From positions 23,971 through 87,970 of the forward strand of contig JAIDCC010000096.1 of the NCBI GenBank assembly GCA_029056055.1: a stretch of DNA of 64,000 nucleotides, in the 5' to 3' direction. The position numbers were made by a program, and so were the translations under genes. The stretch's first letter is position 1; each line of letters starts with the position of its first letter. This stretch comes from Duncaniella sp. GTDB taxonomy: Bacteria; Bacteroidota; Bacteroidia; Bacteroidales; Muribaculaceae. Shown here in pieces: positions 1-64,000 of this stretch. The notes beneath the pieces are model-generated. The model saw only the letters and a program-made list of their open reading frames with translations, searched no databases and had not been told where the DNA came from.

Positions 1-1
1 A

Positions 2-3000
2 TCACGATTAACGGCAATCCTTGCAGTGGCGACAGTCTTGAGCGCCTCGCCTGCATTGCCCGCATCAGCGTCAGAGGCTCCGCAGTCCGGACCGGCGGCA
101 CAGACGGGTTACGTCAGCGGTCAGGTGACAGATGAAAACGGCGAGCCACTCATCGGTGTGACAATCAATGTCAAGGACACCGACATCAATTCAGTGACCG
201 ACATCGACGGCCGATTCAGCATCAAGGCAAGAGAAGGGCAGAAACTCCTCGTCCACTCGCTCGGTTACTACGACAAGGAAGTGACAGTGAAGAGCGGGAA
301 GGAAATCACCATTTCGCTCAAAGACAATACGGAGGTGCTTGACGACGTAGTGGTCATCGGCTACGGCACAGCGCGGAAAAGAGACCTGACCGGGTCGGTG
401 GCGTCGGTGAAGGCCTCCGAACTCAACACCGTAAGCTCGTCGAGCGTCAATCAGATGCTCCAGGGCAAGGTGACAGGCATGAGTGCAATCCAAAGTTCGG
501 CACAACCCGGCGCAGGCATGTCGGTCAACATCCGCGGAGCAGCCTCGCCGAGCGGCAACAACGCACCTCTCTATGTGATAGACGGAGTGCCCATCCAGAC
601 CAACAGCACCGCCGACCCCGGCTTCTCGACCAAACGTTATGACCTGAAGACGGGAGTAGACCGCGACCCGCTCGCCAACCTCAACCCGAACGACATCGAG
701 AGTATCGAGGTGCTCAAGGATGCTTCGGCGGCAGCCATCTACGGCGCGTCGGGAGCTAACGGCGTAGTGCTCATCACCACCAAATCGGGAAAGACCGGCA
801 AACCGCGAGTCAGCTTCAGAAGCACCTATACCGCACAAATCAAGAAGAAATATCCCGAAGTGTTGGGGGCACGCGACTTCCGCGAGCAAGCCAACTTCTG
901 GACAAGAGAATATTATCTGTATCGCAACAAGATGGGCGTCTACGGCGACAAGCCTGTTGACATGAGCGGCTACTCACCGGTGTTTGACGACATCAACGGC
1001 TATGCAGCCGAGACCAACTGGATGGACGAGGTGACGAGAAACGGTCATATAGTAGACGAAAACATCACAATCAACGGCGGCACGGAGTCGACCAAGTACT
1101 TTCTCTCCTACAATTTCTATGACAATGTAGGTCTGGTGAAGAAATCGGGGTTCACGCGACACAGCTTCCGTGTGAACTTCACACAGGACTTTTCGAGCAA
1201 ACTGACCGGAGGGGTCAAGGTGACCTACTCGAACGTCACGGCCAAAAGTTCGTCGATAGGCTCCTCAGGGCAAGGCGACAACATGATACTCAACGCCCTG
1301 CGCTACGCACCCGACATACCGGTGAGAGACGAAAAGGGCAACTACACACGCTCGTACAAGCAGATTTACAACAACCCGGTGTCGTTTACGGAATTTGACG
1401 ACGACACCAACACCCAACGCATCTTTGTCAATCCGACGATAGACTTCAAAATCTGGGACAAACTGGCTTTTCATGCAGTTGGAGGCTTCGACTCGCAGCA
1501 GTCAACCCGCAACTTTTATCTTCCTCTGTCGGCGGTCAATACCACGCTGCCTGAAGGAGAAGCTCAACGTGGTTTTGCGAAGGTTGAAAACCTAAGCGGA
1601 GAAGCCTACTTCAACTACGACAAGACCTTCAACGAAAAGCATCGCGTCTCGGCAGTCATCGGCGCCGGCTATTACCGAACGAGTACATCAGGCTTCTCGC
1701 TTACAGCGGTCAACTTTTTCACGGATGCGTTCAGCTACAACAACGTCGGCATAGCCAGCGACAAGGACAAGGCGGAAATGAGCTCCTACCGCACGGAGCG
1801 CACCAAGCTCAGTCAGTTTGTCAGACTCAACTACGCGTTTGACGACCGCTATCTCCTCACGTTCACCGCGCGACGCGACGGGTCGAGCTACTTCGCCAAA
1901 AATCACAAGTGGGGCATCTTTCCCAGTGTCTCGGCAGCGTGGCGCATCAATCAGGAAGCATTTCTGCGCGAGGTGCGCGCCATCAGCGACCTCAAATTGC
2001 GCGTAGGCTACGGCTCGGTAGGCAACGAAAATGTACTCGGGTCAAACTCACTCTCTATGTACAAATCGGGCTTCAACTATCTATTCGGCGACCTCCACAC
2101 GGGTCTCGCTCTGACCCAAATCGAAAATCCCGATTTGAAATGGGAAACCAACTATACCTTCAACGTCGGAGTAGACTTCGGATTTCTGAACCAGCGAATC
2201 AGCGGTACTGTAGAATACTTCAACCGTGGAGTCAAAGACCTGCTCGACTTCCAGACACTACCCTCGAACAACGCCGTAGGCCGTGTGGCGGCCAACATCG
2301 GCGAGACTCGCAGCCGCGGTTTCGAATTCTCGCTCAACAGCACCAACCTCATCTCCCCTCTGATGTGGCAGACGACGCTCAACGTGTCATACTTCAAAAC
2401 CAATTGGGTGAAACGCAACCCGGAAGTGGCGCTTGCCTCCTATATCGGCGAGACCGACGAACTTGATGCCCTCTACGGATGGCTCACGGACGGAATCATC
2501 ACGTCGGAGGCTGACAAACCCTCATACATGCCCGACGCAGTGCCCGGCAACGTGAGGTATGTCGACGTCAACGGCGACGGGGTGCTCGACATCAATGACG
2601 TGGTGAAATTCGGCAATACCCGCCCGCGCTGGATGGTAGGCTTCGGCAATACATTCAGCTTCAAAGGCTTCGACCTCAACTTCTATTTCTACGGAGCATT
2701 CGGCTACAAAAAATCGCGCGGACAGCTGCCCAACACGGCCAACATCGGCGACAGCAGTGTAGCCCCGAGCAACACCTATTCGTCAATCAAAACCGAGGTA
2801 TGGAACAGCCAGAACGGCCAAGGGACATTGCCCGGTATAGCCACCAACGTATATGACAACGCCAACCCGTCGGGGTCGAACGACTTCTATTGGATGAACG
2901 GCAGCTACGTCAAATTGAAAAACATCACTCTCGGCTATACGCTGCCCCGAAGCGTCTACACGGCCAATTCGTGCGTCAAAGATGTGCGCTTCTTCATCGA

Positions 3001-3115
3001 CGCACAGAATGTCTGCACCCTAACCAAGTATAAAGGCTTCGACCCCGAGCTCGGCACGGACAACCCCTATCCGCAAGCACTGTCGCTTTCGTTCGGAGTG
3101 AACCTTGATTTCTAA
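2..3115 (+). CDS. SusC/RagA family TonB-linked outer membrane protein (5' end truncated by window edge)
   Basis: CarboxypepD-reg-like N-terminus (GQVTDENGEPLIGVTINVKDT), TonB plug (VVVIGYGTARKRDLTGSVASV, VLKDASAAAIYGASGANGVVLITTK); reading frame is open upstream of the GTG at 26 (SRLTAILAVATVLS... signal peptide). Confidence 0.95.
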   Translation, partial: SRLTAILAVATVLSASPALPASASEAPQSGPAAQTGYVSGQVTDENGEPLIGVTINVKDTDINSVTDIDGRFSIKAREGQKLLVHSLGYYDKEVTVKSGKEITISLKDNTEVLDDVVVIGYGTARKRDLTGSVASVKASELNTVSSSSVNQMLQGKVTGMSAIQSSAQPGAGMSVNIRGAASPSGNNAPLYVIDGVPIQTNSTADPGFSTKRYDLKTGVDRDPLANLNPNDIESIEVLKDASAAAIYGASGANGVVLITTKSGKTGKPRVSFRSTYTAQIKKKYPEVLGARDFREQANFWTREYYLYRNKMGVYGDKPVDMSGYSPVFDDINGYAAETNWMDEVTRNGHIVDENITINGGTESTKYFLSYNFYDNVGLVKKSGFTRHSFRVNFTQDFSSKLTGGVKVTYSNVTAKSSSIGSSGQGDNMILNALRYAPDIPVRDEKGNYTRSYKQIYNNPVSFTEFDDDTNTQRIFVNPTIDFKIWDKLAFHAVGGFDSQQSTRNFYLPLSAVNTTLPEGEAQRGFAKVENLSGEAYFNYDKTFNEKHRVSAVIGAGYYRTSTSGFSLTAVNFFTDAFSYNNVGIASDKDKAEMSSYRTERTKLSQFVRLNYAFDDRYLLTFTARRDGSSYFAKNHKWGIFPSVSAAWRINQEAFLREVRAISDLKLRVGYGSVGNENVLGSNSLSMYKSGFNYLFGDLHTGLALTQIENPDLKWETNYTFNVGVDFGFLNQRISGTVEYFNRGVKDLLDFQTLPSNNAVGRVAANIGETRSRGFEFSLNSTNLISPLMWQTTLNVSYFKTNWVKRNPEVALASYIGETDELDALYGWLTDGIITSEADKPSYMPDAVPGNVRYVDVNGDGVLDINDVVKFGNTRPRWMVGFGNTFSFKGFDLNFYFYGAFGYKKSRGQLPNTANIGDSSVAPSNTYSSIKTEVWNSQNGQGTLPGIATNVYDNANPSGSNDFYWMNGSYVKLKNITLGYTLPRSVYTANSCVKDVRFFIDAQNVCTLTKYKGFDPELGTDNPYPQALSLSFGVNLDF

Positions 3116-3129
3116 TCAGCAAAAAGACA

Positions 3130-4647
3130 ATGAAACGAATAATTAAATACGCGGCAATGATGCTGCCGCTTCTCGCGATAACGTTCACCTCGTGTGAGGA
3201 TGCACTCGAGACCAAGAATTTCACCGAGATGTCGCCAAACAATTTCTTCAAGAGTGAAGGAGATATCGATGCAGCCGTCACGGGACTCTACGTACCCCTC
3301 ACGACCACATGGGGCTATTCGGACGGAGGCACAGGCAGATGGTACCCGTCGCTCTTCTGCGCCGACGGCTCAACATATCGCTCGGCCGGACACTATGGCA
3401 CCGACGAAATCACAACCTACAGCGTCAATGCCTTTGATGAGTTTACGGTAGGAGCGGCCAACGGAACATTAGCCGCCGCCTACAACGCCATCCGCTTCGT
3501 GGCCAGAGCCACTGATGTAATCAATCAAATAGGACTCAGCTCGGGAGGAACCGAGGAAGTGCGAGCCCGCTACATTGCCGAAGTCAAGACGCTGCGGGCC
3601 TACTACATGTATCTCCTTTTCGATTGGTTCGGTCCGCTGAATGTAAAGCTCGACGCGGCCACGTTGATGGACAACACCATCACCCCGCGCCCCACGCACG
3701 AGGAATATGTGGGCTATATGCTTGACGACCTCAACGCAGCCGTAAACGAGTCGTCATTCCCGGTGAAGTATAACGACGACAATTCCAACTGGGGACGCAT
3801 GTCGAAGAGCGTAGCGTGGTCAATCCTGGTGAAAATCTACATGCACGAGTATGAGTGGAGCAAAGCCAAGGAGGCTGCCGAAAAGGTGATGGGCATGGGC
3901 TACACACTCGTGGCCAACTATGAAGACCTCTTCAACCACGACCGCCAGCCGGAGCACATCTTCTCAGTGCCCGCCAACACAGCATCAGACAACTATTATG
4001 TGGCCGAAGTGCTCCCCAATGACTTCAAGAAAGGCTACAATCACCTCGGGAGTTCATACATCCGCGGCAGCGAGGATAACTACAAGGCAGGTTGGCAGGC
4101 CTACGGAATGCGCTGGGAGTTCTATGACACCTTCGAGGACAACGATGCCCGCAAGGCCACCATCCTTTGCTCCTATACCACAAATGCCGGGACGACAAAA
4201 GACCGCAACACAGGAATGCGTCTCGCAATACCGCTCAAGTATACCGACACTCAGTTTAATGACTTCGGATGTCAGAAGTCGATGCCGGTGATTCGCTACG
4301 CTGAAATTCTGCTTAGTTATGCCGAGAGCGTCAATGAAATCAGCGGTCCGACATCGGAAGCGATAGCAGCCGTCAAGCAGGTGACCGACCGTGCAGGGGT
4401 AAGCATCCCACAGAGTGCCACCAACGACAAAGACAGTTTCCGCTCGTTCCTGCTTGCCGAGCGCGGCCGCGAACTTTTCGGCGAAGGAGTGCGCCGGGAA
4501 GACCTCATCCGTCACGGCGAGTTTATCAAGCGAGCTGTTGCCCGCGGGGCCAAGGCGCAAGACTACATGGTGCTCTATCCAATACCACAGTCGGTAATCA
4601 CCGAAGCGGGAGGCATCATCAAACAGAATGCCGGATATCCGGAATGA
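3130..4647 (+). CDS. SusD/RagB family nutrient-binding outer membrane lipoprotein
   Basis: Directly downstream of SusC; lipoprotein signal (LLAITFTSCEDALE), SusD-like AEVKTLRAYYMYLLFDWFG and C-terminal LLAERGRELFGEGVRREDLIRHGEF. Confidence 0.93.
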   Translation: MKRIIKYAAMMLPLLAITFTSCEDALETKNFTEMSPNNFFKSEGDIDAAVTGLYVPLTTTWGYSDGGTGRWYPSLFCADGSTYRSAGHYGTDEITTYSVNAFDEFTVGAANGTLAAAYNAIRFVARATDVINQIGLSSGGTEEVRARYIAEVKTLRAYYMYLLFDWFGPLNVKLDAATLMDNTITPRPTHEEYVGYMLDDLNAAVNESSFPVKYNDDNSNWGRMSKSVAWSILVKIYMHEYEWSKAKEAAEKVMGMGYTLVANYEDLFNHDRQPEHIFSVPANTASDNYYVAEVLPNDFKKGYNHLGSSYIRGSEDNYKAGWQAYGMRWEFYDTFEDNDARKATILCSYTTNAGTTKDRNTGMRLAIPLKYTDTQFNDFGCQKSMPVIRYAEILLSYAESVNEISGPTSEAIAAVKQVTDRAGVSIPQSATNDKDSFRSFLLAERGRELFGEGVRREDLIRHGEFIKRAVARGAKAQDYMVLYPIPQSVITEAGGIIKQNAGYPE

Positions 4648-4818
4648 CGAAACTTCAAAGACTGTTCTTTCATACTATACCCCTCCTTGTTTTAGGCTCA
4701 TGCTGAACGTTGTCTCCGGGTGTGCGGGCTACGGCTTGCACAACCGGGGGCGATTTTGGCGATTATCGCATTAATAGGCGGGGAAAATTTTGTAAATTTG
4801 CACAAAAATCGGAATGCC

Positions 4819-5637
4819 ATGAAACTATTACGAAAACTCTTTGCAATTTTTGTGTTAGGGGGCGCACTGACAACTTCGCTGAAGGCTCAGACCACCGACA
4901 CGCTTATCATAAATAACGGCGAGCGACGCATCTTCGGAATCCATCACCGACCGGCGGGAGCGAAGGATGTGAATATGCCTGTATTGATTTTGGCTCACGG
5001 ATTTAACGGGACTCATCACTACGGGCGCAGCTACTTCGAACCGATGGGCGAGTTGGGCTATCAGACTTATACGTTTGACTTTCCCTGCGGGGGGACGGAG
5101 AGCGCTATCGACAACAATACGCTCAACATGTCGATTCGCGACGAGGAGTCGGACCTTTTGGCCGTGATTGATTACTTTGCTTCGCGGGAGGATACGGATG
5201 GGTCGCGGATAGTGGTGCTCGGCGGGAGTCAAGGGGGCTTGGTGTCGGCACTTGCAGCGTCGAAAGCACCCGAGAAGATTTACCGACTGATACTCGAATA
5301 TCCCGCGTTTTGCATACCAAACCATCACAACGGGCGGTATGGCTCGGTAGAGGAAATCCCCGACACGACTTATATCTGGAAAGTGCCACTCGGGCGGAGG
5401 TTTTTCGCAGAGTTGCGCGACATGGATGCCTTCGCGGGGATGGGGCTTTACACGCGGCCTGTCCTCATCATCCACGGCGACAAGGACCCGGTGGTGCCGC
5501 TGAACGACTCGGAGCGAGCCGTAGGGCTTTATCCGGACGCACGTCTTAAGGTGATAAGCGGAGCGGGGCATGGATTCTCGGGCGAAGATTTCACACTCAG
5601 TTTGAAGTACATTACAGAATTTCTCAAAGCAAAATGA
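4819..5637 (+). CDS. Secreted alpha/beta hydrolase
   Basis: Signal peptide from the ATG at 4819; LILAHGFNGTHHYG, nucleophile elbow VLGGSQGG, C-terminal IIHGDKDPVVP and GAGHGF; TAAATTTG box just upstream. Confidence 0.85.
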   Translation: MKLLRKLFAIFVLGGALTTSLKAQTTDTLIINNGERRIFGIHHRPAGAKDVNMPVLILAHGFNGTHHYGRSYFEPMGELGYQTYTFDFPCGGTESAIDNNTLNMSIRDEESDLLAVIDYFASREDTDGSRIVVLGGSQGGLVSALAASKAPEKIYRLILEYPAFCIPNHHNGRYGSVEEIPDTTYIWKVPLGRRFFAELRDMDAFAGMGLYTRPVLIIHGDKDPVVPLNDSERAVGLYPDARLKVISGAGHGFSGEDFTLSLKYITEFLKAK

Positions 5638-8030
5638 CGACAATAAGACATATCCTGACCGGGGCGCTCGCGGTGGTGGCCTCGACGTCGATAGCAGCGG
5701 AGAGCAGGACGCTCGAAGAGCAATTTCTCTCGCCGTCGGAGCAGCAGAAGCCGCTCATCATCTGGCAATGGATGGACGGGATGGTGACACGCGAGGGCAT
5801 AAGCCGCGACCTGAAAGCGTTTAAAGATGCGGGGTTGGCGGGTGTGCAGAACTTTCAGATAGGAGGCCCGATGCAGATGCGCGTGGGCAATCCGGAGAAT
5901 GCCATCGGCAATGACAACTGGAAACAGTTGCTCCGTTGGAGTCTTGACGAGTGCGCTCGCCTCGGATTGACGTTCGGCACACACAACTGTCCCGGATGGT
6001 CGTCGAGCGCCTACCCCACCGTGAGACCGGAGGAGTCGATGCAGATGCTCGTCTACACGGAGGCACCACTCCCCTCTTCGGGCGGCCGCGTGGTGCTCGC
6101 ACGGCCGGAGGTTGACCCACAGTGGGACTACTTCGAAGATGTGGCCGTGATGGCAGTGCCTGTAGATTCGACCGCGCGACACGAGGAAATCGTAGACCTC
6201 AGCCGATGGTTTGACCCTTCGACCGGGGTGCTTGAACTCCCTTCAGACGTGGCGCTCCCGGCAGGAAGCAGAGTGATGCGCATCGGTCAGACCACGAACG
6301 GCAAGACCAACTATGCGCAGTCGCCCGAAACGGGTCGCGGACTGGAGTGTGACAAACTCAGCCGCGAGGCTGTCAAGGCGTTTTGGGACGGATATCCGTC
6401 GATGGTGCTCGAAGTGGCCGGTGAGCACGCAGGCAAGACATTCACCCACTTTGAAATAGACAGCTACGAGGCGGGCGGCCAGACGTGGAGCCGCGTGCTG
6501 CCCGACGAATTTCAGAAACGCAAGGGCTATGACCTGCGCCCGTGGCTGCCCTACATGGCGGGGCGCCTGAAGCGCATCGGCAGCGAAGAGGAGACGGCAC
6601 GATTTCTTGCCGACTGGAGCGAGACCGTGAGAGACTGCGTGGCCGAAAACTACTACGGCTATATGACACAATTAGCGCATGAAGCGGGCGTCAACATGCT
6701 CATCGAGCCTTACGGCACGGGCCATCAACGACCGTTTCACATCATAGACTTCGAAAGAATCGTGCGAGCCTCGGAGGGAGCCGACATAGCGACGGAATTT
6801 TGGCAAGACCCGCCGAGGTGGGGTTGGAAAGACATGGTGCGCCACGAGGCGTCGATGCGCAAACTCGGCAAGCCGTTGCTCGTGGCCGAGGCATTCACCT
6901 GCTGGCCGCTCAGGGCATGGCAAGACAGTCCGGCCACAATCAAACCTATGTGCGACCGTGCATTCTGTCTTGGAGTGAACCGCATGATGCTCCACGCCGG
7001 AGCCGCCAATCCGTGGCCGGCGGCGCTTCCTGGAATGTCGTTCGGCCAATGGGGCACGCATTTCGTGCCGGGGCAGACATGGTGGATGGCCGGCGGAGCC
7101 AAAGAACTGTTCGGATACATGGCCCGCTGTCAGGCGCTGCTTCAACAAGGCATCCCCGCGCCCGAGCAGCTCAAAATGACGAAATTCCTGACCTATCGTC
7201 GCACCGACGGTGACACGGAAATCATTTTCATGTGCAATCAGGCCGACACCGTGGCTACGGACACGCTTAGATTCGACTTCGCGGGGCGCGGCGCTGAAAT
7301 CTGGAACCCTTACACATGCTCACGATATTCGCTCGCGACATCGCCCGAAGTTGCAGTAGAGATTGAACCCTTCGGGTCGCGTTTCATAGTGGTGCGTCCG
7401 GGCGAGAGCAGTCTTCCGGCGGAGACGAAGATAAGGGTGGCTGCAACGATGCCCGTCGAAGGCGGATGGTCGGTGAGATTTCCGGAAATCGGGACAATCG
7501 AGACCGACAGCCTCTTCTCGTGGGACGAGTCGGACAACCATGACATACACTATTTCTCGGGAACGGCACTCTATAAGCGTACCCTCGACGTAGACAGCTC
7601 AATGATTGCCGCCGACAACGGAAGGCTCGTGCTTTCGCTCGGCGAAGTGAACGACATGGCCTTCGTCAAGGTGAACGGCACGCCTCTGCCCCTTCTGTGG
7701 AAAGCACCTTTCGAATGTGACATAACCGACGTCGTGATGCCGGGAACAAATGTAGTGGAGATAGCGGTCACGAACCTTTGGGCCAACCGCATGATAGGCG
7801 ACGAGCTCGAACCCGACGACCTGGAATGGAGCGAGCGGCAAAATTTCCAAGGCTCTCAAGGAGGGTGTTATCTTTTGTCAAATCCTGACTGGCTTGTCAA
7901 CGGCACGCAGCGTCCGTCGAAGGGGCGCAAGACGGTGGGTTGTTACAAGTTTTTCACGGCCGATTCGCCCCTGCTCCCATCGGGGCTTCACGGCCCAGTG
8001 AGCCTGAAAATTATGAGCGCGAGAGAATAA
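5634..8030 (+). CDS. Glycosyl hydrolase, GH106 alpha-L-rhamnosidase-like
   Basis: N-terminal LIIWQWMDGMVTREGISRDLKAFKDAGLAGVQNFQIGGP and GTHNCPGWSSSAYPTVRPEESMQ, FEIDSYEAGGQTWS, C-terminal jelly-roll; overlaps previous stop (ATGA). Confidence 0.82.
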   Translation: MTTIRHILTGALAVVASTSIAAESRTLEEQFLSPSEQQKPLIIWQWMDGMVTREGISRDLKAFKDAGLAGVQNFQIGGPMQMRVGNPENAIGNDNWKQLLRWSLDECARLGLTFGTHNCPGWSSSAYPTVRPEESMQMLVYTEAPLPSSGGRVVLARPEVDPQWDYFEDVAVMAVPVDSTARHEEIVDLSRWFDPSTGVLELPSDVALPAGSRVMRIGQTTNGKTNYAQSPETGRGLECDKLSREAVKAFWDGYPSMVLEVAGEHAGKTFTHFEIDSYEAGGQTWSRVLPDEFQKRKGYDLRPWLPYMAGRLKRIGSEEETARFLADWSETVRDCVAENYYGYMTQLAHEAGVNMLIEPYGTGHQRPFHIIDFERIVRASEGADIATEFWQDPPRWGWKDMVRHEASMRKLGKPLLVAEAFTCWPLRAWQDSPATIKPMCDRAFCLGVNRMMLHAGAANPWPAALPGMSFGQWGTHFVPGQTWWMAGGAKELFGYMARCQALLQQGIPAPEQLKMTKFLTYRRTDGDTEIIFMCNQADTVATDTLRFDFAGRGAEIWNPYTCSRYSLATSPEVAVEIEPFGSRFIVVRPGESSLPAETKIRVAATMPVEGGWSVRFPEIGTIETDSLFSWDESDNHDIHYFSGTALYKRTLDVDSSMIAADNGRLVLSLGEVNDMAFVKVNGTPLPLLWKAPFECDITDVVMPGTNVVEIAVTNLWANRMIGDELEPDDLEWSERQNFQGSQGGCYLLSNPDWLVNGTQRPSKGRKTVGCYKFFTADSPLLPSGLHGPVSLKIMSARE

Positions 8031-8041
8031 GTATAGAATCA

Positions 8042-8085
8042 GAGGGTGACGATGAGCTGAAATTCATCGTCACCCTCCGGGCTTT
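8042..8085 (+). terminator. Intrinsic terminator-like hairpin after GH106
   Basis: GAGGGTGACGATGA-gctgaaat-TCATCGTCACCCTC, perfect 14-bp stem followed by CGGGCTTTT. Confidence 0.8.
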
Positions 8086-8172
8086 TCGTTAGCGGAATGC
8101 AGCAAGCGGACGGGGATTTCAGTTACATCAGATTCTTGGGCAAAAATACCATTGATGGAGGGGAAGCAGGTC

Positions 8173-8258
8173 CTTAATCGCAGTTTTTTGTAAAAATCGC
8201 GGTTATAATCGCAAAAATTTGTACCTTTGCGTCATCCTAATCGTGAAATTTTGTATGG
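8173..8258 (+). repeat. 86-bp direct repeat copy 1 (fic promoter/operator region and start codon)
   Basis: CTTAATCGCAGTTTTTTGTAAAAATCGCGGTTATAATCGCAAAAATTTGTACCTTTGCGTC...TATGG; identical to 9755..9840 except 8233/9815 (C/T). Confidence 0.97.
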
Positions 8259-9742
8259 CAGTAAAAGTAGACACCAAAAAAGAGATTATTTTCGGTTCGT
8301 CAGACCCGAACATTTCGCGTGTGCTCAGTAAGAAGGAGAAAGAGGGCGAACTGCGTAAGGTGGCACCACGAATTTATACTACCAACCTCATAGACAGTCT
8401 GGAAAACATCGTGCGTCGCAACCTCATGGATATACTTGTTTACCGCTACCCTGATGCGTTGATAAGTCACCGGAGCGCCAAAGAGATGCGTCCGACAGCA
8501 ACCGGTGACTTTTTCCTTACAAACTCAACTACAAGGCGAGTGACCGACTTGCCGGGCATTACCTTGAATTTTGTAAAAGGACCAAAGGCATCATCCCATG
8601 ATATTCCGTTCATGGGTATGCACATCTCGGGAGAACACAGATACATGCTTGAAAACATGCAGGTGTCACGCAAATTCGGTGACGAATCGCGTGTATTGCC
8701 CGTCAGTGTAATCGAAAATAAACTTGAACAGATTCTTCTGACAGGAGGTGAAGACCGTCTCAATCAATATCGAGATGAACTAAGGAGAGTAGCCGAAGAT
8801 TTGGATATGCAAGCTGAATTTGCGAAACTCAACAGCATTATCTCAGCATTGCTTTCAACACATGATGCGAATGTGTTGTCGACAGACTCCGCGAAAGCTC
8901 TTGCAGCGGGAAGTCCGTTTGACAGGACAAGAGTAGAATTGTTTGAGGTGCTATTTGACGCTATAAAGGACAGGTATTTCGTGATACGCAACAACCGCAA
9001 TACCGATGAGGAGTCTTTCCGTCTGTTCTCCTTTTTTGAGAGCTATTTCTCAAATTACATAGAGGGGACCGAGTTTGAGATTGATGAGGCTAAGGCGATT
9101 GTGGACTCAGGTATTCCTATGCCAAGACGTGATGAGGACTCACATGACATACTCGGAACTTTCAAGGTGCTGTCAAACCGCTCGGAAATGATGAAAACCC
9201 CGACATCGCCGGACGAATTGTTTGCGATTTTAAGTCACAGACATAGCGTATTGCTTGAAGGACGACCGCACATGAATCCCGGTATTTTCAAAACGAAGAA
9301 CAATCGTGCCGGAATGACGGAGTTTGTAGATAATCAGCTCGTGAAAGGAACACTCTCGCAGGGTTTCAAGTATTATGCAGCCTTGACCGACCCATTTGCG
9401 AGAGCAATATTCATGATGTTCATGATAAGCGAAGTCCATCCGTTCAATGACGGCAACGGACGCATCGCCCGTGTGATGATGAATGCAGAACTTGTGCGTG
9501 CCGAGCAGTCGCGTATCATTGTCCCGACTGTATTCCGTGAGGACTACATTCTCGCTTTGCGAAAACTGACCCGACACAAAGACCCTCTGGCATACATAAA
9601 CGTAATGACGAAACTCCATCAATTCAGCGACAACCTATATGGTACAGACTTCACAGAATTGAAAAACTACCTTGCTTCCTGCAACGCTTACGAGGAGCCG
9701 ACTCAAGGGAAACTGCAAATCATAGAGAGGTCTTTTGAGTAA
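8255..9742 (+). CDS. Fic family protein with AbiEi-like N-terminal region
   Basis: Fic motif HPFNDGNGRIAR; inhibitory-type (S/T)xxxE(G/N) motif SNYIEG; N-terminal LSKKEKEGELRKVAPRIYTTN...YPDALISHRSA resembles AbiEi-type wHTH/antitoxin regions. ATG at 8255 lies at the end of the repeat. Confidence 0.88.
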   Translation: MAVKVDTKKEIIFGSSDPNISRVLSKKEKEGELRKVAPRIYTTNLIDSLENIVRRNLMDILVYRYPDALISHRSAKEMRPTATGDFFLTNSTTRRVTDLPGITLNFVKGPKASSHDIPFMGMHISGEHRYMLENMQVSRKFGDESRVLPVSVIENKLEQILLTGGEDRLNQYRDELRRVAEDLDMQAEFAKLNSIISALLSTHDANVLSTDSAKALAAGSPFDRTRVELFEVLFDAIKDRYFVIRNNRNTDEESFRLFSFFESYFSNYIEGTEFEIDEAKAIVDSGIPMPRRDEDSHDILGTFKVLSNRSEMMKTPTSPDELFAILSHRHSVLLEGRPHMNPGIFKTKNNRAGMTEFVDNQLVKGTLSQGFKYYAALTDPFARAIFMMFMISEVHPFNDGNGRIARVMMNAELVRAEQSRIIVPTVFREDYILALRKLTRHKDPLAYINVMTKLHQFSDNLYGTDFTELKNYLASCNAYEEPTQGKLQIIERSFE

Positions 9743-9754
9743 GTCAGATAGAGT

Positions 9755-9840
9755 CTTAATCGCAGTTTTTTGTAAAAATCGCGGTTATAATCGCAAAAAT
9801 TTGTACCTTTGCGTTATCCTAATCGTGAAATTTTGTATGG
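9755..9840 (+). repeat. 86-bp direct repeat copy 2, downstream of fic
   Basis: 85/86 identity to 8173..8258 at a constant offset of 1582 bp. Confidence 0.97.
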
Positions 9841-9879
9841 TTGATATGACGGTAAACCTCGTAATGCGCGAATTTGAAT

Positions 9880-10437
9880 ATGGAATCAATGGGTGAAAAT
9901 CAGAAGTTTGAGCTTGATTTTTCAGAGAAAGCTGTAAGAAGCAATGAATGGACGATAATTTTATTAGTTATTCTCCCAATTTTACTGACATGCTGTGTCG
10001 GTATTAATGATGTAGCAGGATGGATAATCTTCGCAATTAACCTGACAGTACTTCTTACAGCGATCTTCGGAATTTACTTTGAGAGAAGGTTGGTAAGGGA
10101 GAGCTATTTCACGATTACAGAGAATAGGTTGATATGTGTCTACAAAGGCAGGACCGAAATAGAGTATCCAATAAAAGAAATATCGAAGATTGAAGAAGTT
10201 ACGCTCGAACAAGTTAAACAGAAACATCCGAAATATCCTTTGGCTTTGAATAACAAGGGGTATGAGTTATTTCCGCCAAAGGGTGTGCTAATAACATTCA
10301 ATCGCGCCTGGATAAAAAGTGTCTTTCCTGTCTATTTCAACCCGAGAGACATCGAGGGATTCATACTCGCGATAAAGCAACGGATGGAAGGAGGCTTAGA
10401 AAAAAGTGCTCTTAAAGTAGTATCTAAATCAGATTAA
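9880..10437 (+). CDS. Two-TM membrane protein with PH-like (STM3941-type) region
   Basis: Two hydrophobic helices (TIILLVILPILLTCCVG, IIFAINLTVLLTAIFGIYF) then TITENRLICVYKGRTEIEYPIKEISKIEEV; ATG at 9880 or 9889 preferred over the TTG at 9874. Confidence 0.65.
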   Translation: MESMGENQKFELDFSEKAVRSNEWTIILLVILPILLTCCVGINDVAGWIIFAINLTVLLTAIFGIYFERRLVRESYFTITENRLICVYKGRTEIEYPIKEISKIEEVTLEQVKQKHPKYPLALNNKGYELFPPKGVLITFNRAWIKSVFPVYFNPRDIEGFILAIKQRMEGGLEKSALKVVSKSD

Positions 10438-10533
10438 CGCTCATTCCTGATGTTTTTTGTTCAGGAAATTGCAAATATTTTGAAGTGCGCAGGATGGTTG
10501 CGCAGAGGGGGTGTAACTTTGCATCGTAAACTA

Positions 10534-10718
10534 TAAGTAAGTTCTAAAAATAAAACGATATATGTAAAGAAAAATTCTTGAACAATAAAACTCGTTCTTT
10601 TTGGATGCTTTGAGCCTTTCGTTCAGGCGCATAGCTCGCTATGCTTCTTCACTCAAGCCCCAAACCATCTCAAAAATAACTTCCTTTTATCTGTTCATTT
10701 ATTTTTCTCACTTACTTA
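10534..10718 (+). repeat. Palindromic intergenic element, family A, copy A1
   Basis: TAAGTAAGTTCTAAAAATAAAA ... ATTTATTTTTCTCACTTACTTA ends; apical GCATAGCTCGCTATGC at 10629..10644; near-identical to A2, A3, A4. Confidence 0.95.
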
Positions 10719-10730
10719 AATGACACTGAT

Positions 10731-11987
10731 ATGAAACGAATAGAAGGTTACGATGTGAAGATTTTCACGGACAATATCGAGGCGACGGCGCTTGAGCAGA
10801 TTAAGGAATTGCTTAGGATAGATGTTTTCGCAGACAAGAAAATCCGCGTGATGCCCGATGTGCATGCCGGGGCGGGGTGTGTGATAGGGTTCACGGGTGA
10901 CCTTGGCGACAAGGTGATACCCAACATCGTCGGGGTGGACATCGGGTGCGGGATGCGTGTGCTTAATCTGGGAAAGCTCGGAGAGATAGATTTCCCGGGG
11001 TTGAGCGAGCATATCCGCCTCAATGTGCCGTCGGGCAAGATAGCCCGAGAAGAGCGTTTCGGTTTCACTCCGCTGCGAGGTGAAGAGATGGATATTTATC
11101 GCGAGGCGAAGAAGCTCGTGACCGAACTCCACTGCTATCGCGAGCTGAAGGACACGGGGCGCATCAACAAGTCGATAGGCACACTCGGCGGGGGAAATCA
11201 TTTCATCGAACTCGACAAGGATGACGAGGCGAACGTCTATCTGGTGATACACACCGGCTCGCGCAATCTCGGCAAACAGGTGGCCGACATCTATCAGGCA
11301 AAAGCTGTGGGGCATCTCACCGAGGGGGCAGACGAGTTTGAGGAGACGGTCAAGCGGACTATCGAAGAATACAAAGCTGCGGGACGACGCTCGGAGCTGC
11401 AAAGTGTGTTAAAAAAGATGCGTAAGGAGCGAGCAGAGGCGAAGCCGTCGCTTCCCGAGGCGCTGTGCTATGTAGAAAGCGAGGAACGCGAGAGGTATCT
11501 GCACGACATGCGTCTGTGTCAGCGATGGGCGGTACTCAACCGCCGGTTGATAGCCATGCTGCTTATGAGATACTTCGAGGGGGTGAGCCCGACGGAGGAA
11601 TTCGAGTCGATACACAATTACATCAGCGACGACAACATCATCCGCAAGGGCGCCATCTCGGCGGCAGAGGGAGAGCGCTGCATCATCCCGCTCAACATGC
11701 GCGACGGCTCGCTGATTTGCACCGGGAAGGGAAATCCCGACTGGAACCGGTCGGCGCCTCACGGAGCGGGGCGAGTGCTGAGCCGCGCGCAGGCCTACGC
11801 AAAAATCAGCATGGAGGAGTTTGAAAAGTCGATGGAGGGGATTTACTCGGAGACGGTGAATGATTTTACCCGTGACGAGTCGCCTATGGCCTACAAACCG
11901 GCCGAGGAAATTATCGCGAACATCGGCGACACGGTGAAAATCGACACGATAATACGACCGATATTCAACTTCAAAGCATCTAATTGA
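10731..11987 (+). CDS. rtcB: RtcB family RNA ligase
   Basis: RVMPDVHAGAGCVIGFT, VGVDIGCGMR, GTLGGGNHFIEL, HTGSRNLGKQVA, SAPHGAGRVLSR. Confidence 0.93.
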   Translation: MKRIEGYDVKIFTDNIEATALEQIKELLRIDVFADKKIRVMPDVHAGAGCVIGFTGDLGDKVIPNIVGVDIGCGMRVLNLGKLGEIDFPGLSEHIRLNVPSGKIAREERFGFTPLRGEEMDIYREAKKLVTELHCYRELKDTGRINKSIGTLGGGNHFIELDKDDEANVYLVIHTGSRNLGKQVADIYQAKAVGHLTEGADEFEETVKRTIEEYKAAGRRSELQSVLKKMRKERAEAKPSLPEALCYVESEERERYLHDMRLCQRWAVLNRRLIAMLLMRYFEGVSPTEEFESIHNYISDDNIIRKGAISAAEGERCIIPLNMRDGSLICTGKGNPDWNRSAPHGAGRVLSRAQAYAKISMEEFEKSMEGIYSETVNDFTRDESPMAYKPAEEIIANIGDTVKIDTIIRPIFNFKASN

Positions 11988-12212
11988 CAAGCGTTTGAGC
12001 TGTTTACCGGAAAGAGTCTTCTTTTCGGCTGACAACGTTAGGGAGATGAGCGCAGTCGTGGTGAGAAACGCCTGTGGCGGGCGTGATTTCGAGATGCCGT
12101 AGAGGACGGCGACTTTACCTCAACCCTCGCGGCTGATGTTTTTTCACTACCTTTGTAGGAGCGAGGCCGCCGTACGGGCGGCGGCGCATCACCTTACCCA
12201 ATCACGCTACAA

Positions 12213-14237
12213 ATGAAAAAAATATTCATCATCACACTGACCGCGGCCATCCGGCTCACTGCAGGCGCGTGGACCGTCGTCCCACACAACGACGGCACGA
12301 CGGCGTTAGACTTCGCCGACATCGCAAAGGGACACCCGACGCCCTTCGCCATAGAGCGCGCCGAAGGCAAATGGAGCCATTATACCAAAATCGGAGAAAC
12401 ACGCGAAGCCCGATTCACGGATACTGACAAAGTGAAACCCACCGGGGCATATTACAGGATTGTAGACGCCAAGGGGGTGGTCATCGACACAATTTCATTT
12501 GACCGACAGCTTTTCGGCGACAAAATCATAGTCTTCTCACCGACCGACAACATGGACTCCGTGGCAGCCACCGCCGCCATGATAGACCGGCGTCTCTTCG
12601 GCCACGAGATGGATGCCGACCGCTACGCGCTGGTGTTCAAACCGGGCGACTACCGCGAGGCGGGGTTAATCAACGTGCCCTTCTACATTCATATAGCCGG
12701 CCTGGGCTCGACACCCTACGAGGTAGAAGTGTCGAACATCCATACGCCTCCCCACCTGCGCGAAGGCAACGGCACATGCACATTCTGGCGCTCGGCAGAA
12801 AACCTGTCGGTGGTCGGGCCGGAGACCTACGACGAACCGGAGACCTTCAAGTGGGCCGTCTCGCAGGCAGCCCCCATGCGCCGTGTCTACTCAAACCGCA
12901 CCCTGCGCACACAATGGGGCAACGGATGGGTGAGCGGCGGCTATGCAGCCGACTGCCGTTTCGACGCTCCCGCCGGGTCAGACCATCAGCAACAGTGGTA
13001 TTACCGAAACTCCATCCTCAACAAAGGCCGCGGCAACTTCCGCGAGGAGAAATACAATTATTGTTTTCAAGGCGTAGAGTTCGGCCCGGAAGCAGACATG
13101 GCCACCTATCGCAACAACTGGGACGAGGGCGGCAACGTCACCGTGATAGAGACCACCCCTCTGATAGCCGAGAAGCCCTTCCTTTGTCTTGGCGACGACG
13201 GGCGCTACAAAGTGTTCCGCCCCGCCTTCCGCAGTGAGGCCAAAGGCGTGTCATACGCACTCGGCAATCCCGGCAAAGGCGAATACCTCGACCTGCTCGA
13301 TACGTTCGAAGTGGTTAAACCGGGCGCAACCTCTGCCGAGATGAACGCCGCCCTCGCCGCCGGCAAAAACCTGCTCATTACGCCGGGAATGTTTACGCTC
13401 GACGAACCGCTCCGCATCACCCGCCCCGGCACCGTTGTGCTCGGCATAGGCTGGGCCACACTTATCCCCGGCGAAAACAACAGCGAGGGGGCCATCGTGA
13501 TAGACGACGTAGACAACGTGGCCGTCGCTTCGCTGCTCTTCGACGCCCATTACAGCTCTGACACACTGCTTAAAGTTGGCAAAGAGAAAACCTCTGTCTC
13601 ACACGAGGGAGCGCCCGTTCTTCTCTCCGACCTCTTCTTCCGCATCGGCGGTTTCCGTCCCAATCCGGTGCACGTTGACCGCGCGGTCGAAATCAACAGC
13701 AACAACGTCGTGGGCGACCACTTCTGGATATGGCGTGCCGACCATGGCGTGCGCGGCAGCGTGGGCTGGGCGGTCAACACCGCTCCCAACGGCCTCGTGG
13801 TCAACGGCGACGACGTGACCGTCTACGGTCTCTTCAACGAGCATTTTCAGGAATACCAGACACTTTGGAACGGTGAACGCGGACGCATGTATTTCTACCA
13901 ATGCGAGACTCCCTACGACTCGCCCACCCAAGCCCACTACATGAGCGAAAACGGCACGCGCCCCGGCTATGCGGCCTACAAGGTGAGCGACGGAGTGAAA
14001 AACCATTTCGCTGCAGCCTTGGGTATCTACGATGTGCTGGTCAATGAAATCCGTATCGAAAACTCCATCGAAGTGCCCGATGCGGAGGGGGTCAACGTCT
14101 ATCACGCCTGCAACAACTCGCTGTCTAACGGCGGCAAACGCGGCTTCGGCTTCGTGATAAACGGCCTCGGCAAAAGCACCTACGACACCTTCCGCGACAA
14201 CCGCGTCGTGGTCAACAACTACCGCGAGGGTAAATAA
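12213..14237 (+). CDS. Secreted right-handed beta-helix protein (pectate-lyase/GH55-like fold)
   Basis: N-terminal signal, beta-helix style repeats (LLITPGMFTLDEPLRITRPGTVVLGIGWATLIPGENNSEGAIVIDDVDNVAVASLLFDA); specific activity not assignable by eye. Confidence 0.6.
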   Translation: MKKIFIITLTAAIRLTAGAWTVVPHNDGTTALDFADIAKGHPTPFAIERAEGKWSHYTKIGETREARFTDTDKVKPTGAYYRIVDAKGVVIDTISFDRQLFGDKIIVFSPTDNMDSVAATAAMIDRRLFGHEMDADRYALVFKPGDYREAGLINVPFYIHIAGLGSTPYEVEVSNIHTPPHLREGNGTCTFWRSAENLSVVGPETYDEPETFKWAVSQAAPMRRVYSNRTLRTQWGNGWVSGGYAADCRFDAPAGSDHQQQWYYRNSILNKGRGNFREEKYNYCFQGVEFGPEADMATYRNNWDEGGNVTVIETTPLIAEKPFLCLGDDGRYKVFRPAFRSEAKGVSYALGNPGKGEYLDLLDTFEVVKPGATSAEMNAALAAGKNLLITPGMFTLDEPLRITRPGTVVLGIGWATLIPGENNSEGAIVIDDVDNVAVASLLFDAHYSSDTLLKVGKEKTSVSHEGAPVLLSDLFFRIGGFRPNPVHVDRAVEINSNNVVGDHFWIWRADHGVRGSVGWAVNTAPNGLVVNGDDVTVYGLFNEHFQEYQTLWNGERGRMYFYQCETPYDSPTQAHYMSENGTRPGYAAYKVSDGVKNHFAAALGIYDVLVNEIRIENSIEVPDAEGVNVYHACNNSLSNGGKRGFGFVINGLGKSTYDTFRDNRVVVNNYREGK

Positions 14238-14269
14238 CACTACCCTTCCCAACCAAGAAATACCTCAGT

Positions 14270-14308
14270 CCCCGACGGAGCGCCACATTCGCCCGTCGGG
14301 GATTTTTT
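14270..14308 (+). terminator. Intrinsic terminator
   Basis: CCCCGACGG-(loop)-CCGTCGGGG followed by ATTTTTTC. Confidence 0.82.
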
Positions 14309-14340
14309 CAAAATAAGTAGACTTCGTGACCAAAAACATT

Positions 14341-14370
14341 TTGAATTTAGGCCTTAATGTCGTATCTTTG
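14341..14370 (+). promoter_or_regulatory. Bacteroidetes-type sigma-ABfr promoter for the AAA15/RloB operon
   Basis: TTG (14341-14343)-N19-TATCTTTG (14363-14370). Confidence 0.7.
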
Positions 14371-14398
14371 CAAAAACAATGTAAAAATCCGACACGGC

Positions 14399-15742
14399 AT
14401 GATACTTAGAGCAACCTTCGAAAACATTTATTCGTTCGAAAAAGAAACGTCTATCAGCTTTGTAGCCGGCAAGAGTTCCGTCCACTCGTCACACGTCAGC
14501 CGGGCGCTAAAGCGTGACGACATCTCGGCGCTGAGGTTCGGAGTAATCTACGGAGCAAATGCGTCAGGGAAAAGCAACGTTATAAAAGCTCTGTCGTTAC
14601 TCCAGCAGATAGCGTTGGGGCGCTTTCCGAGCGGCGACTTCGAGGCGTTCAAACTTACCACACCCGTCAAACCCATCTCGAAACTCGAGGTGGAATTCAA
14701 GTATCGTGGCCGTTACTTTGCATACGGAATAGAGTTTACACATCAAGTGCTCAAAGAAGAATGGCTCTACGAAATCAACAGCCGTTCCGACAAACTCATA
14801 TTTACCCGAAAGACAGACAGTAGCGGAAACCTCTTTGATTTTGGCGATATCAAAGAGGATGGCACGGCAACTCAATTCGTTAAGTTTCTCGGCGAGGGCA
14901 CGCCCTTGAAGAAAAGTTTTCTGTCGGAATACGTTGAACGCAACGGCAAAGGTCTGAGCGCAATTAACGCTGCACACGAATGGTTTGCTACCGGGCTTCA
15001 CATCATTTTTCCTGAGACACGTTTCAGGGGGATATCATTTGGCGCCGAGCAAGACGAGAGTTTTCACGATGCCACCCGACGGTTGCTGAACTATTTCAAC
15101 ACAGGCATAGTGGATATCAGACGGTTTCCCGTAAGGTCGAAGGAAGAGACCAATCTGCCGGAGACACTGCTGGATGCGATTATCGCAAACTCCACCCCCG
15201 GGCGCACCTCGCTCGTCGCAACCCCGGGCAGTAACGAATGTTTTTTCTTCGATTTTAAAGAAGACGGCACCTATCAGATTTTCAAACAGAAAGCCGTGCA
15301 TAAGAATGACACAGATGAAGAAGTGGTCTTTGAAATGGACGAGGAATCAGACGGCACCATCAGACTTCTCGACTTCATTCCGATGCTGATTGACCTTCGT
15401 AAAAACGAGACAGACTACCTGATTGATGAGCTTGACAGAAGTATGCACCCGCTTCTGTCGCAGAAACTTATCGAGTGCTACCTGCATGACCTCACCCCCG
15501 ACAAAGACACTCAACTGATAATTTCCACCCACGAAAGCAATCTTCTTAATCTGGAAATAATTCGCGCCGACGAAGTTTGGTTCATCGAAAAAGATGGTAA
15601 CGGCGCTTCCCGACCGGTCTCGCTCGCCGAATACAAACCGCGGGAAAACGTTCGGAAAGGCTACCTCCAAGGCCGCTACAGCGCCATACCCTTCTTTGCC
15701 CCGATTGAAACTCTTAATTGGGAGGAAAATGAGAAAGCGTAA
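14399..15742 (+). CDS. AAA15-family ATPase (RloA / AbiL-type defence ATPase)
   Basis: Walker A GANASGKS, Walker B region LIDELDRSMHPLLSQKLIE, ISTHESNLLN, C-terminal YLQGRYSAIPF typical of AAA_15 proteins. Confidence 0.85.
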   Translation: MILRATFENIYSFEKETSISFVAGKSSVHSSHVSRALKRDDISALRFGVIYGANASGKSNVIKALSLLQQIALGRFPSGDFEAFKLTTPVKPISKLEVEFKYRGRYFAYGIEFTHQVLKEEWLYEINSRSDKLIFTRKTDSSGNLFDFGDIKEDGTATQFVKFLGEGTPLKKSFLSEYVERNGKGLSAINAAHEWFATGLHIIFPETRFRGISFGAEQDESFHDATRRLLNYFNTGIVDIRRFPVRSKEETNLPETLLDAIIANSTPGRTSLVATPGSNECFFFDFKEDGTYQIFKQKAVHKNDTDEEVVFEMDEESDGTIRLLDFIPMLIDLRKNETDYLIDELDRSMHPLLSQKLIECYLHDLTPDKDTQLIISTHESNLLNLEIIRADEVWFIEKDGNGASRPVSLAEYKPRENVRKGYLQGRYSAIPFFAPIETLNWEENEKA

Positions 15743-16364
15743 GGATTTTGTCAGACTGGAGGGAGTGCGCTCCGCTCGGTTGGTGGTTATCGCGAGCGAG
15801 GGCCGATGCTCCGAAGCTATTTATTTTTCGGCCGTGAGAGACAATTTGCGGGCGCCCAACGTGCATGTCGAGATATTGGAACGTGATACAAACGAATCTT
15901 CACCTGAAAAAGTCCATGCTCAGATAGCCGAGTTCATGCGCCATTACAATATCGAGGACGACGATGAATTGTGGCTTGTAATCGACCGCGACCGCTGGCA
16001 CGACCGCATGCTTTCAAGCGTTGCGCGACTTTGCGCACAAAACTCCCATCTGAATTTCTGCATGAGCAATCCATGTTTTGAATTATGGCTTTTGCTCCAC
16101 CTCGAAGATATCAGGACCTATGACGGGGAAACCATTGCCGAGCTTACGGCCAACAGGAAAAACAGTGCCGGTGTGACATGGCTGAAAAAACGTATGCGCG
16201 ATTTGCTCGGCTCTTATAACGAATCTAATTATGACGCGGTGTCGTTGCTGCCCAACATTGACCGGGCGATTACGATAGCTCGTGACTTAGACACCAATCC
16301 CTCAGACCGATGGCCTCAGACAACAGGCACACGTGTCTACCGCCTGATAGAAAGCATCCGGTAA
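15729..16364 (+). CDS. RloB-like (TOPRIM-like) protein
   Basis: VIASEGRCSEAIYFSAVRD, ELWLVIDRDRW, CMSNPCFELWLLLHLED match the RloB family pattern; overlaps AAA15 stop by 14 bp. Confidence 0.82.
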   Translation: MRKRKDFVRLEGVRSARLVVIASEGRCSEAIYFSAVRDNLRAPNVHVEILERDTNESSPEKVHAQIAEFMRHYNIEDDDELWLVIDRDRWHDRMLSSVARLCAQNSHLNFCMSNPCFELWLLLHLEDIRTYDGETIAELTANRKNSAGVTWLKKRMRDLLGSYNESNYDAVSLLPNIDRAITIARDLDTNPSDRWPQTTGTRVYRLIESIR

Positions 16365-16510
16365 GTCTTTTTTCCTGCGCCACGCCTGATGCCGGCGGGC
16401 TGATTCTATCAGGCCGTCGGGTGTTTTGTGACTTTTGTCATATTCGGTTTGGAGGAAATTCGCTAATTTTGCCGTTATAAAACTATCGCGACTCCGCCGC
16501 TTAGGAGCTA

Positions 16511-17278
16511 ATGATTATGGACAAAAGAACTGAGGATTTCTTCATACCTCTCAATGAGGTGAAACTCGCCGAGGAGCTTGACTACAGCCGTACAGCCGAC
16601 TTCATCCGCTCGGCCGAGGCGTTCGCGCGCTCCGGTTATCAGAGCGTCTACATCATCGATTACTTCCGCCAAAATTTCCTCTACGTTTCGCCCAACCCAA
16701 TGCTCCTCTGCGGCCTGTCGCCCGAGCGGGTCAAGGAGTTGGGCTACCGTTTCTACATCGAGCACGTTCCCGCCGAGGAGCAATCGTTGTTGCTCGACAT
16801 CAACCGCGCCGGTTTTTCGTTTTTCGAATCAATCCCTACAGACGAGCGCCGGGATTGGTTCATACAATATGATTTCCACATCATCGGCGAGGGGGGCACA
16901 CCCATTCTGATAAACCACAAGCTCACGCCTCTCGCGCTGACCTCCGACGGACGTGTGTGGCTTGCTCTCTGCGTGGTCTCGGTGTCAAGCCACACCAGCG
17001 CAGGCCATATCGAACTCCATCGTACAGGGTCGCCCGACTTCTTCGTCTACAACCGCGTGACCCGCCGCTGGGACAAGCGGACGATGCCCTCGCTCACTGA
17101 AGGCGAAAAATCGGTCATCACGCTTTCAATCCAGGGGTTCACCATGGCCGAGATTGCCGACAAAATGTGTCTGTCGGCCGACACCGTCAAGAAATACCGC
17201 CGACAGATATTCGACAAACTCGGTGTGCGAAACATTTCGGAGGCCATCATCGCCGCCACAAACAACAAACTTATCTAA
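16511..17278 (+). CDS. LuxR/GerE-type HTH transcriptional regulator
   Basis: C-terminal SLTEGEKSVITLSIQGFTMAEIADKMCLSADTVKKYRRQIFDKLGVRNISEAI. Confidence 0.85.
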   Translation: MIMDKRTEDFFIPLNEVKLAEELDYSRTADFIRSAEAFARSGYQSVYIIDYFRQNFLYVSPNPMLLCGLSPERVKELGYRFYIEHVPAEEQSLLLDINRAGFSFFESIPTDERRDWFIQYDFHIIGEGGTPILINHKLTPLALTSDGRVWLALCVVSVSSHTSAGHIELHRTGSPDFFVYNRVTRRWDKRTMPSLTEGEKSVITLSIQGFTMAEIADKMCLSADTVKKYRRQIFDKLGVRNISEAIIAATNNKLI

Positions 17279-17362
17279 AAAAGTATGTCAAGGCTGCCGA
17301 CGTGGTGCAAACGTACCCTTTTGGGTATGGCACGGGCGGTGTTTTCGTCGTAACTTTGCAGT

Positions 17363-19456
17363 ATGAAAACTCAGACAATGAAATCAGGTCTTCCCCTCCT
17401 CCTTGCCGCATTGTCGTGTGCAGTCGCATCAGCCCAAACCGAACTGCCCGACAGCATAGCGGCGCAGGAGCTGGGCGAAATCGTAATAGAGGCGCCCAAG
17501 GTGATACACCGCGCCGATATGGATGTCTACCATCCGTCGCAGAGCGCTACAGACAATGCCAAAAACGGAGTGCAGCTTCTCGCAAATCTTATGATTCCGT
17601 CGCTTTCGGTGAACGACGCTCTCGGCACAATCACCTCGGCGGGAGCGGCTGTGCAGGTGCGCATCAACGGGCGCGTGGCTACTGTCGAGCAGGTGAGAAA
17701 TCTTCTTCCGGAAACCATAAAGCGCGTCGAATGGATAGAAAACCCCGGCTTGCGATACAACGGCGCCACGACGGTGCTCAATTTCATCGTGACCAACCCG
17801 ACAGTCGGCGGGGCGGTGATGGGAAACGTCATGCAGGCGGTCAACGATGCCTTCGGCAACTACAACGCCAGTGTGAAACTCAACTCCGGTCGGTCGCAGA
17901 TAGAAGTCGGCGCCTACTACAAACTCACCCAAAATCTCAAAGTCTACCGCACGTTTGAGGAAACGTTCCGCAAGCCTGACGGCGAAACCTTCACACGCCG
18001 CGAGACTCCTCAGGGCGGACATCTCGACAATTCTTACGGACAGTTCTGGGCCTCGTATAATTACATCAAGTCCGACACTACGATTTTAGTGGTCGAGGCA
18101 CGCGGAATGCACGAACCCTCATCGAAGAACGTCTATCACGGCCTCGTCACCGCAAGCACTTCGCCCGACGACTTTCTTCTCACGGAGAGCGACGGCAGCA
18201 AAGGCACCCGTCCCACCCTCTCGGCCTATCTGGAGCAGCATCTCACGGCAAACCAAATCCTCGTGGTCGACTTCAAGGGTCAGTACTACGACGGTCGCAC
18301 TTACTCCGACTATGTAGAGCAACGCCCGGGAGCTTTCGACCTCCTCACCGACGTGCATACCGACATCCGCGACCGCAACCAACTCTATGCCATCGAGGCC
18401 GACTACATCAAAAACTGGAGCAAGTCGCGACTGACAGCGGGCGCGTCTTACACGGCCAACCGCAACCGTTCGACCTACGAAAACCTCGGCGGAGAGGTGT
18501 TTCATCAGCGCCAGGACAAGGTTTACTTCTTCGCGGAATACTTTCAGCGTCTCAACCGCTTCACTTTCACGGCAGGACTCGGCGCACAATACACCGATTT
18601 CCTCTTCCGCGAGACCGACCTCGGCAACAGTTCGTGGAACATCCGACCCCAGGCCGCGCTGTCCTACCGCCTCAACGACGCCCATCAATTCCGCCTCAAC
18701 TTCGAGTCGTGGCAATCTACCCCCTCTCTCGCCGAGACCAACCCCACACCTCAACAAATCGACGGCTTTCAATGGCGCGTGGGCAACGCCAACATCAAGA
18801 CAGCCACGAGTTACATGCTCACGCTGCGCTACAACTTCCGCCTGCCGCGAGTCTATGCTCAGTTTGGCGTGCGAGCATTCTCTTCGCCCGACGCAATCAC
18901 CCCTCTGCTGTTTTGGGAAGGCGACAATCTCGTAACCACCTACGAAAACAGCCGCGGTCTGCAAAACCTCTCATTCTTCCTCTCCCCTCAGATAGAAGTA
19001 ATCCCCGGTTGGCTGGACCTGAGCGGCTACGTGCAATGGCGCGCCGAGCGTATGCGCGGCACGGGCTACAATCTCACATCCAATGCGTGGAGCGGTTATG
19101 GTGTGGTGCAGCTCAGACACTGGGGGTTTACGCTCGCGGCTCAATACATCCGTTCGCAACGCGACCTCTGGGGCGAACAGATTTCATGGGGCGAAAACCT
19201 CAGCCACGTCGACCTCACCTACAATGTCAAGCACTGGAACTTTTCGCTGGGGTGCATCATGCCGTTCGGCAAGTATGAGAAAGGCTCGAAATCGCTTAGT
19301 CAATACAACCGTAATATCAAACATGTGCGCTCCGACATGCGCCTCTTCTACCTTGCAGTCAATTTCAACTTCCAGTGGGGACGACAGAAGAACAAGGCCA
19401 ACAAGCTCATCAATGTCGGGGGCGATGCAGACTCATCAAAGGCAGGCGGTCGCTGA
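17363..19456 (+). CDS. TonB-dependent receptor-like outer membrane beta-barrel protein
   Basis: Signal peptide, plug-like region (MIPSLSVNDALGTITSAGAAVQVRINGRVATVEQVRNLLPETIKRVEWIENPGLRY), many amphipathic beta strands. Confidence 0.83.
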   Translation: MKTQTMKSGLPLLLAALSCAVASAQTELPDSIAAQELGEIVIEAPKVIHRADMDVYHPSQSATDNAKNGVQLLANLMIPSLSVNDALGTITSAGAAVQVRINGRVATVEQVRNLLPETIKRVEWIENPGLRYNGATTVLNFIVTNPTVGGAVMGNVMQAVNDAFGNYNASVKLNSGRSQIEVGAYYKLTQNLKVYRTFEETFRKPDGETFTRRETPQGGHLDNSYGQFWASYNYIKSDTTILVVEARGMHEPSSKNVYHGLVTASTSPDDFLLTESDGSKGTRPTLSAYLEQHLTANQILVVDFKGQYYDGRTYSDYVEQRPGAFDLLTDVHTDIRDRNQLYAIEADYIKNWSKSRLTAGASYTANRNRSTYENLGGEVFHQRQDKVYFFAEYFQRLNRFTFTAGLGAQYTDFLFRETDLGNSSWNIRPQAALSYRLNDAHQFRLNFESWQSTPSLAETNPTPQQIDGFQWRVGNANIKTATSYMLTLRYNFRLPRVYAQFGVRAFSSPDAITPLLFWEGDNLVTTYENSRGLQNLSFFLSPQIEVIPGWLDLSGYVQWRAERMRGTGYNLTSNAWSGYGVVQLRHWGFTLAAQYIRSQRDLWGEQISWGENLSHVDLTYNVKHWNFSLGCIMPFGKYEKGSKSLSQYNRNIKHVRSDMRLFYLAVNFNFQWGRQKNKANKLINVGGDADSSKAGGR

Positions 19457-19654
19457 GGAATAGACGACACAGGCACAGAGATAAATCTCAAAACATAAAC
19501 AGTTTTTTCAAGCAACTCGCGGAGCTCCCGGCAGTGATGCCCGGAGCTTCGTTTCTTGTAGTGGGTCGGAAAGACGGAGAGACTTCACGAAAATAGCGGA
19601 AACCGGACAGCTGTCGCTATCCAATTTCCGCCATCGGGTATTCATCTAATCGTT

Positions 19655-21070
19655 TTATTCCATCTTCCGATACCAATCGTCGAGGCTCATCGAATCTTCG
19701 GCAAGTCCCGTTTCGCCACCATAGATTTCATCGTGCTGCGAGCGGTCGAGACCTATTTCCTCGTTCTGTCGGCTCACGCGCATCGGAATGATTTTGTCGG
19801 TGAGCCAATAGAGAATGTAGCTCACCACAAACGTGTAGGCAAACACCATCAGGAGCACGAGGATATGATTCCAGAAAAATTCGTTGCGACTAATCATTTC
19901 GGCATCTTCGGCCGCAAAGAAATCGTAGGCGAAAATGCCGGTGAGCACGGTGCCTATGATGCCGCCCAGACCGTGGGTGGGAAACACGTCGAGTGCATCG
20001 TCGAGCATATGGCCGTAGCCTTTCCACGAGCAAGCCATGTTGCAGCACACCGTGATGATGAAAGCTATGCAGACACTCTGCCCTACACTCACCCAGCCGG
20101 CCATAGGAGTGATGGCGACAAGCCCGACAACAGCGCCGATTGCCGCACCCATCGCCGACGGCTTGTGGCCGCGCATTCCGTCCATCGCAATCCACACTAC
20201 CATTGCAGTGGCGGCGGCTGTGTTGGTGTTGAGAAACGCCGATATCGCTATGCCGTCGGCTGCAAGCGAGGAGCCGCCGTTGAAGCCAAACCAGCCGAGC
20301 CACAGCAGGGCCGCTCCGAGGAGCACGAATGGCACGTTGGCGGGACGTGACTGATGGCGCTCGGTGCGTTTGCCGAGGAAGAGCGCGCCGGCCAGTGCGG
20401 CGATACCTGAAGCCGCGTGTACCACGATGCCTCCGGCGTAGTCGTGGACGTGCATCAGGCCGAAGAGTCCGTCGGGGTGCCACGTGCAGTGGGCCAACGG
20501 GCAATAGACCAATATGGTCCATAACACCATGAAGAGAAGATATCCGGCGAAGTGGACTCGCTCGGCAAACGAGCCTGTGATAAGCGAGGGTGTGATAATG
20601 GCAAATTTCATCTGAAACAGGGCAAACAGTGCCAGAGGTATCGTTGTGGTGGCTATACCAATCTGAGTCCATTCATTTGCGGCGTCGGTCACGTTTGTCA
20701 CTCCGACGTTGTCAAACATGAAGAACGTCGCGGGATTGCCAAACACATGGGCGATGTCTTGACCGAATGCGAGGGAGAAGCCGAAAATCACCCAGACCAC
20801 ACTCACCACGCCCATCACGATGAAACTTTGGAGCATCGTCGAAATCACGTTCTTCACTCTGACCATGCCCCCGTAGAAAAAAGAAAGACCCGGAGTCATC
20901 ATCAGCACGAAGATTGTGGCGGTGATCATCCAGGCTACGTTGGCGAAGAGGTGGGAGTTGGGCATGTCGAAGATGCCTTCTTCAGGGGTGACGAAACACC
21001 CGACAATGCTCACTGCAAGCATTAGCAGAAAGACTGTCAACCAGCCCCAATTGAGTTTTCTCTGTAACAT
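19655..21070 (-). CDS. amt: Ammonium transporter
   Basis: LSFFYGGMVRVKNVISTMLQSF, DYAGGIVVHAASGIAALAGALFLGKR, DVFPTHGLGGIIGTVLTGIFA. Confidence 0.95.
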   Translation of the reverse strand: MLQRKLNWGWLTVFLLMLAVSIVGCFVTPEEGIFDMPNSHLFANVAWMITATIFVLMMTPGLSFFYGGMVRVKNVISTMLQSFIVMGVVSVVWVIFGFSLAFGQDIAHVFGNPATFFMFDNVGVTNVTDAANEWTQIGIATTTIPLALFALFQMKFAIITPSLITGSFAERVHFAGYLLFMVLWTILVYCPLAHCTWHPDGLFGLMHVHDYAGGIVVHAASGIAALAGALFLGKRTERHQSRPANVPFVLLGAALLWLGWFGFNGGSSLAADGIAISAFLNTNTAAATAMVVWIAMDGMRGHKPSAMGAAIGAVVGLVAITPMAGWVSVGQSVCIAFIITVCCNMACSWKGYGHMLDDALDVFPTHGLGGIIGTVLTGIFAYDFFAAEDAEMISRNEFFWNHILVLLMVFAYTFVVSYILYWLTDKIIPMRVSRQNEEIGLDRSQHDEIYGGETGLAEDSMSLDDWYRKME

Positions 21071-21144
21071 TGATATAAGAGTTTAAAATGTGAATGAATT
21101 ATCTATTTGCTATTATAATCCATGTACTATTCGAAATATGCTTG

Positions 21145-21175
21145 CAAAATTACGATATTCATATCATTTTTCCAA
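21145..21175 (-). promoter_or_regulatory. Promoter of amt
   Basis: On the minus strand TTG-N20-TAATTTTG. Confidence 0.65.
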
Positions 21176-21261
21176 ACAACTGCCCCGATTTTTCAAAAAA
21201 ATCAGAGGCACACACGAGTGCATGCCTCTTAGAAAATATCAAAACCCTTATGTCGCGGGGC

Positions 21262-21768
21262 TTAGCCGCGGAGTCGGTTTATCACAAACCATCCGCCGAA
21301 AATCTGGAGCAACATGCCGGGGATGCCGATGCGGAAATCCTGACAGGCAAGGAAGAAATCGCCTTTCATCACCCATTCGCCAAGCGTGCCGACGGCCTGA
21401 TAGCCGAGCACCACGGCCACTAATGCCAAGACGGAAGCCTTTTTGAAGCGCGATGCGGCTGCGCCGGCCATGACTGCGAGAAGCACAGACTTGAGCATGA
21501 TGGCAGGCAGAGCGGCCACGGCAGGCATTCCGAACAGCAGGGCATTAGCCACGGGCGACGCGAGTGCGGTGAGTAGTCCGGCACGCCAGCCGAATTTATA
21601 GGCTGCCACGAGGGTGAAAAAGTAGATTGGCAGCCACGTCACTCCGCCCTGAGGCACGAGGTGAAACAACTGCGGCATCACGAGATTGCCCAAGATGAAT
21701 AATGTGGCTACCAGATAGGTCTTGCTGCTGCTGAAAGGCAGCGATTGAAGTTTGATTGTAGTTTGCAT
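21262..21768 (-). CDS. ECF transporter S-component-like membrane protein
   Basis: About 5-6 TM helices; VTWLPIYFFTLVAAYKFGWRAGLLTALASPVANALLFGMP resembles ECF S-components. Confidence 0.6.
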   Translation of the reverse strand: MQTTIKLQSLPFSSSKTYLVATLFILGNLVMPQLFHLVPQGGVTWLPIYFFTLVAAYKFGWRAGLLTALASPVANALLFGMPAVAALPAIMLKSVLLAVMAGAAASRFKKASVLALVAVVLGYQAVGTLGEWVMKGDFFLACQDFRIGIPGMLLQIFGGWFVINRLRG

Positions 21769-21773
21769 ATTTC

Positions 21774-22214
21774 TTACTTATTTTTTCGGGACATTTCTTC
21801 GACAAATCGTTCGATGAGCGGCAGACATTCCTCGGCTGTCAGGCAGTCGCGGCAGAGCGTTTCGACGGGACAGACTCCGGTGCCGGCACGGTTGATGATG
21901 TTTGGCACGCGTTTCCCGAAGCTCACCTCTACCCCGCTCCCTTCGAAAAGCTCTAGAGCCGGCTCGCTGATTACGTCGGCATAGACGGCCTTCACGCCTC
22001 CCAGAAGCATCAGCGCGGCAGCGCCTTTGCCTACTACTTTGTCGGCCACAGCGGCTCCGTCAAGTCGTGAGCGGTCGGTTTTGAGCAGATGGAGCAGGTC
22101 ACGTACTCCGCGCTCCCGGCAGCAACTCACTTCGCCGTGGTTGAAGATGACACACGAGCATCCTTCGGCGTGCAGACGCTCCACAAGGTTCGTCATTGAA
22201 ACTGAATTATCCAT
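21774..22214 (-). CDS. DUF1893-domain protein
   Basis: GAAVADKVVGKGAAALMLLGGVKAVYADVISEPALELFEGSGVEVSFGKRVPNIINRAGTGVCPVE; start assigned to MDNSVSMTNLVERL. Confidence 0.7.
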   Translation of the reverse strand: MDNSVSMTNLVERLHAEGCSCVIFNHGEVSCCRERGVRDLLHLLKTDRSRLDGAAVADKVVGKGAAALMLLGGVKAVYADVISEPALELFEGSGVEVSFGKRVPNIINRAGTGVCPVETLCRDCLTAEECLPLIERFVEEMSRKNK

Positions 22215-22228
22215 TTCAAAAAGGCTGT

Positions 22229-23377
22229 TTAGTATCCGAATCGTTCGGCGGCGAGCCTCATGCCTTTGATGATTTCTACGCCAAACGGACAACGTTTCTC
22301 GCACGCGCCACACTCCACACACTCCGATGCGTGGTGGCTTAGCACTTTGTAGTGCTCGCGCACGGTTTCGGGTATGATTCCCTGCGCTTCGGTGAGGTTA
22401 TAAAACTTGTTGACTGCGGCAATGTCGATTTTCGCGGTGCAGGGCGCGCAGTGGCCGCAATACATGCAATGGCCGTTCCACGAAAAACGCTCGTGCCCTT
22501 CCAACACCGGTGTGTAGTCGCGCTCTGCGGCCGAAGCCTCACACCATTTCAACGCCTCCTCTATTTCGGCTTTGCTATGCGCTCCTATCATCACGGCGGC
22601 TACTGCGGGACGGGTCAGGCAGTATTCTATGGCCTGGGCCGGAGTCATGGCTTTGCCAAACGGCGAACGCTCGGGGCTCAGAAGGTCGCCCCCTCCATAG
22701 ACTTTCATCACGTCGATGCCCACGCCGTTGCGCGCACAAAGCTCATAGAGGTGTTCGCGCTCGGGGTCGATGTTGTGGCGTGCCTGCGCGAAGGTGGCCT
22801 CATCGAAGAGGTCGTCTACGTTTTCGCTCGGGGGTTGAAGGTCGTAGGCGGGATTAATCGAAAACATCAGCACTTCGATAAGCCCCGACTCCACAGCCTT
22901 TCGGGCCACAACCGGATTGTGGCTGCTCATGCCTATGTGGCGTATCTTTCCGGCTGCTTTCAGTTCTTGGGCCAGCCGGATGATTTCGCCGTTCATCACC
23001 TTTTCATAATCATCCTCGGCGTCGACGTAATGTATCATGCCGATGTCGAGGTAGGCGGTATCGAGTTCGGCGAGCTGCTTTTCGAAAGCGGGCACGATTT
23101 TGGCCACATCGCGCGTGCGCAGGTATTGGTCGTTCTCCCACACCGTCGAGAGATGACCTTGAATCACGAAATTCTCGCGCCGTCCGCGGAGTGCGTGGCC
23201 GATGTTGGTGCGAAGTTCCGGATTTGGCGAATAAAGGTCAATGAAGTTGATGCCGCGCGAAATGGCAAAGTCCATTTCGGCTTTCACCTCATCGGCGGTT
23301 TTTCCGAGCAGACCTTCACACCCTAAGGCTATCGCGCTCACTTCGAGGCCGGTGTTGCCTAACTGTCGGTATTCCAT
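22229..23377 (-). CDS. Aldo/keto reductase with C-terminal 4Fe-4S ferredoxin motif
   Basis: MEYRQLGNTGLEVSAIALGCEGL, IGMSSHNPVVARKAVESG, C-terminal CVECGACEKRCPFGVEI. Confidence 0.92.
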   Translation of the reverse strand: MEYRQLGNTGLEVSAIALGCEGLLGKTADEVKAEMDFAISRGINFIDLYSPNPELRTNIGHALRGRRENFVIQGHLSTVWENDQYLRTRDVAKIVPAFEKQLAELDTAYLDIGMIHYVDAEDDYEKVMNGEIIRLAQELKAAGKIRHIGMSSHNPVVARKAVESGLIEVLMFSINPAYDLQPPSENVDDLFDEATFAQARHNIDPEREHLYELCARNGVGIDVMKVYGGGDLLSPERSPFGKAMTPAQAIEYCLTRPAVAAVMIGAHSKAEIEEALKWCEASAAERDYTPVLEGHERFSWNGHCMYCGHCAPCTAKIDIAAVNKFYNLTEAQGIIPETVREHYKVLSHHASECVECGACEKRCPFGVEIIKGMRLAAERFGY

Positions 23378-23385
23378 ATTCAGGA

Positions 23386-23614
23386 TAAGTAAGTGAGAAA
23401 AATAACTTTCATTTATTTTTCATCACTTATATTTTTTAAGTATGTGTTCGAAATTATTTGTTGTGTTGGATTATGAAGTATGTGGATGAAATTTTGCATT
23501 CGGCTGAAGGCGTTATGGGGTTCCATAACAACTGAAGCCGAATTAGAAAGTTCGCCTCAGAATTCATGAGCCAATGCATTAAGTAATTTCGAACACATAC
23601 TTAGAACTAACTTA
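23386..23614. repeat. Composite palindromic element: A-like outer ends with nested family C element
   Basis: Left end TAAGTAAGTGAGAAAAATAA, right end TAGAACTAACTTA (A-type TAGAACTTACTTA with one change). Confidence 0.8.
23437..23603. repeat. Palindromic intergenic element, family C
   Basis: Perfect 20-bp terminal inverted repeats TAAGTATGTGTTCGAAATTA / TAATTTCGAACACATACTTA; apical TTCGGCT...GTTATGG-GGTT-CCATAAC...AGCCGAA. Confidence 0.9.
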
Positions 23615-25016
23615 ATGTTTCTTGTTTCAGATTTTCAACGAACTTGTCTATTCTGTGCAGTTCGCCGGGTATGTCGATTTGCTGCGGGCAGTGGGACACG
23701 CATTGTTTGCATCCGATGCAATGGCTGGCCTGACGCAATCGGGGCACGCTGCGGTCGTAGCCTATGAGAAACACCCTGCGCGCCTCGCGATAGTTCTCGC
23801 TCTGCGACGAGGCGGCCACATTGCCTTCGTTGACACATTTATTATAATGTGTCAGGATTGAGGGGATGTCGATGCCATAGGGACACGGCATACAATACTT
23901 GCAGTCGTTGCACGCGATGGTGGGATACTGCACCATCAGGTCGGCCGTCGCATAGAGGAAGTCGAGTTCGCCGGCATCAAGCGGTTTCAGCGGACAGTAG
24001 GTGCTGAGGTTGTCCATCAGGTGGTTCTTGTAGGTCATGCCGCTCAGCACGGTGAGCACTCCGGGGTGGGTCCCGGCATATCTGAACGCCCACGAGGCCA
24101 CGCTGCGCTCCGGCTCTTTCTGCTTCAGACGCTTCACGATGTGGTCGGGCACGTTCGACAGACGTCCTCCAAGAAGCGGCTCCATGATTACGGCGGGAAT
24201 GCCGCGTTTCTCAAGCTCGCCGTAGAGATACTCCGCGTTGGTGTTGCGCGGGTTCATCTCTTTGGCGTGCTTCCAGTCTACGTAGTTGAGCTGGATTTGC
24301 ACGAAGTCCCACTTATACTTGTCATGGTTGGCCAGCAGGTAGTCGAACACCTCGATGTCTCCGTGATAGGAGAAACCGAGATTTTTGATTCGTCCGGCCT
24401 CGCGCTCGGCCAGCAGGAAGTCGAGCATGCCGTTCTCGATGTAGCGGTGGTTGAAATCGTTCATGCCGTCGCCCATGCCGATTGCATGGAGCAGGTAGTA
24501 GTCGATGTAGTCGGTCTGAAGTTCTTTGAACGAATTCTTATACATGGCCATCGAGGCCTCGCGGCTCCACGTCGAGGGCGCGAAGTTCGAGAGTTTCGTG
24601 GCTATGAAGTAGCTGTCGCGCGGGTGGCGGCTGAGGGCTATACCCGTTGTGCGCTCCGACAGACCTTTGCAGTAGGCGGGCGACGTGTCGAAGTAGTTCA
24701 CTCCGTTGGCCATTGCAGTGTCCACCAGGTCGTTGACCGCCTCTTGGTCAATCTCGCCGGCATGTTCTTTCGACACGCGTTCGTCTATCGTGGGCCAGCG
24801 CATGCAGCCGTAGCCGAGTATCGACACCTGTTGGCCGGTTTTGGGGTTTGTGCGATAAGTCATTTCCCCTTCTATGGCAGGCGCGCCGCTGCGATGTGTC
24901 ACCGTGCGGCCGCCTTTGGTCTTGGAGTCACATCCGGCGAGGGCCACTCCCGTGACGGTTGCTCCGAGCCCGAGACGTTTCAGAAAATCACGTCTGTTTA
25001 TGATATTTTTCATCAT
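23607..25016 (-). CDS. Aldo/keto reductase with twin-arginine-like signal and 4Fe-4S motifs
   Basis: NRRDFLKRLGLGATVTGVALAGC N-terminus, AKR core (YFDTSPAYCKGLSERTTGIAL), CNDCKYCMPCPYGIDIP and CIGCKQCVSHCPQQIDIP. Confidence 0.92.
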   Translation of the reverse strand: MMKNIINRRDFLKRLGLGATVTGVALAGCDSKTKGGRTVTHRSGAPAIEGEMTYRTNPKTGQQVSILGYGCMRWPTIDERVSKEHAGEIDQEAVNDLVDTAMANGVNYFDTSPAYCKGLSERTTGIALSRHPRDSYFIATKLSNFAPSTWSREASMAMYKNSFKELQTDYIDYYLLHAIGMGDGMNDFNHRYIENGMLDFLLAEREAGRIKNLGFSYHGDIEVFDYLLANHDKYKWDFVQIQLNYVDWKHAKEMNPRNTNAEYLYGELEKRGIPAVIMEPLLGGRLSNVPDHIVKRLKQKEPERSVASWAFRYAGTHPGVLTVLSGMTYKNHLMDNLSTYCPLKPLDAGELDFLYATADLMVQYPTIACNDCKYCMPCPYGIDIPSILTHYNKCVNEGNVAASSQSENYREARRVFLIGYDRSVPRLRQASHCIGCKQCVSHCPQQIDIPGELHRIDKFVENLKQETLS

Positions 25017-25031
25017 GCGAAAGATTCTTGA

Positions 25032-26543
25032 TTAGACAATGCGGTGGCGTTCGAGTCCTTCTACGTAGATGGCGCTGAACGGACGCGACGGACAAAGGTT
25101 CTCGCACGCGCCGCATCCGATACATCGCTCTGTGTTGACCACCGGGATTTTCGGCGACGTTTCGTCGCCCTCCACCGATTCCACCATCTGGATGGCTCCT
25201 GTGGGACAGTGGCGCGCGCAGTTGCCGCATTCTACCCCGTCGGTCAGGGGCACGCAGTTTTCTTTCACCCACACCGCGTGGCCTATCTGTGTCGAGGCTT
25301 TCTCGGCTTTGGTCAGCTGCACGATTGCTCCGGTCGGGCACACTTCCGAGCAGCGCGTACACTCCGGCCGGCAGTAGCCGCGTTCATACGACGATTCTGG
25401 TTGCATCAGTGTCTCAAGGTCGGTCGATGGGCGGAGCACTCCGTTCGGACAGGCCGACACGCAGAGCTGACATGCGGTGCAGTGGTGTGCCAGATTGTCG
25501 AGGCTCACGGCGCCGGGGGGCACGATGCGCGTCGCGCGCTCGGGGATTTTCTTATCTTCTATCACGGCCAGACCGCCGTCTACGGTCTTCTCCTGAGCCT
25601 TCACGGCGGCTGCGGCAGCCATGGTGGCGGTCACTGCTAAGAATTGACGTCGCGAGGTGTCGGCCTTCTTTCCGTCGGTCATCATTGCGGCGGCATGGTC
25701 GGAGGGGGCGGCCACGGCTGTGCGGCGGAAGGTATAGGAGATTGCACCTTTATGGCATTTGTTGATGCAGTCGAAGCAGGTCACGCAGCGCGAGTAGTCT
25801 ATCGAGTGTTCTTTGCTGTTGATGCAGGCCGCCTTGCAATTTCGTGCGCAGAGTCCGCAGCCGTTGCATTTCGTGGTGTCGATGACTGGGCGCAGCAGGG
25901 AGAATCGCGACAGAAATCCCAGCACGGTGCCCACGGGGCAAATCGTGTTGCAATACGTGCGGCCGTTTCTCCACGCCAGGATGCCGAGAGCTACGAGCGT
26001 CACCACAGCCACGCCGAGGGTGACGCCTCCCCTCAACCATACGTCTACGGTGTAGAACGCATACGAGTCGTGGGCTTCGGCCCAACCTGCCAGCAGGTTG
26101 TTGCCGCATGCCCAAACGGGGGCGAGAAGACTTTGAGCGATGCGTCCGTAGGCGCTGTAGGGGGCGAACAGGGCCACGAATACCCCGATGCCGCAGACTA
26201 TGGCCAATGCCATAAGTACAAGCATCGTGTAGCGCAGCGCATTTTTGGCCACCGAATATCCGTAGCGGTTGCGTTTGGCTTTCTTGCCAAGCATCCCGAA
26301 GCCGTCCTGCATGATGCCGAGCGGACAAATCACCGAACAGTAAAGTCTGCCGAAAAGCAGTGTGAGCACTACGAGCCCCGCTATGACTCCGACATTCAGA
26401 GCGAGCAGCGCGGGGAGAAATTGAATTTTTGCCATCCATCCGAGCCAGGCGTGTGCCGTCCCCGTGAAGTCGAGAAACAGCAGCGTTACAGCCGCTATGC
26501 TCAAAGCCGCCACAACTTGCCGGATTGTTTTCAGGTATTTCAT
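25032..26543 (-). CDS. NapH/MauN-like membrane 4Fe-4S ferredoxin-type protein
   Basis: LFGRLYCSVICPLGIMQD, NGRTYCNTICPVGTVLGFLSR, multiple CxxCxxCxxxC clusters; start at MKYLKTIRQVV. Confidence 0.9.
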   Translation of the reverse strand: MKYLKTIRQVVAALSIAAVTLLFLDFTGTAHAWLGWMAKIQFLPALLALNVGVIAGLVVLTLLFGRLYCSVICPLGIMQDGFGMLGKKAKRNRYGYSVAKNALRYTMLVLMALAIVCGIGVFVALFAPYSAYGRIAQSLLAPVWACGNNLLAGWAEAHDSYAFYTVDVWLRGGVTLGVAVVTLVALGILAWRNGRTYCNTICPVGTVLGFLSRFSLLRPVIDTTKCNGCGLCARNCKAACINSKEHSIDYSRCVTCFDCINKCHKGAISYTFRRTAVAAPSDHAAAMMTDGKKADTSRRQFLAVTATMAAAAAVKAQEKTVDGGLAVIEDKKIPERATRIVPPGAVSLDNLAHHCTACQLCVSACPNGVLRPSTDLETLMQPESSYERGYCRPECTRCSEVCPTGAIVQLTKAEKASTQIGHAVWVKENCVPLTDGVECGNCARHCPTGAIQMVESVEGDETSPKIPVVNTERCIGCGACENLCPSRPFSAIYVEGLERHRIV

Positions 26544-26633
26544 TTTTACTTCTTGATAGTGATTTGGTAAAGGTTTAATCCATGTCGTCGGCAATATCGA
26601 ACACTTTGCCTGCCGTGACAATCAAAACTTCTA

Positions 26634-26663
26634 CAAAATTACGCAATTTTTCAGTAACTTCAA
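26634..26663 (-). promoter_or_regulatory. Promoter of the Fe-S/AKR cluster
   Basis: Minus strand TTG-N19-TAATTTTG. Confidence 0.68.
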
Positions 26664-26733
26664 TGCGATAATCTCCGATTATCCTACCATTTTTCCTTTT
26701 TTTCACTATCATTAATGCTCTCATGGGAAAAAT

Positions 26734-26917
26734 TAAGTAAGTGAGAAAAATAAATGAACAAATAAGACGAAGTTATTTTTGCGATGATTTGGGGCTTGAG
26801 TGAGGAAGCATAGCGAGCTATGCGCCTGAACGCAAGGCTCAAAGCATCCAAAAAGAACGAGTTTTATTGTTCAAGAATTTTTTTCACATATTTCGTTTTA
26901 TTTTTTGAACTTACTTA
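26734..26917 (-). repeat. Palindromic intergenic element, family A, copy A2 (opposite orientation to A1)
   Basis: TAAGTAAGTGAGAAAAATAAATGAACAAATAAGACG ... TTTTATTTTTTGAACTTACTTA; apical GCATAGCGAGCTATGC. Confidence 0.95.
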
Positions 26918-26962
26918 ACTACCTTTGCCGAGTCACATCATTTCTTCAACGTCTGCCCCCGA

Positions 26963-27535
26963 ATGAAAAAACCGCTTTGCGAAATGTCTCTTGAAGAACT
27001 CTGGCAATTGTTTCCGATAGTTCTGACTCCTCACGACCCTCGTTGGGCCGAACAAGCAGCCGCGGAAATCTCCCGGCTCGAAACACTGCTCGCCGAGTAT
27101 GCCCCTGTCATTTCTCACGTGGGAAGCACTGCCATCCCCGACATTCAGGCCAAACCGATTGTCGACATTCTCGTAGAGGTGTCACCCGTTGTATCTCTCT
27201 TGGAAATCAAAGAGACGTTGACCCGGGCCGGTTACATCTGCATGGCCCTGTCGGCCGACCGCTTGAGCCTCAACAAAGGCTATACGCCCGAGGGCTATGC
27301 CGACGAGGTGTTTCACATCCACATCCATCGCCTTAGCGACAACGCCGAGATTGCGTTCCGCGACTATCTGCGGGCGCATCCCGCCGCGGCGCGCGAGTAT
27401 GAAAATTTGAAACTCTCGCTGCTGCCGACTTTCCGGAACGACCGCGACGCCTACACCGAGGCAAAATCTGAGTTCGTCCGGGGGATTGTCAGTCTTGCGC
27501 GACGCCGTCCGCAGGGGGAGGAACCGGCGGGCTAA
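26963..27535 (+). CDS. GrpB family (UPF0157) protein
   Basis: ISHVGSTAIPDIQAKPIVDILVEV, FHIHIHRLSDNAEIAFRDYLRAHP. Confidence 0.87.
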   Translation: MKKPLCEMSLEELWQLFPIVLTPHDPRWAEQAAAEISRLETLLAEYAPVISHVGSTAIPDIQAKPIVDILVEVSPVVSLLEIKETLTRAGYICMALSADRLSLNKGYTPEGYADEVFHIHIHRLSDNAEIAFRDYLRAHPAAAREYENLKLSLLPTFRNDRDAYTEAKSEFVRGIVSLARRRPQGEEPAG

Positions 27536-28404
27536 TCCTTGCATTTGCCGCAGCGGCTGCAACCGTTGCAGATGGGACGGCTCCCGCAGGTCATGCACGA
27601 GGGGCGAAACCATGGACGATGAAGGTTCTCGGGGGCGATTTCAAAACCGAGCGAGTCGTGGAGCTCGAACTTCATGGGGTGCCCTTCGTGGTTGACTCCC
27701 GCTTTGAAAGCCATCTCCGACTGCACGCGTTTGTCGGGGATGCGATAGAGCCGGCCATCCTTTACGAAGTTGGTGCCTGTCTCGATGAAACAGAAAGTCA
27801 CGTCGTGCCGACGGCATTGAGCCGACAGCGACCTAATCCAATCGAAGTCGCAGGGTCGCGCGCCGTCGTAGTTCTCGCCTCCCGCCACCACCTGTTCTAT
27901 CTGCCCCGAGGCGAGGAAGTCGCTCATTTCTATCGCTCCGAGCAGGGGTGCCGTCATCACGCCCTTGTGGCGGAATGGCAGGTCGAGAAGCAGCGGCAGA
28001 CGTTCGTCGGCTCGCCGCTGGTTTTCGCACGTCACGTTGAAAAACACATTCTCCCACCCCTCGCCCCAGTCGGCTGGCAGACAGTCGGCCACCCGCTCCG
28101 GCCGCTTGGTGAGAAGAAAGAATTTCACGTCAGGGCGCGCCCGCATGATGCGCCACGCCTCGCTACGCCACACGTCGGCCTCGGGCAGAAAGAAGTCTGA
28201 GGTCATGCACACGCGAATCTGTTCGCCCGCCGCCACTTTGTAGCCTCCTCCCCTTTTGCGTTGCAGCGGATAGTTGAAATTCTGTGTGCGGTAGATTTTC
28301 CCTCCATCCTCTCCACGCATACGGTCGAGAAAAAACATGTAGCAGTGGGCGCAGCCTTCGCTCGCCTTGACGCAACCGTGCCATGGATTCCAGATGTCGT
28401 GCAT
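27532..28404 (-). CDS. DUF5131 family protein (phage Gp37/Gp68-like, radical-SAM-like Cys motif)
   Basis: MHDIWNPWHGCVKASEGCAHCYMFFLDR, TSDFFLPEADVWRSEAWRIMRARPDVKFFLLTKRPER, Cys-rich C-terminus. Confidence 0.85.
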   Translation of the reverse strand: MHDIWNPWHGCVKASEGCAHCYMFFLDRMRGEDGGKIYRTQNFNYPLQRKRGGGYKVAAGEQIRVCMTSDFFLPEADVWRSEAWRIMRARPDVKFFLLTKRPERVADCLPADWGEGWENVFFNVTCENQRRADERLPLLLDLPFRHKGVMTAPLLGAIEMSDFLASGQIEQVVAGGENYDGARPCDFDWIRSLSAQCRRHDVTFCFIETGTNFVKDGRLYRIPDKRVQSEMAFKAGVNHEGHPMKFELHDSLGFEIAPENLHRPWFRPSCMTCGSRPICNGCSRCGKCKD

Positions 28405-28799
28405 AATACTGAACTCGGTGGGAAAAATATCATGCAAAGATAACGATTCTCGTGCGGAAAAACCATACCCTGCAACGAGATTTTTCAAAAGTCCCTTCCC
28501 TCCGGTCGCCGCGCCTGTGCGATGTCAGAAGAGCGGGATGCTGTTTGCAAAATCGGCGATTTTTGCGTAATTTTGCAGTGCAATTCACAAAGAGTTGCCT
28601 GCAAATGACACGACACACTGCAACTAACGTTCAACTATCAGCCTCAAAAATAATGAATTGGGGCTATCTCGAAAACTGGAAAAGCACCGCGCCGCTTTCG
28701 GTCCTCGCTTCTCGATGAGAGAAGGATGCTGCCATGACGATATGGCGGCATTATTTCCGGAAAAACACGTAATTTCGAAAAAACATTCCAAAAAATTTT

Positions 28800-30113
28800 A
28801 TGACCAATCTTCGATTGCTCGGAGGGGTGCTGACGGCATTTCTCGCGAGCTGCGGAGTGTGTGCCCACGCGCAGTCTGTCATCACGCTCGAGCAAATTTT
28901 TGCCACGGCGGAGACAAACAGCAGGCAACTCCGCCCATCTCTCACGGCCATTTCGGAGGCCGAACAGGAAGTCAACGTGGCGCGCGCCGAACGTCTGCCC
29001 GACATCAATGCTTCGCTCTCGCTAAGTTACATCGGCGACGGATTTACAACGAAACGCAATTTCGGCGACTATCAGAAAGCTCCAATCCCCCACTTCGGCA
29101 ACGGCCTGTCAGTGGGCATCACGCAGCCGCTCTACACCGGAGGCGCCATCACGAGCTCCATTGACCTGGCCGAACTCAAACTGACAGCCGCACGCTACGC
29201 CAACGACTTTCAGCGCGACAACATCCGTTTTCAACTCGCCGGCTACTATCTCGACATCTACAAGTATGCCAATCTCCGCTCCGTCGTCGACAGCAACCTC
29301 GCAGCCGCCCGGAAAGTGCTCGGCGAGATGCGCGCCCGCTACGACCAGGGCACCGCGCTGCTCAACGACATCACTCGCTACGAACTGCTCGTCAGCAACC
29401 TCGAGCTTCAACTGATACAGATTGACAACACCCGCGCCATCCTCAACAACAACCTCGTGACCATCGGCGGCCTCACCGAAGGCACCGTCATCGAGCCTGA
29501 CACGACAATACTCGAGCGCGTGCTGCCGAAAGAAAACGCCGACTGGTGGCAGACGGAAGCGGCGGCCAATTCGCCGCGTCTCAGTCTGGCGAGGTCGGAG
29601 GTGGCCATGAGCCGCAAAGCCGAGTCGCTTGCAAAATCGGAATTGCTCCCGAAAGTGGGCGTGCAGGCCGGGTGGACCATCGACGGCCCGATTTTGGTGG
29701 AAGTTCCGCCAATCAACCGCAACCTCAGCTACTGGTATGTCGGGGTGGGCGTCAGCTACAATCTCTCGTCGCTCTACAAGGGGCGCCGCAATGTGGCCAA
29801 GAGCCGGGTGACTTCACAGAAAGCCGTCGAAAACCTTGCAGCCGCCGCCGAAGACCTTTCGATGTCTGTCTCGGCCGACCACATCAGATACCTCGAAGCC
29901 TACGAAGAACTCAAGACTCAGGAAAAGAGCGTTGAGCTCGCCGAACGCAACTACGGCATTGTCTCGACACGCTACTCAGCCGACATGGCGCTGATAACCG
30001 ACCTGCTCGACGCGGCCAACGCACGCCTCGACGCCGGGCAGCGTCTGGTCAACGCCCGCATCAATATCATCTATTATTATTACAAACTCCTTTTCACCGC
30101 AGGAAAGATATGA
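28800..30113 (+). CDS. TolC family outer membrane efflux protein
   Basis: ITLEQIFATAETNSRQLRPS, SVGITQPLYTGGAI, paired OEP-type coiled-coil repeats. Confidence 0.9.
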   Translation: MTNLRLLGGVLTAFLASCGVCAHAQSVITLEQIFATAETNSRQLRPSLTAISEAEQEVNVARAERLPDINASLSLSYIGDGFTTKRNFGDYQKAPIPHFGNGLSVGITQPLYTGGAITSSIDLAELKLTAARYANDFQRDNIRFQLAGYYLDIYKYANLRSVVDSNLAAARKVLGEMRARYDQGTALLNDITRYELLVSNLELQLIQIDNTRAILNNNLVTIGGLTEGTVIEPDTTILERVLPKENADWWQTEAAANSPRLSLARSEVAMSRKAESLAKSELLPKVGVQAGWTIDGPILVEVPPINRNLSYWYVGVGVSYNLSSLYKGRRNVAKSRVTSQKAVENLAAAAEDLSMSVSADHIRYLEAYEELKTQEKSVELAERNYGIVSTRYSADMALITDLLDAANARLDAGQRLVNARINIIYYYYKLLFTAGKI

Positions 30114-31144
30114 CACACCGCAGCAAAAAAATCCTATCATATATCATCTCGGCAGCCGTCATAGCAGCCGCCGCCTACTGGACAGCCTCACGCTTTCTCC
30201 ACCTCGGCAACGTCGAATTTACCGACAACGCCCAAATCAGACAACAGATAGTGCCGGTCAACACCCGCGTGCAAGGCTACATCAAGGAAATACGTTTCAG
30301 CGAGTACGAGCCTGTCAGAAAGGGCGACACTCTCGTGATAATCGACGATGCCGACATGCGCCTCAACGTGGCCCGCGCCCGCGCCGACTATCAGAACGCC
30401 CTTGCCGGGCTGGATGTCGCCGGCAGTGCTGTGGCCTCGGCCAACGCCGACGTGGCCGTCAGCGAGACCTCCATCACAGAAGCCAAAGTGCTGATGGACT
30501 TGGCCGCCACCGACCTTGCCCGCTACGAAAAGCTGTTGCAGCAGGAGGCCGTGACACGCCAGCAGTATGACGGAGCCAAGACCGACTACGAAGCCAAGAA
30601 AGCCCGCTACGAAATGCTTTCGCGCAGACGCTCGGCAGCATCTACCGTCGTTGACATCAACCGCAGGAAAATCTCTCAGTCGGAAGCGGGCATAGAGCTT
30701 GCCAAGGCGTTGCTCGAAACCGCCGAACTCAATCTGTCATACACGGTCATCACCGCACCCTGCGACGGCTACACCTCACGAAAAGAGATTCAGGCGGGGC
30801 AGCTCGTTCAGCCGGGACAGACGCTGCTCGACATTGTCGACTCGGCCGAAATCTGGGTCGACGCCAACTACAAGGAAACCCAACTGCGCCACATCGAACC
30901 GGGCAGCAAGGTCAGGATTGAAGTCGACGCCGTGCCCGGCAAGGTATTCGAAGGTGTGGTAAAGGCAATTTCCACCGCCACCGGAGCCTCGCTCTCGCTG
31001 CTGCCTCAGGACAATTCGGCGGGCAACTTCGTCAAGGTGCGTCAGCGCGTGCCCGTCAGGATAGATTTCACCCCCGACAGTTCGCCCGAGGAAATGGCGC
31101 GTCTGCGCGCGGGAATGAATGTGGAATGTAGCATAGAATACTGA
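30110..31144 (+). CDS. HlyD/EmrA family periplasmic adaptor
   Basis: FTDNAQIRQQIVPVNTRVQGYIKEIRFSEYEPVRKGDTLVIID, ELNLSYTVITAPCDGYTSRKEIQAGQLVQPGQTLLDIV. Confidence 0.92.
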   Translation: MTHRSKKILSYIISAAVIAAAAYWTASRFLHLGNVEFTDNAQIRQQIVPVNTRVQGYIKEIRFSEYEPVRKGDTLVIIDDADMRLNVARARADYQNALAGLDVAGSAVASANADVAVSETSITEAKVLMDLAATDLARYEKLLQQEAVTRQQYDGAKTDYEAKKARYEMLSRRRSAASTVVDINRRKISQSEAGIELAKALLETAELNLSYTVITAPCDGYTSRKEIQAGQLVQPGQTLLDIVDSAEIWVDANYKETQLRHIEPGSKVRIEVDAVPGKVFEGVVKAISTATGASLSLLPQDNSAGNFVKVRQRVPVRIDFTPDSSPEEMARLRAGMNVECSIEY

Positions 31145-32760
31145 TGGGCGATTTCCACACTTCCCAAGGGCCCTTCGACATTCCCGATGTCAGAGACATA
31201 ATCCCGCGGCGGCTCAAACCGTGGCTCTTCATTTTCCTGGTGCTGATTGTGCAATTCTCGGGTGGTCTCTACCTCGCCTCGGTCACCGACATGGTGGGCA
31301 CCACCGCACTCATGCAGGAAGACATCCTCATGGCCGGCTACGCCTCGCTCATCGGTCTGGCCACGAATTTCGCCGTAATGTTCCGCATCAAGTTCAGGTT
31401 TTCGACACGCACGCAGTTGCTCGCCGCCGGAGCCGTGCTGATGGCGGCCAACTTCATCTGCGCCCATACCACGAACGTCCCGGTCCTCGTCGGCACCTGC
31501 TTCGTGGCGGGATGGTTCAGGATGCAGGCCACCCTGGCGTGCAACTCCACAATCCAACTGTGGCTCAGCCCGGTGAGAGACATGGCCATCTTCTTCTGCT
31601 ACGTCTACATCATCGTCGACAGCGTGATACAGCTCAGCGGCATCGCCGCCATCTACACCTCATTCCACATGCAATGGGAATACATGCACTGGATAATGAT
31701 AGGAATGCTGGCCGTGATGATGCTTCTCGTGACACTGCTTCTGAAACCCGTGCGCGGGCCGATGTTCATCCCCCTCCTCGGCATAGACTGGCTCGGGGGT
31801 GCGCTTTGGGCTCTGTTCATGATGTGTTTCACATTCGTGTGTGTCTACGGCAACTTCTACGACTGGTGGGATTCGGCCGAAATCACCGGAGCCACGGTAA
31901 TCGGGCTTCTTTGCGCCGCCATCAATCTGTGGCGAGCCACGTTCCTCCACCATCCCTACATCAGTTTCCGCGCCATGCGCAACAGAAACGTCATCCGCGC
32001 CACGTTGGTCTACCTGGTGTTTTTCACGCTTCTGGCCACCGAACATGTCTTCGAACACAGCTATGCGGCCGCCATTCTCGGATTTGACGAGACAAACCTC
32101 ATCGACCTCAACTGGTATGTCTTCGCAGGCATCATCGCAGGGTGCGCGTTCACCTATCTCACCTTTGCCCTGCGCAAATGGCGTTACAAGACAATGACGG
32201 CCATAGGGTTTGCGCTCGCAGCCCTCTACCTGGCCTACTTCTACTTCTTCATCGACTACGGCGTAGAGAAGGAAATGCTCTTCGTGCCGTTGTTCAGCCG
32301 CGGGGCGGCCTCGGTCATCATCTCGATTGTGTTTCTCACCTCAATTGTGCAGAGCGGACTCCCCTTTCAGGTGTTTCCGCAGGCCCTCACCATCAACGGC
32401 TTCACCGGAGCCGTGATGGGCGCCACCCTCGGGCCGGCGGTGATAGGCGAACTGCTGCGTCACACCGTGGCAAAGAACGCCGCACTGCTCGGAAGCGTCA
32501 TGACCGACGTCAATCCCGCCGCCGCCGTGCGGATGCCTTTCGGAGAGTTGTATGGCATGGTGCAGATGCAGGCTCTCGTGGTGTCGATGAAGGAAATCTA
32601 CGGGTGGCTTCTCATGGGAGCTTTGGCGTCGCTTTTGGTGATTATCGCAAGCTACAGTGCGGTCAGACCATTCGCCATCTTCCCCAAATGGAGCACCGTC
32701 AGAAGGCTCTTCCGACACACCGTCAGGGCGGAATTGAGGGCAAATCACACTGAAAAGTAA
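31144..32760 (+). CDS. MFS transporter (EmrB/DHA2-like)
   Basis: ~14 hydrophobic segments; operon position after TolC and HlyD. Confidence 0.8.
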   Translation: MGDFHTSQGPFDIPDVRDIIPRRLKPWLFIFLVLIVQFSGGLYLASVTDMVGTTALMQEDILMAGYASLIGLATNFAVMFRIKFRFSTRTQLLAAGAVLMAANFICAHTTNVPVLVGTCFVAGWFRMQATLACNSTIQLWLSPVRDMAIFFCYVYIIVDSVIQLSGIAAIYTSFHMQWEYMHWIMIGMLAVMMLLVTLLLKPVRGPMFIPLLGIDWLGGALWALFMMCFTFVCVYGNFYDWWDSAEITGATVIGLLCAAINLWRATFLHHPYISFRAMRNRNVIRATLVYLVFFTLLATEHVFEHSYAAAILGFDETNLIDLNWYVFAGIIAGCAFTYLTFALRKWRYKTMTAIGFALAALYLAYFYFFIDYGVEKEMLFVPLFSRGAASVIISIVFLTSIVQSGLPFQVFPQALTINGFTGAVMGATLGPAVIGELLRHTVAKNAALLGSVMTDVNPAAAVRMPFGELYGMVQMQALVVSMKEIYGWLLMGALASLLVIIASYSAVRPFAIFPKWSTVRRLFRHTVRAELRANHTEK

Positions 32761-32880
32761 CAATTTATCCCAAAATCAGAGATTGAGAACAAAAAAATCT
32801 TTAAATTTCTAAGGTAGATTAAAGTTTTTTGTGTAATTTTGTACACTGTTTGAAAACAACCTTTAAATCAATTCCCCATA

Positions 32881-33351
32881 ATGTCACGTCAACACCTTGA
32901 TAATCTCGATCTGAAGATCCTTGAGATGCTGAGCAGCAATGCACGCAAGCCCTTCCTCGAAATAGCCCGTGAAACGGGTGTGTCAGGCGCGGCCATCCAT
33001 CAGCGCATCCAGAAACTCACCGCCAGCGGCGTAATCGAAGGCTTCGAGACCATCCTCGACCCCTCGACCATGGGCTTCGAGACCTGCGCCTACATCGGCA
33101 TCATCCTCAACGATCCCACCAAGTTCAACGAAGTTGTAGCCCGACTCGAAGAAATCCCCGAAGTGGTGGAATGCCACTTCACCACCGGTGCATACGACAT
33201 CTTCGCCAAAATCTATGCGTCGAACAACAAGCACCTGCTCGACGTGATACACAACCGTCTCAGCCTCGGCATCGGTCGCACCGAGACCCTCATCTCTTTT
33301 AAAGAGGTGTTCAAGCGCCCCATGCCTATCGGCACGAAGAAGAATGACTGA
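32881..33351 (+). CDS. Lrp/AsnC family transcriptional regulator
   Basis: LDNLDLKILEMLSSNARKPFLEIARETGVSGAAIHQRIQKLTASGVI and AsnC ligand domain. Confidence 0.93.
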   Translation: MSRQHLDNLDLKILEMLSSNARKPFLEIARETGVSGAAIHQRIQKLTASGVIEGFETILDPSTMGFETCAYIGIILNDPTKFNEVVARLEEIPEVVECHFTTGAYDIFAKIYASNNKHLLDVIHNRLSLGIGRTETLISFKEVFKRPMPIGTKKND

Positions 33352-33562
33352 TGTGTCTGCCGGCCGCTGAAACGGCCCGCCTCATCGTCGACATCCCCAT
33401 TCAACCGACCAACGCAAACGGCGGAGACCGGTCGGCTGCTCTCACCGCCCGTGAGAGACCCGGCCGGTTTCCACCCCTCTTTGCCTGTGTGCCTCCTGAA
33501 ACGACGGCACCGCCCCTCCCCCCTGACTCCTCCTCAACCCATACAGACCTTAGAAAACATCT

Positions 33563-34891
33563 ATGACCCCGCGCAAGCGCACAGCAATCTATCACACTTT
33601 CGGATGCAAACTCAACTTTGCCGAGACCTCTACGATAGCCCGACGGCTTGAGGAAGAGGCCGACATAGTGCGCGCAGCCGGAGGCGAGGTGCCCGACTAC
33701 GTGGTCATCAATTCGTGTTCGGTCACCGAAGTGGCCGACAAGAAGTGCCGTCAGGCCATCCGCAGTTTCGCCCGCAACTATCCCGAAGCCCGCATCGTGG
33801 TGACGGGATGCTACGCCCAACTCAAGCCCGACGAGGTGAAAGCACTCCCGGGCGTGGCCATCGTGGCCGGAGCCGACCGCAAGGGCGAGATTGCCCGCTA
33901 CATCCTCGACCTCGAAAAAGCCGCGTCGGAACAGGCCGTAGCCTATCACACCCCCACCAAAGCCATACGCGCCTTTACGCCTTCATGCTCGCGCGGCGAC
34001 CGCACGCGCCACTTCCTGAAGGTGCAGGACGGGTGTGACTATTTCTGCACCTATTGCACCATTCCCATGGCCCGCGGACGCTCCCGCTCAGCCTCGATAG
34101 CCGACTGTGTGGCCGAAGCCCGCAAGGTGGCTGCCGAAGGGGGCCGCGAGATAGTGCTGACCGGCGTCAATGTGGGGGATTTCGGCAAAGGCTCGGAAGA
34201 GACCTTTCTCGACCTCTGCCGCGAGCTCGACAAAGTGGAAGGCATCAGCCGCTACCGCATTTCGAGCATCGAGCCAAACCTGCTCACCGACGAAACGATA
34301 GAATTCGTAGCCCGCTCGCGCGCCTTCATGCCCCACTTCCACATTCCGCTCCAGAGCGGCAGCGACGAAGTGCTCCGCCTGATGCGCCGAAAGTATGACA
34401 CGGCGCTGTTTGCACGGAAAGTAGCCACGATACGCCGCCTTCTGCCGGACGCGTTCATCGGCGTCGACCTCATCGTGGGCGCACGCGGCGAGACCGACGA
34501 ACTGTTTGAAGAATCGCTGCGGTTTGTCGAGAGTCTCGACATCTCGCGCCTGCACGTATTCACCTATTCCGAACGCCCCGGCACGAAAGCGCTCGAAATA
34601 GCCCACGTCGTGAGTCAGGAGGAGAAACACCGCCGCACGCGACGCATGATTGAGCTGTCAGACCGCAAACTGCGCGACTTCACCGCCCGCTTCGAGGGAA
34701 CGGTGCGCCCCGTCCTCATCGAACACCTTCGAGCCGACGGCACTTCGGAGGGTCTCACCGACAACTATCTGCGAGTGCGTCTCGACGCGCCCGCCCCCGA
34801 GCTGGCCAACTGCATTCGCCCCGTGAAGTTGCTCACCCCCATCGACGTCGAAATCTCGAACGCACGCCTCGCCTCAGACACTGAAAGATGA
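33563..34891 (+). CDS. mtaB: tRNA t6A37 methylthiotransferase MtaB
   Basis: TFGCKLNFAETSTIARRL, NSCSVTEVADKKCRQAIR, VQDGCDYFCTYCTIPMARGRSRS, LQSGSDEVLRLMRRKY. Confidence 0.94.
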   Translation: MTPRKRTAIYHTFGCKLNFAETSTIARRLEEEADIVRAAGGEVPDYVVINSCSVTEVADKKCRQAIRSFARNYPEARIVVTGCYAQLKPDEVKALPGVAIVAGADRKGEIARYILDLEKAASEQAVAYHTPTKAIRAFTPSCSRGDRTRHFLKVQDGCDYFCTYCTIPMARGRSRSASIADCVAEARKVAAEGGREIVLTGVNVGDFGKGSEETFLDLCRELDKVEGISRYRISSIEPNLLTDETIEFVARSRAFMPHFHIPLQSGSDEVLRLMRRKYDTALFARKVATIRRLLPDAFIGVDLIVGARGETDELFEESLRFVESLDISRLHVFTYSERPGTKALEIAHVVSQEEKHRRTRRMIELSDRKLRDFTARFEGTVRPVLIEHLRADGTSEGLTDNYLRVRLDAPAPELANCIRPVKLLTPIDVEISNARLASDTER

Positions 34892-35892
34892 AAAAGAAGG
34901 TAGCCGTCATCATACTCAACTGGAACGGAGCCGCGCTGCTGCGCCGTTACCTGCCTTCGGTTGTGGAACACACCCGCGCCGACATAGCCGATGTGATTGT
35001 GGCCGACAACGGGTCGACCGACGACTCGCTGCGAGTGCTCGCCGATGAGTTTCCTTCAGTAGAGACCATCCGCTTTGACGAAAACCACGGCTTTGCCGGA
35101 GGCTACAACCGTGCGCTCGCCGCCGTTGAGGGCGACTATGACTACGCCGTGTTGCTCAATTCCGACGTGCGGGTGGCCGACGACTGGCTTTCGCCACTTC
35201 TCACGTTCATGGAGGAACACCCCGAAGTGACAGCCGTGCAGCCCAAAATCATGTCAGACACCGAGCCGACGAAATTCGAGTATGCCGGAGCGGCAGGAGG
35301 CTACCTCGACCGACACGGCTACCCCTATTGCCGCGGAAGAATTTTCGACACCGTGGAGACCGACAACGGGCAGTATGACACCCCGGCCGAAATCCACTGG
35401 GCCTCGGGCGCGGCGATGATGGTGCGAATTGCCGACTACCTCGCCGCCGGCGGTCTCGACGAAGAGTTTTTCGCCCATATGGAGGAAATCGACCTCTGCT
35501 GGCGACTGCGTCTGCGCGGCGGAAAAATCATGGCCGTGCCCTCGGCCAAAGTCTACCACCTCGGAGGAGGAAGTCTGCCCGTGGGCAACCCGCGCAAGAC
35601 CTACCTCAACTTCCGCAACTCGCTGCTGATGCTCCACAAAAATCTGCCTCAGAAAGTGCGCGGTGGGCTCCTCACCCGCCGCCGACTGCTCGACACGATA
35701 GCATGGGCCAGATTTCTCGTCGGAGGCCACACGGCCGATGCCAAAGCCATCCTTGACGCCCACCGTGACTTCCGCCGTATGCGCCGCCCCGTAGTCGACG
35801 CGCCCAAGCAAAATCTACTTGACGTCCCCGTCAACATCCTTTTCGACTATTACATGCGTGCGCGCCGCACGTTTGCAAGTCTGAAAAACTGA
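34888..35892 (+). CDS. Glycosyltransferase family 2
   Basis: VAVIILNWNGAALLRRYLPSV, ADNGSTDDSL, NHGFAGGYNRAL, LLNSDVRV. Confidence 0.93.
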   Translation: MKKKVAVIILNWNGAALLRRYLPSVVEHTRADIADVIVADNGSTDDSLRVLADEFPSVETIRFDENHGFAGGYNRALAAVEGDYDYAVLLNSDVRVADDWLSPLLTFMEEHPEVTAVQPKIMSDTEPTKFEYAGAAGGYLDRHGYPYCRGRIFDTVETDNGQYDTPAEIHWASGAAMMVRIADYLAAGGLDEEFFAHMEEIDLCWRLRLRGGKIMAVPSAKVYHLGGGSLPVGNPRKTYLNFRNSLLMLHKNLPQKVRGGLLTRRRLLDTIAWARFLVGGHTADAKAILDAHRDFRRMRRPVVDAPKQNLLDVPVNILFDYYMRARRTFASLKN

Positions 35893-35902
35893 ATCTCACC
35901 CA

Positions 35903-36748
35903 ATGACCAACGGATTAACCGAAAAGCAAGACAATATCGCAGTGTTTCGCTCGCTGCGCGACATATCATTCATCTCATTTCCCACACGCCTCGAACAGAT
36001 GGTGCTGTGTGTGTGTACACGCGGCCACATCTCGGCTATAGTCGACGTCGAGTCTCGTCAGCTCTCACCCTCGCAGGTGATGGTGCTCCGCCCCGGCCAC
36101 CGCATCGCCAAGTGTTTCGAGAGTGCCGATTTCGAAGGATTTTTCATAGTGGTCAGCGAGAAGAAGCTCGACCAGGTGCTACCGTCGCTCCACTACCTCA
36201 TCCCCTACAGCCTGCATTACACCGAAAATCCCATCATCGACATCACCGACGACGAGCTCGACACGCTCCGCATAGGCTACCGCGTGCTCAACCGTCACCT
36301 GAAACGCTACTCCGACCGCCCATATGCATCGATGTCGCTCGCGGCGTGCTGCGAACTGCTCTTCTACGACGTGCTCTCCATCTATGCCTCCCGTCTCAAC
36401 AAGGGAGGGCGCAAGACCCGCCGCGAGGAGCTCCTCACCGATTTCATCGCCATACTCGAAAACAATTTCCGTCGCGAACGCACCGTCAACTTCTACGCCG
36501 ACAAACTCTTCGTCACCCCCAAACACCTCTCGGCCGTGCTCAAGGAAGTGTCGGGCAAGACCACGGGAGAATGGATTGACTCGCGCGTAATCCTCGAAGC
36601 CAAGCTCATGCTCCGTTCGTCGGGCATCAATATTCAGGAAATCAGCGCACAGCTCAATTTTGCCAACCAGTCGTTTTTCGGGAAGTACTTCAAACACCTC
36701 ACCGGCATGTCGCCGCGACAGTATCGCGCCTCGCTGCCCGACCTGTAA
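35903..36748 (+). CDS. AraC family transcriptional regulator
   Basis: C-terminal FYADKLFVTPKHLSAVLKEVSGKTTGEWIDSRVILEAKLMLRSSGINIQEISAQLNFANQSFFGKYFKHLTGMSPRQYR. Confidence 0.93.
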   Translation: MTNGLTEKQDNIAVFRSLRDISFISFPTRLEQMVLCVCTRGHISAIVDVESRQLSPSQVMVLRPGHRIAKCFESADFEGFFIVVSEKKLDQVLPSLHYLIPYSLHYTENPIIDITDDELDTLRIGYRVLNRHLKRYSDRPYASMSLAACCELLFYDVLSIYASRLNKGGRKTRREELLTDFIAILENNFRRERTVNFYADKLFVTPKHLSAVLKEVSGKTTGEWIDSRVILEAKLMLRSSGINIQEISAQLNFANQSFFGKYFKHLTGMSPRQYRASLPDL

Positions 36749-36784
36749 TCCTGCCGAAACCTCATCAACGCACTCCAAACACCA

Positions 36785-37606
36785 ATGCACCGCTCTCTCC
36801 TCACCACCCTCATCGCTATAGCCGCCGCGCTCGGATGCGCCGGGCAAACGCGCCTCGACTATGCCGCCGACGCCGACAAAGCCATGGCCGAAAGCCGCTG
36901 GGCCGACGCCGAAACGGCCCTGCTCGCCGCCCTCCACTCCGAGCCGGCAAATCCGACAAACGTCATGCTCGTCAGCAACCTCGGCATGGCGCAATTCTAT
37001 CAAGGCAAAGACGAGGAAGCCCTGGCCAACCTGACCGATGCCGTCAACATCTCGCCGCGCTCGGTGAGCATACGCGAAAACCGCGCGCAGGTGCTCACGT
37101 CGCTCGGACGCTTCGAGGAAGCCGACGCCGACTACCTCACCCTCCTCGCCGCCGACTCCACCCTCTACGAGCCGCGTTTCTATCACGCCATGCTCGCTCT
37201 GCGCACAGGTCAACCCGAGACAGCCCGCACTGAGATAGAACGGCTCGAAACCATGGCGCCCGACCGCGACGAGACGCGCATAGCCCGCGCCACCTACTGC
37301 GTGAGTCTCGGCGACTACGCCGCGGCCATTCCGCTCTACACGCGCATCATCGAAAACCGCCCGGAAGCCGAGTACTACGGCCAACGCGCATTCTGCCGCT
37401 TGATGACCCAAGACCTCCACGGCGCGTCGGAGGACATAGGCGAGGCCATCACACTCGACCCCACCGACCCCGACCTCTATCTCTACCGGGCCGTGTTGCG
37501 CAAGCTGCAATACCGCCCCGTGGATGCCGACGAAGATGCGCGCCGCGCCATTGCCCACGGCATCGACCCCAAGCGCGCCGCCCCGCTGCTTCTGAACAGT
37601 AAGTAA
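36785..37606 (+). CDS. Secreted tetratricopeptide-repeat protein
   Basis: Signal peptide plus TPR-like repeats (AESRWADAETALLAALHSEPANP, YQGKDEEALANLTDAVNISPRS). Confidence 0.8.
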   Translation: MHRSLLTTLIAIAAALGCAGQTRLDYAADADKAMAESRWADAETALLAALHSEPANPTNVMLVSNLGMAQFYQGKDEEALANLTDAVNISPRSVSIRENRAQVLTSLGRFEEADADYLTLLAADSTLYEPRFYHAMLALRTGQPETARTEIERLETMAPDRDETRIARATYCVSLGDYAAAIPLYTRIIENRPEAEYYGQRAFCRLMTQDLHGASEDIGEAITLDPTDPDLYLYRAVLRKLQYRPVDADEDARRAIAHGIDPKRAAPLLLNSK

Positions 37607-37649
37607 TCAGGAATTGTTCTTTCTTAAAAAGAAAACGTAGAAAAAACTA

Positions 37650-38591
37650 ATGAAAGGCATCGTAATAAAAAACACCGGCAGCTCGTATCTGGTGCGCACC
37701 GAAGAGGGGAGCGTGGCCGATTGCAAGGTCAAGGGACACTTCCGCCTGAAAGGACTGCGCACCACCAACCCCGTGGCTGTAGGCGACGAAGTGACAATCA
37801 CCACCGACCCATCGGCCGAAAAATCATATATCACCGACATCACCCCGCGGCGCAACTATATCATACGTCGTTCGAGCAACCTCTCGAAACAGGCTCACAT
37901 CCTTGCGGCAAACCTCGACGCGGTGTGCCTGGTGGTGACGCTCTTCCACCCCACCACCTCGACCACGTTTATCGACCGCTTCCTCGCCACAGCCGAGGCC
38001 TACCAAATCCCCGCCATTATCGTAATCAACAAAACCGACCTTCTGGCCGACGACCCGGAGGCCATGGAGTATCTCGAGGGCATCACCCGGCTCTATGAAA
38101 GCATCGGCTACATGGTGGTGCACGTCTCGGGCAAAACGGGCGAAGGCATCCCCGCGCTGCGCGACCTGCTTGACGGAAAGACCACACTTTTCTCAGGCAA
38201 TTCGGGAGTAGGAAAGTCGACGCTCATCAACCGCCTCATCCCCGACGCCAATCTCGCCACCGCCGCCATCTCAGACATCCATGACACGGGCATGCACACC
38301 ACCACGTTCTCAGAAATGTTCCGTCTGCCCGACATGCCCCACCCCTCCTACATCATCGACACCCCCGGAGTGAAGGGCTTCGGCACGATAGAATTCGACC
38401 GTCACGAGGTGGGACACTTCTTCCCCGAGATTTTCCGCGCGTCGGCCGACTGCCGTTTCGGCGACTGCACCCACACCGGCGAGCCTGGCTGCGCAGTGCG
38501 CGAGGCCGTCGAAAACCACTACATTTCGGAAAGCCGATATGCGTCATATCTCTCCATACTCGGCGATGACGACGGCGAAAAATACCGCTGA
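37650..38591 (+). CDS. rsgA: Ribosome small subunit-dependent GTPase A
   Basis: Circularly permuted GTPase: INKTDLL, FSGNSGVGKSTLINRL, IDTPGVKGFG; C-terminal zinc motif CRFGDCTHTGEPGCAV. Confidence 0.95.
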   Translation: MKGIVIKNTGSSYLVRTEEGSVADCKVKGHFRLKGLRTTNPVAVGDEVTITTDPSAEKSYITDITPRRNYIIRRSSNLSKQAHILAANLDAVCLVVTLFHPTTSTTFIDRFLATAEAYQIPAIIVINKTDLLADDPEAMEYLEGITRLYESIGYMVVHVSGKTGEGIPALRDLLDGKTTLFSGNSGVGKSTLINRLIPDANLATAAISDIHDTGMHTTTFSEMFRLPDMPHPSYIIDTPGVKGFGTIEFDRHEVGHFFPEIFRASADCRFGDCTHTGEPGCAVREAVENHYISESRYASYLSILGDDDGEKYR

Positions 38592-38612
38592 ACGCCGAAC
38601 TGATAGAAACAC

Positions 38613-38648
38613 AGGGCCGTAGATGTCGATTTTGACATCTACGGCCCT
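38613..38648. terminator. Perfect 15-bp-stem hairpin between convergent genes
   Basis: AGGGCCGTAGATGTC-GATTTT-GACATCTACGGCCCT between rsgA (+) and GH43 (-). Confidence 0.75.
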
Positions 38649-38682
38649 ATTCGTTTGGCAGCCCCGTGCAGGGGGCGTCGGA

Positions 38683-40284
38683 TTACTCGAACGCTATGGT
38701 TTCGAGAGTGGCCATCGACTTGCCCTTTTCGGGAGAAGAGAAGACGAGGTAGAGAGGCACGCGGCCCGAAAGGGGTTTCTTGAATTTCAAGGGGGCGGTG
38801 AGCACGACGGGGTCGGCGGCCATGTCGGAGCGGAGCGCTATTGAGCCTACGGGCTTAGCCTTACCTTTCCACGGCGCGTCGGTGAAGATTTCGATGGTTC
38901 CGTCGATGCCCTGCGGGATGAGACCGAGGAGGAGTTTGGGATTGCGCGCGTCGGGGAGAAGGTCGAAATTGAAATACTTCCAACCCACGGTGGAGCCGTC
39001 GGTGCAGTTGACCACGCGCCCTATGTTGATGTCTTCGGCGTAGGGGTCGGCGATGCTTTTGCCATAGAGATAGAAGGGTTCAAACCACGGGCCGGAATAG
39101 ACATTGAGGGGGTACTCATGCTTGACCGGCTCGGGGCCCATGGTGACCGACGCTATGCCGGCGGCGTGGCGGCGGCGTGGGTCGAGGCCGTTGAGTTCGA
39201 AACCCTCCGAAGTGAGTTCGGCTTCCGAAATGGTGACTTTTCCGCCGGGACCCTCCTCGACAGTCACTTCGATGGGTGAGACCATAGCCTGACGGGCGTA
39301 TTCGTCAAGGCCTGTCTGACGATGATAGAACACATACCATTGGGGACCGATTTGAAGAATCGACCCGTGGGTGTTGCCGTAGGGAGTCGTCGTGGGAATG
39401 GTCTTCCCTTCGGCATCGGTGTCGCGCCCGCGGGCGTCGATGATGGTGCCTCCATAGGTCCAGGGGCCGAGAGGCGCGTCGGAATAGGCGTAGGCCAAGG
39501 TGTAGTTGACCGCAGGAAGTCCCCATTCGTCCGGCGCGCTCATGCGCGAGTAGACCAGCACATATTTATCTTTGATTTTTCGGATAGACGAAGCCTCGAA
39601 GAAACGGAAGAGGCTGTCGGTCTCAAACCCGCCAATCATATCCTCGATGACTTCAGTGCCCTTGAGAGGCGTACACATTGTGGCGGGGTCGAGCTCGGCC
39701 GCATGGCTCCGGCCGAAGCCCCAGTAGCCGTAGACGCGGCCGTCGTCGTCGGTGAGCACGCCCGGGTCAAAACCGAGGATGCCGTAGCAGCGGCGAGGGT
39801 CGGAGGCGTCCCAGTTGCAAACCTTGAAAGGGCCGTCGGGACGCGAGGACACGGCAATCTGACCCGTGCGCCCGTCGTTCTGTGTATTGGGATAGAGGTA
39901 ATAGAGTTTCGAGCCGTCGGGAGCGGTCACCTCGGTGACGTCGGGGGCATAGAGGATGTCGCCGCGTCCGTCGCCGCGGAGGAAGTTTCCGGCACCGTCT
40001 GACACCGATTCGAAAATCACGCCGTCGTAGCGCCAGCGGTCGAGCGAGTCGACGTCAGCCGACCAAACCACTTGATTTCGGCCGCAATAGGCTGAACGCT
40101 CGATGTCGTGCGAGCCGTAGATGTAGACTCTCTTTCGCCCCTTGACGTCGGGGTCGTCAAACACGTAGGGTTCGCCGTCAGGAATATGTTCCCAGAGCGG
40201 AAGGTAGGGATTGGCGGCCTGTAGCAAGCCGCTGCCCGCAAGGGCGCAGAGCAGGAGGCCTGAGAATTTCGTTTTCATGGTCAT
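38683..40284 (-). CDS. Family 43 glycosyl hydrolase
   Basis: PYVFDDPDVKGRKRVYIYGSHD, LYAPDVTEVTAPDGSKLYYLYPN, GNTHGSILQIGPQWYVFYHRQ. Confidence 0.87.
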   Translation of the reverse strand: MTMKTKFSGLLLCALAGSGLLQAANPYLPLWEHIPDGEPYVFDDPDVKGRKRVYIYGSHDIERSAYCGRNQVVWSADVDSLDRWRYDGVIFESVSDGAGNFLRGDGRGDILYAPDVTEVTAPDGSKLYYLYPNTQNDGRTGQIAVSSRPDGPFKVCNWDASDPRRCYGILGFDPGVLTDDDGRVYGYWGFGRSHAAELDPATMCTPLKGTEVIEDMIGGFETDSLFRFFEASSIRKIKDKYVLVYSRMSAPDEWGLPAVNYTLAYAYSDAPLGPWTYGGTIIDARGRDTDAEGKTIPTTTPYGNTHGSILQIGPQWYVFYHRQTGLDEYARQAMVSPIEVTVEEGPGGKVTISEAELTSEGFELNGLDPRRRHAAGIASVTMGPEPVKHEYPLNVYSGPWFEPFYLYGKSIADPYAEDINIGRVVNCTDGSTVGWKYFNFDLLPDARNPKLLLGLIPQGIDGTIEIFTDAPWKGKAKPVGSIALRSDMAADPVVLTAPLKFKKPLSGRVPLYLVFSSPEKGKSMATLETIAFE

Positions 40285-40379
40285 AGTGTCGTTATTACTA
40301 TATTTCAGGCAAAGGTAAGCAAAATTTCACCGATTGCAAAAAAATTAGTAACTTTGCACCGAAATAACGCAAACCCGAC

Positions 40380-41804
40380 ATGAAGAAATTCACCAAAATC
40401 GTTGCCACAATCTCCGACCGCCGCTGCGAGGTAGACTTCATCAGAAGTCTTGCCGAAGCGGGAGTCAACGTGGTGCGCATGAACTCGGCCCACATCGAAT
40501 GGGAGGGTTTCGAACGCATCGTCAGCAACGTCCGCCAAGCCGACCCCTCGCTCGCCATCATCATGGACACGAAGGGTCCGGAAATCAGAACCACCATCAC
40601 CGAGGGCGACGTGCCCGTCACCTTCCACGCAGGCGACATCGTCAGCGTGACCGGCACCCCCGACACGCCCACCACGGCCAAACACATCTCGCTCAACTAT
40701 GACGGAATAGCCAAGTGCCTCCACCCCGGCGACCGCATGCTCATCGACGACGGCGAGCTGGCGTTTACCATCACCTCGGTAGAGGGCGACCTCATCATAG
40801 CACGCGCCGAAAACGACGGCGTGCTCGGCTCGCGCAAGAGCGTCAACCTGCCCGGAGTGAGCGTCGACCTGCCCGCAGTCACCGAGCGCGACAAGCGCAA
40901 CATCGGCTATGCCGTGAAACTCGGCGTAGACTTCATAGCCCACTCGTTCGTGCGCACCGCGTCAGACGTGGCGAAAGTGAGAGAGATACTCGACGAACTC
41001 GGGTCGGACGCCCAAATCATCTCGAAAATCGAAAATCAGGAGGGCATCGACAACATCGACGAAATCCTGGCCGCAAGCTACGGCATCATGGTGGCCCGCG
41101 GCGACCTTGGCATCGAAGTGGCTGCCGAGCGCATCCCCGGCATGCAGACCATGATAATAGACAAGTGCATCAAGGCGCACAAGCCGGTCATCGTGGCCAC
41201 GCAGATGCTCCACTCCATGATTAATCACCCGCGCCCCACGCGCGCCGAAATCTCAGACGTGGCGAATGCCGTCTATCAGCGCGCCGACGCCACGATGCTT
41301 TCGGGCGAGACCGCCTACGGCAAGTATCCCCTCGAAGCCGTGCGCACCATGACGGCCGTGGCCCGCGAGGTGGAAGAGTCGCTCCGCGTCAAAATGTATG
41401 TGCCCCCGTTAGTCGACGCCAACATCACCACCTTCCTCGCCCGCGAGGCCGTCAAGTCGGAGCACATCGTCGGCACGAAAGCCATTTTCACCGACTCGTT
41501 CCGCGGTCAGGCCGCACGCCTCATCTCGTCGTTCCGCGGCAACAACCCCACCTTTGCCATCTGCCACAACCAGCAGGTGAGCCGCTGGCTCGCGCTGTCG
41601 TATGGAGTGAAGAGCTTCTACTACCCCGCTCCTCCTACCGGCACCGACACCGAACCGCGTTACTCAATCCCCGCCGTGCGCGAAATCGTCGAGCAGGGCT
41701 ACCTCTCACCCACCGACCACATAGCCTATCTCACGGGCACCGCGTCGGGCACACGCGCCCTCGAAATCCTCACCCCCGCCGAACTCTTCGAAAGCGAGAA
41801 GTAG
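40380..41804 (+). CDS. pyk: Pyruvate kinase
   Basis: TKIVATISDRRCEVDFIRSLAEAGVNVVRMNSAH, IMDTKGPEIR, ISKIENQEGIDNIDEIL, MVARGDLGIEVA, KPVIVATQML, MLSGETAYGKYPLEAV. Confidence 0.96.
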   Translation: MKKFTKIVATISDRRCEVDFIRSLAEAGVNVVRMNSAHIEWEGFERIVSNVRQADPSLAIIMDTKGPEIRTTITEGDVPVTFHAGDIVSVTGTPDTPTTAKHISLNYDGIAKCLHPGDRMLIDDGELAFTITSVEGDLIIARAENDGVLGSRKSVNLPGVSVDLPAVTERDKRNIGYAVKLGVDFIAHSFVRTASDVAKVREILDELGSDAQIISKIENQEGIDNIDEILAASYGIMVARGDLGIEVAAERIPGMQTMIIDKCIKAHKPVIVATQMLHSMINHPRPTRAEISDVANAVYQRADATMLSGETAYGKYPLEAVRTMTAVAREVEESLRVKMYVPPLVDANITTFLAREAVKSEHIVGTKAIFTDSFRGQAARLISSFRGNNPTFAICHNQQVSRWLALSYGVKSFYYPAPPTGTDTEPRYSIPAVREIVEQGYLSPTDHIAYLTGTASGTRALEILTPAELFESEK

Positions 41805-41836
41805 GAAGCTCACTCCCCCTGAAACCGTAAACACAC

Positions 41837-41873
41837 CAACGGCCTGATGTCAATTTTCGACATCAGGCCGTTG
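41837..41873. terminator. Perfect 15-bp-stem hairpin between convergent genes
   Basis: CAACGGCCTGATGTC-AATTTTC-GACATCAGGCCGTTG between pyk (+) and the LruC-domain gene (-). Confidence 0.75.
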
Positions 41874-41969
41874 TCCTGTTTCGCCAGTAAAACATCCTCC
41901 CGACGGCCATGTTTCGCCGCCGGGAGGAGTTTTGTATTAGCGGGAGGTTACGGGAGGACAGACCTTCGC

Positions 41970-44690
41970 TCAGTTGCTACCGAAGTCTATAGAGAAGCCG
42001 GTATCCATAGCTTTAGCTTTGAGAGTCTCCGGGTCGGGAGTCCATTTGTGGTCGATGACACGGCCCTCCGGTTTCTCCATACTGTCGACGACTTTCTGAT
42101 AGGCAGCCTGACCTTCGGGGGTATTAGCCGATGCGGGGTCAAGCTTGATCCAATCTTCAAACGCGGGATAGGCCTGAAGGAGGTGTGTGCGCTCGTATGG
42201 ATGTTTCCAACTGCTTTTGAATATGACAAACTTGGGCGCGAACTCACTGTAATCAGCATCCGTCGGAAAGAGATTTTCGTAGCCGTTGCCTTGACGGCGG
42301 TCAACGAGAAGTGTGAAATCGCGCAGACCGTTATCACCTTTTTCGTGAAAGTCGGATAGGTGGAAATCGCCGGTGTATTTGACACGCCAAGTCTGGCCAT
42401 GACCGGCTGAATAATCGTAGGTATTGACCATTTCGTGGTCGGGACGGTCAAACCACATGTGGAATTCGCCCCCGATAGGCTTGCCTTGAAGTTGTAGTTG
42501 GACAGGGAGCGTGCCGCCCGAAGCAAGCCCGGTGAAGTAGACATATTTCTCGTCGGGATTGTCGGTGGCCACGTGTGAGATACCGACAACCACATCATTG
42601 TAGTCAAGGTCATCGGTAGTGCCGAGGTCCTCGGCAGCGAGAATCCACGACTGCATAGACACGGGGTGCGGGTCTTTCACTTCCTCGACAGTCGGGTTTG
42701 TCACACCGTTTATGGCAAACAACATATCATTCATATCATCGTCGCTCATAATGGGACAATCCTCGACAGCAAGAAGCAGACTGCCATTCCACTTGTAGGA
42801 AGCGAAAGCCGGCGACCCGACAACCTCACCATCGCCAAAAGTATATCCGTCATAACGGTCGGAGGCATGGCCATGGCCGGAATAGCGCACGTTGCCGATG
42901 AGCTTGTTTAACGAGGGCATCGAGAATGCAATCGAATTGGCACCGATTGGCAGACGCACACCCGAAGCACCTTCGTCACACTTCGAAAGGCGATAGTAAC
43001 CACCTGTAATGTTGAAGAACGCAATGTGCGTGCCTTTGGGGAACTTGTAGGATGGCGCGCTCTTTCCGTCGGCGCCGTAATAGAGCAGCTTGTAGGTAGA
43101 GCCTTTGATTTGTGAGAAATCGTCTTCGTCGTTAACCTTATTGAGAAGTGTCTCAAAGAGACGGTCTTTCTCGGAGTCATACTCGCCGTTGGCAGGGTTG
43201 GCGTTGTCTATCGACATGAACGAAGCGAAGTTGCCATCGCCATTGTTGTCAGTCTGCAAGTTGTGTCCGGGAGTGGCATCGAAAGCAAAAAGATACTTGG
43301 GACGCGCCAGAAGCTCGGCGTCGGAAGGTCGGCGGTCGCCCTCCCAATAGAAATAACCGATGGAATTGTAGTGGACGGTGCAGCCGTAGAAGTAGTTGAG
43401 ATTAACTTCCATATCGTCTTCGTCGACATCGAATATGATATCCGTGTCAGGCTTGAGCTGCGAACGGTATTTTTCAAGGTTGCAGATGTAGCCGGAGCCA
43501 TTGGGGTGGACACCGTCGGCAAACATACCGTTGTTGCCCAGAATGGGACGCAGAGGGGCAACCTTTCCGAGATTCGTATCGAAGGGGGGCTTGTAGAAAT
43601 TGCCGGGTGTGAAGAGGCTCTGACGGTCGGCCGCTGAGGGATTCTCTTTTACTGAGAAGCCCTGACCGGCTTGTGTCATTCCGTAGAGACCACCCTTGAA
43701 CACCTCGGAGATGGGGAGGTTGTAAGCGTTAGGGAATATGAGTCGGACACGATAGATTTTGATGTTCTGCCCCATGAAGACAGCTCCGAAATTTTTGAGC
43801 TCGGTGTAGGACATATCAAATTGCTTGAGAGCATCACCGAAGTTATCAGAATCAAATATGTAACGGCGGCTCTGGACGCCATTATCAAGTGTCACCTCTT
43901 CGCCCTCATTGGTATTGTAGTCTTGCAGGTGACATTCCCACCCGGTATTAACTCCGTCTTGCACTTCGCGCATAAGACGAAGGGTGATGACGTGCCATCC
44001 GTAATCGGTCGGTTCGCCTAACACCTCAATCTGAAATCCGTCGCGAGCCTGCGAGAGCTGGTAGCGGGTCAGCTGAATCTGATTCGCCCAGTCAAGTTGA
44101 TGAGGATTATCGAAATCGTCGAATATCACACACTCAACGTTCTGTTCCTCGGGATTGAACCCGGCAGCCTGAAGTGCCGCGAGGTTGTAGGAGCCGACAT
44201 TGATTGACGTAAACGACGGATGTCCGAGAATATTGACGAGCCCCACGGCAGGATCCTCGTCGGCAACTCGCGAGGAAGCCTCGCCTATGAGGAGACGCCC
44301 TTCGGAGATGGCACAATCTGCCGCGAAGAGATTGACGCCGGATGCAGAACTGATTTCGACGTAGGCGGATTTGGCTTCACGAGGAAAGTCGAAAGTGAAG
44401 TTACGAGTCGAGGGTGAGAACTTTGCTGCGAGGGCTGCACCTTCCGTACCGGGGCGCGACGTGTAGACCTTGATGGTGTGGGCTTTCGACGGAATTGAGG
44501 GGAGCAGTTCGGCCGTGACGCTCGAAGCGAAGCTCCAATCCTGATTGGGGTTGGGGACACCGAAGTTTTTGATAAACTGGCGCACATAGAGTTCATGAGC
44601 CGGAATTTCCTGCCCGACTTTGTCGGCAGTACAAGCTGTGAGGAAGGCAAAAGAGAGTGTCACAGCGGCTGCTCCGTTGATGAGTTTCAT
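41970..44690 (-). CDS. LruC domain (DUF4842)-containing lipoprotein
   Basis: Lipoprotein signal LSFAFLTACTADK; C-terminal WILAAEDLGTTDDLDYNDVVVGISH and WKHPYERTHLLQAYPAFEDW. Confidence 0.8.
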   Translation of the reverse strand: MKLINGAAAVTLSFAFLTACTADKVGQEIPAHELYVRQFIKNFGVPNPNQDWSFASSVTAELLPSIPSKAHTIKVYTSRPGTEGAALAAKFSPSTRNFTFDFPREAKSAYVEISSASGVNLFAADCAISEGRLLIGEASSRVADEDPAVGLVNILGHPSFTSINVGSYNLAALQAAGFNPEEQNVECVIFDDFDNPHQLDWANQIQLTRYQLSQARDGFQIEVLGEPTDYGWHVITLRLMREVQDGVNTGWECHLQDYNTNEGEEVTLDNGVQSRRYIFDSDNFGDALKQFDMSYTELKNFGAVFMGQNIKIYRVRLIFPNAYNLPISEVFKGGLYGMTQAGQGFSVKENPSAADRQSLFTPGNFYKPPFDTNLGKVAPLRPILGNNGMFADGVHPNGSGYICNLEKYRSQLKPDTDIIFDVDEDDMEVNLNYFYGCTVHYNSIGYFYWEGDRRPSDAELLARPKYLFAFDATPGHNLQTDNNGDGNFASFMSIDNANPANGEYDSEKDRLFETLLNKVNDEDDFSQIKGSTYKLLYYGADGKSAPSYKFPKGTHIAFFNITGGYYRLSKCDEGASGVRLPIGANSIAFSMPSLNKLIGNVRYSGHGHASDRYDGYTFGDGEVVGSPAFASYKWNGSLLLAVEDCPIMSDDDMNDMLFAINGVTNPTVEEVKDPHPVSMQSWILAAEDLGTTDDLDYNDVVVGISHVATDNPDEKYVYFTGLASGGTLPVQLQLQGKPIGGEFHMWFDRPDHEMVNTYDYSAGHGQTWRVKYTGDFHLSDFHEKGDNGLRDFTLLVDRRQGNGYENLFPTDADYSEFAPKFVIFKSSWKHPYERTHLLQAYPAFEDWIKLDPASANTPEGQAAYQKVVDSMEKPEGRVIDHKWTPDPETLKAKAMDTGFSIDFGSN

Positions 44691-44889
44691 AAAACCTTAA
44701 GAAAAAATGTGGTTGATTTTAGTCTTAGTTGAGGTTACAAGATTATACGCAAGGAAGAGCAAATGATCTATCAAAATTAAATATGTATCTTCGTTCAGAG
44801 GAAAAAATTTTAACGGAGCGGTTTCTTTCTTACATATTTGCAGCAAAGTTACCAATAGTTTCAATAATATAAAAGACTATCACCCTTTA

Positions 44890-44898
44890 CCCCCCCCC
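44890..44898. repeat. C9 homopolymer tract (G9 on coding strand) upstream of the LruC-domain gene
   Basis: TTTACCCCCCCCCATTTTT. Confidence 0.98.
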
Positions 44899-44994
44899 AT
44901 TTTTAACTATTATTAACACACAAAATCAAACCATATTTTGTTACTCGACTCAAAGACGCTCTGAAAAATCGCAGGCCGGGAGTATAGAAAACGA

Positions 44995-45023
44995 CGCAGG
45001 CCCGCCGGGAGGGCGAGCCTGCG
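44995..45023 (-). terminator. Terminator-like hairpin downstream of the GH28-GH105 gene
   Basis: Minus strand CGCAGGCTCGCC-ctccc-GGCGGGCCTGCG then TCGTTTTCT. Confidence 0.68.
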
Positions 45024-45083
45024 AATTTGGGATTGGGTCGCGCTGACTCCGGGTGTCAGTCGGGAGCAGCGAAGACGGGGGGA

Positions 45084-47636
45084 TTACTTCAGTTTCTCTA
45101 CCTCGATTGCGGCGAGGAGGAAGGGACCTACGCCTTTGCCGTCGTTGGGACGGATAGGTTCGGAGAGGTAGTATTCAAACGTGCCGTTGCGGCGTTCGGT
45201 CTTGCCGCCGCCGAGTCCGGCCACAGCGCAGCACTTTTCGAGCGCGATGGTGCCGTCGTCGGCGGTAGAGATGAATTGCTTGAGGATGCCGTCCCAACCT
45301 CGGAGAGCTACGTCGCGATAAGACTCGGGGAGGAGACCGAGGCGCACGGCGCGGAGAAGGTTGGCCACGTACATGGCCGACGCGGTGGCTTCGAGGTAGT
45401 TGCCCTCACGGCCGGGAGCGTCGAGCACCTGATACCAGACACCGGTCTCGGGGTCCTGATACTTGGCGATGCCGTCGGCTATCGATTCGAGCAGTTTGAT
45501 GAGCTCGACACGTTTGGGATGGTCGGCAGGGAACATTTCGAGCACGTCGACGAGAGCCCAGATGTACCAGCCCTGGGCGCGGCCCCAGGCGTGGGCGCTC
45601 TGTCCGGTCTTCTTGTCGGCCCAGAACATGGCTTTCTTCTCGTCCCACGCATGGCGGTAGAGGCCGGTGGCGGGGTCGTAGGCGTGGCGGGCAATGGTGA
45701 GGAACTGCTTGGCTATGTCGTCGTAGGCCTTGCGCTGAGCTTTGCCCGAGAGGCGGCGGTTGGCATATTCGAGATAGAAAGGCTGACCCATGTAGAGGCC
45801 GTCGAGCCACACCTGATGGGGGTAGATGTTCTTATGCCAGAAGCTGCCCTCTTTGGTGCGGGGATGCTTGAGGAGCTGACCGTAGAGGGTGTCGGTGGCG
45901 GCGAGGTAGCGTTCGTCGCCGGTGAGGTCGTAGGCCGAGAAGAGCAGACGGCCGTTCTTGACGTGGTCGATGTTGTATTCGGTGGGGCGGTAGCCGCGGA
46001 TGGAGCCGTCGGGAGCTACGAGCGAGTCGACGTAGCTGATGGCATATTCCTGCATGGCCTTGTTGCCGTCGCGCAGACCTACGGCGAGGATGCCGTCGAG
46101 CTCGGCGCCCACGGAGTAGCTCCATTTGAGACGGCTGCTGTGGTCAACCTGCCACGAGAGGGGGCAACGCTTCATTTCGGAAAGAGCCATGCGGGTGGAA
46201 ATCACCTCGTTTTCGATGGTCTTGTGGCCGTTGATGGTGAGGTTGATGAGACGCACGTCGTCTACCATGCCCTTGATTGAGTTACCGTCGGTGGCAACAC
46301 CGTTCCAGACGCAATCTTTCACCTCGACGTTGAAGATTTTGCACATATCGTCGAAGCCTTCAATCTTGACGCCAAACTTGCTCTTTTCGCAGTTGACGTT
46401 TTCGAGATAGACGTTGCGCACCGTGGGCGGGAAGTCGCGCTGACACTTCTCGCGCTGTTCGTAGACGAGGTTGATTTTCAGCACGGCCTCGCGGCATTGT
46501 CCCACCTTGATGTTGCGAACGAAGATGTCTTCAATCACACCGCCGCGGCAGGAGTTGGTCTTGATGCGCACCACACGTTCGAGGTCGGGCGAATCCATGT
46601 CGCAGTTCTCGCAGAAGAGGTTTTTGAAACCGCCTGAGATTTCGGAGCCTACGACGATGCCGCCGTGGCCGTTTTTCATGCGGCAGTTGCGCACGATGAC
46701 GTTTTCAGTGGCGATGCCTGCCACGCGACCGTCGCGGTTGCGTCCGCTCTTGATGGCGATGCAGTCGTCGCCGGTGTCGAAGAAGCAGTTTTCGATGAGC
46801 ACGTCCTTACAGCTCTCGGGGTCGCAGCCGTCGCCGTTGGGGCCGTCGTTCTGAATGTGGACACCGCGCACGGTGAGGTTCTGACAGAAGAGGGGGTGAA
46901 TCACCCAGAAAGGAGCGCGGAGCAGGGTGACATCCTCGATGAGCACGTTGCGGCACGAAGTGGGCGATACGAGCTGCACGCGCATGCCGTAGCCGTCGCC
47001 CATGCGACGCTGTTCGAGGGGCACACCGTTTTCGTTCCACTCCATGAGGATGGGGCGGCCGATGCGCTGCGAGATGATGCCCTTGTCGGGTTCGTAGCCA
47101 TACTTGACCGCGCCGCACATGCGCCACCACGTGGCGTTTTCGCCGCCGCCGTCGATGGTGCCTTTGCCGGTGATGGCGATGTTCTCCTGCTCGTAGGCGT
47201 AAATCATGGGCTGGTAGTTGTAGCAGTCCATGCCCTCCCAGCGGGTACGCACGAGGGGATACTGCGAGAGGTCGAACGTGAAGAGCAGCGTAGCACCCTC
47301 CTCAAGATGGAGGTTGACGTTGCTTTTCAGAGTAATCGGGCCGCAGAGCCATGTGCCGGCAGGGATGATGACACGGCCGCCGCCTTCGCGCGAACAGCGG
47401 TCGATTACCTTGTTGATGAGGTCGTGATAGAGATAGCCTTCGGTTTTCGAGGGTTTGCCGTAATCAAAGAGCTTGTAGTCTTTGTCGCGGAATGTCGGGG
47501 CTTTGATGCGTGCCTCCACCTGAGGGTAGAGCACGTCCCAGGCCTCTTTGGGTGTCGGAGCCTGTGACGATGTCTGCGACCACGCCGCAGCACACCAGAG
47601 CAAAGCGCCGACGAGCACACTGAGTGTTCTTTTCAT
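45084..47636 (-). CDS. GH28 polygalacturonase - GH105 unsaturated rhamnogalacturonyl hydrolase fusion
   Basis: N-terminal half: beta-helix with FFDTGDDCIAIKSG, GHGGIVVGSE, VRIKTN; C-terminal half: YPHQVWLDGLYMGQPFYLEYA, SAHAWGRAQGWYIWALVDVLEMFP, EATASAMYVANLLRAVRLG. Confidence 0.9.
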   Translation of the reverse strand: MKRTLSVLVGALLWCAAAWSQTSSQAPTPKEAWDVLYPQVEARIKAPTFRDKDYKLFDYGKPSKTEGYLYHDLINKVIDRCSREGGGRVIIPAGTWLCGPITLKSNVNLHLEEGATLLFTFDLSQYPLVRTRWEGMDCYNYQPMIYAYEQENIAITGKGTIDGGGENATWWRMCGAVKYGYEPDKGIISQRIGRPILMEWNENGVPLEQRRMGDGYGMRVQLVSPTSCRNVLIEDVTLLRAPFWVIHPLFCQNLTVRGVHIQNDGPNGDGCDPESCKDVLIENCFFDTGDDCIAIKSGRNRDGRVAGIATENVIVRNCRMKNGHGGIVVGSEISGGFKNLFCENCDMDSPDLERVVRIKTNSCRGGVIEDIFVRNIKVGQCREAVLKINLVYEQREKCQRDFPPTVRNVYLENVNCEKSKFGVKIEGFDDMCKIFNVEVKDCVWNGVATDGNSIKGMVDDVRLINLTINGHKTIENEVISTRMALSEMKRCPLSWQVDHSSRLKWSYSVGAELDGILAVGLRDGNKAMQEYAISYVDSLVAPDGSIRGYRPTEYNIDHVKNGRLLFSAYDLTGDERYLAATDTLYGQLLKHPRTKEGSFWHKNIYPHQVWLDGLYMGQPFYLEYANRRLSGKAQRKAYDDIAKQFLTIARHAYDPATGLYRHAWDEKKAMFWADKKTGQSAHAWGRAQGWYIWALVDVLEMFPADHPKRVELIKLLESIADGIAKYQDPETGVWYQVLDAPGREGNYLEATASAMYVANLLRAVRLGLLPESYRDVALRGWDGILKQFISTADDGTIALEKCCAVAGLGGGKTERRNGTFEYYLSEPIRPNDGKGVGPFLLAAIEVEKLK

Positions 47637-47694
47637 GATACTTTGGTATAGGAATGTTAGTGAAATCGTGACGGGCAGTCTTGCAACTGTAGCG

Positions 47695-47724
47695 CAAAGG
47701 TACGAAAAAAATCCGTTATGACAA
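47695..47724 (-). promoter_or_regulatory. Promoter of the GH28-GH105 gene
   Basis: Minus strand TTG-N19-TACCTTTG. Confidence 0.66.
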
Positions 47725-47806
47725 AACGCAGCCCGCGCCGCCGGGCGAGAGGCTGACGGGCAGCCCTCTCCGGGGACGCGGGCGATTTCCGAGAGGTCGC
47801 GCTATT

Positions 47807-47992
47807 TAAGTAAGTTCTAAAAATAAAACCATATGTGTCAAGAAAAATTCTTGAACAATAAAACTCGTTCTTTTTGCGATGATTTGAACCTTTCGTTCAG
47901 GCGCATAGAGAGGCTATGCTTCTTCACTCAAGTCCCAAATCATCGCAAAAATAACTTCGTCTTATTTGTTCATGTATTTTTCTCACTTACTT
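47807..47992 (+). repeat. Palindromic intergenic element, family A, copy A3
   Basis: TAAGTAAGTTCTAAAAATAAAACC...CATGTATTTTTCTCACTTACTT; perfect internal arms TTTTTGCGATGATTT (47871-47885)/AAATCATCGCAAAAA (47937-47951). Confidence 0.95.
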
Positions 47993-50812
47993 CTTCTTTT
48001 TGTTTTTCTTGCGCTTACGCGGTTTGTCGGGAGTGTCCATCGTTTCGGGCACCACCTTGGCGCGCACGTGATGGGTGTTTTTCGGGGCGGTGAAGAAGGC
48101 GAGGGCGCTCTTCATGATGGCGGCGCGCTCCTTGGCCGAGCTGACCGCCTCGATGGGAAATCCGAAGCAGACGGTGCGGTGGTTGCCGGGGTCGAACGCC
48201 GTGGCGGCAATGCTCTTTCCGTCAGCGTAGACCATCACCGACTGGCCGTCGGAGGGGTCGGGGCGCAGGAGGTCGGGGGCGGTGACGGCGTAGCTTTCGG
48301 CCGAGAGTTCGTGGGCGAAATGCGCGTGGCCGATAGCCTCAAACTCTTCGTAGCGCGATTTGACCGAGTGGGCCTCGCCGATATGGTGGAGCGAGCCTTC
48401 GCCCCACGACATTCCGAGCACGCCGGCGGCGAAGAGTTGGTCGGAGTGAGCCGTCTCGGGGGTCGAGAAGGGGTTGTCGAAGAGGTCGGAGGCTATGTAG
48501 CTGCCAGAAATAAGCAGCGACGTTCCGGCTGCGGCGAGTTTGGTGAGTCGCAGTTGCAGAGCGGTGTCAAAGGCTTTGAACTTGGTGCGCGACGTATGGT
48601 CGGGAGCCGTCTGACGCTGGAGACCGAGAATGAGGTCGACGATGCGCGGCGTGTCTGTCGAGGTGAGAAACGACGAGAGACTTTCAGAGATGAATCCTGC
48701 CCCGGCGTCGCGGAGGGCTTCGCCGTGAACGGCCACGTAGTCGAAGGTATTGCCCGCCACGAGCTTCTGCTCGAAGTCTGAGTCGGACGCACCGTAGCCG
48801 GGGTCGTCGTTGTTAATCCATTCCTCGCCGGGAGCAAACGAGGTCTGGCGGCCGGTGAAATGGATATCGGTCATGTAGGGCACACCGAAGTCGGTGTCGT
48901 AGTCGGCTCCGCGACGGAATTCCTCGCCGATGAAGGCGGGACCGGAGATACGGGTGAAGCCGTTGACCACCGTGACCTGCGGAAGCTCCGAGCCGGGCAT
49001 GTCGCAGAGCGCGAGCGTCTCCGAGGGGAACGCCTTTCCGCCATCGTTGACAGCCACGACTTTGTAGGAGCACACGACACCCGAAGGAGGCGTCAGCGAA
49101 ATGCGCGGGTCGTCGACAACGGCCAGCTCGGTGAAAGCCCCGTCGCCGCGCCGTTCGTAGACGATGAAGTAGGAGGCCTTGGCGGTAGGTTCGAGAGGGT
49201 CGGGGGTAGGCAGCCACGACAGCGTGTATTTTCCATCGGCGCCGGAAATCTTCATATCCTTCACCGGGAGAGGTGCCACGACGTAGGGCGTCCCGGCCAC
49301 GGAGTGGAGATATTTCAGGATACCTTTATAGATGGAGCGCGAGATGTCGAAACGGAATTCGGGCGAAAGGCCGAGGCGCATGTCGCCGTAGTTCTGATGC
49401 GAGAGGAGTTCGAGGAGCATCGTGGGCACTACGGGTTCGCGCGCTTCGTTGTAGGCGCGGTCGCGCAGAGGCCGACGGTTCCATGTGGGGTCGTAGATGC
49501 TTTGAATGTCTGACACCACCTGGTCGGTGACGAAGTTGGCAAGGTCGGTTGACGTGGTGCGACGGCGTCCGTCGCCGAGCCAATAGTCCTGAGTCGACAC
49601 GATGGGGAGAGTGCCGATGGTGGCCGAAGGGTCGTCGGTCATTCCGGCATCGGTGTGGAGGGCGAACGCCATGTCGACAGGTATGCCGAGGCCGGCTCCG
49701 GCGGGATTGGTGCGCGAGCCTCCTGCGAGATAGTTCACCCATTTGCCGCGGCTCTTGAGGTCGTCCTGATAGTCGCCTTTACCCTCGCCAGCAGCCCAGA
49801 CACTCGCGGGCATACCGGCCCACTGAAGCCAATAGCGGGCACCTTCGAGAAACTTCGGGTCGCCACTCACTTCGCCCTCGCGCGCGATGGTGCCCATGCC
49901 GCCACCGATTTTCACGGCGTCGGCGCTAACGGTGCGACCTTTCTGCGACGAGCGGTTGGTCAGTTCGACCACTGGGAGTTCCTGACTGCCCACACGGAAG
50001 GGGAAAGTGCCGAGGTAGACCCACGTGCCCCCGCCCATCGTCTGATTGACCTCGAATTCCTCGGTGCCCCGCAGCGAGTTGACGCGGTAGCGGGCATCGG
50101 GCGCGTTCTGGGGAGACGATTGATAGCTGACGTAGACAGCCTTCTCGACGATATCACCCTCCTTGCGCCCCGGTTCTTCGATGACGGCGTCCCACGAGGC
50201 TACGCTCTCTTCCGAATGGCGGTCGGTGTCGGCAATCGTGGCCACGCGCCGCGACGTTCCGCCGCGGAAGGGGTTTTCGCCCCCGGAAAGCACCTTCGAA
50301 CGCAGGGCATAGCCCGCGCCTACGGTCTCCCATTTGTTCGAGCCGTTGGCATCGGAATAGCTTTTCGCAGCGGCGCCGCCGTCGGCATCGACGATGGTTT
50401 CGCCCGACGATGTGTCACGCTCGCGCGGGGTGAGCACATATGCGCCTGAATTTTCGAGCATCGGAATGAGGTAGGGCAACACGAACGACGAGCTGAAGAG
50501 GTCTTCAACGGTGCCGTGCAGACGGGCGCGCTGCCAGTTCCAGCGCCCTTCGTTGCTGTCGAAGTAGCGTCCGTGACTCGCCCAGAGCGCGATGTTGCGC
50601 CCGTCGAGTCCGGCTGGTGCCTCGGGGGCGTCGAGACGTTTGACGAATGTGCCCGATGTGCGGGGCGCGGGGAGTACGGGCGCCTTGGGAATTGTGACCC
50701 TCGTGGTGCGCGCCTTGCGGCTGCGGGTAGTGGCGCGCTTCTTGCGCGTCGCTGCATCTGCCTGCCCGAGCGCCAGACAGATTATTATTAATATGGTGAG
50801 AAGCTTTTTCAT
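47987..50812 (-). CDS. Golvesin-domain / N-acetylmuramoyl-L-alanine amidase-like secreted protein with poly-Lys tail
   Basis: NIALWASHGRYFD, golvesin-like TVGAGYALRSKVLSGG, amidase-like MAFALHTDAGMT and VPTMLLELLSHQNYGDM; C-terminus RKRKKNKKKK. Confidence 0.78.
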   Translation of the reverse strand: MKKLLTILIIICLALGQADAATRKKRATTRSRKARTTRVTIPKAPVLPAPRTSGTFVKRLDAPEAPAGLDGRNIALWASHGRYFDSNEGRWNWQRARLHGTVEDLFSSSFVLPYLIPMLENSGAYVLTPRERDTSSGETIVDADGGAAAKSYSDANGSNKWETVGAGYALRSKVLSGGENPFRGGTSRRVATIADTDRHSEESVASWDAVIEEPGRKEGDIVEKAVYVSYQSSPQNAPDARYRVNSLRGTEEFEVNQTMGGGTWVYLGTFPFRVGSQELPVVELTNRSSQKGRTVSADAVKIGGGMGTIAREGEVSGDPKFLEGARYWLQWAGMPASVWAAGEGKGDYQDDLKSRGKWVNYLAGGSRTNPAGAGLGIPVDMAFALHTDAGMTDDPSATIGTLPIVSTQDYWLGDGRRRTTSTDLANFVTDQVVSDIQSIYDPTWNRRPLRDRAYNEAREPVVPTMLLELLSHQNYGDMRLGLSPEFRFDISRSIYKGILKYLHSVAGTPYVVAPLPVKDMKISGADGKYTLSWLPTPDPLEPTAKASYFIVYERRGDGAFTELAVVDDPRISLTPPSGVVCSYKVVAVNDGGKAFPSETLALCDMPGSELPQVTVVNGFTRISGPAFIGEEFRRGADYDTDFGVPYMTDIHFTGRQTSFAPGEEWINNDDPGYGASDSDFEQKLVAGNTFDYVAVHGEALRDAGAGFISESLSSFLTSTDTPRIVDLILGLQRQTAPDHTSRTKFKAFDTALQLRLTKLAAAGTSLLISGSYIASDLFDNPFSTPETAHSDQLFAAGVLGMSWGEGSLHHIGEAHSVKSRYEEFEAIGHAHFAHELSAESYAVTAPDLLRPDPSDGQSVMVYADGKSIAATAFDPGNHRTVCFGFPIEAVSSAKERAAIMKSALAFFTAPKNTHHVRAKVVPETMDTPDKPRKRKKNKKKK

Positions 50813-50859
50813 GACTGTTGCCGGGGGAGAGAGGTGGGACGTGTGGAGTTGAAACTTAT

Positions 50860-51025
50860 TAAGTAAGTCTTGAAAATTAGTTTATAGTAAATCAGAGTTT
50901 GCTGTGACGCATTGCCGACTTGCTCCTCAGTTATAGAGCTACGGCTATACGCCTTCGTCGTAAGTCGAAACTTCATTCACATCAAATCTCTGCTTTGATA
51001 TAAACTAATTTTCACGACTTACTTA
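50860..51025. repeat. Palindromic intergenic element, family B, copy B1
   Basis: 27-bp terminal inverted repeats, 26/27 matched: TAAGTAAGTCTTGAAAATTAGTTTATA / TATAAACTAATTTTCACGACTTACTTA. Confidence 0.94.
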
Positions 51026-51106
51026 CAAATTTACTCAATATTATTTTTAAACGCACGGCGGCGGGAAAAATATTTTCACAGTAGTAGCTTTTTTTAACTC
51101 AAATTT

Positions 51107-51137
51107 TTGGATTTTCACTAAAAAACATCTAACTTTG
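51107..51137 (+). promoter_or_regulatory. Promoter for the lipoprotein-DUF5723 operon
   Basis: TTG-N20-TAACTTTG. Confidence 0.72.
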
Positions 51138-51275
51138 CCATCTCAAAAGTAGCTAAAACCATTCTAAACGCCTCTCTCTCCGTTCAATCACTGCGTGCAG
51201 AACGCAAAAACGCACATCAGACACGAAAACCTTTTTAAAGAAAACAGAATATTATTTAACCTCAACGCTCAACAC

Positions 51276-53072
51276 ATGGCAATACAACTACCTCGTAATC
51301 TCTGGGCCTTCCTGGCCGTCTCGGGGCTCCTGCTGACGACATCGTCGTGCGTAGACAATGCCTACGACCTCGATGACATCGACTCTGAGTATGAAATCAA
51401 GGTAACCGACCTCACTCTTCCCGTGAAGCTCGACGCGTTCGAACTCTCATCGGTGTTCAACCTCGACGACGAAAGTGTCATCAAAGACATCGACGGCGTG
51501 TATGCGGTCAACATCGACGGCGAATTCCACTCCGACGAAGTGCGCATCAACCACGTCACTCTCTCTGTCGGCAACATGTCGGCCATCAGCACCAACATTT
51601 TCTCTTATGCCGGCACCGACGTCTCGCTCCCCTCTTTCGAAGTTGGCGAGCAAGCTCTGGCCTACGAAATCACCCCGGCCTCGACTCCGTTCGAACTCTC
51701 GGGCGTGCAGATTGACAACTGCCTGCGTCAGCTCGACGTAATCAAGGGCGAATGGAAAGTTGACTTCGCCTTCTCGCTCAAGGACATCAACAATCTGTTC
51801 CGCGTGCTCGAATTCCAGAACCTCAAGCTTCAGCTTCCTAAAGGCTTCAAGGTAGACGGCTACACCGCCGACGACAAGGGCTGCATCACCATCCCCTCGC
51901 TTGCCATCGCCACCAACGGCACCACCCACTATCAGCTCGTGGTCAGCGAAATCGACACCCGTGAGCTCCCCGCTTCGGAATACTCGTTTACCGCAGGTCC
52001 CGGCTCGTCGCCCTCGTCGCTCAGCATCAAGAGCAACATCGGTGTGGCCGGCGGCTACGTGACTGCCGTCACCAACAAGACCACTACCTCCACCCCCCAG
52101 CACGTTGACCTCGTGATTACCCCGACTCCGTCGAACATCGACATCAACTACATCTCGGGCAAGGTGGAATATCGCATCGAAAACCTCAACGTCAGCGACC
52201 TCGCGCTCAACGACCTGCCTGACTTCCTCACCCAGAGCGGCACCGACATTTCGCTCTCCAACCCCCAGCTCTACCTGAGCATCAACAACCCCCTCGCCGA
52301 TTCGAAGCTCACCGCACAGGCAGGACTCAGCCTCGGCGCTATCCGCAACGGCGTGGTCGACCGCACCGTCACCCTTCCTTCGGCCAATAAGATTGTCATC
52401 GGTGTCAACAAGGGTGTCGATGGTCCCTACGACTTCTGCCTCTCGCCCTCGAAGCCTGAAGGTCTGCCCTCAACCACTACCCACCTCGCCTTCCCCGACT
52501 TCGGCAAACTCCTGAGCGGCGCCGGCCTGCCCACCGCTATCCGCGTGGACTTCTCCGACCCCAAGGTGCCCGAAACCTATGTCACCGACTTCAAAATCGG
52601 CCAGCTTCTCAAGGCTTTCACAGGCAAATATCAGCTCGTAGCTCCTCTGTCGTTCAACGACGGCTCTATGATTGTCTACGAAGAGAAAGAGACCGGATGG
52701 AATGACGATACCCTGCTCAAGCTCACCATAAGCGAGCTCAAGCTCACCGCCACCATCACCAATCCCCTCCCCTTCGACGTCGTTATGACCGGCTACCCCC
52801 TCAATGAAGACGGTTCGCACGTCACCGACGTCACCACCGGCGCGCCCGTGCAGCTCGTCGATGCCGAAGGCAACCTCGGCTTCCGTATCAAGGCCGGCGA
52901 AACCACCGACATCACCCTGCGCACCGACGGCGCATTCAGCGGCATCGACGGCATCGCCTACGAAGCCCGTTGCGTCGTGGCCAACCCCGGCGTGGCTCTC
53001 TCGCCCTCTTCGGTCATCAAGGTTGAAAACATCCGCGCCACTGTCAGCGGCAAGTATGTTGACGAATTCTAA
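51276..53072 (+). CDS. Hypothetical lipoprotein
   Basis: Start assigned to MAIQLPRNLWAFLAVSGLLLTTSSC (lipobox); beta-rich. Confidence 0.7.
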   Translation: MAIQLPRNLWAFLAVSGLLLTTSSCVDNAYDLDDIDSEYEIKVTDLTLPVKLDAFELSSVFNLDDESVIKDIDGVYAVNIDGEFHSDEVRINHVTLSVGNMSAISTNIFSYAGTDVSLPSFEVGEQALAYEITPASTPFELSGVQIDNCLRQLDVIKGEWKVDFAFSLKDINNLFRVLEFQNLKLQLPKGFKVDGYTADDKGCITIPSLAIATNGTTHYQLVVSEIDTRELPASEYSFTAGPGSSPSSLSIKSNIGVAGGYVTAVTNKTTTSTPQHVDLVITPTPSNIDINYISGKVEYRIENLNVSDLALNDLPDFLTQSGTDISLSNPQLYLSINNPLADSKLTAQAGLSLGAIRNGVVDRTVTLPSANKIVIGVNKGVDGPYDFCLSPSKPEGLPSTTTHLAFPDFGKLLSGAGLPTAIRVDFSDPKVPETYVTDFKIGQLLKAFTGKYQLVAPLSFNDGSMIVYEEKETGWNDDTLLKLTISELKLTATITNPLPFDVVMTGYPLNEDGSHVTDVTTGAPVQLVDAEGNLGFRIKAGETTDITLRTDGAFSGIDGIAYEARCVVANPGVALSPSSVIKVENIRATVSGKYVDEF

Positions 53073-53093
53073 TCTCCCAACGTCCCGACAATC

Positions 53094-54458
53094 ATGCAAA
53101 AGTATATCACCCGCAATATAGCCACCGGGGTTTTGGCTCTCGCTTCGCTCGCAGTCGCTCCCATGGCTTCAGCCCAGAACCTCCAGTCAGGCTATTTCGA
53201 CGACAATTATCTCTACCGCTATCAGGCTAACCCCGCTATCGGCAACGAACGCGGTTTCGTTTCGATGCCCGGCCTCGGCAACTTCATCGTGGGCACCAAC
53301 GGCTCGATAGGCCTCAGCGACATTTTCTACAATGTCAACGGTCGCACCACTACCCTGCTCAACCCCGGCGTCTCGTCGGCTGAAGCCCTCGGCAATTTCG
53401 CCGACCACTCGCGCCTCGGCCTCGACACCCGCGTCAACATCCTCACCATCGGTTTCGGCGGTTTCGGCGGCTACAACTCGATTTCGCTCTCCGCCCGTGC
53501 CGCTGCCAACGTAGGTCTCCCCAAAGACATCGTGCGCATGGCCAAGGATGGTCTGACAAACGACTCCTACGACTTTTCTAACCTCGGTGCCAACGCGCGC
53601 GGCTGGGCCGAACTCGCCATCAACCACTCGCAGGAAATCACCCGCAAGCTCCGCGTAGGTGCCACGGTCAAGTTCCTCGTCGGTCTGGCTGCTTTTGACG
53701 CCCACGTCAACACCGCCAACCTCCACCTCTACGAAGACAACTACATCGGTCAGGTGGATGCCGAAATCACCTCCAACATCAAGGGCATGCACTGGGAACA
53801 GAGCTATGACCACAACACCGACCGCTACTACGTGGACGGTCTCGACGGCGACTTCTCAGCCCCCAACGGCTTCGGCGTGGCCTTCGACCTCGGTGCTGTC
53901 TACACCCTCAATCAGGACTGGGAGTTTTCGGCTGCCGTCACCGACCTCGGTTTCATTTCATGGAGCGAAAGCCAGGTGGCTTCGACCAACGGTCTGCGCG
54001 AGGTTGAGACAAACAGCTTCTCGTTCAACGTCGACAATTCTACCAGCTTCGACGACTTCCGCGACCGTCTCGCCAACCTCTACGAACTTGAGGACGTTGG
54101 CAACACCGGAGGGCGCACCACAGGCATCGGCGCTACGATGACCCTCGGCGCGAAGTACACCTTCCCCCTCTACCGTAAGCTCCACTTCGGTCTTATGAAC
54201 ACCACCCGCATCAACGGCGATTTCTCATGGACCGACTTCCGCCTTTCGGCCAATGTCCGCCCCGTCAAATTTGTCTCGGCAGGCATCAACCTCGGCGTAG
54301 GCACTTTCGGCGCTTCGTTCGGCTGGATTCTCGACTTCAAGTGCCCCGGCTTCAATCTCTTCCTGGCCTCAGACTGCATCCCCGGCAAGCTCGCCAAGCA
54401 GTATGTGCCCCTCAACTCAAACATGAATCTCAACTTCGGTCTCAACTTCCCCTTCTGA
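53094..54458 (+). CDS. DUF5723 family outer membrane protein
   Basis: Signal peptide, QNLQSGYFDDNYLYRYQANPAIGNERGFVSMPGLGNFIVGTNGSIGLSDIFY. Confidence 0.75.
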   Translation: MQKYITRNIATGVLALASLAVAPMASAQNLQSGYFDDNYLYRYQANPAIGNERGFVSMPGLGNFIVGTNGSIGLSDIFYNVNGRTTTLLNPGVSSAEALGNFADHSRLGLDTRVNILTIGFGGFGGYNSISLSARAAANVGLPKDIVRMAKDGLTNDSYDFSNLGANARGWAELAINHSQEITRKLRVGATVKFLVGLAAFDAHVNTANLHLYEDNYIGQVDAEITSNIKGMHWEQSYDHNTDRYYVDGLDGDFSAPNGFGVAFDLGAVYTLNQDWEFSAAVTDLGFISWSESQVASTNGLREVETNSFSFNVDNSTSFDDFRDRLANLYELEDVGNTGGRTTGIGATMTLGAKYTFPLYRKLHFGLMNTTRINGDFSWTDFRLSANVRPVKFVSAGINLGVGTFGASFGWILDFKCPGFNLFLASDCIPGKLAKQYVPLNSNMNLNFGLNFPF

Positions 54459-54494
54459 CCGACCGGGCGCCTGACGCTCTGACTTGAAACGTAG

Positions 54495-54529
54495 TCAGCC
54501 GGAACTCACATTTCTGTGGTTCCGGCTGA
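54495..54529. terminator. Terminator-like hairpin between convergent genes
   Basis: TCAGCCGGAA...TTCCGGCTGA followed by TTTGTGTTTTA. Confidence 0.72.
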
Positions 54530-54572
54530 TTTGTGTTTTAGCCCGATGTGAGGGCAGCTCTTAATGTCGAAG

Positions 54573-54809
54573 CTATTCAGTGGCGTATTGCAGGATTGTA
54601 GGACTTTCGACGTCTACGCCAAACTCGCGGGCTTTGTCGAGGATGGCACGCGCGAGTTTGGGGCGCAATTCTTCGGGGCAATAACGGAAATAGGCTTCGG
54701 CGGCACGCACGTGGGCGGCGTCGATGAGCGGATACTCGCGACGTTCGGGCAGTCCGAACGCGCTGTCGGGGAGCTCTTTGCGCTCTTCGCTTGAAATGAT
54801 GTCTGACAT
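54573..54809 (-). CDS. Small conserved hypothetical protein (~78 aa)
   Basis: MSDIISSEERKELPDSAFGLPERREYPLIDAAHVRAAEAYFRYCPEELRPKLARAILDKAREFGV resembles DUF6582-type cargo proteins. Confidence 0.6.
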   Translation of the reverse strand: MSDIISSEERKELPDSAFGLPERREYPLIDAAHVRAAEAYFRYCPEELRPKLARAILDKAREFGVDVESPTILQYATE

Positions 54810-54937
54810 GTTGGGAGAGATTTGGAAAGTTGAATTTTTATAAAGCAACGGAGAGCCGCACCCTCGCTTTGGGGGCCGGCTCCCGTGTCATATTGTTCTA
54901 TACTTTTGGGGCGTTTTTGAGAGAGCTTTTGTCGGCT

Positions 54938-55438
54938 TTAGAGATTGAAGCGGACACCGGCCTGAAGCAGACCCTGTGCGCCATAGCCGAGTTCGGCAAA
55001 GATGGCGGTCTTGGGAGAAAGTCCTACTTCTGCGCCGAGGGGCGAAATCTGGAATGCAAAGTATCCCTTGGTGCCGCGGTCATCCGAAAGATGGGTGATG
55101 TCGGCGCCGATGCCGAGGTGGCCGTAGAGACGCACGATTGAGTTGCTGTAATAACGATAGAAGGCGTTGGCCATCAGCACGTGGTAGTAGGCGTTTTCGT
55201 CGGAGTGTTTGAACGAGGCCGACGAGAAGGTATAGCTGACACCGAGTTTCAGTTTGGGCATTACGTCGAAGTTGACGCCGGCTGTCAGGGCGCCCCAGGC
55301 GTTGTTGATGCTGCCTCCGTCATGCATGTCGGAGTTGTCCATCTGCGTGAAACCGCCATAACCTAACTGTATCTGCTGTGCGCTTGCGCCGAATGCGACG
55401 GCAAACATAGCCACGAGGGCAACGAGGAACTTTTTCAT
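54938..55438 (-). CDS. Outer membrane beta-barrel protein
   Basis: Signal peptide MKKFLVALVAMFAVAFGASAQQ; alternating beta strands, terminal F-N-L. Confidence 0.8.
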   Translation of the reverse strand: MKKFLVALVAMFAVAFGASAQQIQLGYGGFTQMDNSDMHDGGSINNAWGALTAGVNFDVMPKLKLGVSYTFSSASFKHSDENAYYHVLMANAFYRYYSNSIVRLYGHLGIGADITHLSDDRGTKGYFAFQISPLGAEVGLSPKTAIFAELGYGAQGLLQAGVRFNL

Positions 55439-55498
55439 AATTTCGTGGGGAAATAATACGGGTGAATAAATAGTTGTAATGGAAAAGTTGTAGTTGTG

Positions 55499-56458
55499 TT
55501 ACGCATTGATAACGCGCAACTCTTCGTCAATGTTCACCGTCTGTTGTTTTTTTATGTTTCCCCGCTCGTAGAGTTCGAGAAGTCGCTCAAGCGTCACCGG
55601 TTCGTCAGTCGCGGTGAGACCCAGCGCAGCCCCTACTCTTCCGAGCAGCTCCTCAGGGGTCAAGGCGCTTCGCATGGCCTCCATACTCATAGCGCTGTCG
55701 CGTTTCGAAAGCCTTCGTCCTTCTGGGTTACACATCAGCGGCAGGTGGACAAATTCGGGCACGTCGTAGCCCAGGAGCCGGTAGAGGTAGGTCTGCTGAG
55801 CCGCCGACAGCAGAAGGTCTGACCCGCGCATCACCTCGGTTACCCCCATCAGCGCATCGTCTACCACCACCGCCAGTTGATAGGCCCACGCTCCGTCGGC
55901 TCGGCGCAGGATGAAGTCGCCGCACTCGCGGGCGAGGTTTGTCACCGTGCGCCCGAACACGCCGTCGACCACCACGATTTCTCCGTCGGACACGTAGAGG
56001 CGTGTCGCGTGTGGCGTCGGGGGTTCTTCGCCGAAACAGGGCATCGAGGCGGGTCGGCAACGTCCGCCGTAGATTACGCGCCCGTCGCTCTGGTGGGGTG
56101 CCTGCGTGGCCATGATGTCGGCTCGCGTGCATGTGCACGCATAGGTCATCCCCGTGGCTTTCAGTCTCGCGAGTGCCTCCTCGTAGTGACCGCCCCGGTT
56201 GCTCTGACTGTAGGCGGGGGCGGCCAGGCCGCCCGCATCCCAACGGAGTCCGAGCCATACCAGGTCGTCTTCAATCTGCTCCATCCACCGGCGCTTCGAG
56301 CGCTGCGGGTCGAGGTCTTCGATGCGGAGTATCCACTCCCCTCCCCGGCTTTTCACCGAGAGCCATGTTGCCACTGCCGTGGCGATATTGCCGAAATGCA
56401 TCCGTCCTGTGGGCGACGGCGCAAACCGGCCCCTGACTTTTGCTGCGTTGTGTGTCAT
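55499..56458 (-). CDS. gluQ: Glutamyl-Q tRNA(Asp) synthetase-like protein
   Basis: GRFAPSPTGRMHFGNIATAVATWLSVKSRGGEWILRIEDLDPQRSK, GRRLSKRDSAMS; short (319 aa) GluRS paralogue. Confidence 0.85.
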   Translation of the reverse strand: MTHNAAKVRGRFAPSPTGRMHFGNIATAVATWLSVKSRGGEWILRIEDLDPQRSKRRWMEQIEDDLVWLGLRWDAGGLAAPAYSQSNRGGHYEEALARLKATGMTYACTCTRADIMATQAPHQSDGRVIYGGRCRPASMPCFGEEPPTPHATRLYVSDGEIVVVDGVFGRTVTNLARECGDFILRRADGAWAYQLAVVVDDALMGVTEVMRGSDLLLSAAQQTYLYRLLGYDVPEFVHLPLMCNPEGRRLSKRDSAMSMEAMRSALTPEELLGRVGAALGLTATDEPVTLERLLELYERGNIKKQQTVNIDEELRVINA

Positions 56459-56570
56459 ATTGCGTCCTGATTAGACTTGAGCGCCGCGATTTCTCCGGCC
56501 GCTTCGTAGGAATTAGCGTTTAATCACTCTGCAAAGTTACTCATTTTTTTCCTTTCTCACGTGGCGGGTG

Positions 56571-56601
56571 TTGACACAACAGATTTTTTTTATTAACTTT
56601 G
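56571..56601 (+). promoter_or_regulatory. Promoter of yicC, upstream of element B2
   Basis: TTG (56571)-N20-TAACTTTG (56594-56601). Confidence 0.72.
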
Positions 56602-56621
56602 CGTTTGGAAACATCTCCTCC

Positions 56622-56768
56622 AAGTAAGTCTTGAAAATTAGTTTATATCAAAGATTAGGTTTGATGTGAATGAGGTTTCGACTTACGACGAAGGCGTACT
56701 GAGGAGCAAGTCGGAAATGCGTCGCAGCAGACTCAGATTTGCTATAAACTAATTTTCAAGATTTACTT
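56622..56768. repeat. Palindromic intergenic element, family B, copy B2 (shorter apex)
   Basis: 26-bp terminal inverted repeats, 25/26 matched: AAGTAAGTCTTGAAAATTAGTTTATA / TATAAACTAATTTTCAAGATTTACTT. Confidence 0.94.
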
Positions 56769-56777
56769 AAAGTAAAT

Positions 56778-57659
56778 ATGCTTTACTCAATGACCGGTTT
56801 CGGAAAGGCTGTGACGGAACTTTCCGACAAGAAAATCACTATAGAAATCAAATCGCTCAACAGCAAGCAGATTGATATGGCCGCGCGCGTGCCCTCGCAA
56901 CTGCGCGAGGTTGAGCTTGAGCTGCGCAACCGCGTGGCTTCCCGACTGCTGCGCGGCAAAATCGACCTCACGCTTTCCATCGAGCCTATCGGCCGCGATG
57001 CCGCTGCGTCGACGTCGCTCAACATTCCTATGCTCGCGGCCTACAAACGGCAAATCGAAGAGGCTGCGGCCGCAGTGGGTCTCCCCGCTCCCGCCGATTG
57101 GTATCAGGTGCTCCTCCGTTTCCCCGACGTGATGCACACCGAAACCTCCGCCGAAATTTCCGACGACGACCTCAAGGCTATTTTCTCTACTCTCGACGCT
57201 GCCCTCGACGCCCTCATGGCCCACCGCCGCGCTGAAGGCGAGAAGCTCGAATTGTTTTTCTCGCAGCGTCTGCAACACATTTCCTCCCTCCTCGGCGAAG
57301 TGCCACTTCACGAAGGCGAGCGTGTGGCGCGCATACGTGCCCGCATGGACGAGGGTCTGGCCAAGATGCAGGGCGTCGATTTCGACCGCACCCGTCTTGA
57401 GCAGGAAATGTTCTTCTACATTGAGAAGCTCGATATCAACGAGGAAAAGCAGCGTCTCGCCCAGCACATTGCCTATTTTGCCGACACTATGGCCGACGAA
57501 TTAGGCCAAGGAAAGAAGCTCGGGTTCATCGCTCAGGAGATGGGGCGCGAAATCAACACCCTCGGTTCGAAGAGCAACCATTCCGAGATGCAACACCTCG
57601 TCGTGAGAATGAAAGACGAACTCGAACAAATCAAGGAGCAGGTGCTCAACGTCCTTTGA
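56778..57659 (+). CDS. YicC/YloC family endoribonuclease
   Basis: MLYSMTGFGKA, EIKSLNSKQIDMAARVP, C-terminal FIAQEMGREINTLGSKSN. Confidence 0.94.
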   Translation: MLYSMTGFGKAVTELSDKKITIEIKSLNSKQIDMAARVPSQLREVELELRNRVASRLLRGKIDLTLSIEPIGRDAAASTSLNIPMLAAYKRQIEEAAAAVGLPAPADWYQVLLRFPDVMHTETSAEISDDDLKAIFSTLDAALDALMAHRRAEGEKLELFFSQRLQHISSLLGEVPLHEGERVARIRARMDEGLAKMQGVDFDRTRLEQEMFFYIEKLDINEEKQRLAQHIAYFADTMADELGQGKKLGFIAQEMGREINTLGSKSNHSEMQHLVVRMKDELEQIKEQVLNVL

Positions 57660-57678
57660 TATCCCCTCCGAAGTTGTT

Positions 57679-58251
57679 ATGAAACAAGGCAAAATCATCA
57701 TCGTCTCCGCCCCCTCGGGCAGCGGAAAGTCTACCATCGTCGGCCGACTCATCGAAGGGGGCGACCTCGACATGCAGTTTAGCATTTCGGCCACCAACCG
57801 CCCTCCCCGCGGTGCCGAGCTCGACGGCAAAGACTATTACTTCCTCTCTACCGAGCAGTTCGAGGAGGCCATCGCCGCCGACCGGTTCGTTGAATACGAG
57901 GAGGTCTATCCCGGCCGTTTCTACGGCACTCTCCGCAGCGAGGTGGAACGCATCACCGCCGAGGGTCACAACGTCATTCTCGACATCGACGTCAAGGGTG
58001 GTGTCAACGTCAAGCGCATGTATGGCGACCGCGCGCTGAGTCTTTTCATCCAGCCGCCGGGCGTCGACGAGCTCCGCCGCCGACTCGAAGGACGCGCCAC
58101 AGATTCGGCCGAGGCCATCGAGCAGCGTCTTGCCAAGGCCGAGTATGAACTCGGTTTCGCCCCGCTCTTCGACTGCGTCATCATCAACGACATTCTCGAG
58201 CCGGCCGTAGTCCGCGCCCACGACGCAATTCTAAGTTTCATCAGCAAGTGA
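57679..58251 (+). CDS. gmk: Guanylate kinase
   Basis: KIIIVSAPSGSGKSTIVGRL, SISATNRPPRGAELDGKDYYFLS, VILDIDVKGGVNVK. Confidence 0.96.
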   Translation: MKQGKIIIVSAPSGSGKSTIVGRLIEGGDLDMQFSISATNRPPRGAELDGKDYYFLSTEQFEEAIAADRFVEYEEVYPGRFYGTLRSEVERITAEGHNVILDIDVKGGVNVKRMYGDRALSLFIQPPGVDELRRRLEGRATDSAEAIEQRLAKAEYELGFAPLFDCVIINDILEPAVVRAHDAILSFISK

Positions 58252-58291
58252 CGCCCCCGGTGTCCACGCAGCCTCTAAAAATCTTTGTCGA

Positions 58292-58879
58292 ATGAAAATA
58301 GGTATTCTCGGTGGGTCTTACAACCCCGTTCACATAGGCCATCTCATGCTGGCGTCGTTTGTCAAACAATTCGGCGGCTTCGACGAAGTGTGGCTCATGC
58401 TTTCGCCTCTCAATCCTCTCAAGGTGAGTTCCGACGAACTCATCCCCGACATCACGCGCCTCAAGATGCTCGACATCGCCATCGGTAATTTCCCCGGCAT
58501 CAAGGTCAACGACATCGAGCTTTCTATGCCCCGTCCGTCGTTCACCATCAACACCCTCCGCTACCTTGCCAAACGCTATCCGCGCCACGAGTTCAAACTC
58601 ATCATCGGCGCCGACAACTGGAAGGTGTTCGACCAGTGGAAAGACCACGAGGAAATCCTCGAAAAATGGGGCGTGCTCATCTATCCTCGCCCCGGCTATC
58701 CCATCGGTCAGGTCTACACCGACGGTGCCGATGTCATCAAGGCACCCACGGCCGACGTTTCGTCTACTTTCATTCGCAAGGCTCTCGCGCGCGGAAAAAA
58801 CATGACTTATTTCCTCCCCGCAGGTGTCTACGACTACATTAAAGAAAACAATCTCTATGGAGCAGGCTCTGTCAAATAA
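58292..58879 (+). CDS. nadD: Nicotinate-nucleotide adenylyltransferase
   Basis: KIGILGGSYNPVHIGHLMLA, IIGADNWKVFDQWKDHEEIL, ISSTFIRK-like DVSSTFIRKAL. Confidence 0.94.
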   Translation: MKIGILGGSYNPVHIGHLMLASFVKQFGGFDEVWLMLSPLNPLKVSSDELIPDITRLKMLDIAIGNFPGIKVNDIELSMPRPSFTINTLRYLAKRYPRHEFKLIIGADNWKVFDQWKDHEEILEKWGVLIYPRPGYPIGQVYTDGADVIKAPTADVSSTFIRKALARGKNMTYFLPAGVYDYIKENNLYGAGSVK

Positions 58880-59426
58880 TTCTCTCGCCTTCATCGCCCT
58901 CTGCAACGAATATTGCTATGCGGTAGAAAATGCCGCGCAATCCGAACCTCGCGCTTTCGTCGAGACCATGTTGCGCCTTCTCCCCCGCATCTACATCGCT
59001 GCCACCGACCTCAATCCCGAGCGGCCGCTCTCTCCCGAGGACGCGTTCATCGACTCTTATCTCGACGAAGACTATTACGAGTCGGCACGGCTTGCCATCG
59101 AAAATCTCCTCGGCCCCGACGACGTTTTTCTCGAGACGTTCGAGGAAGACATGAAGTATTCCGACACACCCGTCAGCGCAAGCATCTCCGAGGGGGTCTG
59201 CGACATCTTTCAGGTGCTCTACAATTTCATCGCCGCCGTCAAGGATTCCCCCGCCGAATTGACCAATCTGGCGCTCATTGCCGTGGCCGATGATTTCAAA
59301 TCTTATTGGAGCCAGAAACTTGTCAACCTCCTGCGCCCGCTCAACCATGTGCGCTACGAAGTGCTTGGCTCCGATGATTCCGACGACGACCCTTCTGTCG
59401 ACGGTTCAATCCCCGAATTCTATTAA
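58857..59426 (+). CDS. DUF5063 domain-containing protein
   Basis: MEQALSNNSLAFIALCNEYCYAVENA...; overlaps nadD by 23 bp. Confidence 0.75.
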   Translation: MEQALSNNSLAFIALCNEYCYAVENAAQSEPRAFVETMLRLLPRIYIAATDLNPERPLSPEDAFIDSYLDEDYYESARLAIENLLGPDDVFLETFEEDMKYSDTPVSASISEGVCDIFQVLYNFIAAVKDSPAELTNLALIAVADDFKSYWSQKLVNLLRPLNHVRYEVLGSDDSDDDPSVDGSIPEFY

Positions 59427-59444
59427 TCTGAGTAATCTTTCAAT

Positions 59445-59627
59445 TAAGTAAGTGAGAAAAATAAATGAACAAATAAGACGAAGTTATTTTTGAGATGATT
59501 TGAGATTTGAGTGAAGAAGCATAGCGAGCTATGCGCCTGAACGAAAGGCTCAAAGCATCCAAAAAGAACGAGTTTTATTGTTCAAGAATTTTTCATCACA
59601 TATCGTTTTATTTTTAGAACTTACTTA
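59445..59627 (-). repeat. Palindromic intergenic element, family A, copy A4
   Basis: TAAGTAAGTGAGAAAAATAAATGAACAAATAAGACG...CGTTTTATTTTTAGAACTTACTTA; apical GCATAGCGAGCTATGC. Confidence 0.95.
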
Positions 59628-59630
59628 CTA

Positions 59631-60077
59631 ATGGATAAGAAAGTGATTGGCATGTGCTCCGACCATGCCGGCTTTGCCATGAAATGCCTCCTGCAAGGCT
59701 ATCTCGAAGCCATGGGCTACGAATACAAAGACTTCGGCACCTTTTCGGCCGACTCTTGCGACTACGCCGATTTTGCACACCCCTGCGCCGAAGCTGTCGA
59801 AAAGGGCGAGTGCTATCCCGGCATCGCTCTCTGCGGCTCGGGCAATGGCATCGCTATGACGCTCAATAAGCATCAGGGCATCCGTGCTGCCATATGCTGG
59901 GACGTCGAGCTGGCTCGTCTGGCCCGTCAGCACAACGATGCTAATATCCTCGTTGTGCCCGCGCGCTTCGTCGACGATGTCAAGGCCACGGCCATAGTTG
60001 ACGTTTTCCTCGAAACGCCCTTCGAAGGTGGCCGCCATGCAGCTCGCATCAGCAAAATCCCCGTTTGCCAAAAGTAA
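59631..60077 (+). CDS. rpiB: RpiB/LacA/LacB family sugar-phosphate isomerase
   Basis: IGMCSDHAGFAMK, YPGIALCGSGNGIAMTLNKHQGIRAAICWD, ARQHNDANILVVPARF. Confidence 0.93.
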   Translation: MDKKVIGMCSDHAGFAMKCLLQGYLEAMGYEYKDFGTFSADSCDYADFAHPCAEAVEKGECYPGIALCGSGNGIAMTLNKHQGIRAAICWDVELARLARQHNDANILVVPARFVDDVKATAIVDVFLETPFEGGRHAARISKIPVCQK

Positions 60078-62559
60078 TTTCTGCGAGGTGTTTGCCACTG
60101 TTCTGGTGCCGGTGCCCATAGCCGGTAGTTTCACCTACGCCATTCCCGATGACCTTCGCGCCGATGTCAAAGTCGGCGTCAGGGTCATCGTGCCGTTTGG
60201 AGCCAAGAAGCTTTACACCGGCATCGTCACGGGTCTCACCCCCATTGCGCCCGAGGGGTTCGATGTAAAACCTATTGTCGAGGTTGTCGAAGGTGGCCCC
60301 GTGGTGCGACACCCGCAGCTCAAATTTTGGGATTGGCTCGCCGATTATTACATCTCTACCCCCGGCGAAGTGTTCCGCGCCGCCATTCCCGCCGGATTGA
60401 AGGTTGAAAGCGAGACATTTGTCACAGCGGTTTCCGATTTCGAGGAATCTCCCGACGCGCCTCTCTCCGACACCGAACGCCGCGTCATGGAGACGCTGAT
60501 TCTTAACGGCGAAAAGAAGACTTCGCTCGACCTCCTCGCCAAGAAAACCGGGGTGGCCACTGTCGGTGCCGTCACCAATCGCCTCCTCGCCAAAGGGGCC
60601 GTGCGAATTTCCGAAAACCTCGTCGAACGCTATCATCCTCGCACCGATACCTACGTTCGCCTCACCTCCCCCAAAGGCGACAGCGAAGCCCTTCACATTG
60701 CTTTCGACTCTGTGCGCCGCGGCTCCATGCAGGAAAAAGCACTTCTTGCTATGGTCGAACTCTCCGGCTTCATGCGGCAGGCGCAGCCCCGGCTCCGTGA
60801 AGTGACACGCGCCGAACTTATCGAACGCACGGGTGTCACCACTTCCGTTCTCTCTTCCCTCGCCAAGAAAGGCCTCGTCGAAGTCTACAAGAAAACCATC
60901 GACCGCTTTCACTACGATGGCCCCGTTGGCGGCCCCCTCCCCTCGCTCAGTCATCCTCAGCAGAAGGCGCTCGCCGAAATCGAGCAGTCGTGGAAGGAGA
61001 AAGACATTACCCTCCTCCATGGTGTCACGTCAAGCGGAAAAACCGAAATCTACATCCGGCTCATCGACGCCATACTCTCCCAAGGGCTCCAGGTGCTCTA
61101 CCTCGTGCCCGAAATCGCCCTCACCACTCAGCTCACCCAACGTCTGCAGAAGGTGTTCGGGGCCCGTGTCGTCATCTACCACTCGCGCTACACCGACAAC
61201 GAACGTGTCGAAATCTGGAACCGTCTGCTTCATTCCAACGACCCCGTCGTGGTCATCGGCGCCCGCTCTTCCATCTTCCTTCCCTTCGCCCGACTCGGCC
61301 TTGTCATCGTCGACGAGGAACACGAATCTGCCTTCAAGCAGTTCGACCCCTCTCCTCGTTACAACGCACGCGATGCGGCCATGGTGCTCGCTTCGATGCA
61401 CGGGGCCAAGACCCTCCTCGGCTCAGCCACGCCCGCTGTCGACACCTACTACAAAGCTCTATCCGGACGTTTCGGCCTCGTGAGCCTCACCACTCGTTTC
61501 TCCGACATCCCCCTCCCCGACGTGCAGCTCGTCAATATGGTCGAAGCTCGCAAACGCGGACAGGTTGAAGGCATTTTTGCCGCCGAAACCAAGCAACTCA
61601 TCACCGACACTCTCACAGCCGACCGTCAGGCCATCATCTTCCTAAATCGTCGCGGCTACGCTCCCGTAGCGCGTTGCAGCCAATGCGGCTACGTTCCCAA
61701 ATGCGACAAGTGCGACGTCTCCCTCACCTATCATCGCCTCGCCGACCGACTCATTTGCCACTACTGCGGCACCCCCTACAACGTCCCTGCCGTGTGCCCT
61801 GCCTGCAAGGAACCCGCAATCGAAGTCCTCGGCTACGGCACCGAACGTCTCGAAGAAGAAATCGACTCTGCTTTCCCCGGAGTGAGCATCTCGCGCATGG
61901 ACCTCGACACCACCCGCAACAAATCCGGCTACGAAAACATCATCGAGGAATTCTCTCGCAAACGCACCCAAATCCTCGTCGGCACGCAGATGGTCACGAA
62001 GGGACTCGACTTCGAAGGCGTCGGCACAGTCGCCGTCGCCAACGCCGACACCATCATCAACCAGCCCGACTTCCGCGCCGCCGAACGCGCCTTCTGTATG
62101 CTCGAACAAGTCTCCGGACGCGCCGGCCGAAAAGACTCACGCGGCAAAGTAGCCATACAGACCTGGAGTCCCGAGCACCCTGTCTTCCCCTTCGTTCTCG
62201 CCCACGACTACCTCGGATTCTACAACGCCGAAATCGAAGAACGCCGCCGCTTCGCCTATCCCCCCTTCTCACGCATCGTCTTCATCACCCTCCGCAGCAA
62301 AGACCCTCAGGCCGTAGCCTCCTCAGCAGCCATCTATGCCCAGCGCCTTCGCGCCCTCCTCGGCTCACGCGTCAGCGGCCCCGACACACCCGCCGTCTCC
62401 CGCGTCAACACATGGCACCTCCGTCGCATCATGCTCAAAATTGAGCCCACCGCATCAATGACCAAAGTCAAAAGCCTCCTGCGCGACCTCCGCATCGAAC
62501 TCACCAACGCCCGCCTCCTCCCCTCCACCCAAATCCTCTACGACGTCGACCCCCAATAA
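60037..62559 (+). CDS. priA: Primosomal protein N' (replication restart helicase)
   Basis: LLHGVTSSGKTEIYIRL, LVIVDEEHESAFKQFD, zinc-binding CSQCGYVPKCDKCDVSLTYH, VSGRAGRKDSRGKVAIQT. Confidence 0.95.
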   Translation: MQLASAKSPFAKSNFCEVFATVLVPVPIAGSFTYAIPDDLRADVKVGVRVIVPFGAKKLYTGIVTGLTPIAPEGFDVKPIVEVVEGGPVVRHPQLKFWDWLADYYISTPGEVFRAAIPAGLKVESETFVTAVSDFEESPDAPLSDTERRVMETLILNGEKKTSLDLLAKKTGVATVGAVTNRLLAKGAVRISENLVERYHPRTDTYVRLTSPKGDSEALHIAFDSVRRGSMQEKALLAMVELSGFMRQAQPRLREVTRAELIERTGVTTSVLSSLAKKGLVEVYKKTIDRFHYDGPVGGPLPSLSHPQQKALAEIEQSWKEKDITLLHGVTSSGKTEIYIRLIDAILSQGLQVLYLVPEIALTTQLTQRLQKVFGARVVIYHSRYTDNERVEIWNRLLHSNDPVVVIGARSSIFLPFARLGLVIVDEEHESAFKQFDPSPRYNARDAAMVLASMHGAKTLLGSATPAVDTYYKALSGRFGLVSLTTRFSDIPLPDVQLVNMVEARKRGQVEGIFAAETKQLITDTLTADRQAIIFLNRRGYAPVARCSQCGYVPKCDKCDVSLTYHRLADRLICHYCGTPYNVPAVCPACKEPAIEVLGYGTERLEEEIDSAFPGVSISRMDLDTTRNKSGYENIIEEFSRKRTQILVGTQMVTKGLDFEGVGTVAVANADTIINQPDFRAAERAFCMLEQVSGRAGRKDSRGKVAIQTWSPEHPVFPFVLAHDYLGFYNAEIEERRRFAYPPFSRIVFITLRSKDPQAVASSAAIYAQRLRALLGSRVSGPDTPAVSRVNTWHLRRIMLKIEPTASMTKVKSLLRDLRIELTNARLLPSTQILYDVDPQ

Positions 62560-62678
62560 GGTCGTCCCTGCTCAAATCCCTCCCCTTTTAAAAAAGTTTC
62601 GGAGGTGCAAGAGGGCTTTCTCCCCTGCTCACACCTCCGCTCTAAATTTACTTTAGTCTGCGAAAACTCAGACTCAAA

Positions 62679-63608
62679 TTACTTTATCATCTTCTGAGCC
62701 ATGACAAGGCAGTTTACAATCTTGTCGCCATGACCACCGAGATAACTTTTCACGCCGGGCAGCGTTTCCAGACACTTCTCGATAGGCAACTCCTTGCCGA
62801 TTGCAGCAAAGAATTGCGCAGGATTATTCTTGTTGCCTGACGCCTTATAGGAGTCGACACTTTTCTTAAGAGTTGTCACCAGCGAGATGGCCATTCCTCC
62901 GACTGCCGGACTGAAAACCTGAACGACGGTCAAAGCTGAAATGACGATAGTAAAATCGACACTGCAAAGAAAGTCTACTACTCCCGCGACAGTATCCTTC
63001 TCGCGTACCACACGCAAATTCTTCTTTGTTGTAGTCTTCAGAATCTGACCCTCTTTTCCTCTGTTGGTATTCGGACGATAAGCCACCATGATTTCCTCAT
63101 AGATATCAGCCACCTTTCCGTCCGGAAGGTCCTCCGTGTCTACGAGGCGTCTCACAATCTCGGTGGGATACTTTGCGTCTATCACCTTCTTGACATTTCC
63201 GGTCATGAAGATTGCATTCAGACCTGCCTCGAAAGCCTGCATATTCAAGCCCAGTTTCGATGCCTCTTTGAGAATCATTGCGCGTTCCTCGTCCGAAAGA
63301 TAACCGTCTGCAAGCGCCATATCAATCAAAGATTTGAGCTCGGCCGTCATCTTAGTAGCCTCACTGTACTTCTTGAGAGGGATATTTCCATCCTGAAGCT
63401 CTTTGACCCCGCGCTCAGACATCAAGGTCTTTACCCACTTCTCAAACTTTTTGATGTCGACTCCTCGTTGCTTTGCCACGCCAAGAAGCATACTCTTCTC
63501 AGAAGACGTAAGAATTTTGTCGGCAAGAGCCATCTCGACCAACTGCACAAGATGTGCTCCAAACTCCTTTTCCGGATTTTCTGACTTTAAGCCGTCTAAC
63601 AAACCCAT
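62679..63608 (-). CDS. Protein with tandem TerB-like helical modules
   Basis: Two related segments: LVQLVEMALADKILTSSEKSMLLGVAKQRGVDIKKFEKWVKTLM and LKSLIDMALADGYLSDEERAMILKEASKLGLNMQAFEAGLNAIF. Confidence 0.65.
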   Translation of the reverse strand: MGLLDGLKSENPEKEFGAHLVQLVEMALADKILTSSEKSMLLGVAKQRGVDIKKFEKWVKTLMSERGVKELQDGNIPLKKYSEATKMTAELKSLIDMALADGYLSDEERAMILKEASKLGLNMQAFEAGLNAIFMTGNVKKVIDAKYPTEIVRRLVDTEDLPDGKVADIYEEIMVAYRPNTNRGKEGQILKTTTKKNLRVVREKDTVAGVVDFLCSVDFTIVISALTVVQVFSPAVGGMAISLVTTLKKSVDSYKASGNKNNPAQFFAAIGKELPIEKCLETLPGVKSYLGGHGDKIVNCLVMAQKMIK

Positions 63609-64000
63609 ATTGATAATTGATTGGATATTTATAATTTTATTTTCAGTACACTCCCACCATTTCGGAAGTATTTGCAAAGTTAACCATTAATCCCAAAACC
63701 TCATTTACCCCCCTCTGTGAACATTAACTTCACACTTCCGCGACAATTATTTTCCCCCTTCCACTCTTCATTCGTTAAATTGATATTCTAATTGAGTCTT
63801 CTCATATTTAACGATTACATCATTTACTTATACTCCCCTCGCCCGTTTATATCTCCTCCATATCTCAACAAACATCACTCCCAACCGCACTGCAAAAATA
63901 CAACAACTCTCCCCTAAACCACTGCGATTATCCCAAATCCACCTATCCAAACACCTGTCTCGTAGACACATATCCAAGACAAACAGACAAGAGGAAATGT

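Follow-up and report, generated by a model that had tools for sequence, protein, structure and literature searches.

What does an 86-nt sequence do that stands, almost unchanged, on both sides of a fic gene, and does it serve fic alone or also the gene that follows? The locus lies in a 64,000-nt stretch of a Duncaniella sp. genome (here called the window), and the features of the fic locus placed below, from the hairpin to the membrane-protein gene, are on the forward strand. An initial annotation had described the sequence as a duplicated promoter/operator cassette that drives fic and then a membrane-protein gene.

The repeat pair and its iterons

Repeat comparison and a genome search bore out the flanking repeat. 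Copy 1 (8173-8258; also supported by per-position conservation), 5' of fic, and copy 2 (9755-9840), which begins 12 nt past the fic stop, are identical at 85 of 86 positions and lie 1582 bp apart from start to start; within 5000-14000, no other repeat approaches this pair. They are the sole two copies in the 2.9-Mb genome (2,875,599 bases; E 2.7e-39 and 8.7e-38, next match E 0.4), which rules out chance. Between a GH106 gene and copy 1, a hairpin can be read off the sequence (8042-8077; arms 8042-8055 and 8064-8077, forming a perfect 14-bp stem with an 8-nt loop). It is likely to separate fic from upstream transcription, so that fic is probably its own transcription unit.

Each copy contains three direct 18-nt iterons (TAATCG...TTTGTA) at spacings of 31 and 32 bp, about three helical turns apiece, which were defined by iteron alignment and a genome pattern search. 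In copy 1 these are TAATCGCAGTTTTTTGTA (8175-8192), TAATCGCAAAAATTTGTA (8206-8223), and TAATCGTGAAATTTTGTA (8238-8255). The second overlaps the box TACCTTTG (8222-8229), and the final base of the third is the A of the fic ATG. The -7 consensus of Bacteroidota is TAnnTTTG, and the box, as read from the sequence, fits it. The corresponding iterons of copy 2 occupy 9757-9774, 9788-9805, and 9820-9837, with the box at 9804-9811; both boxes lie where the initial annotation had placed them. The role of the repeat as fic promoter/operator, with a Bacteroidota-type promoter, is thereby supported. Searched through the whole genome with at most one mismatch, the iteron pattern gave six sites, all inside the two repeats, while the reversed pattern, used as a control, gave one match; the possible regulon here is therefore fic plus the membrane-protein gene. 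We regard the iterons as probably the Fic protein's own DNA-binding sites.

The "AATCGC units" of the initial annotation are present, but their real form, three direct 18-nt iterons, had been missed, and the near-palindrome GCGGTTATAATCGC had been taken for the operator of a dimeric regulator. The near-palindrome does occur in both copies (8199-8212 and 9781-9794), and a few relatives (L079, L073, and L039) have a perfect version, GCGATTATAATCGC. Its left half (repeat positions 24 to 30), however, varies freely among fic-linked copies, with 59 to 82% conservation per position, whereas the direct iterons average 93 to 97%. On this measure we dropped it as an operator, a role that we now find scarcely credible.

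The Fic protein and the promoters of its orthologues

The fic gene (8255-9742) encodes 495 amino acids. Its C-terminal half is a Fic domain (Pfam Fic, E 2.2e-11), also matched by the PADLOC SoFic and PDC-S04 models. The catalytic motif HxFx(D/E)GNGRxxR is present as HPFNDGNGRIAR (HPFNDGNGRxxR, residues 395 to 406), with its key residues invariant in the orthologue alignment, and the class II inhibitory motif (S/T)xxxE(G/N) is found N-terminal to the Fic core as SNYIEG (S266NYIE270G271), of which S266, E270, and G271 are invariant in two orthologue alignments. Judged by these motifs, the Fic domain is intact and of the self-inhibited class II.

The N-terminal half (about residues 1 to 200) has no Pfam family match in the window protein; weak matches to Pfam AbiEi_4, below the cut-off, occur in 4 of 16 orthologues and not in the window protein. 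Since a fold search with the whole chain returned Fic-domain matches only, we built a separate model of the N-terminal part (215 aa, mean pLDDT 86.9). The top PDB match of this model was AbiEi of Streptococcus agalactiae (6y8q; E 4.4e-4, probability 1.00, TM 0.42 to 0.45). The N-terminal half is thus predicted to carry the AbiEi fold with an N-terminal winged helix-turn-helix (wHTH), and the model supports the earlier suggestion that the N terminus is the likely DNA-binding part. Public plasmid records label such proteins merely "Fic family protein," and we found no description of AbiEi and Fic joined in one protein in the open-access literature. Both this predicted architecture and the conserved multisite promoter geometry set out next, as read from sequence, were not found described before.

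Binding of the iterons by Fic predicts that their layout, and not their letters, is preserved in other Fic lineages, and this is what was observed. Fic orthologues of roughly 37 to 94% identity were taken from genomes of the family and order, from IMG/VR, and from plasmids, and their promoters were scored for a 16-nt direct repeat with at least 12 of 16 positions matching at a spacing of 31 or 32 bp. Such a repeat was present in 24 of 29 fic-orthologue promoters versus 2 of 135 control promoters drawn from the same loci (Fisher p 9e-22, a value somewhat overstated because the test treats orthologues as independent; most of the compared lineages share less than 75% protein identity). A 41-bp spacing, about four turns, occurred in 10 of the 29 and in 1 of the 135 controls. 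Five of the 29 orthologues fail the 31/32-bp definition; in two of these the repeats are spaced more widely, by 63 bp in L053 and by 61 bp in L203. Sites within one promoter agreed at a mean of 14.4 of 16 positions versus 10.4 of 16 between lineages, the latter scored at the best position in the other promoter. The letters are lineage specific, as seen in TATAATGGAAAAAATT (L167), TTTTAGGAACAAAAAT (L161), GCACTTTTGTTGACAT (L182), ACTAAAAATGGTCAAA (a Bacteroides fragilis plasmid, L198), and CGAAAAACACGACAAT (Variovorax, L202), and the layout is kept on Bacteroides, Hymenobacter, Variovorax, and Sphingorhabdus plasmids and at IMG/VR loci, so that it spans Bacteroidota, Proteobacteria, and viral-collection contigs. 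A constant geometry with a lineage-specific sequence is as would be expected if Fic and its site co-evolve.

On IMG/VR contigs L179 to L189, whose Fic homologues have about 41% identity, the third iteron falls within the first codons (ATGAACACTTCTGTTGACC). The fic orthologues on plasmids of B. fragilis (L198) and Hymenobacter (L199) have DUF6088 genes nearby. We considered and rejected a phage origin, as IMG/VR lacks the exact core pattern though it contains Fic relatives, and plasmid spread of the window Fic type, as its plasmid relatives are all below 60% identity.

Arrays in Muribaculaceae and the downstream gene

Among 297 genomes of the family, the array was found in 56, the Fic protein in 27, and both in 24. 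Named records assign these genomes to the Muribaculaceae, and some labels of metagenome-assembled genomes (MAGs), Clostridium or Alistipes for instance, are probably mistaken. The 32 of 56 array-positive genomes that lie outside the fic-positive set raise the question of whether a separate regulator, encoded by the host or by an element, binds the iterons instead of Fic; some of these are incomplete MAGs, whereas others are not, such as G092, which consists of a single contig. We consider this quite improbable, in that the layout tracks fic across two phyla while the sequence shifts with the Fic lineage, and Fic itself is predicted to have a DNA-binding fold of the AbiEi type. Arrays without fic are explained by frequent loss of fic that leaves remnants behind.

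About 60 distinct copies begin to resemble one another at the identical base and have unrelated sequence on the upstream side. We sorted 59 copies into 22 before fic (including L114, itself a remnant), 6 before remnants of a fic start, and 31 elsewhere. In these 31, iteron 1 is conserved at 95%, iteron 2 at 98% (a biased figure, since this iteron, and not iteron 1, was in the search pattern for some loci), iteron 3 at 85%, and the TTTG of the -7 box at 54%. TAnnTTTG is intact in 18 of 22 fic-linked copies versus 8 of 37 non-fic copies, and the array appears to have spread or persisted without promoter function away from fic. Non-fic arrays frequently adjoin defence or toxin-antitoxin genes. 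Beside them lie AbiLi-like ATPases, an AbiEi gene, Septu PtuA/PtuB, and MqsR-like, SocA-like, GNAT, and PLD genes, as well as ordinary ones; by our reading, defence genes adjoin roughly half of these arrays. At L162 and L164 the array is oriented against its neighbor. The idea that the array supplies one common promoter to all defence modules was rejected in that form, because most non-fic copies are without the TTTG of the -7 box and because several of the genes concerned have, by eye, a separate box closer to their start. It is a tentative possibility, one that we doubt on balance, that Fic represses a dispersed Muribaculaceae defence regulon through portable iteron arrays (at AbiLi-like, AbiEi, Septu, MqsR-SocA, and second-Fic modules), from which loss or titration of Fic, e.g., during phage infection, would release Fic and the other defence genes. 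Were the arrays that lie near defence genes without a promoter bound as well, they would form a shared switch for defence islands of gut Bacteroidota.

A different account of the dispersed copies makes the repeat mainly a recombination or insertion site, between copies of which cassettes like fic move, as in integron or rAID-like arrays, with the promoter carried along. The sharp left edge of similarity, the unrelated flanks of so many distinct copies, their position between modules, and the existence of solo and remnant copies would all suit such a site. Genes resembling those of tyrosine recombinases are found close to some island copies (L073, L081, and L162). In the window, however, no recombinase gene was recognized by eye among the open reading frames (ORFs) of 5000-15000, and an Rfam scan of 7900-10750 gave zero matches, on which a structured RNA was also rejected. 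Moreover, distant orthologues keep a multisite promoter of unrelated sequence, which a site shared between modules leaves unexplained, and the fic remnants of relatives are internal deletions (L071, L113, and L114); the clean excision between repeats that the initial annotation had thought possible was not seen among them. We therefore judge a primary role in recombination unlikely.

In mobile islands fic is sometimes followed by McrBC, NACHT, or PDC-S06 genes; in most lineages it is solitary. Three further arrangements were seen in relatives. About eight tandem 32-bp iteron units directly precede the 3' end of a deleted fic (L113:3053-3380). A separate AbiEi gene (PADLOC, E 1.7e-64) stands behind an iteron array that lacks a good -7 box (L066:9386-10502), next to a fic that has its own array. 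In L102 and L122, the start of a different Fic-like gene (MKTELEKLVRRYRELGID...), recognized by sequence likeness, lies downstream of the same type of array.

The gene behind copy 2 encodes a 185-aa membrane protein (9880-10437, from ORF and family searches) for which no Pfam, NCBIfam, or PADLOC family was found; homologues occur in 9 other genomes among the 297. The ATGG that ends both copies had been taken for a gene start in each. In copy 1 it is indeed that of fic (ATG at 8255), but that of copy 2 begins no more than a 19-codon ORF (MVDMTVNLVMREFEYGING, 9837-9896, by sequence reading) overlapping the membrane-gene start, so that the membrane gene begins at the ATG at 9880, about 40 nt after the repeat. 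It nevertheless very likely shares the cassette of fic, as proposed, given an intact copy 2 with its -7 box at this distance. The initial annotation had staked its reading on the repeat pair being kept with this fic gene, and here the outcome was divided: the 5' copy is found at essentially every close orthologue, but the 3' copy is found at about 2 of about 21 distinct fic 3' ends. Besides the window, only genome G137 has a second array right after fic, a pair that is probable there, as fic is split over two contigs (L074 and L075). Since the pairing with the membrane gene is unconserved, control of that gene by Fic may be accidental.

Copy 2 might even be an inert by-product of a tandem duplication that gave repeat-fic-repeat-fic, after which the second fic disappeared; the membrane gene would then be independent of it. 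Duplication with fic loss is a possible origin of the array pair: the L074 array after fic retains a decayed fic start, and the sequence upstream of this array is similar to the flank that precedes fic in L075. The two window copies also share bases absent from all other copies (GCGTYATCC...GAAATTTTG), which suggests that one was recently made from the other within this lineage or that gene conversion homogenizes both. With the rarity of the flanking pair, such recent copying would suit an inert copy 2. We nonetheless hold inertness to be rather unlikely, because copy 2 is intact, keeps its -7 box close to the membrane gene, and is separated from fic by merely 12 nt, and because a membrane-gene homologue elsewhere also has part of the repeat. 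At L084 and L155 this homologue (56 to 57% identity) is preceded by the last 39 nt of the repeat, without fic, and the link between array and membrane gene may thus predate the present arrangement.

Also at L084 (about 1380-1417) and L155, a long palindrome, CAAAGGTACATAAAAA...TTTTTATGTACCTTTG, with two face-to-face -7 boxes sits between the membrane-gene homologue and its divergent neighbor. In same-genus rtcB neighborhoods, neither fic nor the membrane gene was found beside rtcB, and the pair thus looks like an insertion relative to those genomes. Four kilobases downstream of the window membrane gene lies a pair of the AbiLi/RloB-like abortive-infection type (14357-16364), an AAA ATPase matching PADLOC AbiLi (E 2.6e-76) and then an ORF that appears RloB-like by eye, without an iteron array in front.

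Proposed autoregulation and related systems

We consider it probable that a Fic protein with an AbiEi-like repressor half autoregulates through three iterons and that the duplicated array brings the membrane gene under the same control. What was observed is the repeat itself, the phased iterons, the architecture of the protein, and co-variation across the family; from these we infer that Fic binds and represses, that the downstream gene is controlled as well, and that the enzyme is toxic. The predicted N-terminal winged helix would bind three direct iterons on one helix face, 31 and 32 bp apart. Site 2 covers the -7 box and site 3 the start codon, so that binding would turn off fic; negative autoregulation by Fic is the likeliest reading of the sequence and model. 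Repression would keep a potentially toxic AMP-transferase low, and through the downstream duplicate the membrane gene would answer to the same putative repressor, giving a regulon of two members, six iterons, and two promoters. This would amount to a rule for a large set of Fic proteins, most of them solitary, in which enzyme and repressor share one chain, the operator is a set of direct repeats whose sequence changes across phyla while its geometry does not, and the binding site of each orthologue could be read from its own promoter.

For Fic-HTH proteins of the CbFic2/SoFic type, we know of no multisite promoter arrays and of no reported AbiEi-like N-terminal half. Like the window protein, as predicted, they combine a Fic enzyme with a DNA-binding domain, and fusions of this general kind have long been on record (PMC2686095). 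The activity of Coxiella CbFic2 is reportedly induced by DNA binding (PMC10628234). Repressors beside varied defence genes are also known, namely BrxR, CapW, and RptR (PMC9122601, PMC9122588, and PMC12255303); they are dedicated transcription factors, whereas the repressor proposed here is the AMP-transferase itself.

AbiEi is a proven autorepressor that acts on several promoter repeats, including sites over the transcription start (PMC3985639 and PMC7319586). The window protein resembles this group, that of the AbiE type IV toxin-antitoxin systems (S. agalactiae AbiEi and Mycobacterium tuberculosis Rv2827c), in the best PDB fold match of its N-terminal half, in a predicted wHTH plus a second domain, and in repeats within its own promoter, one over the -7 box and one over the ATG. 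AbiEi acts with a separate nucleotidyltransferase toxin, AbiEii, whereas the putative repressor half is here fused to a Fic domain; no AbiEii (DUF1814) gene is adjacent, the next gene being that of the membrane protein without a family. AbiEi also binds inverted repeats, whereas the sites here are direct, 31 to 32 bp apart. CccR of Yersinia pseudotuberculosis is a Fic toxin that represses its own promoter by means of its own HTH domain (PMC9755527), so that negative autoregulation by a Fic protein, inferred for the window, is proven there. CccR, however, is a secreted T6SS effector with a C-terminal HTH that binds a palindrome as a dimer, while the window Fic has a predicted N-terminal AbiEi-like DNA-binding part, three direct sites, and nothing pointing to secretion. 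By analogy, AbiEi autoregulation and CccR are the nearest proven cases for the regulation proposed here.
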